A DNA stretch of 64,000 nucleotides from Ailurus styani (taxonomy: Eukaryota > Chordata > Mammalia > Carnivora > Ailuridae), in the NCBI GenBank assembly GCA_002007465.1, contig LNAC01000688.1:526448-590447 (forward strand), written 5' to 3'. A program made the translations under genes and the position numbers. The notes beneath the pieces were generated by a model. It was not told the origin of the DNA. It made no database searches and saw only the letters and a program-made list of their open reading frames with translations. Positions 1-64,000 of the stretch are shown here, in pieces (position 1 is the stretch's first letter; each line of letters starts with the position of its first letter).

Positions 1-240
1 ATGAAACAAGATGGGATGGGGAAGGAGACAAACCATGAGAAACTCCCAATCTCACAAAACAAACTGAGGGTTACTGGGGAGTGGGAGGGTAGGGATAGGG
101 TGGATGGGTTATGGACATTGGGGAGGGTTTGTGTTTTGGTGAATGCTGTGAAAGATGTAAGCCTGATGATTCACAGACCTGTACCCCTTGGGCAAGGAAT
201 AAAACAAAAAACAAAAAACAAAAAAACCCCCAAAGATACG
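1..240 (+). mobile_element. L1 3' UTR, young carnivoran type, cut by the window edge
   Basis: The text matches the same L1 3' UTR seen at 33765-33925 and 58260-58510: AAACTCCCAATCTCA, a GTGGGAGG-rich middle, GGACATTGGGGAGGG, then GATGATTCACAGACCTGTAC and an A-rich tail at about 195-230. The frame open from position 1 is only this UTR read through and is not a gene. Confidence 0.85.
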
Positions 241-250
241 GTAGATTGAT

Positions 251-448
251 GGGCTGCCTGGTGGCATAGTCGAAGTGTCCAACACTTGGCTTCAGCTCAA
301 GTCATGATCTCCATGTCATGAGATCGATTCCCAGGTCGGACTATGTGCTCAGTGAGGAGTCTACTTAAGACTCTCTCTCCTCTCCTTCTGTTCCTCCCCC
401 CCCCAGCTCACTCTTTTTCTCTAATATTAATAAATAAATCTTAAAAAA
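251..448 (+). mobile_element. CAN-SINE, diverged copy
   Basis: tRNA-derived head (CTGCCTGGTGGCATAGTCG), the GTCATGATCTC box, CT-rich body and an AATAAATAAATCTTAAAAAA tail. It is clearly more diverged than the young SINEs further on. Confidence 0.85.
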
Positions 449-591
449 ATACAATGGTTTGAAATCAATGCTTGGAAAAAGTAATATCATGCAAATAGCA
501 ATCATAAGTATAGTGATATGACTACACTAATATAAGACAAAATAGATGTTAGAACAAAAATGGCACTAGGAATAGAGACAGGCATTTTAAG

Positions 592-798
592 GTTTCTTTT
601 TTGTTTTGTTTTGTTTTTGTCAGAGTGTGAGAGAGAGAGAGAGAGAGAGAGAGCACAAGCAGGGGAGAAGAAGGGGCAGAGGGAGAAGCAGGCTCCCCAC
701 TCAGTAAGGAGCCTGATGTAGAACTCAGTCCCAGGACCCTCGGATCATGACCTGAGCCCAAGGCAGATGCTTAACCAACTGAGCCACCCAGGAGTCCC
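592..798 (-). mobile_element. CAN-SINE, antisense
   Basis: The complement of the SINE: T-rich tail first, a (GA)n tract at about 628-653, GCAGGCTCCCCACTCAG, GATCATGACCTGAG, then CTGAGCCACCCAGGAGTCCC at the head. Flanks GGCATTTTA and GGTACATTTTA look like a decayed target duplication. Confidence 0.9.
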
Positions 799-849
799 AA
801 GAGGTACATTTTATAACAATAATGTAATCACTCTATCAGGAAGACCCAA

Positions 850-3725
850 TGATTATACAAATATATGCCTTTTTAAAATAGAGCATCAAAGTGTGTCAAA
901 CAAAAAGTGATGAAGAAAAATACAAAAAATTAAATTATAATAGTTACAGCCTATAATAAATATCCCACTTTCAATAATAGATAAATTATAATAGTTACAA
1001 TCTATAATATCCCACTTTTAATAATAGATAGAACAACTAAACAGAAAATCAACAAGAAAACAGAAGACTTAAATAGCACTTTACACCAGCCAGAACTAAC
1101 AGATATCTATAGAGCACTCCACACAACAACATTATGATATACATCCTTTTCAGGTATGCATGAGTATTTTCCATTCATGTGAAACATGAAAGATGTGAAA
1201 CAAACCTCAATAAATTAAAAAAAGATAGAAAAAATACAAAGTATATGTTCTGACTAAAATGGAATGATTTTAGAAGTCAAGAGCAGGAAAAGTAGGGATG
1301 CAAAAATATGTAGAAATTAAACAACACACTTATGAAAAACAAAAGGGACAAAATATGAATTGAAAGGAAAATCAGAAATTGCTATTAGATGAAAGAAAAT
1401 TGAAGTATATCAAAATGTTTATTATGCAGCTAAAGCTGTTCTTAGGTACAAATTTATCAATGTAAATGCTGATTGTAAGAAGAAGACTCAGATCTATAAC
1501 CTAACATTCTAAATTAAAGCATGAGAAAAACAAGAGCAAACTAAACATAAGGAGATCAAAGAAGGACAATATCAGATTAGAGTGGGAAATAATTGAGTAG
1601 AAAACAGAGAAAGGATAGATAGTATCAATGAATCCAAAACTGTTTTGTTGAAAGATAACTATTTAACAAACCTTTAGCTAGAGTGACCAAGATAGAATGA
1701 ACAAAGATTCAAGTTACTAGAATGAGAAATAAATGTTATTAATTATCTTACAGAAACATGAAAATGGTTATAAGACATTACTATAAAAATAATACAACTA
1801 AATCTAATTCTAAATTAGACAACTTAGATAAAGTGGACAAATTCCTAAAAAGACACAAAGTACAGGGCACCTGGGTGGCTCAGTGGGTTAAAGCCTTTGC
1901 CCTCGGCTCAGGTCATGATCTCAGGGTCCTGGGATCGAGCCCCACATCAGGCTCCTCAGCAGGGAGCCTGCTTCCTCCTCTCTCTCTGCCTGCCTCTCCG
2001 CCTACTTGTGATATCTCTGTCAAATAAATAAATAAATCTTTAAAAAAAAGACACAAAGTACAAAAACTGATTTCAGAAGAAATAGACATTTTGAACAGAT
2101 CTGTTTAAAGAAAGATACTGAATCAATAATTTAAAAAACCTCCTACCCAGAGAAGCCAAGTTCCAAAGGGTTTCACTGCTAAATTCTGCCACACTTCAAG
2201 AAGAATTAATATCAAATTTTTATAAGTTTTCCAGACAGTAGAAGAGGAAGGAACTCTTCTTAACTGATTTTATGGGGCCTATGTTATCCTGACATTTAAA
2301 CAAATCAAGTAAATCACAAGAAAAATACAGACTAATATCTCATATTAATATAGATACAAATTATTGAAAAAAACAAATCCAGCAATATTAAATATGTATA
2401 TATACCAAAAAACATTACCAAGTGGTATTTTGTACAAGAATGTGAGGTTGACCTTCAAGTCAATTAATGTTATGTATCATATAAACAACAGCAAAATCAC
2501 ATGATTATCTCAATAGATGAAGAAAAGGCATTTGGCAAAATTCAGCATGCTTGTGAATAAAGCACCCAACACACTAGGAATAAAAGGAAACTTCTTCAAC
2601 CTTTTTCAAAACCATCTATGAAATGCCTACAACTAGTTTCAGACCTAATAGTGAAAGTCTGAATGCTTTCACCCTCAAGATCAGCGAGAAAAAGAATTTC
2701 AATATTCACTGATTCTATTCAGTATTACACTGGAGATACTAACTTAGTGAAACAAATCAATGAAACTTCAAAAAATCCAGATAGCAAAGAAAAAGTATAA
2801 CTATCTTTTTGCAAATGAAATGATTTTTAATATAGGAAATCATAAGAAATGCACTATAATAGTATTAAAGCTAATGAATAAGCTCAGTAAGTTTGTAAGA
2901 TACAATATCAATACATAAATATCTATTGTATTTCTATACTCAAGCAATAAATAAGTCAAAATTAAAATTAAGAAATTTAATTATATTAACTATGGCATCA
3001 AAAATTTTTGAAAATAATTTAACAGAAATATGAAACATACTTTGAAACTACAAGACATTGTTTAAAGATCTGTAGAATTAGAAAAATATTCCATAATCAC
3101 GGATCAGAAAACAACATTGACAGGTTGGCAATACTAACCAAACTTACCTACAGATTCAGTGCAATCCCTGTCAGACTCCCAGATGACATTTTTGTAGAAA
3201 TAGAGCTGATTTTTATTTTTTTTAAAAATAGAGTTGATTCTAAAAATCATATAGAATTGCATTTAATTGGATAGATGTTGATAGATAGAAAAATAATATA
3301 CATGTTGTTGAATGTGCAGAGTAATACACTATAAAGGAGAGAAATGAGAAATATGGGAGAAATAATAAATAATGTAAATAAGATACAAAAAGGAATAAGA
3401 AACTGAAAATTAGATATTATTTCTTAGTGATATATAAAGAAATTCTCACATAAGTGAACAAGGGGATATGTACAGGAGACATCAGCAATTGTAAAATATT
3501 TGAGGCAAACTGAATGTCCATCAAAATAAGAATGGATAAATTATGATATGTTTATATTACGTAATACTACATAAGAGGTAAAGCAACAAAGTAATAAATG
3601 TCCAGATACCATTAGGGATAAATGTAAGAACAGGCTAAATAAACAGAACTATAGAATAATATCAGTTCAATAGAAAACGACATAATGTTTAAATAATGTA
3701 AAATAATATTTATAGATCCACAGAT
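850..3725 (+). mobile_element. Old L1 (L1M type), decayed ORF2
   Basis: Frame-broken but recognisable ORF2 order. The endonuclease end is near 1040-1170 (CAGAACTAACAGATATCTAT), the linker near 1430-1560, and the segment before the RT near 2100-2560. C-terminal text lies near 3160-3240 and a 3' part near 3530-3720. The SINE at 1865-2047 interrupts it. Many indels and A-rich drift indicate considerable age. No frame is functional. Confidence 0.75.
1865..2047 (+). mobile_element. CAN-SINE with perfect target-site duplication
   Basis: Complete SINE inserted into the old L1. The 15-bp duplication AAGACACAAAGTACA lies at 1850-1864 and 2048-2062. The head GGCACCTGGGTGGCTCAGTG, the CT body and the AATAAATAAATAAATCTTT tail are intact. 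Confidence 0.95.
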
Positions 3726-3769
3726 ATATAGAGATTATATCAGCCTATAGATAGTAATCAAACACATTG

Positions 3770-4950
3770 ACTTCCATCTAAGTTCTACATTCTGGGAATT
3801 AGACAATTCTTTTCTTCCACACTTTAAATATATGGTTCCAGTGTCTTCTTTATGGTTTCTCATGAGAAATTCAGTTATTCAAATTGTTATATTCTAATAC
3901 TTAAGGTAATGTATCTGGTTTTTGTTTGCTTACTTGTGTGTTTTTTGTTTTTTGTTTTTTTCTTATTGATGTCAAGCATTTGGTTTGGTTTGGTTTGGTT
4001 TTGGTTTTGCTTGGTTTAGTGATGTTGCACACAGATCCCAGAAGCTGTGGTCATTTTTTTTTCAATATATTTTTCTGTATTCCTTGATTCTACAATTTCT
4101 ATAGGCCATTTCCAAATTCACATACCCATTCCTTTGCCATCTCCTTTCTATCTTGTACAATGTTTATATAGTAGTTTGGTTGTAAAAATTCTTGCTGTTG
4201 TCTATGTGGGGTGTGTTCCACACATGTGCAACTTAAGAGTGACTCCAGGATTGGTGTCTTATCAAACACAGTGGTAGGATCTGCTTTTCCATCTCTCTTT
4301 TCAAGAAGCCACTGGAAGCTCTTTTCCAGTTTGTATCTCTACAAAGGTGGTTTTTTTTTGTTTTGTTTTGTTTTTTTTTTTAAGAATTTCAGTCTCCTGT
4401 GCCATGACACAATTCTACAAGACTGAGCCTGCCCTGGGCAAGGTGACAAGAGAAAAATGCCACTCATATTCTTTTCCTGGCCTCTCCATCCAAGGGGAGA
4501 AGTATTCTCAGGGTGGTTTCAGTGCTTCTGCTTCCATCCTCCTGCTGTGGGAGTGTGTTTCTAGGAATAAAGCTGTCTTTGAGTGGACTGGTAAGAAAAA
4601 ATTGAAAGAGAATTGTCCCCCACAGTCTGGGCAATATTTTCTTTCTGGTCTTCTGGCTAGAAAGACGGATTCTCTTGGAGATCTTGCTGATTATCCTCAC
4701 CCTTTATTTCTTTGATTTTTACTTCCCTCTGATCAGAGTTGGGAGATAAAAAGAAAGGGAATAGGAAATTCACCAGTACCCTTTTAGTCATTCTTCAGGT
4801 TTCGACTTCTTTTCCTAATGTGTCTGCTGTTACTCACTTTAAGAGTCCTCAGATAGTTGCTTTTTGTATTTATCCAGTTATTGTCTCAATCTGAGAAATA
4901 TGATTCAATGGGCTTGGTTCATCTTGGTTGCAACCAAAGTAATAATTTGT
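3770..4950 (-). mobile_element. Probable antisense L1M 5' region relic
   Basis: The text around 3820-3890 (CTTCTTTATGGTTTCTCATG, then GAGAAATTCAGTTATTC) resembles the antisense leader of mammal-wide L1s, also seen at 11149-12830 and 37900-39955. The remainder is T-rich and fits less clearly. The 122-codon frame at 4347-4715 lies in this stretch and has no family I recognise, so it is not called as a gene. Confidence 0.4.
3978..4016. repeat. (GGTTT)n microsatellite
   Basis: About six copies of TTGGT/GGTTTT-type pentamers, slightly imperfect at the right end. Confidence 0.8.
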
Positions 4951-4954
4951 TTTT

Positions 4955-5250
4955 TAATTAACTTTGTATTTTGAAATAAGTTTGGATGCATAGAAAAGTT
5001 GCAAAAGCAATACAGGGATTGCCTATATACCCCCTACTCAGCTTCTTCTAATAATATTTTCTACTTCTATAATACATTTGTCTAGACTTAGAAACCAATA
5101 TTACTGTTGGTAGTACATTGATAACAAGTAAAACTCTAGACTTTACTTGGATTTTATTATTTGTTTATTAACCTCCTTTTCTGATCCATGATTTAATCCA
5201 GGATATGCATTTAGCATGATGTGTTTTGAACACACAAATTCAAAAAGGAA
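4955..5250 (-). mobile_element. Antisense old L1-type relic
   Basis: Shares its motif order with 16795-17730: GAAAAGTTGCAAAAGCAATA, ATACCCCCTACTCAGC, ACATTTGTC, AAACCAATATTACTG, then ATCCATGATTTAATCCAGGA. Both look like the same old L1 segment in antisense. Confidence 0.45.
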
Positions 5251-6390
5251 ATATGGCTTAATATTCTAAGTAGTGCTGGAATATGCAAAGTCACTATTGG
5301 CAGAGGCTGGGGCATGCACTGCTTCCTGGAGATCCAAGATGGGCTCTGTACCCGTGGAATTTTTTTATTGTTTAAGCAAGACCAAGACAGCTCTCAGTGA
5401 TCCTATCATAGTTAGAGAATCCTAAGTGTGTCTTGATGTAAAAGTTCACATGGTCACTGTTACCCCCATGGCCACTGACCCCATGGGGTAAACTCAACCT
5501 GATATTTACTACAGCACAGCCACCATCTAGGTCAGGGAGTTAGCTGAGAAAGACATTTCTGGTAATCAGAGAGCACTGATAGAAAGCCAGTTCATATAAA
5601 AAGATTCAGTGTGATTCCCATGAAGCCAAAGGAAAATGTTAAGAAGACACGATCTATGGAGGAGTGGTCAAAGTTAGGAATTGGGCAAGGTGTCTGAGTT
5701 CAGAGGACTAAGCCATAAAATACAAGGATGGTTGGACAGGTTAAACAGAAAAGGATCAATATCCACTTGTCCAGGCCAGGTCAAAGGACATGGGCAAGAT
5801 AGTAAAATCTTCCTATATAATAATAAATACTGGTTTTCAGTATTCAAAATAAATAAAATGGTAGATAATGAATGAAATTGGAAAATAATATTGAAATTTA
5901 GATGGGAATGAGGTGATGCATGAAAAAGCAACCCAGGTTCTGACTACTGGCAGGGAACAGTAAGGACGGATTGTTTAGAACTCTAAATGCACATAGTGAG
6001 CCATGAGGTCTAGCTCCCTTAAAGACACCACCTAACTGATCTGAGGTGGACATTACTAAAATATCTCACTATCCATTTTGTTCCTTTCATATCATTACCA
6101 GATCCATGTTTCTAACCCAGTTTCTTTTCTCTCTTAGACTTTATTTTCAAAACTTCACTTAGTTCTTTCTCTTCTGGTATTATATATTCATGAACAGATA
6201 AACTGATGACACACTTTTTCAGAAAAACCTCCAAGCTCTCCTCCCACACCCTCATCACTTTTGTTGGGATATCTGACCAGGTCTTCCATTCTGAAATTAT
6301 TTTAACTGACTCCTGACACTGACATGATGCTAGTCATATTTTAGTTTATAGTCTGACAGTCCACAGTGAAGAAAAATTAGAGGTATAAGG
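5251..6390. other. Unique sequence, no gene seen
   Basis: No recognised repeat and no convincing exon on either strand. Short frames at 5674-5931 on both strands overlap one another and lack splice context. Confidence 0.5.
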
Positions 6391-6394
6391 TGGT

Positions 6395-6640
6395 TAAATA
6401 TCTACTATTTACTGAAGGTTTACCATGTCCCAGATATGGTTCAGTTATCTCACTGATAGTCGAAGAACCCAAAAACGTATCATTGTTCAAAGTTAGATGA
6501 GGAAGCTGATGCCTAAAGAGGTCACGTGCCTTGCTCAGTTCAGGGCTGTAAAGTGGAGTGATGCTGCATGTGCCTTTTGCACTGCTTCCTACTGAACCTT
6601 CCAAATCACTCAGGAGGCCTTTGCAATGGCTCTGGTGTGG
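6395..6640 (-). mobile_element. MIR element, antisense
   Basis: Antisense MIR text in order: TTTACTGAAGGTTTACCATG, TCAAAGTTAGATGAGGAAGC, GAGGTCACGTGCCTTGCTCA, then CAGGGCTGTAAAGTGGAG. The 90-codon minus frame here is this MIR. Confidence 0.75.
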
Positions 6641-7071
6641 AAATGCCAACTGTGTCTGCTCTGAGTTTTTCTTTTTGAACAGAACAAAAATGATATCGTT
6701 CCCTAAATAGAAAATCTCTGTAAATTAATTCATTTCTGATGTGATTATTTCAGAACTAACCATCAATTTTTCACACCCACATGCCATTTAGTAAACCTGC
6801 CTGGGAGACAGTAGAGCAGATATAACATTTCAGTGATAAGGTAGGCTGGTTCATAAGCACGTTGGGGTGAGTACCATTTGCCTCAGGTGCTGCAAAAAGG
6901 CACAGTAGCTATAGAGTCAGGAATTTTAACTACTTGAAATGTGTCATAATTTCTGCAAAGTGCTCCGCCTGTCATATTTTACTGAGACTTCAAAATAGAA
7001 TTTATAAATTAAATATAAGGCATACAACATGCAGTCCCACGTCCTGGATGCAGACATGACTTTAATGGCAG

Positions 7072-7130
7072 TCAATCAGAAACTTCCATTAAGCAACACT
7101 TGAGTTCCAAAGACAGTATCCCCAGGAGTT
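7072..7130 (-). CDS. Possible terminal coding exon C of the same gene
   Basis: A T-rich stretch ending AATTTTCAG (acceptor CAG at 7133-7131) precedes AA CTC CTG on the minus strand. These two bases complete the codon started by the last G of exon B, giving Glu. The frame then runs 18 more codons (LLGILSLELKCCLMEVSD) to a TGA at 7074-7072. Phase compatibility and a usable acceptor are visible. However, the piece is short, I see no clear poly(A) signal just downstream, and a chance match has roughly a one-in-three phase probability. The real next exon could lie elsewhere, including outside the window. Confidence 0.27.
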
Positions 7131-7671
7131 CTGAAAATTCCTTTAAAAAAAATACATATGTAACATTCTAGATGGAAAGGAAACCACTGGATCTGAAATG
7201 TACTTGCTCTTGTGCCACCCAACTATTAACTTGCATAATGCCTGCTTAGAAAGCCAAGTAACTCTCAGACCATGCCCAGTTTGTCAAAATTACCCTTCAA
7301 TTTAATTGAAAATTTGGTTGATGGGAAAGCATGTGGTTTGGGTCAAAGTTATGAGGTCAGTTGTGTTTTTTTTTTTTTTTCAAATGGCCTTCACAAGCAC
7401 TGGCCATCCCCACATCACCAGATTTGTGCACCTTTGCTTATTGATCTCCCTCCTCCAGCTTCCCAGCATGACCACTCTTCATCGTGAAATACAAGTCCTG
7501 CACAACATACAGGCCAGGCCTAACCGTCAGCACTTCAGGAATACCCAGTTCCCATTCTCACTTCCATATTTCCACCTGGGTTTTCTTTTTTTTCCTCCTT
7601 TTTGAAATATTTATTCAGCTCTTAAAATACATAGCAAATGAAGGAATAAATGAATAATATTAATGCCTTAC

Positions 7672-7796
7672 CTTTTTTGTATCTCTTTTCTGCATAGTCA
7701 ATCCATGCTTTTCTACCTGGAATGCACTCTTTTAAATAGTCCCTTCTTGAAACATATGGTTGCTGATCTCCATTACAAATAAAGTTCTGTCCAAGG
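7672..7796 (-). CDS. Coding exon B of the same unidentified gene
   Basis: On the minus strand a long T/C-rich tract and TTCCAG acceptor (CAG at 7799-7797) precede 125 nt, then an AAAAAAG|GTAAGG donor (GT at 7671-7670). The exon is one base, 41 open codons and one base. The peptide begins LGQNFICNGDQQPYVS, continues RRDYLKECIPGRKAWIDYAE and ends KRYKK. Two cysteines 17 residues apart and many charged residues suggest a soluble loop following the hydrophobic segment of exon A. The intron to exon A is 1,071 bp (7797-8867), and the phases agree (AG|C = Ser). A longer minus-strand frame (7900-7622) covers this exon, but its ends read into intron sequence. No repeat family matches it. Product and symbol are unknown to me. 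Confidence 0.74.
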
Positions 7797-8867
7797 CTGG
7801 AAGAAAAAAAAATAGAAAAGACAAAGAAAAAGAAAAAAGAAAAGGACAATACCTCTTCTCTCAAGGAGATAGAATCTAATGGCCTATTATCCCTCTCCAA
7901 ATATCTTCAATGTCATAGAGCTTTAGAGAAGGAATTTGGAAGGCACAAGAAAGGCTTAAGATTAATTTGTCTACTTTAGTACTTAACTGCACACTTTCCA
8001 CATGATATGCATTGCCCTAGAAAGCAGAAATTACATAGTGGTTCTGGTGCATCCACACAACCATATATACAGAAGTAAAGAGTAACTAAATACATATATG
8101 ATGTAAATATATATATGAAAAGGAAATTCACTGATTAAATTAGAAACAGAGTTGTGTAGTTGAAAATCCAGGTTTTGAGGACAAAGAAAAGAAGGAACTT
8201 GTTACAGGAATTTTGAAGAATGCCTTATGCTTCATCGGCTAAAAAGTGTCCCAAAAGTTGTCTGTCAGTGAGAAGAAGAGTCCTAAAATAAATATGTGAA
8301 TACCTGAAACTGTCTAATGTCATTTAAGAGCAATCTTTAGGGATAATTGTGGTCTAGATTAAAGTAGGCCATTCTTTGTAGTTCCATATTTTTGTCACTT
8401 GGAGATCTCACTGATGTCTCAGTTTTAATGCCCCCAGCAATGAATGTATCATCTTCTTACCAAAATACATTTTACACATTTAAACATCTCCTGATCATTA
8501 TTTCCTAGATGGTATTTCATGGCTCAGGAATTCAAAACATTAGTTATATTTGACTTGACCTTTGTCTTTGGGTTTCACATCAAATCAGTTTCTGAGACCT
8601 ACTATTCTGACTCCAAATGATTATCTTATCAGATCTTCATTCTATTTTTATTAGCATCACCTGAGTTTAGCCTGATAACTCAAATATTTATAATGGAGGG
8701 ATATGGAGGGATAAATTAGTGTGTATATTTGCTGGGGCCAGACATCTGCCCTCTATGAGTATAAGTACTGGAGGAAGGGATTTTTGCTGTTCTACATTTT
8801 ATTTCCTAAAGATCTTGTAGATACAATCACTAATATATATATATATTTTTTTTTCTTCTTTGGTTAC
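7797..8867 (-). other. Intron between exons A and B
   Basis: GT...AG intron on the minus strand, AT-rich, with a poly-A run (poly-T on the sense strand) beside the exon B acceptor at 7801-7845 and a short TA tract near 8835. No SINE or recognisable LINE was seen in it, unlike most of the window. Confidence 0.65.
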
Positions 8868-9003
8868 CTGAGAAAAGCCATCATAAGTACGGCATAAAAG
8901 TACACTGCTTTAAAGAGGATGTACCAGTACTCTTTAAATGTCCTTGAACCAACAGGTGTGAGAAAAAACATGGGAATGTATCCACATTTTAAATGGTAGT
9001 ACT
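8868..9003 (-). CDS. Coding exon A of an unidentified membrane protein gene (internal exon)
   Basis: On the minus strand a pyrimidine-rich tract and CAG acceptor (9006-9004) precede 136 nt that are open in one frame, followed by a CAG|GTAACC donor (GT at 8867-8866). The exon holds two bases finishing a codon, 44 full codons, and two bases of the next. The peptide starts YYHLKCGYIPMFF, includes TPVGSRTFKEYW, and ends in an 18-residue hydrophobic stretch (YILFKAVYFYAVLMMAFL) that looks like a membrane segment. The trailing AG plus the first C of exon B make a serine codon, so the two exons join in frame. The exon has no ATG-to-stop frame of its own, and it lies outside recognisable repeats. I do not recognise the family. 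A multi-pass or single-pass membrane protein is inferred only from the hydrophobic run. An old pseudogene is possible, but intact splice sites and frame argue against it. Confidence 0.72.
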
Positions 9004-10440
9004 CTGAATGGGAGAGAAACAAATTATATCCCATGAAAGTACGGTGTTAAGTAGTCATTTGTTTGGTGAAATTGCTATTACGATTGAATCAAAAATCAGC
9101 AATCTGCCTGGATTCTTTTAATAAACTAAAGTTATTTAACAAAACTATAAATTACATTTCTGTGGAAATAAAATAGGATCAATCATGCTGAAATGATCCA
9201 GCTCTTTTGAGTTTTGTCATTTCAAAATATTTTGTCTTCACTTCTCTCCACATACATTTGTATTTGTTTAAATAGAGTGCATCGTGGCACTGATTGAAAG
9301 AACAAATTCCAATTCTTTCAACCCTGTGATTATGCAGCTTATGTATTGAGTTCTATTTGGTTGTCAAACTAAGCAGGACTTTTTGTGTTGAACTGTCTCT
9401 GTACTGGCAGATTTAGGAAGGATAGCATAGATTTTGTGAGCTCAGACAAAATACCATGTATTTCATGTCTAGAGCTCATTAAGATCCTACTGAGTAGCAT
9501 ACCTTAACCTCCAATGCATATGTGTTACAATCTCTCACAGGTGCTCTCGTAAGGTATTTCCATTTTTTTCCCTCTAATATGTACAGAGAGTTGGCTTTAA
9601 CATTTGTATAATTCCTCAAAAAGGGCTAATGTGATTTGGAGATGATTAATCCATTCTGCCTGTCGAGGAAGACAGAGTACCACCGAGAGGGACTTTTGCA
9701 AGGGTAATTCTTGGGCTTATCAAATTTAGAGCAGTTTATTCATAAAAAAGTAACATATTCTACAGAGGTGCCAATAAACATCAGAGTGTCCAAGGCTTCC
9801 CTCATTTAGTCATATATAGATAATGTGTCCCCAAACCTGCTCTTTTAACTAATGTAAAAAAAATGGTGCTGTTTGAAAAATCTCAAAATTGAATTGTAGT
9901 CTTTACAACACTTTGTTATACTTTTTTTAAAAAAAACAAAGCCACCTTAAACACATTCTACACTTTTTGGTGGGATTTTGGCATCTACTTAAGGAACCTT
10001 AAAGTGAGGAACAGATGTACATAATACAATTAAATTATTGAAGGGTACTAAGTCATCCTGATCCAGTTTTAATAGCACTTGTTATAAAGTCTTTCTATTT
10101 TAAATCTTTTTTAAGGACCACCTACCTTTCAATAATTTCAAAAAATTATTTATCCAGATAATCTTATCAAGAAAATTAGAGAAAATGAATCTTTAGTCTA
10201 TAAGTACAAAAGCAATGAGTTAGTTTACTTGCACGAGCAGAGGAAATAAGTTGTTACCTCCCCTCTCCCAACTAAATTTTCCTCCACTTCATGTTATTCA
10301 TGTTACATATTACATTTGAATTTTAGAAAACAGTAAAAAAGGAGATACCAACAAATGTTTAAATTATACCAGTTTTTATGCTTATATATATACATATATA
10401 CCTTTACTGGAGAACTTTATGTTTTTTTAATTGAATTATA
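9004..10440. other. Unique AT-rich sequence, possible upstream intron
   Basis: On the minus strand this would be the intron upstream of exon A. I examined the GT-like donors near 9504 and 10255. One has a stop in the required phase and the other has no convincing upstream exon. No recognised repeats until about 10,440. Confidence 0.45.
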
Positions 10441-10449
10441 TATGAAAAA

Positions 10450-10836
10450 AATTAAAAACTTAATTGAAGTATATTGACATACACTTTTTTAAATTAATTT
10501 TATATATACAACATAGTGATTTGACAATTCTATACATTAAGCAATGCTTACCACAATAAGTATAGTTAGCATCTCTCCTCATAAAAAGCAATTAATTACA
10601 ATATTATTTTCTAAATTCCCTATGTTGTACATTTCATTTCTGTGTCTTATTTCTGGAAGTTTGTACCTCTTAATCTTCTTCACATATTTCATCCATCCTC
10701 TCCAATTCCGTCCTTTTAGCAAATACCAGTTTGTTCTCTGTATTTATGAGTCTGTTTCTATTTTGTTTGTTCATATGCTTAGTTTTATAGATACCACATA
10801 TGAATGAAATCACATAGTATTTTTCTTACTATCTCT
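10450..10836 (-). mobile_element. L1M 3' UTR, antisense
   Basis: Antisense of the 3' UTR seen in sense at 63560-63720: ATATACAACATAGTGATTTG, AATTCTATACATTAAGCAAT, ACAATATTATTTTCTAAATT, then GGAAGTTTGTACCTCTTAAT. It is interrupted on its right by the younger L1 at 10855-11131. Confidence 0.75.
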
Positions 10837-10854
10837 AGACTCCTGTCATTTTTA

Positions 10855-11131
10855 AAAAGTGTATTTATTTATTTATTTTTTATTAGCATATAATGTATTA
10901 TTTGTTTCAGGGGTACAGATCTGTGATTCATTAGTCTTACACAATTCACAGCGCTCACCATAGCACATACCGTCCCCACTGCCCATCACCCGGCCAGCCC
11001 ATCCCTCCTCCCCCCCGCCCCCCGCCGTCCCCTCCAACAACCCTCAGTTTGTTTCCTGAGATTAAGAGTCTCTATGGTTTGTTTCCCTCTCTGGTTTCAT
11101 CTTGTTTCACTTTTCCCTCCCTTTCCCTATG
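10855..11131 (-). mobile_element. Young carnivoran L1 3' UTR, 5'-truncated, antisense
   Basis: Carries the complement of the carnivoran L1 3' UTR: CACAATTCACAGCGCTCACC, CCCTCAGTTTGTTTCCTGAG, ATTAAGAGTCTCTATGGTTT. The near-identical flanks GACTCCTGTCATTTT (about 10838-10852) and GACTCTTGTCATTTT (about 11133-11147) are the target duplication. Only about 275 bp of the element was inserted. Confidence 0.88.
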
Positions 11132-11959
11132 AGACTCTTGTCATTTTAACTTGAAGGGGTTCCTTTAATAATTATTGTAGGGCAGGTCTAGTGGGAATAA
11201 ACTCCTTCGGCATTTATTTACATGGAAATGTCTTAATTTCCTCATTTTATGAAGTAAAGTTTTGCTAGTATTATGGTTGACAGATTTTTTCTTTATCTTT
11301 TAGGCTTTAATTATATCATCCCACAGCCTTCTGGCATTCCAGATTTCTGCTAAGAAATTCACTAAAAATTTTATTGAGGATCGCCTGTACATGATGAGTC
11401 ACCTGCTCCTGCAGCTTTCAAGACTCTCTGTCTTTCACTTCGACAGTTTGGTTGTAAAGTGTCTTGATGTAGGATTTTTAAATTTTTTCCTTTTGGAGTT
11501 CATTAAAATTCTTGTACTTGTATATCCATGTCTCCCTTCAAATTTTGGAAATTTGGGCCATTACTTCCTTAAATAAATTCTCAGCCCCTTTCTTCTCCTT
11601 TTGGAGCTCCCATAATGCAAACGTTAGTCTATTTTTTGATGCCCCATAAGTTCCCTAGATTCCGTAACTTTCTTCCATTCTTTTTTTTTTTCTTTTCCCT
11701 CTATGGACTCAATAATTTCAAACGATCCATTTTTAAGTTAATTGGTTATTTCTTGTCTGCCCAAGTCTGTTGGGTCCCTCTTAAATATTTCAAATCATTT
11801 ATTGCATTTTTTAGCTTCAGAATCTTTTTTATATTTTATATCATTTTCTTTATATTCTCATTTTGCTTATACATCATTCTCCAGATTTCCTTTAGTTACT
11901 TTTCTGTGTTTCCCTTTAGCTTTTTGAGCATATTTAAGAGTGGCGTTTTAAAGTATTTG

Positions 11960-12059
11960 TCCAATAAGTCTGAATCCTATGGATCTTTGATCAGTTTCTG
12001 GAGATTTTTTTTCCTATTTATAAGCTTGGTGATCTTTTGTTTGAAAATTGGCCATAAAA

Positions 12060-12117
<58 letters not shown>

Positions 12118-12374
12118 CTGATACACACATCTTTGCAGATTGGCTCCATGCAATGGAGTATCACTAATCAGCCCATCAAGAGGGCCAAACTTCTTTTCAG
12201 GATTTTCTGGACATGGATCTTTTCTATGTCTGTGTGTGTGTTTTTCTTTCCCAATTCACTTATACACACAATTGCTTTTAAATTTTTTAGTTTCCTTGAG
12301 TCTCTCCCTGCTTCTTCTCCACAACTTAGATGTTCTATGTGTCCCTCTGTTTGAAGGCTCTTACTCTCAGGCTC
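11960..12374 (+). repeat. Inverted duplication, left (source) arm
   Basis: This 415-bp stretch reappears in reverse complement at 13901-14307. By eye the unique part (12123-12374) is identical in both arms. Differences are confined to the length and edges of the CA tract. The left arm continues smoothly into antisense L1 on both sides, so it is the likely source. Confidence 0.93.
12063..12118. repeat. (CA)n microsatellite
   Basis: About 25 CA units with one GC interruption near the right end. It lies inside the left arm of the inverted duplication, and its mirror copy is at 14157-14206. Confidence 0.95.
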
Positions 12375-12830
12375 CTATGGGTCTCTAATCTTCTTGCATA
12401 TTTCATATGCTGCAACACCTTCCACTTCTTTCAATGGCTTTCAACTTGATATCCAAACCATGCTCCCATTCTTATCTGAGCTCCAAGTCAGGTGCAACAG
12501 AAACTAAGCAACCCCACTGGAAGCAAGTTCTATTCCTTTCCTTCCTTGTTAAGGGAGAAACATGCAATTGGATGACTTTCTCCCAAAAGCAGCAGCTGTA
12601 TTGCTCTAAGGAGGGGATGAAACAAGAGTGAGAAAATACCACACAATTTCTTACTACTCTGTGTGTGTGTGTGTTCTTGATTGAGACTTCATTTGGCTGC
12701 TTCAGAACCTTGACCATTTTCTAGAGTTTCCATAAAGCTATTTCCACTAGTGTTTTGTTATTTACTTGATATTTCCATATGGGGATAGGAGTCTGCAGCT
12801 TTATAGTCTGCCATCTTGCTAATATCATTC

Positions 12831-13415
12831 TCCTAGCACAAATTACTTCTGAAAGGATAGAAGACCTTGGGAAATGAAAGGCCCATCTTCCAAATTGGCA
12901 AAAGACAGACTCAGCTAGTTCCACTTTTTGTTGGTAACAGAAAGAATTTATGATTTCCCATATGGCTTATAGTGGAGTAAAATAGAAGGGGCAAACTCTC
13001 TTGGATTAAAAGAAAAAGAAAAGAAGAGCTAGCACTTCATGTTTTTTTTAGGAACTTCAAAAAGAAAAACAAGTGGATCTCTTCACGCTTCTGATGTAGA
13101 ATGTAAGTTTAAGTTGTTGCAGGTATAAGAATACTTATCATAAAATAATTTATACAATTTAATAGAAAAAATAGAATACATTAGGAAGTAAAATTAATGA
13201 TGATATTTATATTGGTTCTGGTATATGATTGAATGGGATTCTCATTCACTGAGAGAGGCTATTTAAGTTGATATAAACTTTTCTGGGAAAAATTTTACAA
13301 TAGAGAACATCATCTAGTGGGTTATTCATTCATTCATTCATTCAATATTTCCTGATTTCCTACTGTAAGTTAGGCTCTTTGAATAGCAAGTAGAAATGAA
13401 TGGTCTCCACATTAT
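12831..13415. other. Unique sequence
   Basis: No recognised repeat apart from a short (CATT)n run at 13325-13346 and no convincing exon. Confidence 0.5.
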
Positions 13416-13430
13416 CCTTATACATCTTCT

Positions 13431-13840
13431 TCTTTTTAAAATATTTATTTATTGGGCACCTGGGTGGCTCAGTGGGTTAAGGCCTCTGCCTTCGGCTCAG
13501 GTCATGATCCCAGGGTCCTGGGATCGAGGCCCACATCGGGCTCTCTGCTCAGCAGGGAGCCTGCTTCCTCCTCTCTCTCTGCCTGCCTCTCTGCCTACTT
13601 GTAATCTCTCTCTGTGTGTCATATAAATAAATAAAATCTTTAAAAAAAATAAAAAAATAAAGATTTATTTATTTATTAGAGAGAGAGTAGGTGTGGAGTG
13701 AAGAGGAAGAGAGAATCTTAAGTAAACTCCTTGCTAAGCATGGAGCCCAATGCAGGGCTGGATCTCACAACACCGAGACCATGATCTGAGCTGAAACCAG
13801 GAGTCTGATGTTTAATGGACTGTGCCACCCAGGTGCCCCT
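13431..13840 (-). mobile_element. Older CAN-SINE, antisense, hosting a younger SINE
   Basis: T-rich tail at 13431-13453, then the inserted plus-strand SINE, then the SINE body from about 13650: GATTTATTTATTTATTAGAG to GTGCCACCCAGGTGCCCC. An exact 15-bp target duplication CCTTATACATCTTCT frames the whole unit at 13416-13430 and 13841-13855. Confidence 0.92.
13454..13648 (+). mobile_element. Young CAN-SINE inserted in another SINE's tail
   Basis: Complete copy: GGGCACCTGGGTGGCTCAGT, GGGTTAAGGCCTCTGCCTTC, GGTCATGATCCCAGGGTC, CT body, then AAATAAATAAAATCTTTAAA. It lies opposite in orientation to its host SINE and in the host's A/T tail, a typical L1-endonuclease target. Confidence 0.95.
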
Positions 13841-13861
13841 CCTTATACATCTTCTATGTAT

Positions 13862-13892
13862 GAAATATATATATATATATATCCAAATATAT
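13862..13892 (+). repeat. AT-rich palindrome, left half
   Basis: GAA, nine AT dinucleotides, then CCAAATATAT. Its reverse complement, differing by one A, sits at 14307-14336. Between the halves lies the inverted copy of 11960-12374. Joined directly, the halves would form an almost perfect AT-rich palindrome of about 60 bp. Confidence 0.9.
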
Positions 13893-13900
13893 AAGAGTAA

Positions 13901-14157
13901 GAGCCTGAGAGTAAGAGCCTTCAAACAGAGGGACACATAGAACATCTAAGTTGTGGAGAAGAAGCAGGGAGAGACTCAAGGAAACTAAAAAATTTAAAAG
14001 CAATTGTGTGTATAAGTGAATTGGGAAAGAAAAACACACACACAGACATAGAAAAGATCCATGTCCAGAAAATCCTGAAAAGAAGTTTGGCCCTCTTGAT
14101 GGGCTGATTAGTGATACTCCATTGCATGGAGCCAATCTGCAAAGATGTGTGTATCAG

Positions 14158-14208
<51 letters not shown>

Positions 14209-14307
14209 TTTATGGCCAATTTTCAAACAAAAGATCACCAAGCTTATAAATAGGAAAAAAAATCTCCAGAAACTGATCAAAGATCCATAGGATTCAGACT
14301 TATTGGA
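13901..14307 (-). repeat. Inverted duplication, right (inserted) arm
   Basis: Reverse complement of 11960-12374, 407 bp. The last base, 14307, is shared with the right palindrome half. At the left junction, 13893-13905 (AAGAGTAAGAGCC) is an extra partial copy of the adjacent 13907-13919 text, suggesting template slippage. There is no poly-A tail and no direct target duplication, so it is not a retrotransposed copy. Confidence 0.93.
14157..14206. repeat. (GT)n microsatellite, mirror of the CA tract
   Basis: About 24 GT units with a GC interruption at the left end, matching the interruption in the source tract at 12063-12118. Confidence 0.95.
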
Positions 14308-14336
14308 TATATTTGGATATATATATATATATATTC
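14307..14336 (-). repeat. AT-rich palindrome, right half
   Basis: ATATATTTGG, nine AT dinucleotides, TC: the inverted partner of 13862-13892 and directly adjacent to the inserted arm. Confidence 0.9.
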
Positions 14337-14339
14337 TTA

Positions 14340-16309
14340 TATATAACAACCACCGATTAAGTATAAAACTTACAACTGTGATGTATAAAATGATGGAAAG
14401 ATATGCAACAGCAAGAAAGTATAGACTTGGAGTAATTTCTCCCTAAGTTGGGAGATCAAGGAAAGATTCCTTGAGAAAACATTGTTTGAACTAAGCTCTA
14501 AAAGAGGAATAATAATTAAGTAACAAGGGAAAGGAAGAATATAGATAAAGGAATAGTAGAGTCAAAAGTTCTAAGAGAAAACAAAACAGCACATTGAAAT
14601 ATTTTAAAGTACAGAGTGACTGGATAGCATAGAATAGGAGTTGGAGGAGTTGTGATAGATGAGACCAAAATAGTCAGGATGTCTGACTATTGTCTGATTG
14701 TCAGACAGATTGACTATTGTCAGGTTGTCTGATCCATTATGAATTATGACATTTATCTTAAGGCAAATAATTGAAAGATTTTAAATGAGAAAGAAAGATA
14801 AATGTAAGGGTTGGAATGGACTAAACATAATTAAATATCCATTTGGTAAACACTGGCAACTAGATGTAAAATGGATTTAATGAGATGAATAGTTAATGTA
14901 TAAAAACAAAAGAAGTCTGCCTCAGTCTAAATGATACTGACTGGTGACTTAGAAGGGATGGGAAAGGTGGAAATAGAAAAAAAGTAGACATATTATAAAA
15001 GATGTGTAAAAGGTAAAATGAAGACCTGGAGCTATTAAAAAGCTCCCATAATTCCCAGGGTAATTCCTAGGTTTTGATTTGCACTACTGGTTAGTTGATG
15101 CTGCCAATTATTTAGGTAGTGATGTGAATAAGTACCTGGTTGGGAGGAAAAGGTTTTCATGTTTTACATTTGGGGAACAACAGATGAGAGTAATGTATTC
15201 ATGAGAGTTCCTTTTCTTCCTGAGCAACTAAGAAAACTGTCTTTCCCAGTACATGAAGATCTAAGAAATTCCAGTTCTGGCCAACAAAATATGGGCAGAT
15301 GTAAAATAATTATTTCTATTTTTGGTGCCTGTCCTCTGTGATCTCCTGCTCTAACTCTTTTTTCTCATGCACAAATTTGGAAGACTGACTGAAAATTAGC
15401 AGAGGAACATTTTGGAAGGAGACTGAATCCCTAAGATATTACTTGGAAAATATCTGACTAATCTTTATCAAACCTCACCTGAGCTATGAATAGACATTTA
15501 TAATATTAAGTGGTTATGATGTCTGAGTATATTTGTTACCTTATCATTTGCATAGAAGGACCTTCAAGACATTCTTATCTTATATGTACAAAATGTACTT
15601 ATCAATGGAGAAATTAAGGCTGAAAAAATATTTGGGAGTTGTCTGTATGGAAATAATAATTAAAATTATAATTTCAGATGGAATTGCCTGGTAAGGAACT
15701 AAAGAGTAAAAATGAAATAATTTGTTTTCAATAATGTTGAAAGCTATTAAAAAAGCAAGTGAGAATGAAATATAAAAAATATGCATTATGTTTTTGGAAA
15801 AGCGGACAATTGGTGATCTTTGAAAAAGCTATCACTACCTTATAATTCGGACAAAAGCAAATTGGAGTAGGTCAAGAAGTTAAATGTGATAAAATAGAGA
15901 CTGTACAGACAATGTTCAATGAATTTTGACCTTAAAGGGAATTCTGTTTGTCACATAATAAGAGAACTAAATAGGTTTAAATATTGAATATTTAAAGTGA
16001 ATGCAAAAAACATAAAAGGGACAGTCAATATTTTAGTTTCTTGAGAAGACAGGAAGTGATGATATCCCAAGGCATTGTGGAGGAATTGACCTTGGATGTA
16101 AGAAAGAACAACTCTTCCATTGTAACCAAAAGAAAAGAGGACAATCAGCAAAGCATGAATCTATCAGTAGGCTAGTCATTAAAAACATGGAAGATGTACT
16201 TTTTTCCTCTGTGCTTTGGAGGTATGGACATTTGCATAAGGGTGGGAAGAGAAACATGATGAAGACCCTGAAAACAGAGAAACAGTATATTGACAGTGAA
16301 CGTGTGGCT
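14340..16309. other. Mostly unique AT-rich sequence
   Basis: The text at about 14450-14640 (AAAGATTCCTTGAGAAAACA and following) recalls a mammal-wide repeat consensus, but I cannot assign the family. 14680-14735 has short direct and inverted copies of TGTCTGA/GACTATTGTC. No exon was recognised, and the 60-75-codon frames lack splice context. Confidence 0.45.
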
Positions 16310-16790
16310 TATAATGTTCAGGGGGAATAAAAATACTTATATAGAATTCCTCCCTTAAAATCTAATTCCAGGAAAATAATGAATACATACAAAACTTCAT
16401 CAACAATTATGTTTTTACCATGGTGTTATATATAATTGCAAAAAATGGGAATAATCTAAATATTGAAGAGGATTATCCAGTGCATTATAGTATATCTGAA
16501 ATATAGACCACTATACATTCATTAAAATATGTAAGAATATTTAATAACATGGACAGATGATTTTTTTATTGTTAAATGAAATTTCAGTATTGAAATTTCA
16601 TAGAATTTGTGTGTTTTCATGAAAAATATAAAACTGGAGTATAATTACTAAAGTCTTAATAATTAACATATGGTGTTGGTGAGATAATAGGTGTTTATTT
16701 TTCTTTTACATATTTTTTATGTTTGAATTTTTTTATAATGAGCATGAATTATAAAAGTCATAAAAATATGTCATGTATTTTTTCTTTTAA
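16310..16790 (+). mobile_element. Old L1/HAL1-type 3' end
   Basis: Motif order of an old L1 3' end: GCAAAAAATGGGAATAATCT, AATATTGAAGAGG, CCACTATACATTCATTAAAA, and a 3' end with TTTTATAATGAGCATGAATT. Confidence 0.6.
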
Positions 16791-16794
16791 CTTT

Positions 16795-17730
16795 CATTTT
16801 GATGTAATTTCAGACTTGCAAAAAAGTAGCATGCAGATGTCCCAATATTCTAACAGTGTACTCTATTTCCCTTCTCTCCATATATATGTGTATGATTTTT
16901 CTGAACACATTTATTTCTCTTAATCACTAAATATTTTAGTTTGTGTTTTCTAAAATAGAAACTTAACTGGAATAAAATTATCAAAATCCAAAATTAATAT
17001 TGATACAATACTATTATAAAGAGAGATTATCACAGTGTTGCTAGTTATTTAACTAATGACCTTTATAAACAAAATTAAATCCTGATTTTTGTTGCACTTA
17101 GTTCTCATGTCTTTTTATTTTTCTTTAATCTAGAACAATCCTGGAATCTTTCTTTAATTTCTTTGATATTTTTTAAGAGTACAAGCAACTTATTTATAGA
17201 ATGTCCTTTGGTTTAAGAGTGTTTATTGTTTCCTTATGATAAAATCAAAATTAGACTTTTTTTGGCAAAGATGTCAGGGAGGGGTTAATGTGTCTTTCTC
17301 AGTGTATTGTATCAGGAGGCATATAGTGTTGGCTTAATATCTAGGTTTGGGCAGTGTCTGTCAGGCTCCTCCATGCTAAGGCTTTTATTTTCCATTGTAA
17401 TTAATAAACATCTTGTGGGGACAGACTTTGAAAATATCTTGTTACTCCTCAAACTTTGGCCCATTAGAATATTGATTTTTGACTCAAACAATTACTGTTA
17501 TGATTGTAGTCAACTGATAATTTTCTAATTCCATTATACCTTCTCCACCTATTAATTTCCTTTTTCCTGAAAGGAATAATATTATTATATTAAGTATTTA
17601 TGTATATATGCATGTCTATCAGTAGACCCATGGATTCTTATTTTATTCAATTGATTGTAATTCATTATTGTTATTATCTTTTGATGATCAATTTATCCTG
17701 TATTTGACCAGTTAGAGCCCCTTAAAGAGC
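16795..17730 (-). mobile_element. Old L1-type relic, antisense
   Basis: Motifs shared with 4955-5250, plus GTCTGTCAGGCTCCTCCATG near 17360, AAACTTTGGCCCATTAG near 17450 and TAGACCCATGGATTCTTATT near 17625. Heavily decayed. The frame at 17307-17528 is part of it. Confidence 0.55.
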
Positions 17731-17914
17731 CTAAATTGATTCTAAATTTCTTCTAATAAATTTCCATCATTCATTAATCAATTCTCAATTTTCTGGAAAA
17801 AGAAGACCTTCCTGAACCATCTGTGTTTCTTAGACACAACCTGGAACCAGCAATTTTTCAATCAAAGCTCTAATTCCTATCAATAGAGAATGATATTAAG
17901 AAATTAAAATTTGG

Positions 17915-18104
17915 TGGGTGCCTGGGTGGCTCAGTGGGTTGAAGCCTCTGCCTTCGGCTCAGGTCATCATCTCAGGGTCCTGGGATCAAGGCCTGCATCA
18001 GGGTCCCTGCTCAGTGGGGAGCCTGCTTCCTCCTCTCTCCGCCTGCCTCTCTGCCTACTTGTAATCTCTCTTTGTCAAATAAATAAATGAAATCTTTAAA
18101 AAAA
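17915..18104 (+). mobile_element. Young CAN-SINE sharing its target site with an L1
   Basis: Head GGGTGCCTGGGTGGCTCAGT and tail ATAAATAAATGAAATCTTT. The flanking 17-mer AAGAAATTAAAATTTGG occurs at 17898-17914 and 18105-18121. A third identical copy follows the adjacent L1 at 18765-18781. Confidence 0.95.
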
Positions 18105-18121
18105 AAGAAATTAAAATTTGG

Positions 18122-18764
18122 ACTGTTGGTGGGAATGCAAGTTGGTGCAGCCACTTTGGAAAACACTGTGGAGATTCCTCAAAAAAGTAAAAATAGAGCT
18201 ACCATATGACCCTGCAATTGCACTACTGGGTATTTACCTCAAAGATACAGATGTAGTGAAAAGAAGGGACATATATTTGCCAATGTTCATAGCAGCAATG
18301 TCCACAATCAACAAACTGTGGAAAGAACCCAGATCCCTTCAATAGATGAATGGATAAAAAAGATGTGGTCCATATATACAATGGAATATTACTCAGCCAT
18401 CAGAAAGGATGAATACCCAACTTTTGTATCAACATGGGTGGGACTGGAAGAGATTATGCTGAGTAAAATAAGTCAAGCAGAGAAAGTCAATTATCATATG
18501 GTTTCACTAACTTATGGAACATAAGGAATAAAATGGAGGACTTTAGGAGAAGGAAAGAAAAAGTGGATTGGGGTAAATAGGAGGGGGAGATGAACCATGA
18601 GAGACTGTGGACTCTGTGAAACAGACTGAAGGTTAGGGAGGGGAGTGAGGTGGAGGGATGGATGGGCCTGGTGGGGGGTGTTGGGGAGGGCATGTGTTGC
18701 ATGGAGCACTGGGGGTGGTGCATAAACAATGAATCTTGGATCACTGAAAAAATAAAATTAAAAA
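18122..18764 (+). mobile_element. Young 5'-truncated L1, ORF2 C-terminus plus 3' UTR
   Basis: Begins in the ORF2 C-terminal domain ([20 protein letters not shown]) and keeps two long readable blocks, 18118-18345 and 18318-18524. These contain WIKKMWSIYTMEYYSAI and are offset by a frameshift. A G-rich 3' UTR follows (ATGGGCCTGGTGGGGGGTGT) with an AATAAAATTAAAAAAA tail. It is flanked by the 17-bp duplication at 18105-18121 and 18765-18781. Confidence 0.93.
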
Positions 18765-18856
18765 AAGAAATTAAAATTTGGATGCTAGGTGTATTCATTG
18801 CTATAGGAATGTCATTGCTTCTAGGCCCTCTGAGTTCACAGAGCTAGGACTCTACC

Positions 18857-19017
18857 TATATCTATCTATCTATCTATCTATCTATCATCTATCTATCTAT
18901 CTATCTATCTATCATATACCTATCATCTATCCGTATCTATTAGCTATCTATCTATTACCTATTGATCATATATCAACTATCATCTATCATTGGTTATCTA
19001 TCATCTATCATGTATCT
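18857..19017. repeat. (TATC)n tetranucleotide microsatellite
   Basis: A near-perfect core at 18860-18912 with one CATC shift, then a decayed tail of TATC/CATC/TATT variants to about 19017. Likely length-polymorphic. Confidence 0.95.
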
Positions 19018-19690
19018 TAAGTACCCTGAGCAAATACTGTTATCTTTAATTCCAATCTGACACCACAGAATTAGTTTTTCACTTTCCCCTTTTATATACT
19101 TGTAATTCCCTTCTCTGACAGTGACAGTTTTGTTTCCTCCCTAAATCAGAGGAAGGGGAACAGGGGTCAAGATTCTGGTCAAGTAACTACTAGGGGTATG
19201 TTTCCCTGAGATCATATCTTATTCTGCATTGTTTTTCTGGGAACTCTTCAGACAGAAGACATAGTTCCTATTATTGTGAATAATATATTTACTATATTTA
19301 CTAATTTGTTCACTAATTTTCTATATATTCAAATATTTTATTTTGGTAATACAATGGTGAATTCCAGAATGTTGTGAGAGGCAGTTATGCTTGTGCATGA
19401 AGGAAAACACAGCTCTTTATTACTAATCATGTTGAGCAAGGTCAAATACAAGTGGTAGCATACATGTTTAATGTTCACTTTAAGTAATCCTGGTTGGACC
19501 AAACTATAACCAATTTATTTTATTTGTCAACTTATTCCCTTCTACTGGACTGATAAATATATAAGCATTTCTCAAGATGTTTGGCTTAGCTCTTCCTTTC
19601 TTCTCACCATATTCACTAATGATATCAGGATCCATCCTTATGACTGATTTCTATCTTACAAATTCCCTCATTTATATTGTTCTTTTATTT
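19018..19690. other. Unique sequence
   Basis: No recognised repeat or exon. Confidence 0.5.
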
Positions 19691-19711
19691 TATTTTATTT
19701 TATTTATTTAT

Positions 19712-19902
19712 TTTTTAAGATTTTATTTATTTATTCAACAGAGAGAGAGATCACAAGTAGGCAGAGAGGCAGGCAGAGAGAGAGGAGGAGGCAGGCTCCC
19801 TGCGGAGCAGAGAGCCCGATGCGGGCCTCGATCCCAGGACCCTGGGATCATGACCTGAGCCGAAGGCAGAGGCTTTAACCCACTGAGCCACCCAGGCGCC
19901 CT
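19712..19902 (-). mobile_element. Young CAN-SINE, antisense
   Basis: TTTTTTAAGATTTTATTTAT tail complement, CAGAGAGCCCGATGCGGGCC, GGGATCATGACCTGAGCCGA, and ends GAGCCACCCAGGCGCCCT. High similarity to the other young copies. Confidence 0.95.
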
Positions 19903-20009
19903 GTTATTTTAGACATTTCCTCTATGTTCCAGACTTTGAAATCCTATTTAATACCTTCACCTGGAATTTTCATTGGTAACCAAATGCTACATGTTCAAAA
20001 CTGAACTTA

Positions 20010-20500
20010 TGTGAAAAGACATGGAAGAACCTTAAATGAAAGAAGCCAGGCTAAAAAAAAAACCCTACATACTGTAGGATTCAACTATTTAACATTCTGG
20101 AAAAGGTTAAACTATGGTAAAAGGATCATAAATGCCAGAGGTTGGAGAGTAGAAAGATGGATGAATAGGTGAAATACAGAGGATTTGTAGGGCAGAGAAA
20201 ATACTCTGTATAAGGCCGTATTGATGGATACATGTCATTATATATTTGTCCAAACCCATATAATGTACAACTTCAAGTGTGAACTACAGTATAAACTATA
20301 GACTGGATAATTGTGAAGACTTAGTGTAAGTTTGTCAGTTGTAACAAATGTACCACTCTGATGAGAGATATTGATATCAGGGGAGGTTATGGACATATGG
20401 AGGCAGGGGTACATGGGAAATCTTTGTACTTTCTCTCAATTATGCTGTGAATGTAATATTGCTTTAATATATAAAATCTTAAAAATTAAAAAAAAAGCTG
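20010..20500 (+). mobile_element. Old L1M 3' end
   Basis: 3' UTR motif order: GAAAGAAGCCAGGCTAAAAA, CTACATACTGTAGGATTCAA, ATGGATACATGTCATTATA, ACAAATGTACCACTCTGATG, GGTACATGGGAAATCTTTGT, CTCAATTATGCTGTGAATGT, ending in an A-rich tail. The 85-codon frame at 20371-20628 is its end read through. Confidence 0.7.
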
Positions 20501-20800
20501 AACTTATTGTCTTTATCTGTAACTCCATGTTCTCTATTTCATTGGCATTCTATCAATCAGTTTTGTTAGCAAACACTGAGGCTGTGATCCTCCTTATTTT
20601 ACTTTTCTTTATCATCATATCCAATTAATTAATACTGTCAATTTTGCCTTGTAATAGATTTCCATTCTATCTATTTTTCTCCATTTCCAGTGTCACATCC
20701 CAGTGTAGAATTAAATGTTTTATCTCTTGTACTGTAGAAATATTCTCATCACTTTTTATCCCAACATCAATCTTTGTATCTAATAATTCATATTTATATT
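20501..20800. other. Unique sequence
   Basis: Overlapping frames on both strands at 20644-20849 have no supporting features. Confidence 0.45.
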
Positions 20801-20802
20801 TG

Positions 20803-21022
20803 TATATAATACAATTATACATGCATAGAATTGTATGTTTATAATACAATTATATTTGTGTATATATTTGTGTATAATACAATTGTTTGTATAAATATAT
20901 AATGCAATTATATATTTATATATTTGTATATTTTTCTATATATATTTATATATATTTGTATATACAATCATATACAATTGTATAATACAAACAATATATT
21001 GTGTGTATAATACAATTATAAA
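20803..21022. repeat. AT-rich imperfect tandem repeat (ATAATACAATTA family)
   Basis: Repeated blocks of ATAATACAATTATA / ATTTGTATATA in irregular spacing, with five or more recognisable ATAATACAATT copies. Several copies are also close to reverse complements of each other, so the tract can fold. Confidence 0.8.
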
Positions 21023-21059
21023 TGTGCTTTAAAAATCATCAATAAATTAATTAAATTTC

Positions 21060-21541
21060 ATTAGGGTAAAGACCCTTCATGCCCTAACCTTGGTCTATAA
21101 GATCACATCCAATCTGGCCCCTATCTTTTCAACAGGTATAACTTTGAGTCAGCCACAGTCACAATCCAACAGCAGTAGATTCCTATGGGTTCCTCCAATG
21201 GGCCCTCTGCCCTAGGATCTTATCACATACTGTTCCTTCTTAACCAAGTTAATTTCAATTTATTCTTCAGAACCCTGTTTAAATGTTACTTCTTAAAGGC
21301 ATTTATACTTAACTCTTAATAGTATATCAACACCCTCCCATTGCACTCTGATTTTCTTCATGGCACTTTTCACATTTGGAGTCAGGCGACTGGATAGTAA
21401 GCAACATGATGTTTTAGGCAACCAAAAAGGAAATGTTTTATTAGGACCAGGACCAAGCTGTTTTGCTCATCTCTCTAATTCAACAATCTAGGGCAGCACT
21501 TGGAACATTATCTGATCACCCAATAAATACTAGTTGAATGT
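21060..21541 (+). mobile_element. L2 element
   Basis: Sense L2 text: AATCTGGCCCCTATC, ATACTGTTCCTTCTTAACCA, TTCTTCAGAACCCTGTTTAA, TGCACTCTGATTTTC, and the 3' end CACCCAATAAATACTAGTTG. Ends at the hairpin at 21542-21576. Confidence 0.7.
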
Positions 21542-21576
21542 TAAACTAGACCTTTGTGGACCAAAGGTCTAGTTTA
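21542..21576. repeat. Perfect 15-bp hairpin
   Basis: TAAACTAGACCTTTG (21542-21556), loop TGGAC, then CAAAGGTCTAGTTTA (21562-21576). The arms are exact reverse complements, and one arm continues the L2 3' end. Confidence 0.9.
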
Positions 21577-22085
21577 TTTTTAAATAAATATAGAGGAAGG
21601 TTTCCAAGTTCAACTTGAAGCATAAGAAAAAACATTGAGAGGAATGAATGTGTATCTTATTGTCAAAAGAATATGATTAGTAAAGAAAGTACATTGAGGA
21701 CAGAATTAGAGGAAATTTTTTTTGGTTGGCCCTTTTTTCTGAAGGATTTGTTTAAAGGAATTTGTATAAACAATGGAATCTGGCATAAGTATTTGTGCAC
21801 ACTTGTTTTTTTAATCCTATATTCCTTTCCATGTCTAGTCCATATCCACACACATATACAATATAAAGTCTTTCTTCTTTCAAGTTACAAAGTACCATCA
21901 CCTCTTCCATGACCTCCCTTTGCAGAAAAATGTTAGGTTGTTAGTTTTCTTGTTGAAGACTTAGAATTTAAGTGTAAAGTATTCCTAATTATATGATACT
22001 TTCATGAGGTGCACTTTGTTCTGTTTTTTTTTTTATTCAGTTTGTGTGTTGAACAATAATAAGGCCATGTCTACACTGATATTGA
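21577..22085. other. Unique sequence
   Basis: No exon recognised. Frames near 21663-21912 lie on both strands and lack support. Confidence 0.45.
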
Positions 22086-22095
22086 GATTATTTCT

Positions 22096-22293
22096 TTTTT
22101 TTAAAGATTTTATTTATTTATTTATTTGACAGAGAGAGAGATCACAAGTAGGAGGAGAGGCAGGCAGAGAAGAGAGGGGGAAGCAGGCTCTCCGCTGAGC
22201 AGAGAGTCTGATGCGGTGCTTGATCCCAGAACCCTGGGATCATGACCTGAGCAGAAGGCAGAAGCTTAACCCACTGAGCCACCCAGGCACCCC
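22096..22293 (-). mobile_element. CAN-SINE, antisense
   Basis: From a T-rich tail through GACAGAGAGAGAGATCACAA to GAGCCACCCAGGCACCCC. Flanks AGATTATTTC at 22086-22095 and 22295-22304 are the likely target duplication. Confidence 0.93.
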
Positions 22294-22309
22294 AAGATTA
22301 TTTCCTTTT

Positions 22310-22490
22310 CTCTTTTATGTATCCTCACAGACATCTCTGCTTACTTCTATCACAGTGACTTACTTATACGTGATTTACTTGTCTGTACCTTTCTCAACTG
22401 CTAAGTCTTTAAAAACAGGTATCTTTGTCTTCATTTCTAGTGTCTAACTTTGTGCCTGGCTCATAATTGATGGTTAGGAAATGTATATAG
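22310..22490 (+). mobile_element. Possible L2 3' fragment
   Basis: CTTTAAAAACAGGTATCTTT, TTTGTGCCTGGCTCATAATT and a weak GATGAATAAAT end resemble an L2 3' end. Strongly decayed. Confidence 0.4.
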
Positions 22491-23031
22491 GAGGGGTGGA
22501 CAAATAGATGAATAAATCTAGGATAGCACATAATTTTGATTTATTTTGAATAACTGGAGCTGAATGGTGCAAAGGAGAAAAGAAATTAAACCTCATAATA
22601 AGGAAAGCTAAAAGGTAGATCATAAGAATCTGGATTGCCATCATATTTCATGATTGAAGGTGGATGACATGGTCTCATGGTGTTAGAAAAAAGCAGCCAA
22701 AAAAAAAAAGTGTCGGATTCATTCATATTCAAACGCTAGGTCTGCTACTTCCTATTTTTTGTGGCTAAGTTCTCACATTTCCTGAGACTATGTTTACTGA
22801 TTTAGATAACATATTAGGGAAAATAATACGCATCTCACCAGTTTATTTACATTGTCAAGGTAACACATGGAAAAGGCGATATAGCTAGACATAATGTACA
22901 AAGACAAATGTTTCACTTTAAATAAGTGGTTTATTTCAAATGAATATTAGCCATTCAAATGATGAACTGAGTTCATTATAAAGTACACACTTAATTAAGT
23001 CCATTTTCAAAGGAGTAGTAAAAGAATAAAA
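22491..23031. other. Unique sequence
   Basis: No recognised repeat or exon. Confidence 0.45.
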
Positions 23032-23044
23032 AAATCCTACTGTA

Positions 23045-23236
23045 GGGGAACCTAGGTAATTCAGTCAATTAAGCATCTGACTCTTGATTTCATCTTGGTC
23101 ATTACTCCGGGTACTGAAGTTGAGTCCTGAGTCTGGTTCGCACTTAGTTGGGAGTGTGCTTGATACTCTCTCTCTCGGTGCCTCTCCCCTACTCACATGC
23201 TCTCTCTCTCCAAAATAAATAAATAAATACAAAAAA
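23045..23236 (+). mobile_element. Older CAN-SINE
   Basis: Older head type (GTCAATTAAGCATCTGACTC), CT-rich body and AATAAATAAATAAATAC tail. Near-identical flanks AATCCTACTGTA (about 23033-23044) and AATTCCTGCTGTA (about 23238-23250). Confidence 0.9.
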
Positions 23237-23250
23237 GAATTCCTGCTGTA

Positions 23251-24595
23251 ATTGCTATAAATGGGAAATGAGAATGTGTTTAATGTCATGCTGAAATGGT
23301 CTGAGACATGATTCAGAAAGGTAATGTCTTCCTCATTCATTTTACAGCAATCTAAGTACTGCCCATTTTATGGGGCAGGAAGGGGAGGGTACCCATAACC
23401 AATATTCTATGGACCTGAATTTTAGTTCTGAATGAAACCAAACATGAGACTTAATGTAAATCACTTAAATTCTCCATGTTTCATGTTTACCTATATCAGC
23501 TTCATTGCATCATAAATCATCTTACAGGAATATGTGGAGCTTAAATAAGAATTTATTCAGTGTGGGTAAACTTTAGGAGCCTAAGGTAGTGCATAAATCC
23601 ACAGGTGTGGTGATCATAACTTTGGCAGGGCTAGGGCGTTCTGCTAGGACAAGATTTTGTCATTTGAGTGCATGACAGAAAGTCGAAGCCCAGAAGCGAT
23701 TTGGGAATTGCTCTTAAAAGCCTGGTGAGGCTGTGAACAAAATGACCCCCCCTTTTCACATCTATCCATCCTAATGCTTTTTTTAACCAAACTTCATAGC
23801 ATATATGTCAGAAAATCAGTAGCTCCCAACATAAAAGTGTGGATATTACTAATGCAGCCAGACAGAATATATATATGCATATACAATGTCCTAGGAAATA
23901 ATAGCCAAACAATATTCACATATATTCGCAATAACCATACACTAGCCCATAAGGCTAGCACTATAATTATTTTATGCATGTTAGAAATTAGGAAAAAAAG
24001 GGAGCTAGAAGGAAATCTTTGTTTCTTTCCTCAAAGTCTCACAATTTGTTACAAGTAAGTAACAGAACTGTGATACAAAGACAATTTTCCTGACTCAAGT
24101 ATAATTGTCATACTGAAGTTATGTGCTGATATATGATATGTTATGGTTTTCTATTTTCTGGAATACATTGAATATTGTAATATTTTCAGTATAGATTTAA
24201 AAATAACATAAGAGGTTATCTATGTGTTTCAGAGCTCCTCAAAATATTTTTGGACTTTCTCTTTACAATTGGATTTAGAATCAACGGCATTCCTGCTTAA
24301 ACAAACTATTTTGAAAGAATCTGACTTTGGAAATAGATGACATTTAGAACTAAGAATGGAGAAAAAGATCAGTTATCAAAGTTGATGAAACATATTTTGT
24401 AAAAACTGAAATGTTGTTATGGAGTAATGACTGCTTCTGTCTGTGTTTCTAATTCTCCAGTTGGCATATTGTTTCTCTCATCCTTTAAAAAGGGTGCCCA
24501 CAAATGTTTGAATAAATTCATCTTCCCAGTTTAACATTTTTTAAAGGAAAAATATTTGTGGATGTGTAATTGCTGATTTTTTTTTTGCATGTGTG
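23251..24595. other. Unique sequence
   Basis: No recognised repeat. Frames at 23774-24058 occur on both strands without splice or homology support. Confidence 0.45.
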
Positions 24596-24599
24596 TTTA

Positions 24600-25050
24600 T
24601 GTGTGAGGGGTGTCTGTGCAATGAAAAGAGCTTTGTTTTTTAGTCAAAATGGCCTCGGTTCAAATGCTGATTCCTTTTTTTTTTTTTAAGATTTTACTTA
24701 TTTGAGAGAAAGATGGGGACAGAGAGAGAACGAACAGGGGAGGGGCAGAGGGAGAGGAGAAGGGAAAGATAGAGAGGGAAAAGCAGGTTCCCCTCTGAGC
24801 AAGGAACCCCATGCAGGGCTCCATCCAGGACCCTGAGATCATGACCTGAGCCAAAGGCAGATGCTTAACCTACTGAGCCAGCCAGGTGCTCATCAAATGT
24901 TAATTCTTTTATCTTCTGCCATGAGCTCAGGTTTCATCTTTGAAGTGAAGATAAATGTGGCTTATCTATAGGCTTCATTGAAAGTAAGGGCAGGACACGT
25001 AAGTCATTGAGCACAGAGTCTCTCCTAAAACATGGTGCAAATATTTGTCA
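24600..25050 (+). mobile_element. Probable MIR split by a SINE
   Basis: GGCCTCGGTTCAAATGCTGA before the SINE and a decayed CTCAGGTTTCATCTTTGAAG, GTGAAGATAAATGTGGC after it follow MIR order. Confidence 0.5.
24674..24892 (-). mobile_element. CAN-SINE, antisense, inside MIR
   Basis: Complement of a SINE with a GA/GGGA-rich middle. Target duplication TCAAATGCTGATTC (24660-24673) versus TCAAATGTTAATTC (24893-24906), two differences, so moderately old. Confidence 0.93.
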
Positions 25051-28000
25051 TATTTTAGAAAGTCTAATTATAGTGTTTGAAGGAAGGAAGAGTATGTTAT
25101 GCTGTTAGGTTTGAAAGGTGACCCAGCTATAGGAACATTGAGCGATAAAGACTAGTGTTTAACCTAACTTGGAAGTCATTTAATGTTGTATCTGTATAGA
25201 AAGTACAGCTTTGGTCAATTCCTAAAACAACTGTGATTTGGATTTTTTTTTAAACTCTCTTCCATAAATCTGTTAGTATAATGGGCAGAGGCTTAAAAAC
25301 TGATTGAGCTGAATGAATTTGTAATTGACTGTATAAAATTCTACTGGGAATTTGAGAAAATCCACTTTTAATTAGCATACATGGGGGAGTTACCTAAGCA
25401 ATACACTCTCCTTAGATAATAAAACACTGAATTATTCTTGGTTGTTTTAAGTGTCTTCTTGATGTTCATTGTAAAATGTTATGGTAGAGATTGTGTTTAA
25501 GTTATATCCCATGAGATTTTCTGATGCAGAAAATACTGCTCAAGCAAAAGAGAGGTAATAGAGAACCAGACATCACCAACACCCTTGAGAATACAAGAAT
25601 ATTCTTTGGGTCAGAATATAGCATTACACTGCCATTCTGCTTAACTTTAAGTTCTGGGAGAAATATGCTGTCTTTAATCTTAGCTTCAGTAGAAAAGTGT
25701 TTGATAATACAGATCTGAGATGCAATTGAGATGTGGAGACATTTGTTGATATTTTCATTCTATACTCAGAATAAAATCTGGCATTTTCCTAAATTTAATA
25801 TACATTCCACTTAATTAAATTCCATTTATTGGGTATCTATAGATCACCTATAAATTGGAAGTAGAGAAATTCAAAGTCTTACCTTTGTTGTGGGTAGAGA
25901 GGGTTAATTAGTAGTTAGATGTATAATATTAAGGATTAAATATCCAAGGAGAAATGTTCTTTTGGTGGCTGGAAGAGATTCAGCTTAAAGATACAGACTT
26001 GAAATATTTTTATATGTAGGGTTAATTTAAAGCATGAAAATGGTGGAGGGTAAGTACCCTTAAGAAGCATGGGATAAAAAAAAAAAGAAAAGAAGCAGCA
26101 TGGGATAGGAGGAAGACCTAGGGCAAAATGAAGGAAACTAATATTTAGGGGTAGATGAAGCATGTAGAAGCCCATAAAACAGATTGAAAAGGAATTGCAT
26201 TAACTCGGTAGTGTGATTTGACAGATTATTTGAAGTGGAAGGAATTTTGGAAATCCTCTCCAATTCCTTAATTTGGCTCAGAAAATGACCTCCAATTTAA
26301 ATAGGTTATGTGAGTTGCACTGTTCAGTCACTGTAAAGGGAGGGAGGGGACTAAAACACAATATCTGTGAATTACTAGCCCAGGGCTATTTCCACTTCAG
26401 CATGAAACACCTCAGCTTCTTTGCTTGTCATCCAAAATATAATATATTTAAGTAAATTAATTGTTAAGGATTCCAGTATCATGAATTCAGTTTAATAATT
26501 ACATCACGCTCCAGTTTTGCAAATATTTTGTCAAATAATTCTCCCTAATATTTACCCAGTCTTTAGAACCAACTAAATTTTTCGCTTTTCTCCCACCTAA
26601 AGGTCCTTCTCTACTTAGGGTGCACTTTCTATTGTCTTTGTTTGTTTTCTCCATTTGAAATATGCTTACCATTTTTCATCCTTTCAAAACACCTGTATAT
26701 TCATCTCTACCCACATATGTTCCAATTTTCCCCATGCCTTACATTCCAAGGCTTTTGCTGTCTAGACAACAAACAGGTGTGTGTGTGTCTGTGTGTGTGT
26801 ATGTGTGCTTCCTGAGCCAAATATCATTGAGAATGACAACAACAAAAAACATACTGTCTCCTTCTTCACAATGCATGTGGAATGGGAATTTTTTGCATAT
26901 TTCGTAAAGTATCTTTTGGGAGTCTGAGTTATTCATTTTCAGCAATCTAATTCCACTTTCTTTCTTAACAATTTGAATGCATTATCCCTCTTACATACCT
27001 TGGCTTTCTTAGTCTTAGGTATTTTTTAGGATATAAAAATAATCAATTTCACTTGAAATCAATCTGTGGGTTGCCTCATTTCCATAGTTTATTGAATAAG
27101 TTCATGTTACCTTACTATGTCTTGCTTTCCACAGACAAGATTTCCTAAGATGTGTTTAATTAACAGGGACCTACAAACCCACATTCTTAAGTAAAACAGG
27201 ACCTTGGAAAATTGTTACTTTTTAAAGCTGAAATTGAACAGCAATATAATTCCTCTTTCTTAAAGATTTAAGCATCATGACCAACATATCCATCAACACT
27301 ATAGCCCTTAGAATTAAGTGATCCAGCACTTTTCTTCATGACTACTTTTGTATTTCCATTCTCACTTCCTGACTGAAAAATATCAAGGGAGTTCAGCCAA
27401 CCTGTCAATATTTTCTCTAGTTGCAAGCTAGCTTGGCCAATAAGGAAGGCAGCTGAATGATCAGCGTTCTTGCAGATGTATCTTTGAATATGACTTTCGG
27501 GCTAGGCCATTGTTATCGGTTATTGGTACTTGCATAGTCTGCTGTGCAGGCCTGCATGTTTATAGCTCCTAAAAATTTGACTTTCATGAAAACAAGTCTT
27601 TGTTCTTTTCTTTTCACATCCCCAGAGAATAGTGTACTACTGGACTCAGCATGATTTTAATGAATACTGTGGCATAGAAGTTTACAGAATCAAATTGTGG
27701 AAATAAGTAATTTTGTTCATAAACAAGTAGTTTTTGTTTGTTTGTTTGTTTGCTTGAGTCTCTGACACTCCCTAGTAATGTCTTATGTGTCCCACTGATT
27801 ATAACCAGCTTTTTTCCTCCCCAAATGTCAAGTCAAAGACCATAATGTCTATTTCCTTTATAACACCACTGAAGATTTTAGTAGAAAAAAATATTGATTT
27901 GAAAAATGCAATGTAGCACCTTTTTCTCCCTTCCTTCTTCATTCTTTCCTTTCTTTCTTTTTATCTTTCTTTCTTTTCCTCAGTACTAAGTCATTTCCAT

Positions 28001-28384
28001 GGTTAGAGAACTCTAGAACCAGCATCAAAACACAAGGTGTAAGTTTTTTTTTATCTTTGATGGTAATTAGATGCATGACTTCATCTAATCCCTTCCCTTC
28101 TGTTCCCTTTTCTCTAACACAGAGAATGTATTATTCTCACTTTCAACATGAAGAACATACTACTTAATTCACAGAGTTTCTATGAGGATCCAAGGAGTGA
28201 GTGTATATGAAAATACAGAATATTTATTAGCTTAATAGATGTTAGTGAATCAAAATATGTGCCTTATAATATTGAAACTAATACTGTGAACAAAAATTTA
28301 TAACCGCTCATATCATTTTGTCTTTTAAGAAGTTAAAGCTTAGCAGAGTAAATGAAAATATTTGATTAATGTGATTGCTTTTTT
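25051..28384. other. Longest mostly unique stretch
   Basis: No confident repeat except the small simple repeats at 26776-26806, 27733-27752 (TTTG)n and 27930-27982 (CTTT-rich). 26640-27000 is T/C-rich with no assigned family. No exon with both splice sites and an open frame was recognised. Confidence 0.45.
26776..26806. repeat. (TG)n microsatellite
   Basis: GTGTGTGTGT runs with single CT and TA interruptions. Confidence 0.9.
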
Positions 28385-29890
28385 GTTAAACTTTTTATTT
28401 TGAGAAAATTTTATTTTGAGAAAATTGAGAAAATTTACAGCAGTCACTCCCCATGTATTTCCCTGACCCCTGCTGGCAACTAACCAGGTCTCTAACTAAG
28501 GTTTGTCATTTCAAGAATGTTACATAAATGGAATTATATAAAATATAACCACTTAGGATTGACTTTTTCTCACTCTGCATAACGACCTGGAGATTCATCC
28601 AATTTGCTTTGGGTACAAATAGTTTACTGTTTTATTTATTTTATTTTTTGAAAGATTGTATTTATTTATTTGACGCAGAGAGAGACAACAGGAGAGGGAA
28701 CACAAGCAGGGCGAGTAGGAGAGGTAGGAGCAGACTTCCAGCTGAGCAGGGAGCCTGATGCAGGGCTGGATCTCAGGACACTGGGATCATGACCTAGGCC
28801 AAAGGTAGAGGCTTGAGGACCCACCCAGGTGCCCCTATTGTTTTATTTTAGAGTAGCATTCTGTATTATGGATATACTAAATTGTTTAACCATTCATGTT
28901 GAAGGACTTCGGGGTTGTTTTACCTTTGGGGCTATGATGAGTGAATTGTAACTATAATGTGGTAGTTGTAAGTTTAGATTATGACATAGACCAAAGTGTT
29001 TTCCATAGTGACTGTACCATGTTACATTCCCACCAGTAGTATATGACTGGTATAGTTTCTCTGAATCCTCTACATTCACCATTTGGTGTCTTCACTATTT
29101 TATTTAAGCTTTTTGCTTCGTGTAATGATATCTCGTTCTAGTTTTAATTTGCATTTCCCTAATGACTAATGAAGTTGGACATTGTTTCTTGTGCTTTTTT
29201 GTCAATTGGAGATAGTTTTTGGGGAATCATCTCTTCATGTCTTTTGTTCATTGTCTAATTGAATTGTTTACTTTTACTGTTAAGTATTTCATTCTTTATT
29301 ATGGATGAGTCCTTTGTCAGATATTAGGCTAACAAATATTTTAATCTGCTTTCAGTTACATTTTTTCTTTTTAAAAGAGACATATAGAGAGCAAACACTT
29401 TTTAAATTTTGATAAAGTCTAATTTATTGATGTATCCTTTTATGGATCATACATGGGTATTAAAGAGCTCTTTACCTGGCCATAGATACCAAAGATATTC
29501 TCTGATGTCTATTCTAAAAATTTTATGCTAAGTTTTATACTTAAATCTGTGATTTATTTTGAGTTATATTTTGCCCACGTTATGAGATTTAGATAAATGA
29601 TCACTTCTTTTGTGTATGTATGTCCAACCATCCCAGCACTATTTATTGAAAAGGCTGTATTTCTTCCATTGAATTGCTTTTGCATCTTTGCCAAAAATTA
29701 GTTGAGCATATATGTACAAGTTAATTCTATTCAATTGATCTTTGTATCTGTCCTTTTACTAATAACACACTATTACCATAACTATATAGCATTGACATCA
29801 ACTAGTAATTCCTCCCACTTTATTTTTGTATAACTTTAGCTGTATTAGGGGTTACACATTTCCATATAAATTTTATGATAAGTTTGTCCA
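28385..29890 (-). mobile_element. L1M ORF2 3' half, antisense
   Basis: Standard antisense ORF2 text: ACTTTTTCTCACTCTGCATA, GTGACTGTACCATGTTACAT, TCCCACCAGTAGTATATGAC, TTTTAATTTGCATTTCCCTA, AGCACTATTTATTGAAAAGG. Decayed, with a SINE inside. Its outer edge near 28400 holds a short tandem copy of ATTTTGAGAAAATT. Confidence 0.82.
28641..28835 (-). mobile_element. CAN-SINE, antisense, inside L1M
   Basis: AAAGATTGTATTTATTTATT through CAGGGAGCCTGATGCAGGGC to GACCCACCCAGGTGCCCC. Flanks TACTGTTTTATTT and TATTGTTTTATTT resemble a target duplication. Confidence 0.92.
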
Positions 29891-29892
29891 TC

Positions 29893-32812
29893 TCATGGCC
29901 CTGGGACTCACTGGTCAACGCTGGCAGCTGAGGACCCCTGCTTCAGTGGATAAAAGGAGCCTCCTTGAGCTAAGCTGTCTAGTTCCTCTAGGTGGGGAAA
30001 AGAAATCTCTAGTCTGTAGGAACAAATAACACTCCCCAGGCAAGAATGCTATTTTGGTAAGATTGTCCTGCTGTGGGGAATGGAGAACACTTTATGAAAT
30101 GCATGTTTTTGGTGACAGGGTCCCCTTCCTTGTGTCCCCAGCCCTGCAGGGTGTCTGAGAGGGGAGTTTCAGGGCTGGCAGAGAAAGATATGATGGCTTT
30201 TTTGATGTGTCAATCTGCCTTGGCTACAGTCTCTGGTTATTTAATCAAACACTAATCTAGGTGTTGCTGTGAATGGGTTTTGCAGACAGTTAATGTTAAG
30301 TAGTGATAATTATCCTGGATAATTGGGTGGGACTGACTGAATCCGTTAAAGTTGCCAAAGCAGGGCTATGGTTTCTCTATGAGAAAGAAGAGATCCCACC
30401 TATGTTTGGCAGATTTTTCCATTTTCATGGGAGTTCTAGTCCTGCCCACAATCTTCCTTCCTTACTGTTTGTGGATAACAGCATTAGTCTGTGACTGTGG
30501 GTGTGGGTTTGCCTGACATCTTTTTCTCAGACTACGTGCCTTAGTGGTTCTGGTTCTTTGGCTGAACTCTGATCTAATCAATAATTATTTAATTTATACT
30601 TTTAGGTCAAAATGAATCTTAACATAATCAAAAATGTATCCCGTGGCATAAAAAAAGAAATCTCAATTCAATAAATAAAAAAATTGTTAAACAATGAGTT
30701 AATGATGATGTTCTGCAAATTTAGCTTGCAAAAGACCACTGAATAATTGGTCTGGTCATTTTGGTGTCTTAAGTGCAAATTTAGATCGTTGCACCATCAA
30801 TCTGATTGGTAATGTGCCAAGCAGGCAGCCATTAGCACAGCTGAACAAGTAAATCAAGCATGATTGTAATACTGATGAATCCATTGTTGTCCTATGCCCA
30901 GAGTCCAGTTTTCTTTTTGAATCTGTCTACTCCCTCAGTAAGTAACTGACCTCCCACTGTGTGTCTGTTCTTTAATGGATGCTTGCCCAGAAATGGAAGC
31001 TAAAAAATTGATTTCTGACTTCATGGAGATTTCCTTCTAACAGAAAAAGATTTTTAAAAGTGCACAAATAGTGTTCTAAAGGATTTCACTATTTAGATAA
31101 AAACATTCATTGAGTACTTGCTCTGAAGTAGAAACGCTGTCCCAAATGCATAAGTATAATGAGAGAGGTAGAAATAAAATTACATCATATTATGCACAGT
31201 TAAATACTATTTTTGGCAGTGCCATAATTTCCTGGATCATTCATTCATTCACTCATTCAACAGACTGTTACATTTCTCGGAATAATCTTTGCATAGTCAT
31301 GACACCTGGGGATCTGTGTAGTATAAAGTAAAAGAGCAAATTCTAGGTTTTCATTAAACAGGGTTTTAATTAGCCATGTAATTTCCAGTGGAATCATGGA
31401 AACTTCATGGTTGCATTAAACCTAACTAAAAAAGTAAATAGGTCAACATAAATTAAAAATTGCTTTCCAACTGCAACATTATGTGATATTCTTGTATCTC
31501 AGCTAGCTTCTATACCTTCACCCCACCTCCCCATCATGATGAAATAATTGACATCATATGGCAGTTGGCAAGGGTGTTATCAGCAAACATGGAAACATTG
31601 TTATTGGCAAAACTTTGATCTCAGCTTAGCAGCAGAGATCTGAAATTGCTGTCTTCCCTTGGTCTCTCAGATCCACCGCTGAATAGTAAAAAATCTCCAT
31701 GTCATTGGCTGTACTTAATAACCACCTTGAGACAAGTGGAAAAATGACACAAATCCACACAACAGTGGTCACCAAGAGAACATGCTGGTTTGCTTTGGAT
31801 GGCCCTAGATGGGGACAGAGCTGTGACCACAGCTAACCTTAGGAAATGTATTGAAGAAATGCTGAACAAGAGAGACTGGATTCCATTTACTGCCAAATGC
31901 TTAGAAAGACTGATACGGTCCTACTAACTCTAACTGAAGTTACGCAGATTTACAAAACACATTTTCAAAGCTAAACATTGATTTGATATCTGAGGATAAC
32001 TTAGATTAATGAGGCAATTTCTGCTCTCAAGAATGTTTCCGTATAACAGAGGGAATGACAACTGAAATTCAGTAATTCAAAAACGGGGCAAATGCTGTTC
32101 TAGGTATGTGTATGGTGGTGGAACTGAGTGTGGCCTTTGACTCTGCTTGGAGAACCTCACAGGAATCTGAACAGGGAAGGATGGATTTGTGTTTTGAACA
32201 GTTAGCAAGATTTCGTTGGAAGAATGGTGCAGGCAGAGAAAATGGCATGAACAAATTCATGGAAATAGAAAACAGAATGATAACACTGCAAGAATTTAAA
32301 AAGTAAAACAAACAGCATAAAAAATTGGAGTCTTCTGCCTTTAAAATTTAAGTAAGCATTTTGAGAGCCCCCCCCATTGAAGTGTTTTGCTAATACCATA
32401 ATTGAGGTATAGAACTTGGACAGGTTTTATTATAAATTATTTGGTAAGTAAGCTTAATTATTTGTTAAGTGAAATTAACAATTTATGATTCTGTTTATAA
32501 ACATATCTGCCTGCCCAATACAAGCACAATAATACACCTAAACAAGAATGGAAGAATGGATATGTCTACATTTAATCTTTCTGTCTGGAAGAAATTTAAA
32601 AATGTCCATGGAGTACTGGTCAGATAGTACTTCTTATTTCTAGAACGTATGAGTGTAAAATGGTGATCAACACCTTTATTGACAATAAGAGGAGAGCATT
32701 TGAGTGAGAATTATTTAAAAATGCACATAGAATTTGATGACATCAAGTAACAAATAAAATTATGAAATATTGAATGTGAATAATAAAAACAATGACCTCA
32801 TTTTCAAAGATG
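29893..32812. other. Unique sequence with old unassigned repeats
   Basis: 30200-30540 (TGTGTCAATCTGCCTTGGCT, TTAATCAAACACTAATCTAG, GGGTGGGACTGACTGAATCC) resembles a mammal-wide repeat consensus I cannot name safely. 32100-32310 (GAACAGGGAAGGATGG, AATGGTGCAGGCAGAGAAAA, ATGGCATGAACAAATTCATG) resembles another. 30730-30930 and 31600-31930 look unique. No exon was called. Confidence 0.45.
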
Positions 32813-32829
32813 AAAAGGTATTGATTTTA

Positions 32830-33020
32830 GGGCGCCTGGGTGGCTCAGTGGGTTAAAGCCTCTGCCTTCGGCTCAGGTCATGATCTCAGGGCCCTGGGAT
32901 CAAGTCCCGCATAGGGCTCTCTGCTCCACAGGGAGCCTTCTTCCTCCTCTCTCTGCCTGCCTCTCTGCCTACTTGTAATCTCTCTCTGTGTGTCAAATAA
33001 ATAAATAAAATCTTTAAAAA
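32830..33020 (+). mobile_element. Young CAN-SINE with 17-bp target duplication
   Basis: Complete copy starting GGCGCCTGGGTGGCTCAGTG. Exact flanks AAAAGGTATTGATTTTA at 32813-32829 and 33021-33037. Confidence 0.96.
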
Positions 33021-33079
33021 AAAAGGTATTGATTTTAGAGAAATAAATATTCAGTCTACCTGAGTACATTTGTGAGAAA

Positions 33080-33400
33080 TATGCATATATGTTTTTGATG
33101 TGAGGAACTGATTGATGAACTCAAGAAAGCAAAATTCTCATTTATAAAGATATATTAAAAATAGGATAACTGGTGAAACAGCAATCTCACATTAGGGAAA
33201 CTATCCTAAGGAAATAATAATACAAATACAAGGGAAGTGATGCATTTTTTTTCTTTTATTCCCCCCCCCTCCCAGATACATAACATTTTAATGATCATTT
33301 TAAGGGAAAATATTTGATACGATTTGGTTAACTAAAGTGTTACACAGTCATAAAATAAACCAGAATACATATATCAAATTATGCTATTATTTTAACTAAC
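33080..33400 (+). mobile_element. Possible old L1/HAL1 3' fragment
   Basis: AAACTATCCTAAGGAAATAA and a decayed GTTAACTAAAGTGTTACACA, GTCATAAAATAAACCAG segment follow the order of an old L1 3' end. Confidence 0.4.
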
Positions 33401-33409
33401 TTTTACCAC

Positions 33410-33570
33410 TCACTATGTGCGAGGAATTGTGTTCAATATATTATAGGTATTTTATCATTTGCTGAAGTTAAATTAGTTAAAATTTTATCCAAGGTCGGGC
33501 AAAAGGTGTATGATTAAAACTCAAATTCAAACTCAATTCCTTATCCCCATAAGCTCTACCTAATTACAAA
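33410..33570 (-). mobile_element. Probable MIR, antisense
   Basis: ACTCACTATGTGCGAGGAAT, TATTTTATCATTTGCTGAAG, then TCAAATTCAAACTCAATTCC match antisense MIR order, with the central part degraded. Confidence 0.5.
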
Positions 33571-33764
33571 AGCCTGTGATAATACAGAGGAAGTGGAGAA
33601 AACTGGACTTAAGCTAGGGTATATGGGGTGATCACCATTCTGTAGAAAATATACCTCAAGAAATACTGAAAGAAAATAGTCTTAAATATTAATAACATAT
33701 TGTTTTTGGAAGGTAGACTTAGGAGTGATTTTTTTTCTCCCTCTTTTCTTTTCTCAACATTAAA

Positions 33765-33925
33765 AAGGAAGGGGGTGGGAGGAATAGAGTGGCTGGGTGA
33801 TGGACATTGGGAGCATGTGTGCTATGGTGAGTGCTGTGAATTGTGTAAGCCTGATGATTTACAGACTTGTACCCCTGAAACAAATAATATATTATAAGTT
33901 AATTAAAAATAATAATAATTAAAAA
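33765..33925 (+). mobile_element. Very short young L1 3' fragment
   Basis: Only the last 150 bp or so of a carnivoran L1: GGGTGATGGACATTGGGAGC, GATGATTTACAGACTTGTAC, CCCTGAAACAAATAATATAT, then an AAT-rich tail. Confidence 0.9.
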
Positions 33926-34652
33926 TGAAATAAAATGTCCAAGAGAATAGGAAAAGAAAAAGATGTTTGCTTTAATGGAAAAACATTTGAATAAGTTTCT
34001 GCCAAAAGTTGAAATTGCACAATACCTTTTAAACACTCCCAACAAATGTGCTGGTTCATACAGAACCATTAGGGCTAAGGGGTATGTTTTCGATTCTATC
34101 TTTCCAAGATTTTGAACCATTCTCCCATACATTTAGCCCAAATTTCCTTTTTGTCTTATTGTCAATCACAACTGCAAAGGCCCAGGTTCTGCCCCTGTCA
34201 AAGAAACTAATTTCTGAGCATCTTTGGGCAGCCAAGGGTCCTTTGCCTCTTCAAAGACTGAAAAGATTAATTCACTTGCAGAGCTCCAGTTTGGAATAGG
34301 AGAATCTTTCCACTCATAAGATCTCAAACCCAGCAGCCCTCCTCCTCTTTTTCTATTATGACTGAAGCCTTTCAAGGTCATGGGATTAAATACGACTAGA
34401 GAGAAGCTGGTAGTGCCACAGGATAGAAAATGTATTATGTTTTTAATTATGTGTGGAACAGGAAAGAATTGCCCTGCTCCTGCTGTGTGTATTTTTGTTT
34501 GTATCTCTTTCCCTTTTGCAACAAGGCCATCTCCAGAAAGTAATGAAAATAGATGAAATGGATTTTACTTGAGAAAAGCATATAAGAAATAAAAATTTTG
34601 GGCCATGGAAAGGATTTATTTCATTTTCCTCCAGAATCTAAAATATTTAAAG

Positions 34653-34756
34653 AATATATATGCATATGTATGTATATATACATACATATACATACATAGC
34701 AGAGGCTTATATGCATGCATATATGTGTATATGCAAGCACACACATGCACACACCA
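34653..34756. repeat. Complex TA/TG/CA microsatellite
   Basis: ATATATGCATATGTATGTAT, then TACATACATA units, a short unique break, and TATGTGTATATGCAAGCACA leading into CA units. Frames here are repeat-derived. Confidence 0.85.
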
Positions 34757-35327
34757 GGGCTCCTAAACACTTAGTTTTTTTTTTAATAAGCAATGTGTTA
34801 TGTAATTGTGTAATTAAATTTGTGAGGCTCACTGGGGAAATGTTAAAGAGCAGGCTTCCCTGAATCTAGAAGACAACTATGAACTTTACATACTACCTTG
34901 GTGCCTGTGTGTACCATAAAGTCAATGATGCTGGCAGGATGGATGGCTATATGGTGTTCCTAGAGAGAACCTGAACCTAGACCTACAGCACCCAACCCAA
35001 TGAGAGTGACCTTGAGCCTTTCACAAAATTATATGGGTTTGTTTGAGGGGTTTCTTAGCAGATACTAGTGGAAGAAAGATGAGTGAGGTCATCCTCAATG
35101 TCATGTTCATCCTGAGACTCCATAGGTCTTCCCACAAATTCTGAGATTCATATCTGTTCAGTAGTCTTAGAATGTGGAAGATACCCTGATTCTATAGATT
35201 CTATGCAGTACAGTGGTTCACAGAATTCCTAGGGACTCGGTAGGGTACATCAAAGCTATTACATCGGAGGTGGGTGACCCAAGTAGAAGGGGGGGATTTT
35301 GAAAACAAAAACAAAACAAAAATAAAA

Positions 35328-35354
35328 CGCACACACACACACACACACACACAT
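35328..35354. repeat. (CA)n microsatellite
   Basis: Twelve to thirteen uninterrupted CA units. Confidence 0.95.
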
Positions 35355-35419
35355 CATTTACTTTATCCATTATAACCACTGGATATTTCCTCCAAAGTAT
35401 AAAGTTTGATTGTTCTAAC

Positions 35420-35700
35420 ACATTTTTCCTAATTGCAAAAGTATGGATGTATATTGTAATATCTCAAGCCATAAAGAAATGTATAAAAATAGTGGGCTTT
35501 TCCCCAATAAACCTATCCCTGAGGAAGCCAACATCAGTAATTAGAGGCTGGCACTTCTCTACTTATATAAATATGTGCACACATAATTTCCTGTTTCCTG
35601 TCCTTTTGTTTTAATCAGAAATGGAATCATATTGTATAGTATTACTTCAATTAGCATCATTATTTAATAAAGTACAGGTATTTTATAGATCATTATAAAT
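35420..35700 (-). mobile_element. Possible old L1-type antisense fragment
   Basis: AATCAGAAATGGAATCATAT, ATTAGCATCATTATTTAATA and surrounding text resemble an antisense old L1 segment. Confidence 0.35.
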
Positions 35701-35714
35701 GGATTTAAATTTTT

Positions 35715-38700
35715 CTGTTTTAATTGAGCTCTTTATTTTGAGGTAATTCTCTATTCATAAACAGTTGCAAAAGATAATACAGGGATATCTCATTTACCCT
35801 TTACCCAGTTTTTCCAATGGAAATGCGACAACTTTGCAAAGGTATATAGTACCAGATCCTAATTCCAATGGTGATATTGATAGAATCAAGCTAGAGAACA
35901 TTTGCACCATCACAAGGATCTCTCATGTTGCCTTTATATCTATACCACTTTCTTCTTTCCCTCAGCATCCCCACCTTCCCTTACATTCTGGTAACCACTG
36001 ATCTGTTCTCTATTTCTATAATTTTGCCATTTTAAGAATGATATATAAATGTAATCATATAGCACATACCATTTTGGCATTAGCTTTTTTACTTAGCATG
36101 TTTTCTTGATGTCATTCAGGTTCTTGCCTGTGTTAATAGCATGTCCCTTTTTATTATAGAGCAGTATTCCCTGGTATGAATGTACCCTAGCTGGTTTACC
36201 CATTCACATATCGAAGGATATCTGTGTTGTTTCCAGTTTGGGACTACTGTAAATAAAGATGGTATACACATTTTTGAACAGGTTTATTGTGAACATAAGT
36301 TTCCATTTCCCTAAGAATAATTTTTAGGAAAGCAATTGTTGGATTTTACAGTAGTTACTTGTTTAGTTGGATAAGATGCTGCCAAACAGCCTTCCAGAGT
36401 CATTATACCATGTCACACTCCCATCAGCAACATAAGTCAGTGGGATCTCTGAATCCTCTCCAGCATCTGGTGTTGCCATTATTTTTTAGTTTTGCCATTC
36501 TGATAGTTGTGTCATGATATCTGTTTGTGGTTTTAATTTGTATACCCCAATGATTAATCATTGTATGGGCTCGTTTGCCATCCATAGACCCTCTTTAGTG
36601 ATATGTCTCTCCATGTCTTTTGCATCTTTTCTAATTGGGTTGTTTTTAACGTTGACTTTTGAGAGCTCTTTATTCTAGAAGTTAGCCTTTTTTCAGATAT
36701 GCAGTTTACAAATATTGTACGCTAGTCTATAGATTTTTTTTCATTCTCTTAACAGGGACTTACACAAAGCAAAAGATTTTCATTTTGATAAATTTTAAAT
36801 TATTGATTTCTCATTTAAGATTGTATTTTTGGTGTCAGGTCTAATATCTCATTACCTAGGTCTAGATCCTGAAGATGTTGTTCCCTGAAGTGTTTGTAGT
36901 TCTATGACTTACATTTAAGTTCATAGTCCAATTTGAGTTAATTTTTATATAAGCCATGAGATTTAAATAAAGGTTCATTTTTAATGGATGCCCAATTTTT
37001 TCAACACCACTTGTTTAAAAGGCTATATTTATCGCGATTGAATTTTTTGTTTCTGTTTGTCAAAATCAGTTGAGTATATTTATGTAAGGTATTTCTGGGT
37101 TCTGTAGTCCATTCTATTGATCTATGTGTCTATTCTTGGCATGCTATGTTGTGTTTTCAATTTCATTTAGTTCAATATATATTTTTTAACTTCCTTTGAG
37201 TCTTCCTATTTGATCAATGAATTATTTAAAAAGGTATTGTTTAGTTTTTAAGTGTTTGAAGATTTTCTCTTTTTCTTTCTGCTATTGATTTCCAGTTTAA
37301 TTCCACTGTGGTTAGTGAACTCACTCTGTGTGATTTCAATTCTTTTAAATGTGTTGCAGTTTGTTTTATGCACAAGACAGAGTCTATTTTGGTTATGTTT
37401 CATGGACAGTTGAAAAGAATATATATTCTTGCTGATTTTTTTGCCCAGTTCTCTCCTCAGTTGTTGAGAGAGGGGTGTTGAAGTCATCAAGATCATTGTG
37501 CATTTGTCTCTTTCTCCTTCCAGTTTTAGCAATTATTGATGCACGTATTTTTTAGCTCTGTTTTTTGTTGCATACACAATTATAACTCCTGTAATGTCTC
37601 CATGGATTGACCCTTTTTTCATTATATAACATCCTCCTTCATCTCTTGTAATTTTCTTTGCTTTGATGTTTATTAGGTATTAATATGGTCTCTTCTGCAT
37701 TCATTTGATTAATATTTTTCCATTAACTCCCATGTATCTCCATCCCCTTCCCCAACTGCAATGTATTTTCCTTAAATTCTCATCTACATACATTTAGAAC
37801 CATATCAGACAATATTACAATTTTCGCTTCAGCCATGGACATAATTTGGAAGACTCAAAGGAAGGACAGTCTACTGTATGTACTTATATTTTTACTTATG
37901 TGTTTCTTCTTCCTTCCTCATAGTCCAATATTTCACTCCATATTATTTTCCTTCTGTTCAAGATCTTCCTTTAGCCATTTCTTAAGGTTAGGGCTGACGA
38001 CAGCAAATGATTTTAACTTTCCTTCATTTGAGAACTTATTTTCTCTCCGTTACTGAAGTATGTTTTTGCTGGATATATAGGTTGACAGTCTTTCTTCTTT
38101 CTTCTTTTTTTTTTCCCCAACACCTGGGACTGAAAAAATGTTATGCCACTTCCTTTTGACTTCTATGGTTTCTGGTGAGAAATCTGCTATCACAAAAATT
38201 TGTATTCCTTTACTGGGAATGTGTCATTTGTCACTAACTACTTTCAAATTTTGTTTCTTTGTCTTTGATTTTAAGAAGTCTGGCTATAATGTGTTTTGCT
38301 GTAATTTTGTTTTGTTCTGTTTTGTTTTCTTCTTCTATTTTGAGTTGACTGAGCTCTGGTATCTCTAGCTTTGTCTTTTGCTAAAGTTGAGAATTTTCAG
38401 TGATTTTTCTTTGAGTACATTTTCAACCCTGTCTTTTCTCCCTCTTTCTAGGACTCCAGTAACACAAATGGCAAGTATTTTGTAATATTCTACAGGTCCT
38501 TGAAGCTCTGTTCATTTTATTCAGTCTATTTTCTGTTTTACAGATTAAGTAATTTTTATTATTCTATTTTCCAGTTTTCTGGTCTGTTTCTTCCATTCTG
38601 CTGTTAAATCTGTCCATTTAAGTTTTTTATGGCATTTACTGCATTTTTCAGTTCTAAGATTTCTTTTTGGTTTTTTTTTTGTACTATCTTCCATTTCTTT

Positions 38701-39955
38701 GTCAACACTGTATGTCTTTGTTGAGATTCTTTATTTCTTCTCCTATTTCAAGTGTATGTGTAATTGCTCATTGAAACGATTTGATGACATTTTCTACAAA
38801 TATTTTCCATATATTCTAACATCTATCATCTTGAAGATAGTATCCTTCTCTAATTTTTTAAGAGTTTATTGACTTATTTGAGAGAGAGAAAGAGGGAGAG
38901 AGCAAGCATGAGCTGGGGGGAGGGGCAGATAGTGAAGGAGAGGGAGAACACAGACTCTCCAGTGAGCAGGGATCCCCACACAGGGCTCGATCCCAGGACT
39001 TGGAGATCATGACTTGAGCTGAAGGCAGACGCTTAACTGATGGAGCCACCCAGGCACACCAAAGATAGTATCTCTTAATTGCCCCTCATATTCAGGTTGA
39101 GACCCTCCAAGTTCTTCATATCACCAGGGATTTTCAATTGAAACCTGGACATTTTGGACATTACATAAAGAGATTCAATATTATTTAAGCCATCTGTCTT
39201 AAGTGAGTACCTTTGGCACTGATCTGTCAAGGAACAAGGGGGTGCCACCTTGTTATAGCTAAGTGTTGGGAATATCAGTTTCCATATTCTGTCTCTACTG
39301 TCATTTGAAAGACAGGTTTGAATGCTGTGGCCCTTTAGTGGCCTCCACAGACACAATAGGGAAGAATTGAAGTCAAGACTCTTAACTAGGTCTCCTATAA
39401 CACCACTTCCAGAGGGATGGGAGGGATGTCTCATTACTACAGGATGGGAGAGGAAATAGGAATTCCCCTAAGTAGTCTCCATTGACACCAGGGGGTTGTG
39501 GGTCTTGTTACATCCAGTAAAGATGGAAATCTAAGCTTCCCATGCAGACTTCGCTGGCATGGGGGAAGAGTGGGCCAATGTTTTTTTCTGGGTGTGTGGC
39601 TTTAGCGGAATGGTTATTTTCTAAAAGTTTTCTGTCCTGCTAGGCTGCTCATTTCCTAATTCTTTGGCTAAATAGAGGAGGCTTTTTTGAGGGTATTTTT
39701 GCTCCCATTGGTGTTGTTTTGCTGCTAACTCTTCAAACTTGGTGTATGGGGTATTGGAAGCAAAAGGAAAACCCAGGGAACTCACTGTTACATTAGTCTT
39801 CAGGTTCCAAGGTCCCTGGCTGGTCTTCCTTCCCTTCTCCACCTTTCAGAGTCTTGTTATATTTGTTTTATAAATAAAGTTTAGGGCTTTTAGTTGTAGT
39901 TGTGGGAGGAATAGGGAATGCACATCTGCTCCACCTTCCTGGAAGTTGGGTTACA
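35715..39955 (-). mobile_element. Long old L1M, antisense
   Basis: 35715-37160 is the antisense ORF2 3' half (ACCACTGATCTGTTCTCTAT, TCCTCTCCAGCATCTGGTGT, TTTTGATAAATTTTAAATTA). 37170-37700 is antisense internal text (CCACTGTGGTTAGTGAACTC). 37780-39955 is leader text (TCTGGTGAGAAATCTGCTAT, CTTGAAGCTCTGTTCATTTT, GCTCCACCTTCCTGGAAGTT). If this is one element, much of ORF1 and the ORF2 5' half is missing. A SINE sits at 38847-39060. Frames of 63-119 codons inside are decayed L1. Confidence 0.72.
38847..39060 (-). mobile_element. CAN-SINE, antisense, inside L1M
   Basis: T-rich start, GAGAGAGAAAGAGGGAGAGA, GATCCCCACACAGGGCTCGA, ending GGAGCCACCCAGGCACACC. Flanks AAGATAGTATCCT (about 38834) and AAGATAGTATCTC (about 39062). 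Confidence 0.93.
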
Positions 39956-40645
39956 GTTATTTTTTTTTTTACAAGAAACATTGTATCTTACAAAGAATAT
40001 TCAAAGTTGGAAACTGTTAGTTTTGCAAAAGAGAAAATGGATTCATGAACTAAGTGGCTTGCTGGAGACCTTTGAGCTAGTTAAGATAACAGCCAAGATT
40101 GGAATCAACTCACTCATTCCCCGCTTAAGTCACTTTGTACTTTTCTGCCATAACACATGTCGACCGCTATTGTGCCTTCATAATCTTCTTTCTGGTATTC
40201 TTCCCCATTCCATGGGGGGTTTAGAGACTAAATGGGTTCCCAGTGAACACTGCCTGAGAATCCCAAGAATTGCCTGCCCAAACTAATGATAGGAGTGTTT
40301 CACTCATCTTAGAGAACAACACTGCTAGTATATTATACCACTCTCACTATCTAAGAAGATGGAATTCACAAAAATCTGAATAATATATTAAGGATTTTCC
40401 CTTCATTTTCAACAACTTCCCTCCTCTTGTAGTTATGATCATTTATTCCTTCTTGTTCAGACCATACTAATTGTCCTTTTCTTCTTTGTAGCACTGATAC
40501 ATTTTGTTCTTTGCTATTCTCCCACTCAAATTATCTAAATATTATTTTTACTTCAGCCATAGTCAAATTTTCAAAATGCTGAAGTGTTGACTTTTATTTT
40601 TCCTAAAATAAAGATAAAATACTTAACCTGGCAGCACATTTTTTT
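39956..40645. other. Unique sequence
   Basis: The 122-codon plus frame at 39918-40286 begins inside the L1 leader and has no recognisable family. No repeat assigned. Confidence 0.45.
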
Positions 40646-40649
40646 AAAC

Positions 40650-41150
40650 AGTAAAAGAAAGGATCCTTAGTATGATCTCACATCTAGTTCATCTTCTTGC
40701 ACTACTTGCCACTCTCTTGCTGTGCTTCAGCCTCACTGCTTTTCTCCTGGACCCTTGTTCATGCTGTACTTCCTCAGCCACTTAGGCCATTAGGCCTTTG
40801 CATCTGCCACTCAATCATCCAGAATCCATCTCCAGTTTTCACACTTTCACCCTTTACCTAGTAAATTTGTTCAACTCTTAGGTATCAGCTAGGCTATCAT
40901 TTTCTCAGGATGTCTTTTTTAATCACATATTATGTTATGTTACAGAACCATATTTTTTCTTCCATGGCACTTCTTCCATTGGTCAAGTTACACTCACACA
41001 TATCACAACTTAATGTATGTTCGTCTCCTCAACATTAGAGTCACCTCCACTCGAAAAGTCCTGGGAGGTTTTCCCTCCCCCATTGTAACTCCAGCAGTTA
41101 ACTCAGAACCCAGTATGCAATAGATTTCCAATGAGTGTTGTTTAAATTAA
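40650..41150 (+). mobile_element. L2 element
   Basis: Sense L2 order: CACTCTCTTGCTGTGCTTCA, TTAGGCCTTTGCATCTGCCA, CAACTCTTAGGTATCAGCTA, TTCCATGGCACTTCTTCCAT, and a decayed 3' end near AATTAATGAAGG. Confidence 0.68.
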
Positions 41151-41151
41151 T

Positions 41152-41222
41152 GAAGGAAGATAGGAAGGGAAGGGAGGAGAGAAGAAAGGAGGGACAGAGA
41201 GGGGCAAAGAGAGAGGGTGGGT
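41152..41222. repeat. Purine-rich tract (GGAA/GAGA)
   Basis: About 70 bp almost entirely A and G, grown from the L2 3' end. Long polypurine tracts can adopt triplex structures. Confidence 0.8.
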
Positions 41223-41269
41223 GTAAACCAAGGTGTGAGAAAGACTTCCATGTGGCACGTTTTTACAAT

Positions 41270-41440
41270 CATAGCTCTATTTCTGTTTAGCTTCTCTCAT
41301 CTCAATATCCTCAACCACAAAATTAATAAAGCAGCACTTATTGGACTGTTGTGAGAATTATGTAAAGCAACACATCTAAAATACTTACAAGAAGGCTAGA
41401 ACATTGAGCAGATAATGTTAGGTCACGTCCCTTTCTACCT
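41270..41440 (+). mobile_element. Probable MIR
   Basis: CTCATCTCAATATCCTCAAC, TTGGACTGTTGTGAGAATTA, TGTAAAGCAACACATCTAAA follow the MIR 3' half. Confidence 0.55.
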
Positions 41441-42034
41441 AGCATCAGCTAATTAGCTAATGGATGTTCTCTTAGATAATTTTTTAATTCAGTATGGGTG
41501 TTTGTTTAATTCAGGAACCTCATCCATCAAATAACTTTAAATTGTTATTACTTGATGATTTACTATCACTAAAACTATTTGTCTTTCACACACATCAGGC
41601 AATATGCTAACATAACTGAGAGATGGGCACAAAAATGTGCAGTGCTCCTCAAAGTCTTTAATTAGAAAACAATGTGCAAACTTCATTCTTAGCTCACTTT
41701 GAAAAGTTGAGAAAGCATTACCCCATTGTGTATGCATTACACTGAATCCCATGAAATACTCCATTGATTTTATAATCCTTGCCATTAGCAGTTAAGTGTT
41801 TATATTATTCTGCTCCCTGATAGTTAGAAAACTTGTTAGGATATTATTTTCTTTGGCTTTGTTCTAGCCCAAGAGTTGTCCCTCAGGCATGTCTGGGTTT
41901 TAGTGAATATATTCCTTATTTTTGACATTTTACTTTTGAGGATTTTTTGAAATGGGGTGTCTGTGCCTTGGAGATTGGCTCTTTCCAAACATGTAACTGT
42001 ATATACAGAGTCATTTCATTGAACCCAGATGGTG
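41441..42034. other. Unique sequence
   Basis: The 82-codon minus frame at 41537-41785 has no recognised family or splice context. Confidence 0.45.
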
Positions 42035-42205
42035 TTATGGTTAAGTGGATATGCCCCAGGGTTTAAATAACAGACTACCAGGGATTGAATGTTAAATGTA
42101 CCTCTTACTAGTGGTGTAATATGGGAAATGTTATTTTACCTCTCTGATCCTCACTTTGCCTATTGCAACACTTATTTTCTAGCATTGTTTTGAAGATAAA
42201 ATAAG
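42035..42205 (+). mobile_element. MIR
   Basis: GTACCTCTTACTAGTGGTGT, TTTTACCTCTCTGATCCTCA, CTTTGCCTATTGCAAC follow the MIR core. Confidence 0.65.
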
Positions 42206-42214
42206 AAAATTCTA

Positions 42215-42425
42215 ATGTTTATTATTTGTAGATATTTTTCTGAGTGGTATTTATTTTTTATGTTACTTAATACTTGCCCAAATCTGTGAGGTTGATACTA
42301 TTATTGTGTACATTGTACAGATGGGGCAGTTACATTAAGTAACTTGCCCACAGTTACCCAACAAGAAAATGACCACATAAGACCATGAATCCAGGCAGTG
42401 GGACTCCAGAGCCTGCTATAACACG
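42215..42425 (-). mobile_element. MIR, antisense, back to back with the previous
   Basis: TGTGAGGTTGATACTATTAT, TACAGATGGGGCAG, TAAGTAACTTGCCCACAGTT, ATCCAGGCAGTGGGACTCCA match antisense MIR well. Confidence 0.75.
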
Positions 42426-43885
42426 TCTCAGACTACTGACTTCTTATGTACTTACATGGTACAGCACTGCCATGGAATCCTCATGGCCCTCCTGGTCCTG
42501 CTACCAGCTGTTACTGGTAAAGATAGCATGTGGATAGTGCTTTATGTCACTGTGCATCTCCCAGATTTGGTAGGAGCCAACTCACAGGGGCATGCCATTG
42601 TTTCCTGGCTGAACTTTGTTCTGAAGGGCTGAGGAAATACTTGCACATGCCACCACAATGCACCTTCTCCCGGATTAAGATAATCAGCACAGAGAATCAG
42701 ACAACGGTAAAGGAATCCATTGTGGATGGTTCATAAAAAAGAATTACGGTGTCTAACACCTGGATGGTGCTAGGCAAATAGAAACTAGAATTTCTTTCAG
42801 TTTAAAAATGAGTAACTTGCATCTCAAAAACTTGTTTTAGGTTTTGTAGCACTTTCCAGGCCATAAGAATGTGTTCACTCATATTTCCCCACAGAATAGA
42901 TTTTTTCAGGAATACATTATTAGCCCCATTTTATAGCTGACAATATTCAAGATCCCTAAAGAGTACAAAATTTGACTGAGAAAACTGAGGTGGTAATATC
43001 AAAACTTGAGTTTGATATCTAGATGTTTCTTTTTCTAAACCAGGGCTATCTTGATTTTACAATGTGTTCATGTTCTTATCATGCTTTCTTCCCTGTGTGT
43101 TCAAGACAATATATCAGAGCAAAAGAAATGGGACTCTGGTGCAAAATGAACCCAAGGCCAAATACAGAAATTTTCATTGACTTTTCAATTGGCTAAATTT
43201 CTTTACTTCTCTGGATCTCAGGAACTCCAGTTCATAAAAATGGAACCATTCAAATAAAAACTTAGAGCATACGAAACCTCTGGATTGCAGTTTAATTGGT
43301 GGTAGTTCCATATTTATTCATATATTTATTTTACTTTCAGTTTCCATCTACTGCCTTATCTCATGGAAAAGCTGCATGTGACTTTAGACTTCAGATCTAG
43401 AGATGGAGGACCCAAAGTTTAGAAAGACCCTGGACAGAGGATGAACCACAACAAACAGTTCGTGCAGCATGTGGGAAGGAAGGAAGTAATTTCTGTTCCC
43501 AAGGCTCAGGAAATCATGTCTCCCTCAAGTTAGGGAGATTAAGCAAAATAAATGCTACTACAATCATGAATTTTATACACATATTAAAAAATGCACAGTC
43601 CTTTTCCAGGTTCCTCTGTTACCTCAAGGATTTGAATACTTATATGGTATTTCATATACAAGAACTCCAAAGGCAAGCAGTGCTAAGTCATCAGAAAGTG
43701 TGGAGTAAAGATAGAAAAGCAAAAGCTACTCTAATCAAGAAAATCGTGCCAGGACAGGGTGGGGGTTCAGAAATGGATGTGCTCAGAGACACATAGCCTC
43801 TTTCACAACTTGGCCTGGGGCTGTTCCTGTGATTGGGTGTCTCTGCCAAGAATGTCCCCGAAGCAAACAGATATGTTTTGAATGA
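42426..43885. other. Unique sequence, weak MIR-like patch
   Basis: 42890-43010 (ATTATTAGCCCCATTTTATA, GAGAAAACTGAGGTGGTAAT) is a weak antisense MIR. Nothing else was assigned, and the plus frame at 43566-43796 has no recognised family. Confidence 0.4.
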
Positions 43886-43889
43886 GTTA

Positions 43890-44045
43890 ATGACTTCCTT
43901 TTGGTCTCATTCTGTGCCAGGCACTGTGGGAAGCGTGGATATATCTGTGAAGAGAACAGATTCTTCTACTCAGGGAGCTTCCAATCTATAGATCTGGTGG
44001 TGAGGCGAAGGGGATGAGTGTGTTTAGAAGATCTATAAATAAAAT
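43890..44045 (+). mobile_element. Mammal-wide repeat fragment, family not assigned
   Basis: TTCTGTGCCAGGCACTGTGG, CAGGGAGCTTCCAATCTATA and a trailing AATAAAATAAGTAAA match a common old repeat consensus. Confidence 0.5.
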
Positions 44046-44048
44046 AAG

Positions 44049-44080
44049 TAAACTTTTTTAAAGATTTTATTTATTTATTT

Positions 44081-44132
<52 letters not shown>

Positions 44133-44304
44133 AAGAGAGGGAACACAATCCAGGGAGCAGAAGGGGAGAAGCAGGCTTCCCTGCCCCCAGCAGGGAACCC
44201 AATGATGCGGGGCTGGAACCCAATGCGGGGCTTGATCCCAGGACCCTGGAATCATGACCTTAGCTGACAGCATATGCTTAATGACTGAACCACCCAGGCG
44301 CCCC
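44049..44304 (-). mobile_element. CAN-SINE, antisense, with expanded (GA)n and internal duplication
   Basis: A (GA)n tract at about 44084-44131 makes this copy unusually long (about 255 bp). Within 44193-44240 the text GGAACCCAATG(ATG)CGGGGCT occurs twice. Flanks AAAATAAG at 44041-44048 and 44305-44312. Confidence 0.93.
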
Positions 44305-44312
44305 AAAATAAG

Positions 44313-45071
44313 GGAACCTTAATAAAAAAGGAAAGAAAACCCTGCCAAAGTGTTGTATTTCTAATTTATTTGCTTGCTTTTCAAAAATGGATGGGATTAT
44401 CTAAGCACCGTCAGATTACCTGAGCAGGAAACAAGTATTCCAATTTTACCACCTCTTCAAAAATTCTAAACATCAAGCAGAGAAAGAATGAAAGTAAAGA
44501 CTGGGTGCCTAAAGAGTCAGAGAGAGGAACTGGTATAAAACAAAGGCAGAGTGAGATACTACATCCTTTTATGAAGACCTGAGCATTTGCTTAAAGCCAT
44601 TATCTCTCATGCTCAGAGGAGGAATTAGAAAGATTTTTTTTAAAGCACCATATAAAGTAGCATTTCCCTACTTTTAAAGTGGATGACTAGATTGGGCAAA
44701 GTGGTTGAGAACCAGAAGGTAAAACTAATGGAGACATTCCAAAACAGAGTGAAACCACAATGTTAAGAAATAGACTACAACAACAATCTTAAACTTTGGA
44801 AGGGATGAAGGAACTATTCAGGTCCTTAAGCTACCTTTGATAATATTTCTATATTTTTGTTTTTACCCAAAACCTTCTAGTAAAGAATATGTTGTGAGAC
44901 ACACTTGTATCCTTTGATTCTGAGGGTGGGGAAGAAAAATGTGAAGACTATGAGCCATAAAGAAAATCAGGTGGAAAGTTGAGAGATCCAATCTCAAGCC
45001 TGGCACAAGTAGCCAAGGGATGAATATCCTCAACTGGGCCTTGCGTATAAAATGCTGATTATATTACTATA
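44313..45071. other. Unique sequence
   Basis: No recognised repeat or exon. Confidence 0.45.
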
Positions 45072-45266
45072 TTTTTGAAGATTTTATTTATTTATTTGAC
45101 ACAGAGAGAGAGAGATCAAAAGTAGGCAGAGAGGCAGGCAGAGGGTGAGGGGGAAGCAGGCTCCCTGCTGAGCAGAGAGCCCATTGCAGGGCTCAACCCC
45201 AGTACCCTGAGATCATGACCTGAGCCGAAGGCAGACGCTTAACCCACTGAGCCACCCAGGAGCCTC
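45072..45266 (-). mobile_element. Young CAN-SINE, antisense
   Basis: GAAGATTTTATTTATTTATT, GCTCCCTGCTGAGCAGAGAG, GAGATCATGACCTGAGCCGA, ending GAGCCACCCAGGAGCCTC, followed by a T-rich run. Confidence 0.95.
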
Positions 45267-45524
45267 TTTTTTTCTTTTTTTTTTTTTAATGCTATTTTTT
45301 TTCTACCTCCAAAGACTATTGAAAGGATCATATTACATCCAAATGCAGCTGTTTAATAATGGTCATGATAATAATAGTAACACCTGTCATTAGTTTTAAT
45401 TGTATTTGGAATAACTTCTCAATTAACATGCACATGAATTGTTAGGATACAATATCGCATTTCAGAAAATAACAGAGACAAACATATCTTAACATATTAG
45501 AAGGATATTTCATTTTTTGTTTGT

Positions 45525-46445
45525 TTGTTTTGATAGCCATCTTAATGGATATGAGGTAGTATCTCATAGTTTTGATGTGTAATTCCCTAGTAATCAGTGG
45601 CTTTGAGCAGATTTTCATATGCTTCTTGATCTTTTGTATACTTTTTTTGGAGAAATGTCTATCCAAACTCTTTATCCATTTTTGAATTGAGATGTTTGTT
45701 TTCTGTTGGTGGTAAGTTTTAGGAATTCTCTCTATATTCTGGATATTAATTCCTACTCATATGTATGATTTTCACATATTTTCTCCCACACGCTGAGTTG
45801 CCTGCCTTTTTGCTCTGTATTGTCTTTTGATATACAAATTTTAAAAATTTTTATCAAGTCCAATTTGCCTACTTTTTCTTTTGTTGCCTGTACCATTGGT
45901 GTCATTTTTAAGAAATCATTGCCAAATCCAATACTATATAGCTTTCCCCTATGTTTTCATATAATTTCATAGTTTTAAGTCTGACATTTAGGTATTCAAT
46001 GCATTTTTAGTTTCTATATGAGCTGTTAGGTAAGAGCATGATTCTTATTCAGTTTTCTCAGGACCATTTATGGAAAAGACTGCCCCTCCCCCATTGAATA
46101 GTCTTGACACTGTTTTCAAAAATTACTTGACCATATCTCTGAGTGATTACTTTTTTTTAAATTTTATTTATTTGATAGAGAGCACAAGTAGACAGAGTGG
46201 CAGGCAGAAGAAGAGAGAGAAGCAGGCTCTCCACTGAGCAGGAAGCCCGATGTGGAACTCAATCCCAGGACCCCAGGATCATGATCTGAGCTGAAGGCAA
46301 CCACTTAACTGACTGAGCCACCCAGGCACCCTACTTCTGAGCTGTCTATTCTATTCCATTGGTCTATATGTTAGTTTTTATGCCAGTACCACATTGCTTT
46401 GATTACTGTAGCTTTTTAGTGAGTTTTGAAAATAGAATGCGTGAG
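45525..46445 (-). mobile_element. Old L1 ORF2 3' half, antisense
   Basis: GATATGAGGTAGTATCTCAT, TGGATATTAATTCCTACTCA, TTTCTTTTGTTGCCTGTACC, AAATCATTGCCAAATCCAAT, TTCCATTGGTCTATATGTTA, CAGTACCACATTGCTTTGAT: standard antisense text, split by a SINE. Confidence 0.8.
46151..46331 (-). mobile_element. CAN-SINE, antisense, inside L1
   Basis: AAATTTTATTTATTTGATAG, CAGGAAGCCCGATGTGGAAC, ATCATGATCTGAGCTGAAGG, ending GAGCCACCCAGGCACCCT. Confidence 0.93.
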
Positions 46446-46489
46446 GTTTCTTCATCTTTTTGGGGTTTGTTTTTCCTTTTCCAAGTTTT

Positions 46490-46545
46490 CTTTTTGTTTT
46501 GTTTTGGTTTTGTTTGTTTGTTTTTTTGGTTTTTTTTTTTTTTTT
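46490..46545. repeat. T-rich (TTTTG)n tract
   Basis: TTTTGTTTTGTTTTGG units passing into a long T run. The lysine-rich minus frame here is an artefact of this tract. Confidence 0.8.
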
Positions 46546-47549
46546 AGGTTTCATATGAAATTTCTGGCACTTTTTTTTAAATTTTGGGTATTTGTTTGCC
46601 ACATTGCATCTAAGTGATTGAAATAAGTGTTTGCTCTTCACCACATCAACCATATGCACATGTACAGATCTACACGATAATTATAAGTACTTTATATGGA
46701 TTTCAGGATGCATCTGGGGTACAGATGATACTAAAGTGTGCAGGAGGCATAAGAGTGTCACAGAGGAAGGGTTTTGTGTACCATGTTAAGGAGTATATCT
46801 CCTCTCTATGCCTACCTCTTCTACCAACTATGAACCAAACAAATGTTTCTTGTTGCCGTACCCCAAAGGAAAACATCACACTTTCAAAGGGTAAGACACT
46901 GACAGGGTTGTGGGTGTAAAGGAAGAGTATAACATATAACTATGTAAAGACTGTTCATTGCCATCCTCACTGCCATGACTTTATTTTCTGTTTTCATTTC
47001 GTGTAACTGTGTATCTATATTTGTGGATATGGTTAATAGGGTGAAGACTACACATCCATTTCAACCATATAGAAGCAACATGGCTTAAAAATGCCAGAAA
47101 TTCCAGATTAAAGGGAAAAACAGCCAAATACAACAAAAGACATATATTGAGCATGTTTTCGTATTAGAAGTTTGGAGTATATCACTCTATAGAATAAATG
47201 TATGACTAAATCATACATCAATTAGATGACTCTAAAGTTCTGGCAGAGAAGTATTTTTATTGTTTTCTTGTTCTTTATTCTGATCTAAGCATTCACAGTT
47301 GTGTTCGGTATGCAATAGATTCCCAAAACATTTAGGTGAAATGAAAGATGAGGAAAACAGGGAAAGGGCATATTGACTATCAATTTATATTTGAAAAACC
47401 AGGTACTATTCCTGATCAGCCATGGATAGAATCCATCTAGACTAAGTCAGTAAGGAATAAAATATTTAGGGAAAAGATATAAAGCCTCCTCTTAAGGGAG
47501 AAAGGCAGAAAAGAAGGACTCATGGAACTCATAAAACTGCCAGGAACTA
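46546..47549. other. Unique sequence, one arm of a diverged direct repeat
   Basis: No repeat family assigned. 47105-47220 resembles 48600-48712 (see the findings). Frames at 46614-46919 lack support. Confidence 0.45.
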
Positions 47550-47745
47550 GGTTAAAGATTTTTTACATAATGTATCATTTAATCTTTGTAGCCATCCCAT
47601 TAGATAAACATTTTTAACTGCATTTACAGATGAGGAGCAGAAGAATAAGAAGGTAAAGTGGGCGCCTGGGTGGCTCAGTGGGTTAAAGAAGGTAAAGTAA
47701 CTTCTGCAAGGTCAGACAGTTAAGAAGTGTCAGAGGGAAGATTTA
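47550..47745 (-). mobile_element. MIR, antisense, interrupted by a SINE head
   Basis: TGTATCATTTAATCTTTGTA, TTTACAGATGAGGAGCAGAA and, after the small insertion, AAGTAACTTCTGCAAGGTCA, GACAGTTAAGAAGTGTCAGA follow antisense MIR order. Confidence 0.72.
47660..47685 (+). mobile_element. 26-bp SINE head without body or tail
   Basis: GGGCGCCTGGGTGGCTCAGT followed by GGGTTA only. An exact 13-bp flank duplication AAGAAGGTAAAGT lies at 47647-47659 and 47686-47698. It carries the A-box region of the young SINE but no B box, CT body or A-rich tail. Confidence 0.9.
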
Positions 47746-48112
47746 TTTTTTTNNNNNNNNNNNNNNNNNNNNNNNNNNNNNNNNNNNNNNNNNNNNNNNN
47801 NNNNNNNNNNNNNNNNNNNNNNNNNNNNNNNNNNNNNNNNNNNNNNNNNNNNNNNNNNNNNNNNNNNNNNNNNNNNNNNNNNNNNNNNNNNNNNNNNNNN
47901 NNNNNNNNNNNNNNNNNNNNNNNNNNNNNNNNNNNNNNNNNNNNNNNNNNNNNNNNNNNNNNNNNNNNNNNNNNNNNNNNNNNNNNNNNNNNNNNNNNNN
48001 NNNNNNNNNNNNNNNNNCAGAGAGCCCGATGCGGGCCTCGATCCCAGGACCCTGAGATCATGACCTGAGCCGAAAGCAGAGGCTTTAACCCACTGAGCCA
48101 CCCAGGCGCCCT
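47746..48112 (-). mobile_element. CAN-SINE, antisense, containing an assembly gap
   Basis: Starts with AGATTTATTTTTTT, then Ns from 47753 to 48017, then CAGAGAGCCCGATGCGGGCC to GAGCCACCCAGGCGCCCT. The readable half is near-identical to young copies. Frames crossing the Ns are meaningless. Confidence 0.9.
47753..48017. other. Assembly gap (265 N)
   Basis: A run of N inside the antisense SINE. The flanks suggest the missing part includes the SINE tail half and possibly more. Confidence 0.99.
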
Positions 48113-49595
48113 ATTTTTTTTAATCTCTTTGACTTCAAGTCCAACACTGTATTTTGTAATACAATGTTTATCTTTTGGAAGATTTCAAAAATCTGTAGGT
48201 AACAAAAAGCACAGGAAATGATTAAAAAGTGTTCATTAAAGAATAAAATGAGGGCTCATCTATTTTATAATAAGAATGGATTCTAGGGACAGGGAAGGCA
48301 AAGAGAATTAGAAGGTTTTTCTGTGTCTACTGACATGTTTAACCCTACAACACTCTATCAGATGGTTATTCTCAAGAAACAGAAAACTTAAGAAATCCCT
48401 ATAGTCATGAGTCAGATGTAAGATTTGAGCTACAAAATTCATGCTTTTCCATTACGCTGTGAGGTTTCTATATAAACTATGGCAGAAGAAAGAACACTGA
48501 AATAGATCAACAGGCTTGTTATATAAAGCCTCACACAGATCATTCTATGAAAAATACAAAAACAAACAACATAATAAATGCCTCATTGTATCTTAGTGAG
48601 ATTAAAGAGAGAAAAAACTGGATACAACAAAGGACATATATTGACCATTTTTTCATATTAGAACTTTCAAGTATATTACTTTATAGAAAAGATGTATGGA
48701 ATAAAGAAGTAATAAAATCTGGCTTGGAATTTCACTAAAATTCTTGGAATGTCTTTAAATTATGCTAGATTTCAACTAATTTATATTCTTTCAAAACCTC
48801 TATCAAATATTGCAGGTCTGTGAGCCAGTAACAGTTAGCATATTGCATTGTATTCTGGTTATCACAGGAAACAATAAAATTCCTAAATAAATTTATTTAA
48901 AAATGATGCTTTAGCTTCATAATTAGAATCCCAAATAATCGCCACTTCAAATAGTGAGACAGATTTGAATATTTCCTATTTTGGTGCTTTCCTCTTCCCT
49001 AAAATGTATTCAAAACCTTATTTATTTATGCATTGATTCTTTTATCTTTGGGCTGGATGCATAAATTTGTAACAGCTAATAAACTTCTTATAAAAAAAAG
49101 CTACACAAATACACATACATATGCACACAAAACTGTCAAGTTCTGTTATATTTTCTACTGGCTTTGTAGATATACTAACAATTTTTTTTATTTTTTTTGC
49201 TCAATATGGCATATATAAATCTGTCAAAGGAAATATATTTTATGAAAATATAATCATAAATTAACAATTGAGTAACTCAGCATGTATAAAATAACTATCC
49301 CTTTTTCCCAAAGTAATGGTATATTTTAGCACTTCTCAGAGGATAGTGAAATACCTATGTCTGATTGACTGCCTTATTAATTAGTGATAGACTGGAATTT
49401 TAGATCCTGTCCAGAAAATAAATCATAAATAATTTGAAATAAGAAATAAGTTAATGCAAAGGCAACTTACTAGATTTTAATGCACCTAATCACTTGGGTT
49501 TTCATAGAGGACCATATAGTCTGCTAATTTCCTTAACAAAATCTATAACTAGATGTTTCTAATTATAGCTTACTATATAAGTTGATCCAATCCTC
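48113..49595. other. Unique AT-rich sequence
   Basis: 48310-48460 has weak antisense MIR character. 48600-48712 is the second copy of a diverged repeat. No exon seen. Confidence 0.4.
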
Positions 49596-51421
49596 TTGGT
49601 GAGAACAAATAAACCGAAAGAAAAACAAAAGTAAAATTTTTTCAAAAGCAAAATTAGACTGAAATATTACTGGATAAATTCCAGGAAAAAAAATATCTTG
49701 GAGACATAAGCTATCATTTGGATCCCATTAACTTTGGAGACATCTATCAAATCTGGAAAAGTCTACTGAGACTCTGAGAATATTAAAACTTAAACAAACC
49801 ATTTAAGAAGCCCATGAGATAAGGACAAAAATTAGAACTTAAAAATACCAAGGAAGGGGGATATGCTCTGACAATTCTTTAAGATGCAGCCCATGGATAA
49901 TGCTAAATTAGAACAAAAATTGAAAATTAAACTATCTTATAAAAATGAAATAATGAAACCCAGTTTTAAATAAACTCAATAACTAAAAATTAGATTAAGA
50001 TGATCATGGAATGTTATTACCTTCATGTTTTTAAATCCAAAGCTGAATTATCTCCAGAAGAACATAATATCATCCTGGTTCTTAAATTATTCCAATAGTT
50101 TTGACATCAAAGTAAACAGGCAAATAAGGAGATAAGATATAATGTGACAGTAAACTTAGAAAATAAATTCAAAGTAAAGGAAGATTCCCAGAGTACAGAT
50201 AATGAAGTCATCAGAATCATTTACTATAGCTAGATTTCATATGTTAAGGAAAACCAAAGATAAGCTTAAGAATTTCAGTAGAGAATTGGAAATAAAAATT
50301 AGCACAACTTAAATTCTAAAATTAGCAAAGAAAGATAAAGTGACTAAAATTAAGAATTCAAAGAATAAGTTCAGCAGTGTAAATGACATAGATAGGAGAA
50401 TTACTAAAATGAAAAATAAGTCTTGAGAAAATGTATAGAATAAAGCACAGAGGAGACCAAAACAAACAGAATGAAAAGAGTAATGTTAATTGGAGAGCAA
50501 AGATAGATGAAGATCCTGTATTTGAAGAGAAACTGGCAAAAGTTTCACAGAACTGATAAAAAGAAAACAAAAAAAACAAACAAAAAACTATTAACTCCTA
50601 CTAAGATGAATTCAAAGAAAATCATATTTAAGAAAATAATGTTAAATCTGCTAAAAAAAGGAAAATCTGCTAAAAAAAGGAAAAGAAAAATTAAACATAC
50701 ATATTAAGGAACACTAACACAGAAAACTAAACAACTTATAAGTCTCTTAAGAAGGATATTTAAACAATATTTTTAAAAGATTGCCAACTTAAAATTACAT
50801 AACCATAAAGAATTACATTCCAGATGAAGACATGATAAAAACATGAACTGGTTACATGTGATATAAGAGAATATACCAGATTTTATTAGATTTCAATCAG
50901 TGAGGATTCGATGTTGCAATATCTAGGGTAACCATTAAATGAATTAAATAAAGTAAGTGAATGAAACTAAGGTATTAAAAAGTAAATAGAGGAGAAATAC
51001 AAAAGGATAAAATACTAATTAATAAAAAAGTGGCAGGAAAAAACACAAAGAAGAATGTAGAATAACTGGAGCAAACAGAAAGCAAACAGTAGGCGTATAC
51101 ATAAGTCCACATGTGCCATTATTTAAACTAATGTATGCAGACTAAGCTCAAATTAAAACATACACATTGTTTAACTGGATAAATGACAAAAAAGTTTTGA
51201 ACTCTAAACCAAAATATGATAATTTTAATTTATGCAATTATTAACATAGCATAAACTACATAGACATAAATTTTAAAATGACAGTATTAATAATGTACAT
51301 ACACGTGCATTATATTGTATTATATTCATTTTTTACCTACAAACACTTTAAAATATATAATTGAGTAACTCAAAATAAGCAACCAAACCATAAATAAGTC
51401 AAGGATAGAATAAGTTAACTA

Positions 51422-51631
51422 GGGCGCCTGGGTGGCTCAGTGGGTTAAAGCCTCTGCTTTCAGCTCAGGTCATGATCTCAGGGTCCTGGGATCGAGGCCC
51501 GCATCGGGCTCCCTGCTCAGCGGGGACCCTGCTTCCCCGCCCCCCGCCCCCGCCTGCCTCTCTGCCTCCTGTGATCTCTTTCCCTCTGTCAAATAAATAA
51601 ATAAACAAAAACAAAAACAAACAAACAAAAA
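51422..51631 (+). mobile_element. Young CAN-SINE with C-rich body
   Basis: Head GGGCGCCTGGGTGGCTCAGT. The usual CT body is replaced by GCCCCCCGCCCCCGCCTGCC near 51540. The tail includes CAAAAACAAACAAACAAAAA. Exact flanks AATAAGTTAACTA at 51409-51421 and 51632-51644. Confidence 0.95.
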
Positions 51632-51850
51632 AATAAGTTAACTACATACAAGGCTGCAAAGCAAGGCTTAACAAATACCAAATAATTTAAATCATAAAGA
51701 ATATATTCTCTGATCACAAAAGAAGGAAATGAAAAAAAAAAAGCCAAAAATATCCAGAAAATGTCTATGGTTTAGAAGTTAAGAAACAACCTTTGTAATG
51801 AACAATAGGTCAAAGAAGACATTACAACAGGAATTATATGTTTTGCATAT

Positions 51851-51880
51851 GTGCACACACACGCACACACACACACACAG
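51851..51880. repeat. (CA)n microsatellite
   Basis: CACACACACGCACACACACA with one CG interruption. Confidence 0.9.
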
Positions 51881-52911
51881 TGCTATATAACAAAGCTTCA
51901 CTTTCAAGGAAATGTATAATTTTCAATATGTGTATATATATATATTTTTTAAAGACCTAGCATATATGGGATAGATATGTGGGAATATAGACCATGGGGG
52001 GAGGGGCTGGATCCCAGCAAGTGATAGAGAAGTGGAGCACAAAATTGGAAGTATTAGGAGTCTGTTCCACTGAGGGACGTTGCTCTAGAGGCTAAGCAGG
52101 GAGTGGATCCCCCATGGGGACAATGTGGTCTCAGGTCCCTCGGGGTCACAGAAAAACCGGGGTTGTCTGAGTGTGGCAGAGCTTCCAGGTATTGAAGTGG
52201 GGAAGCTGGATGCAAAGACAGAGCCAAGGAATGGGTTCTCAGCTCCAGGTTGCCTTACACCATGATCCAAGACACAGTTGGGCCACTACTTTTTGGGCAG
52301 GGACCCCATAAGTGGCAGATATGGGAAGACTCACCTTCCTTCTCCCAGGGGAGTGGCACAGGAAAGCGCTGCAGGAATCTACTAGGTTTGGAGACTCTGA
52401 ACTGGGTTATGTGCCAGAGATAGAAATGCTTGGTCACAGGCCAGCTGAGCAGAGTGTGGCTGGAGACCAAGGAGGCAGGAGTGATTGACTGCTTTTCTCT
52501 GAGGGCCCATTGAGAGGTGGAACTCCAAGTTCTCAGCTCCTCTAGGGCCAGAGATTGGAGGGCACCGTCTTCATTCCTGTCCTCCAAAGCTGTAGAGAAA
52601 GTTTTCAGGGAACAAAAGCTAATGAGAGAAAAACCAAGCAGATTACTTAGCATGGCCCCTGGCAAGGGAAGTGCAATTTTGCCTCAGGCAAAACATTTGA
52701 GAATCATTGCAAAAGGCCCCTCCCCCAGAAGATCAACAAGAACATACAGCCAAGACCAAGTTCACCGATCAATGAGAACTGTAAAACTTCAGAGCTAAGG
52801 GAATACAGCACATAGAATTTGTGGGTTTTTCCTATGATTCTTCAGTCTTTCAAAGTTAGATTTCTTAAATTTTATTTTTTTTCTTATTCTATTTTTAAAT
52901 TTTTCCTCTTT

Positions 52912-53321
52912 CCTATTTTAACCTTTAAACTATTTTATCTTATCAATACCTTTTTACAAATCATTTTTAATTTTCATTGTTATAGTCATATTCTAGCCCT
53001 TCATTGTATTTAATCTTATTTTTAATATACATATAAATTTTTCTTTCTTTAAAATTTTGGGATACAGTTGCTTCTAAGAGATCAAAATATACCTTATATG
53101 TAGTGTATGGATTTTTTCTAATGGCCAGCCTGATCACATTCTCTTCTTTTTTTTTAACCTTCTTACCTTATCAATTCCTTTTTAAATTTTTTTAAAATTA
53201 TCATCTTTACAGTTATATTCCATCCCTCCCTTGTGTTTACCCATATTTTTTTTACATATATAAGTTTTTCTTTCTTTAAAATTTTGGGAATCAGTTTCTT
53301 CTAACAGACCAAAATAGACCC
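52912..53321 (+). repeat. Two-unit T-rich tandem repeat in the L1 5' UTR
   Basis: Unit 1 (about 52912-53092) and unit 2 (about 53148-53321) share the same motif order: CTTATCAATACCTTTTT / CTTATCAATTCCTTTTT, then TTATAGTCATATTC / TTACAGTTATATTC. Both end in TTTTTCTTTCTTTAAAATTT and AGATCAAAATATACC / AGACCAAAATAGACC. The period is about 235 bp. Confidence 0.85.
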
Positions 53322-53488
53322 AAAATCAAGTGTGTGGCTCTGTTATATTCACCACTCTAAATATATTTTCCTTTCTTCTAACCCCGGCTTCAGGTCTCTT
53401 CTGATTAGGTTAGTATATATTTTTCGGGGGTCATTGCTACTCTTTCAGTATTTTGTTCTCTCATTTATCTATTTGTCTCTAGATAAAA

Positions 53489-54347
53489 TGACAAGGCAGA
53501 AACACTCACTTCGAGAATAAAGAACAAGAGGCAGTACCAACGTTATTAATACAGACATTAGTAAGATGTCAGAACTAGTGTTCATAATGACAATTATAAA
53601 GATGCTAGCTGGGCTTGAAAAAGACATAGAAGATACTAGAGAATCCCTTTCTGGAGAAATAAAACCCCTTTCTGGAGAACTAAAAGAACTAAATTTTAAC
53701 CAAGTTGAAATCAAAAAAGCTCTTAATGAGGCGCAATCAAAAACAGAGGCTCTCACCACTAGGATAAATGATGCAGAAGAGGAATTAGTGATATAGAAGA
53801 TGAATGATGGAGAAAAAAGAAGCTGAGAAAAAGAGAGATAAACAATTACTGGATGATGAAGGGAGAATTTGAGAGATAAGTAATACCATAAGATGATACA
53901 ATATTAGAATTAGTGGGATCCCAGAAGAAGAAGAAAGAGAGAGGGGGGCAGAAGGTATATTGGAGCAAATTATAGCAGAGAACTTCCCTAATTTGGGGAA
54001 GTAAACAAGCAAAATAGATCAACACCCCATCATCTAATACTACAGTTTACAAGTCTCAATGACAAAGAGAAAATCCTAAAAGCCCCTTGGGACAAGAGCT
54101 CTGTAATATATAACAGTAGAAATATTAGATTGGCAGCAGACCTATACACAGAGGCCTGGCAGGGCAGAAAGAACTGGCATGATATATTCAGAGCACTAAA
54201 CGAGAAAAATATGCAGCCAAGAATACTACATCCACTTCGGCTGTCATTGAAAATAGAAGGAGAGATAAAAAGCTTCCCAAACAAAATCTAAAAGAATTTG
54301 CAAGCACCAAACCAGCCCTACAGGAAATATTGAAAGGGGTCCTTTAA
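53489..54347 (+). pseudogene. L1 ORF1 (ORF1p) remnant
   Basis: ORF1p is the L1 RNA-binding chaperone. A start ATG at 53489 meets a stop after 10 codons. A readable block at 53566-53796 is a coiled coil rich in K, E, L and S with heptad-like spacing (SLSGEIKPLSGELKELNFNQ). A block near 53920-54000 reads like the RRM start (IPEEEERERGAEGILEQIIA). The C-terminal block near 54180-54347 holds LNEKNMQP and KPALQEILKG, the expected ORF1 end. Several frameshifts separate the blocks, so no functional product is expected. Confidence 0.85.
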
Positions 54348-54425
54348 AGTGAAGAGAAAGCTTAAAAGTAACAGACCAGAAAGGAACAGAGACAATATAC
54401 AGTAACATTCACCTTACAGGCAATA

Positions 54426-57400
54426 CAATGGCACTAAGTTCATATCATTCAACAGTTTCCCTGGATGTAAATGGGCGAAATGTCCCAATCAAAAGATACA
54501 GCGTATCAGAACCTATTTAAAAAAAACCCACAAGAGACATCTATATGCTGTCCACAAGACACTCATTTTAGCTCCAACGACACCTCCAGAATTAAAATGT
54601 GGGGGTAGAAAACAATTTACCATGCTAATAGACATCAAAAGAAAGTGGGAGTGGCAAACTTTATATCAGATAAATTAGATTTTGAGCCAAAGACTATAAT
54701 AAGAGATGAGGAAGAACACTATATTACATGTACAGGGTTGGTCTAAGAAGAAGAATTTTAAGTATCTCTGCCCCTAACATGGGAGCAGCCAATTATATAA
54801 ACCAGTTAATAACAAAATAAAAAAAAGGGACAATAATTACAATAATAGTAGGGGACTTTAATAACTCCCTCACTAAAATGGACAAGTCATCTAAGCAAAT
54901 GATCAGCAAGGAAATAAAGGCTTTAAATTACATACTAGACCAGATGGACATCACAGATATATTCAGAACATTCCATCCCAAAGCAACAGAATACACATTC
55001 TTCTCTAGTGTACATGGAACATTCTCCAGAATAAATCACATCCTGGGTCACAAATCAGGTCTCAACCAGTACCAAAAGATTGGGATCATTCCTTGCATAT
55101 TTTCAGATCGCAGTGCTTTGAAACTAGAACTCAACCACAAGAGGAAAGTTGGAAAGAACTTAAATACCTGGAGACTAAAGAGCATCCTACTAAAGAATGA
55201 ATGGGTCAAACATTAAGTTAAAGAAGAATTTTTAAAAAATCATGGAATCAAATGAAAATGAAAACACAACTGTTAAAAAAAAGAAAAAAAAAAGAAAACA
55301 CAACTGTTCAGAATCTGTGGGATACAGCAAAGGTGGTCCTAAGTGGAAAGTATATAGCAATACAAGCCTTTCTCTAGAAACAAGAAAGGTCTCAAATACA
55401 CAGCCTAACCCTACACCTAAAGAAACTGGAGAAAGAACAGCAAAGAAAGCCTAAACCTAGCAGGTGAAGAGAAATAATAAAGATCAGAGCAGAAATCAAT
55501 GAAATAGAAACCAAAAGAACAGTAGAACAGGTCAACAAAACCAGAAGCTTGTTCTTTGAAATAATTAATAAGATTGATAAACCCCTGGCCAGACTTATCC
55601 AAAAGAGAAAGGACCCAAATTAATAAAATCATGAAAGAATGAGGAGAAATCACAGCCATCACCAAAGAAATACAAACAATTATAAGAACATATTATGAGC
55701 AACTATATGCCAGCAAATTTGACAATCTGGAAGAAATGGATGCATTCCTAGAGACATATAAATTACCAAAGCTGAAAGAGTAAGAAATAAAAAAAAACTG
55801 AGTAGACCCATAACCAGTAAAGGGATGGAAGCAGTCATCAAAAATTTCCCAACAAACAAGAGTCTAGGGCCAGACAGTTTCTCAGGAGAATCCTACCAAA
55901 CATTTAAAGAAGAATTAATACCTATTCTCCTGAAACTGTTCCAAAAAAATAGAAATGGAAGGAAAACTTCCAAACTAATTTTATGAGGCCAGAATTACAT
56001 TGATCCCAAAACCAGATAAGGACCCCATCAAAAGGGAGAATTACAGACCAATATCCTAAATTATCACCAAAATACTAGCCAATAGGATCCAACAATACAT
56101 TAAAAGAATTATTCACCACGACCAAGGGGGATTTATTCCTGGGCTGCAAGGTTGGGTCAACATCCCCCAATCAATCAATGTAATACAATACATTAAGAAA
56201 AAAAAGAACAAGAACCATATGATTTTCTCAATAGACGCTGAAAAAGCATTTGACAAGGTACAGCATCCATTCTTGATCAAAACTCTTCACAGTGTAGGCA
56301 TCAAGAGTACATACCTCAATATCATCAAAGTCATTTATGAAAAACCCACAGCGAATATCATTCTCAATGGAGAAAAACTGAAAGCTTTCCCCTAAGGTCA
56401 GGAACACGACAGGGATGTCCACTATCACCACTGCTTTTCAACATAGTAGTAGAAGTCCTAGCCTCAGCAGACAACAAAAAGAAATAAAAGGCATCCAAAT
56501 CAGCAAAGAAGAAGTCAAACTCTCACTCTTTGCCGATGATATGATACTTTATGTGGAAAACCCAGCAGACCCCACTCCAAAACTGCTAGAACTCATACAG
56601 GAATTCAGTAAAGTGTCAGGATACAGAATCAATACACAGAAATCACTTGCATTTCTATACACCAACAAGACAGAAGAAAGAGAAATTAAGGAGTTGATCC
56701 CATTTACAATTGCACCCAATACTATAAGCTATCTAGGGATAAACCTAACCAAAGAGGCAAATAATCTATACTCAGAAAACTATAAAGTACTCATGAAAGA
56801 AATGAGGAAGACAGAGAAATGGAAAAAAGTTCCATGCTCATGGCTGGGAAGAACAAATATTGTGAAAATGTCTATGCTACTTAGAGCAATCTACACTTAC
56901 ATTGTAACCCCTATTAAAATAACAACAAATTTTTTCAAAGACATGGAACAAATAATCCTAAAATTTATATGAAACCAAAAAAGACCCCAAATAGCCAGAA
57001 GAATTTTGAAAAAGAAAACCAAGTTGGTGGCATTACAATTCCAGACTTCAAGCTGTATTACAAAGCTGTAATCATCAAGACAGTATCATACTGGCACAAA
57101 AACAGACACATAGATCAGTGCAACAGAATAGAGGTTCCAGAAATGGATTCTCAACTCTATGGTCAACTAATCTTTGACAAAGCATGAAAGAATGTCCAAT
57201 GGAAAAAAGACAGCTTCTTCAACAAACAGTATTGGGAAAATTGGACAGCCACATGTGGAAGAATGAAACTGGATCATTTCCTTATACCGCACATGAAAAT
57301 AGATTCAAAATGGATGAAAGACCTCAATGTGAGATAATTATCCATCAAAATTCTTGAGGAGAACACAGGCAGCAATCTCTTTGATCTCAGCTGCAACAAG

Positions 57401-58239
57401 TTCTTCCTAAAAACATTGCCAAAGGCAAGGGAAGCAAGGGCAAAAATGAACTATTGGGACTTCATCAAGATAAAACGATTTTGTACAGCCAAGGAAACAG
57501 TCAACAAAACCAAAAGACAATGGACAGAATGGGAGAAGATATTTGCAAATGACATCAGATAAATGACTATTATCCAAAATCTATAAAGAACTTATCAAAC
57601 TCAACACCCAAAGAGCAAATAATCCAATCAAGAAATGGGCAGAAGACCTGAACAGACATTTCTGCAAAGAAGATATCCAAGTGGCCAAGAGAAACATGAA
57701 AAAGTGCTCAACATCATTCAGCATCAGGGAAATACAAATCAAAACCACAGTGAGATACCACCTCACACTAGTCAGAATGTCTAAAATTAACCAGTCAGGA
57801 AATGACAGGTGTTGGTGAGAATGCAGAGAAAGGGGAACCCTCCTACACTGTTGGTGGGAATGCAAGCTGGTGCAGCCACTCTGGAAAACAGTATGGAGGT
57901 TCCTCAAAAAATTGAAATATAAATTTACCCTATGACCCAGTAATCCTAGTACTGGGTATCTACCCTAAAGATACAAATATAGTAATCTGAAGGGACACAT
58001 GTACCTGAATGTTTATAGCAGCAATTCCCACAATAGCCAAACTATGGAAAGAGCCTAGATGTCCATCAACATATGAGTGGATAAAGAAGATACGGTATAT
58101 ATATACAATGGAATAATATACAGCCATCAAAAATTTGAAATCTTGCTGTTTGCAATGACATAGATGGAACTAGAGGGTATTATGCTACGTGAATAAATGA
58201 ATCAGAGGAAGAGAACTATCATATGATCTCTCTGATATG
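54426..58239 (+). pseudogene. L1 ORF2 (endonuclease-reverse transcriptase) remnant
   Basis: ORF2p normally nicks target DNA and reverse-transcribes L1 RNA. Readable blocks, in order: the N-terminus near 54426; the endonuclease end at 54878-55216 (TEYTFFSS, SRINHILGHK, SDRSALKLEL); and the RT from about 55850 (GPDSFSGESYQ). RT text near 56220-56400 leads to the catalytic FADDMILY at 56529-56552 within the 185-codon block 56415-56972. Then come [20 protein letters not shown] near 56973 and the C-terminus to about 58239. The DH of the intact endonuclease motif SxxDH reads NH, and the SDH motif reads SDR, so endonuclease catalytic residues are lost. Multiple frameshifts and stops are also present. 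Confidence 0.9.
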
Positions 58240-58710
58240 AGGAATTTAAGTAACAGAGGGGGGGGGGCTAGGAGGGAAAGGGAGGGAAAAATTAAACAAG
58301 ATGGGACTAGGGAGGGAGTCAAACCATAAGAAACTCTTAATCTCAGGAAACAAACTGAGGGTTGCTGGAGGAGGGGGTGGGAGTGATGGGGTGGTTGGGT
58401 GATGGACATTAGGGAGGGTATGTGCTATGTTGAGTGCTGTGAATTGTGTAAGACTGATGATTCACAGAACTTTACCCTTGAAACAAATAAGACATTATAT
58501 GTTAATTAAACAAGAAATTAATTTATTTCATTAGTTACTTAGAAAATAAATAAATAGACAAATACATAAATAAATAATAAAATAGTCTAGACCAACAAAG
58601 CCAAAAGTTGGGTGCACAGAAAAGTTAATACAATTTATGAAACCCTGGTAAATATGGATGAGAGAGAGAGAAAAAGAAGGCATAAACATCCCATATCAGA
58701 AATGTAAAGG

Positions 58711-58927
58711 GGGCGCCTGGGTGGCTCAGTGGGTTAATGCCTCTGCTTTCGGCTCAGGTCATGATCTCAGCGTCCTGGGATCGAGGCCCGCATCGGGCTC
58801 TCTGCTCAGCGGGGAGCCTGCTTCCTCCTCTCCCTGTCTCTCTGCCTGCCTCTCTGCCTACTTGTAATCTCTCTCTCTGTGTCAAATAAATAAATAAAAT
58901 CTTTAAAAAAAAATNAAAAAAAAAAAA
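58711..58927 (+). mobile_element. Young CAN-SINE with 13-bp target duplication
   Basis: Complete copy with a long A tail (one N at 58915). Exact flanks AGAAATGTAAAGG at 58698-58710 and 58928-58940. Confidence 0.97.
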
Positions 58928-59672
58928 AGAAATGTAAAGGAAATATAGCCTCACATTCTCAGTTACTATAGACATTAGAAAATTATATTATGCTAGATAT
59001 GAATTTATTTCAATAACTCAAAAATGTAAATTGGAGAAATATTTTGAAATGTACTGCTTATCAAAAGTGACCTAATCAAAAAGAAAAAGTGAATAAGCTT
59101 ACAATATTAAAAGAAATTATATTAATTGCAAATGTCCGCTGACACCACTTTTATTTCATAAAAATAAAAAAATAACATTTATACCCAGTATACTGTACCC
59201 AGTATACTTTATACTAAATTCTAATAAACTTTATGGAAGAAAGAAACTGGATATAAAACATCTGCTAATAAGATTGTAAGAAAGGTAAACAACAGTGAAA
59301 TTCTCTCATAAAGCAATACTTAAAAATTCTATGAAGTTTTAGCTTATTTAACCCTGCAGTGTATAAAAATCACATATATTGAGAAAGCCAAGTTATTCTC
59401 AGAAATGTAAGATTATCTTAATATTCAAAAATCAATGTATTTCATTGCATTTGACAGAATAAAGGATTAAAAACACATATGATAATCTCAGTAAATGCCA
59501 AGAAAAACAATATTGTATAATTCCATACCATATTAAAAAGAAATAGATTCTTAATAATAGGAAACTCTTAATGAACTAATAAAGGGAATCTTATTCATTC
59601 TCATAAAATGTCTATAAAAAAACTACAACAAACGTTATTCATAGTATTTACATATTGAAATATTTCTGTTGG

Positions 59673-59866
59673 GGGCGCCTGGGTGGCTCAGTGGGTTAAA
59701 GCCTCTGCCTTCGGCTCAGGTCATGATCTCAGGGTCCTGGGATCGAGCCCTGCATCGGGCTGCCTGTTCAGCGGGGAGCCTGGTTCCTCCTCTCTCTCTG
59801 CCTGCCTCTCTGCCTACTTGTAATCTCTCTCACTCTGTCAAATAAATAAATAAAATCTTAAAAAAA
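59673..59866 (+). mobile_element. Young CAN-SINE
   Basis: Near-consensus copy, head GGGCGCCTGGGTGGCTCAGT and tail AATAAATAAATAAAATCTTA. Short flank match GAAATAT on both sides. Confidence 0.96.
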
Positions 59867-60014
59867 AGAAATATGTTTAAGATGAGGAACAGAAAAAAAT
59901 CTGAATTGCTACCACTTCAATTCAATATTGAATAGGAGTTTACAGGAAATGATGAAGAAGGAGGAGGAGGAAAAGAAGAACAACATCAAAAAAAAGCAGT
60001 AATTGTTATATGGT

Positions 60015-61600
60015 TTGGAAAGTGAGAATTCAGTAAAGTCTCGGGATACAAAATCAGTGTAGAGATATCTGTTGCATTTCTATACATAAATAGTGAAGCA
60101 GCAGAAAAAGAAATTAAGAAAACAATCCCTATTACAATTGCACCAAAAATAATAAAATACCTAGGAATAAACCTAACCAAAGAGGTGAAAAACCTATACT
60201 CTGAAAACTATAAAACACTGATGAAAAAATTGAAGACAACACAAAGAAATGGAAAGATATTCTATGCTTATGGATTGGAAGAAAAAATATTGCTAAAATG
60301 TGTATGCTACCCAAAGCAATTATACATTTAAGGCAATCCCTATCAAAATATCAATATCATTTCTTACAAAAGTAGAACAAAAAGTCCTAAAATTTGTGTG
60401 GAACCACAAAAGTCCCTGAATAGCCAAAGGAATATTGAAAAAGAAAAGCAAAGCTGGAGCCATCACAATTCAGCATTTCAAGTTATATTACAAAGCCATA
60501 GTAATTAAAATAGTATGGCGCTGGCACAAAAATAGACACATCCATAGAATGGAATGGAAAACACATAAATAAACCCCCAATTATATGGTTAATTATCTTC
60601 AGAAAAGCAGAAAAAAGTATCTAATGGGGAAAAGAGAGTGTCTTCAACAAATGGTGTTGGGAAAACTAGACAGCAACATGCAACAAATGAAACTGGACAA
60701 CTTTCTTACACTATTCACAAAAATAAATTCAAGATGGATGAAAGGCCTAAGAGTAAGTCTTGAAAACATAAAAGTCCTAGAGGAGAACAAAGGCAGTAAC
60801 TACTTGGCATCAGCCACAGCAAATTCTTTTAGATAATTCGCCTAAAGCAAGAGAAACACAAGCAAAAATAAACTATTGAGACTTCATCAAAATAATTCCT
60901 TCTACACAGTGAAGGAAACAATCACCAAAACTAAAAGGCCACTTATGGAATGGTAGGATATATTTTCAAATAACATATCTGATAAAGGGTTCTATGTCCA
61001 AAACATAGAAAGAACTTATACAACTCAACACCCCCTATAAACAAGTAATCCAATTAAAAAGGGGCAGAAGACATGAACAGACATATCTTCAAAGGAGACT
61101 CAAAGATGGCCAAGAGATACATGAAAATATGCTCATCATCACTCATCATTAGGGACCTATAAATCAAAACTACAATGAGATATCCTGTCATACCTTTCTG
61201 AATGGCTAAAATTAAAAGCACAAGAAACAGCAGCTGTTGGTGAGGATGTGGAGAAAAAGAAACCCTCTTGTACTGTTGATAGGAATGCAAACTGGTGCAG
61301 CCACTGTGGAAAACAGTATAGAGGTTCCTCAAAAAGTTAAAAATAGAACTACCCTATGATCCAGCAATTATACTAGTTACCAAAGAATACACAAACACTA
61401 ATTCAAAGCGATATATGCACCCCTATGTTTAAAGAAACATTATTTACAGTAGCTGAATTACAGAAGCAACCCTTCTGTCTTCAATAGATGAGTGGATAAA
61501 GAAGATATCTATATATAGATATATGTAATATATCTATTAAGGAGTGCACTTGTAATAAGCACCAGGTGATTAAAATAAAAACTTTTTTTAAAGTATTGAA
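60015..61600 (+). mobile_element. 5'-truncated carnivoran-type L1
   Basis: Starts inside the ORF2 RT (AATTCAGTAAAGTCTCGGGA), runs through CCTAGGAATAAACCTAACCA, TTATATTACAAAGCCATAGT, ACTGGTGCAGCCACTGTGGA, and ends with the short 3' UTR GAGTGCACTTGTAATAAGCA, CCAGGTGATTAAAATAAAAA. Better preserved than the flanking old L1. Frames at 60585-60836 and on the minus strand are its shadows. Confidence 0.8.
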
Positions 61601-62336
61601 AAATTAGTCAACCTGTATTTCTATGACTTGTGCACATTTCTTTTTTATTGCATATTTCAATGAAGAAGTTTACTTAAAAATCATTGGAATAAACACATAT
61701 AAAACAAAATAAGGAAAAATAGGTTAATAGATACAAAGACATTTAATACATATAAATTATATTAAAAATTTAAAACAAACTTTCAGAAAGCTAGGAAGAA
61801 CATAATTTCCTTAAATTTGATATCATGTAACACAGCAAACATCCCACTTTATAGTGAACTATTATTAACCTTTCCCTCTGAGTTTGGAAAAGAGTCAGAA
61901 ATATTTGCTATCTCAGAATCTGTTCACTATTATATTGGTCAAGCAGTCATGTAATAATAAAACTGTCAAAATTTGAAGAGCAGTAGGTTCTGTAAACAAA
62001 AATACAAGAATATAAACACATTCTAGTAGAATTAACAAGTGAATTTGGAAATATAATTTGATTAAATATCCCCATATATACATTTCAGCAAGAAATGGAA
62101 GCTGAAATTTAGAAAATAAAAATGTATTTAAATTAGTGTGAATAATATTAAATACGTATGAATAAATCTAATGAAAGATGTGCAAATCATCCACATGGAA
62201 ACTGTCAAAAAGTATTATGAACAGAAATTTTAAAGCACTTACATACATGATCTTTTAAAAAATGTTTCTCAGTAAATTGCAGATCTATACCAAAAAGATA
62301 ATAGAGAAAAACAATATGATTAAAAATGAGCAGAGA

Positions 62337-62550
62337 GGGCGCCTGGGTGGCTCAGTGGGTTAAAGCCTCCGCTTTCAGCTCAGGTCATGATCTCAGCGTC
62401 CTGGGATCAAGGCCCGCATCAGGCTCTCTGCTCAGCAGGGAGCTTGCTTCCTCCTCTCCCTGTCTCTCTGCCTGCCTCTCTGCCTACTTGTAATTTCTCT
62501 CTCTGTGTCAAATAAATAAATAAAATCTTTAAAAAAATAAAAAATAAAAT
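62337..62550 (+). mobile_element. Young CAN-SINE with 15-bp target duplication
   Basis: Complete copy. Exact flanks AAAAATGAGCAGAGA at 62322-62336 and 62551-62565. Confidence 0.97.
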
Positions 62551-62723
62551 AAAAATGAGCAGAGAATCTGGAATGAATTTTTTTTTCCCAAAAATATATA
62601 CAGGTGGCTAACAAGGACGGGAATAGATGCTCAGCATCACTAATCATCAGGGAAATCTAAATCAAAATCACAGTGAGATTCCACCTCACACCTGTCAGAA
62701 TGACTAGTATCAAAAAGACAAGA

Positions 62724-62935
62724 GCGGTGCTTGGGTGGCTCAGTCAGTTAAACATCCAACTCCTGATTTTGGCTCAGGTCATCGTGTTAGAGATATGGGA
62801 TCAAGACTGGCATCCTGCTCTGCAGTCAGTGTGGAGTCTGCTGGAGATTCTCTCTCTCTCTCTCTTTCTTCCTCTCCCTTTCCCTCTGTTTTCTCTCTCC
62901 TTCTCTCTCTAAAATAAATAAATGAATCTTAAAAA
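62724..62935 (+). mobile_element. Older CAN-SINE
   Basis: Older head (GTCAGTTAAACATCCAACTC), long CT/TCTC body and AATAAATAAATGAATCTT tail. Flanks AAAAAGACAAGA (62712-62723) and AAAAAGATAAGA (62935-62946) differ at one base. Confidence 0.93.
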
Positions 62936-63204
62936 AAAAAGATAAGAAATAACAAGTGTGGGTGATGATGTGAAGAAAAAGAAACCGTGGTGCACTGCTG
63001 GAATGTAAATTGATCCAGCCAATATGGAAAACATATGGAGGTTCCTGAAAGAAATAAAAATAGAATTAGTATAGTCAAAGAAAATGAAAACAGTATATCA
63101 TGAAATATATGTACTACCATGTTGATTGCAGCATTATTTACAGAAGCCAAGATATGGAAGCAACCCATGTACCCACTGATGGATAAATGGATAAAAGAAT
63201 TATA

Positions 63205-63400
63205 TCATGTATGTATGTGTGCATGTGTATATATATATTTATATATATAATATATATCTATATGTATATACATATGTATGTATATATGTATATATATTCA
63301 TATATACACACAATTATATATTATATAATATATATTATTCAGTATGTATTTCTACTACATATACATATACATACATACATATGTCATACATATAAATTAA
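63205..63400. repeat. TA/TG complex microsatellite
   Basis: ATGTATGTGTGCATGTGTAT, then mixed TATA/TATG/CATA units for about 190 bp inside the old L1 ORF2 end. The tyrosine-rich frames here are repeat artefacts. Confidence 0.9.
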
Positions 63401-63732
63401 CCATAAAAATGAAATCTTGCCTTCTTGACAACATGGATGGATCTTGAGGGCACTGCTGAGTGAAATAAGTCAGAAAAACATACACCATATAATCTCACTA
63501 TATGTGGAATAAAAAAAAAAACAAAGACCTCATAGGTACAGAAAACAGATTAGTGGGGGGCCAGAGGTGGGGCGCTGGAGGTAGGTGAAATGGTTAAGAG
63601 GGTCAAAAGCTACAAACTTCAAATTGTAAAATGAATGAAATGAATGTTATGGGGATTTAATGCACAGCATGGTGACTGTAGCTAATAATACTGTATTGCA
63701 TATTTGAAAGACACTAAGAAACTAGATCTTTA

Positions 63733-63937
63733 TATTTTAATTTTTTAAAAGATTTTATTTATTTATTTGACAGAGAGAGAAATTACAAGCAGGCAGAGAG
63801 GCAGACAGAGAAAGAGGAAGAAGCAGGCTCCTTGCCGAGCAGAGAGCCCGACATGGGGCTCTATCCCAGGACCCTGAGATCATGACCTGAGCCGAAGGCA
63901 GAGGCATTAACCCACTGAGCCACCCAGGCGCCCCAAA
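63733..63937 (-). mobile_element. Young CAN-SINE, antisense, with 14-bp target duplication
   Basis: Inserted in the L1M 3' UTR. Exact flanks AAACTAGATCTTTA at 63719-63732 and 63938-63951. Ends CTGAGCCACCCAGGCGCCCC. Confidence 0.97.
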
Positions 63938-64000
63938 AAACTAGATCTTTAAAGTCTTTATCATAAGGAATAGATTGTAAGTATGCATGATGATGTTAAC

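Follow-up and report, generated by a model that had tools for sequence, protein, structure and literature searches.

The 64,000-nucleotide stretch of Ailurus styani DNA analysed here (hereafter, the window) most probably carries a germline, local and inverted templated insertion that arose by microhomology-primed template switching. The putative insert is about 0.4 kb long, is nearly identical to a neighbouring segment in the opposite orientation, and is framed by perfect inverted AT-rich arms with short tandem scars at the junctions.

The inverted copy and its source

Self-comparison of the window and alignment of the two segments confirmed that 13901–14307 (minus strand) is the reverse complement of 11960–12374 (plus strand), with 363 of 363 bases identical outside a CA tract. 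The wider reverse-complement alignment covers 13898–14307 against 11960–12377. The two oppositely oriented 0.4-kb copies are separated by approximately 1.5 kb, and the template has been retained, both copies being present in the window. Over 11960–12374, identical blocks of 99 and 264 bases flank the CA tract, while the stretch between these blocks is 8 bp shorter in the copy (44 nt) than in the source (52 nt). The CA/TG tract of the copy (14165–14208, minus strand) also has a changed edge, reading ACATAC in place of the AATTAC of the source, a difference whose substitution count varies with gap placement.

The absence of differences in 363 bases sets a 95% upper bound of 0.8% on the divergence of the copies (rule of three). 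So low a bound leaves three readings: a young duplication, homogenisation of the copies, or an artefact. Such near-identity would allow the insert to be polymorphic.

With a minimum length of 70 bp and E values up to 1e-5, self-comparison of the window gave 221 matches once mirror pairs were removed, and the inverted pair 11960–12374/13901–14307 is the only one that overlaps 11500–12900. The best 60 of the 221 involve mostly a few recurring coordinates that belong, by eye, to one SINE family; sequence that we take to be carnivore SINE is recognisable in the window. Two further stretches of 1.5 kb (56601–58115 and 60026–61530), whose starts lie 3.4 kb apart, are 74% identical, and the reading frames at 56060–56395 and 56382–56972, just upstream of and overlapping the first of them, resemble a broken LINE-1 reverse transcriptase by eye.

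When the source and its flanks were compared with the window at low stringency, only five short matches (15–31 bp, E 0.029 or weaker) were found besides the source itself and the copy. With matches so few and weak, an older repeat family could not settle the direction of copying. The source sequence may resemble part of an old LINE-1. A 33-base flank pattern had no match in a viral contig collection, and a 26-base source pattern had none in the genome contig collection searched, both as expected for mammalian DNA. We infer that copying ran from 11960–12374 to 13901–14307, since the tandem scars at the ends and the surrounding inverted arms occur only at the latter copy.

Palindrome arms and junctions

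The insert is bordered on both sides by perfect inverted arms (29/29 bases): A(AT)9CCAAATATAT on the left (13864–13892, plus strand) and ATATATTTGG(AT)9T on the right (14307–14335, minus strand). Each arm comprises nine AT units plus CCAAATATAT (left) or its complement ATATATTTGG (right). A sequence-only reading of this DNA had described 13901–14307 as the reverse complement of 11960–12374, lying between the halves of an AT-rich palindrome with nine AT units each, and both parts of that description hold. Much of each arm is dinucleotide repeat and comes cheaply, since such a repeat is its own complement; the informative features are the CCAA and TTGG motifs, which sit at matching distances in the two arms, and the (AT)9 runs of equal length.

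To assess how often such arms occur, we scored 1,903,200 position pairs lying 400–429 bp apart by gapless comparison (match +1, mismatch −3). Only 24 pairs scored at least 12: nine correspond to this locus (best 29), and the remaining 15 to one SINE pair at 47685/48086 beside an assembly gap (best 26). The window holds four AT runs of at least six units, two being the arms, and four uninterrupted palindromes (spacer up to 12) scoring at least 12, with a best score of 15; the palindrome scan of the window returned none with a score of 18 or more. The arms are not a chance occurrence in this window.

The left arm begins just past the right-hand member of the 16-bp direct repeats TCCTTATACATCTTCT (13415–13430 and 13840–13855) that flank an apparent reverse-oriented SINE, judged by eye at 13415–13855 and interrupted by a second SINE (about 13454–13661). 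At some distance, a 26-bp piece resembling the head of the local SINE (47660–47685) lies between 13-bp direct repeats AAGAAGGTAAAGT (47647–47659 and 47686–47698), close to a gap of 265 Ns (47753–48017) beyond which SINE sequence in the opposite orientation starts. A SINE head with neither body nor tail would be an unusual product of retrotransposition; an assembly fault or an internal deletion may lie behind it.

At the left junction, Tandem Repeats Finder detected a 14-bp tandem duplication, consisting of 1.9 copies of AGAGTAAGAGCCTG (13894–13920, plus strand). In the source, AGAGTAAGAGCC occurs once, and GAGCC is found twice, 14 bases apart, at the spot matching the left junction. A polymerase slipping back at GAGCC would therefore leave the left tandem, and we read the duplication, from its sequence, as such a backward slip on the template. 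At the right junction, TTGGATATAT is doubled (14303–14322, plus strand), with copies at 14303–14312 and 14313–14322. The order here is TTGGA (14303–14307), which ends the source copy, then TATAT, and then the arm's own TTGGATATAT at its inner end. This TTGGA, with which the copying of the source ends, has its complement, TCCAA, in the left arm. The 5-mer is itself contained in the arm; in a frequency test picked after the sequence had been seen, a random 5-mer from the window matched the inner 15 nt with a frequency of 0.027 and 33 nt of the arm with a frequency of 0.037. These frequencies hint that TTGGA served as microhomology, but its partner could also have been a right arm that already existed.

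The insert and the right arm together are enclosed by a perfect 8-bp direct repeat, ATATATAA, at 13887–13894 and 14339–14346 (both plus strand). In this AT-rich setting, the repeat would amount to a target-site duplication of the length expected for LINE-1 (at least 5 bp) only if the right arm were counted as part of the insert. The dinucleotides AT, AA and TC would all give a match on the right side, and one of them follows ATATAT in 46 of 115 instances outside the locus (61/132 with the locus included), so that in such AT-rich DNA the repeat is weak evidence. By eye, no poly-A tail is seen at either end of the insert, in agreement with the sequence-only reading; its further statement that the insert lacks a direct target duplication needs qualifying in view of the 8-bp repeat, with the weight just given. 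The left 14-bp tandem, the doubled TTGGATATAT and the 8-bp repeat are features absent from that reading.

How much homology the switch points share depends on which ancestral site is assumed: about 1 bp in one case, TAA (3) and TTGGA (5) in the other. With homologies this short in DNA of low complexity, part of the junction parse may be chance; the slips are read from a single sequence.

Template switching and the origin of the second arm

The near-identity of the copies, their orientation, the retained local template, the lack of poly-A and the short-homology junctions with slips all point to template-switching DNA synthesis and not to retrotransposition. According to the mechanism we propose, a nascent strand that had stalled, or a 3′ DNA end, in the AT-rich, hairpin-prone stretch would have paired over a few bases with a template 1.5–2.4 kb away. 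Approximately 410 nt of this template would then have been copied in inverted orientation, with one 14-nt backward slip near one end, before the new strand was joined back at the AT-rich site. The chemistry would be microhomology-mediated template switching (MMBIR/FoSTeS); Pol-theta-type end joining would fit less easily because the copy is so long. Direct and inverted templated insertions have been attributed to snap-back replication and to repeated realignment within AT-rich regions, with Pol theta insertions usually spanning 3–10 nt and the helicase domain suppressing snap-back (PMC9962433). Given this usual length and the suppressed snap-back, a replication-type switch is the better match for a copy of 0.4 kb. 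The earlier suggestion of a palindrome broken at its centre and repaired by inverted copying of a nearby template is upheld as regards a templated inverted insertion, not retrotransposition, while the prior palindrome and its central break become one possible route.

Two explanations of a different kind have to be weighed against template switching. It is unlikely that the structure is an assembly or library artefact, that is, a chimeric join rather than a genomic insertion. Assemblers usually misjoin at long exact overlaps, which these junctions lack, their homology being at most about 5 bp plus small slips; the artefact is less likely for this reason, and the copies also differ in the CA tract and at the tract edge. 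What speaks for it is the near-perfect identity of the two copies, together with weak places in the assembly such as the gap of 265 Ns (47753–48017) near the odd SINE fragment. Less probable still is an RNA-templated insertion, either by LINE-1 (class 1) or as an RNA patch (class 2 TSIP). Although the insert and right arm are flanked by an 8-bp direct repeat, and class 2 events are described as lacking poly-A and showing microhomology, the TSIP sources described in the same report are distant, whereas the source here is local (PMC5110952). In addition, no poly-A tail was seen, and the right palindrome arm, although foreign to the source, would lie between the two members of the repeat; on these two grounds, a LINE-1 target duplication was rejected as the explanation for the 8-bp repeat.

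Within template switching, a second arm that already existed and one made by fold-back in the same event are about equally plausible. A prior AT-rich palindrome may have extruded a hairpin or cruciform, broken at its tip and been patched with an inverted local copy. Consistent with this, the insert is framed by perfect 29-bp arms, and one way of joining them yields a 25-pair hairpin of −18.5 kcal/mol (DNA parameters). The route also takes few steps, with two junctions of about 1 bp homology, and resembles the insertions described at the human Xq27.1 palindrome, each of which has at least one breakpoint near the palindrome centre (PMC6489244). Its cost is that such palindromes are rare here, the best score in the window being 15 (spacer up to 12), and that two features, the match of TTGGA at the exit and, at the left junction, the AA of ATATATAA, must be put down to coincidence.

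It is also possible that only a single arm was originally present, the palindrome being the product and not the cause. The strand would have left at ...CCAAATATATAA and copied the source, after which its TTGGA end would have folded back on TCCAA of the strand's own left arm. Copying of that arm with one 10-nt slip would have produced the right arm, and rejoining would have taken place at ATATATAA. Fold-back accounts for the exit at TTGGA, whose complement TCCAA lies in the left arm, as well as for AA at the left junction; moreover, the TAA of the left junction is present in the source as GTAAGAG, and the 8-bp direct repeat yields a simple empty site. Fold-back has a precedent in inverted insertions documented in yeast (PMC11724301), and stem-loop synthesis is documented for human Pol theta in vitro (PMC11292364). 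However, this route needs the extra 10-nt slip, one lost T and two unexplained bases, TT (14337–14338), before the return point, and the direct repeat that supports it is weak, given the 46/115 comparable ATATAT cases outside the locus. The empty site that this route predicts forms a weak fold (−2.3 kcal/mol), so no special fragility is expected there, and the yeast fold-back copies described are mostly 5–34 bp (PMC11724301).

Fold-back leads to a tentative reading of the whole event as one continuous polymerase excursion, in which 0.4 kb was copied from about 2 kb away and then the strand's own starting arm by fold-back. If so, an AT-rich inverted repeat arose in one step around a new spacer, and the locus would be a germline fossil of the birth of spaced AT-rich inverted repeats, with slips near the switch points preserved.

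The pre-existing palindrome and the fold-back predict different empty alleles. The former predicts joined arms, ...GAAA(AT)n CCAAA(TA)n TTTGG (AT)n TTCTTATATATAACAACC..., and the latter a single arm, ...GAAA(AT)n CCAAATATATAACAACC.... Should the empty allele show GAAA and TTCTT joined by nothing but a longer (AT)n array, insertion into a simple microsatellite would be indicated instead. At this locus, AT-rich palindromes as the cause of templated insertions can be tested against AT-rich palindromes as their product. Since template and product are both nearly unchanged, this one locus suffices for reading both slips and switch points, and its value lies in a complete record and a test of cause versus product rather than in a new mechanism: germline templated insertions and palindrome-centre insertions are already described in humans.

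Comparison with known systems

Human palindromic AT-rich repeats (PATRRs) are several hundred base pairs long. As in the locus studied here, an AT-rich palindrome is tied to rearrangement in the PATRRs, but these mediate recurrent translocations, whereas here there is one small local insertion between 29-bp arms (PMC4255720, PMC7999016).

A further comparison is with human germline MMBIR-type templated insertions (MMB-TI), for which 103 and 99 templated insertions of at least 25 bp were reported in fibroblasts from two donors, a catalogue that includes complex multi-template events and classes in quasi-palindromes (PMC8421209). The shared features are a nearby template, reverse copying, putative junction microhomology, multi-template events and the quasi-palindrome classes. 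The search described in that study considered templates within about 100 bp, whereas the template here lies 1.5–2.4 kb away, the copy is 0.4 kb long and inverted arms surround it (PMC8421209). Template-switch loci of great apes are reported to be enriched for AT-rich sequence (PMC7954356).

In the yeast fold-back (PMC11724301) and Pol theta stem-loop (PMC11292364) systems, a 3′ end folds on itself and its own flank is copied in inverted orientation, which resembles only the account in which the second arm was made during the event. For human Pol theta, stem-loop synthesis is described as starting from two terminal base pairs (PMC11292364). The yeast copies, as described, are mostly 5–34 bp and arise without a 0.4-kb intermediate template such as that used here (PMC11724301).

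Insertions at the 180-bp palindrome of Xq27.1 occur in several human conditions, the case described in the report having 1 and 2 bp of homology (PMC6489244). As here, duplicated DNA lies at a palindrome centre, and the Xq27.1 homology of 1–2 bp is similarly short. At Xq27.1, however, a 180-bp palindrome is known to have existed beforehand and received a 105-kb insert in direct orientation from another locus (PMC6489244), whereas the present insert is a local, inverted segment of 0.4 kb, and a prior palindrome belongs only to the account in which both arms preceded the insertion.
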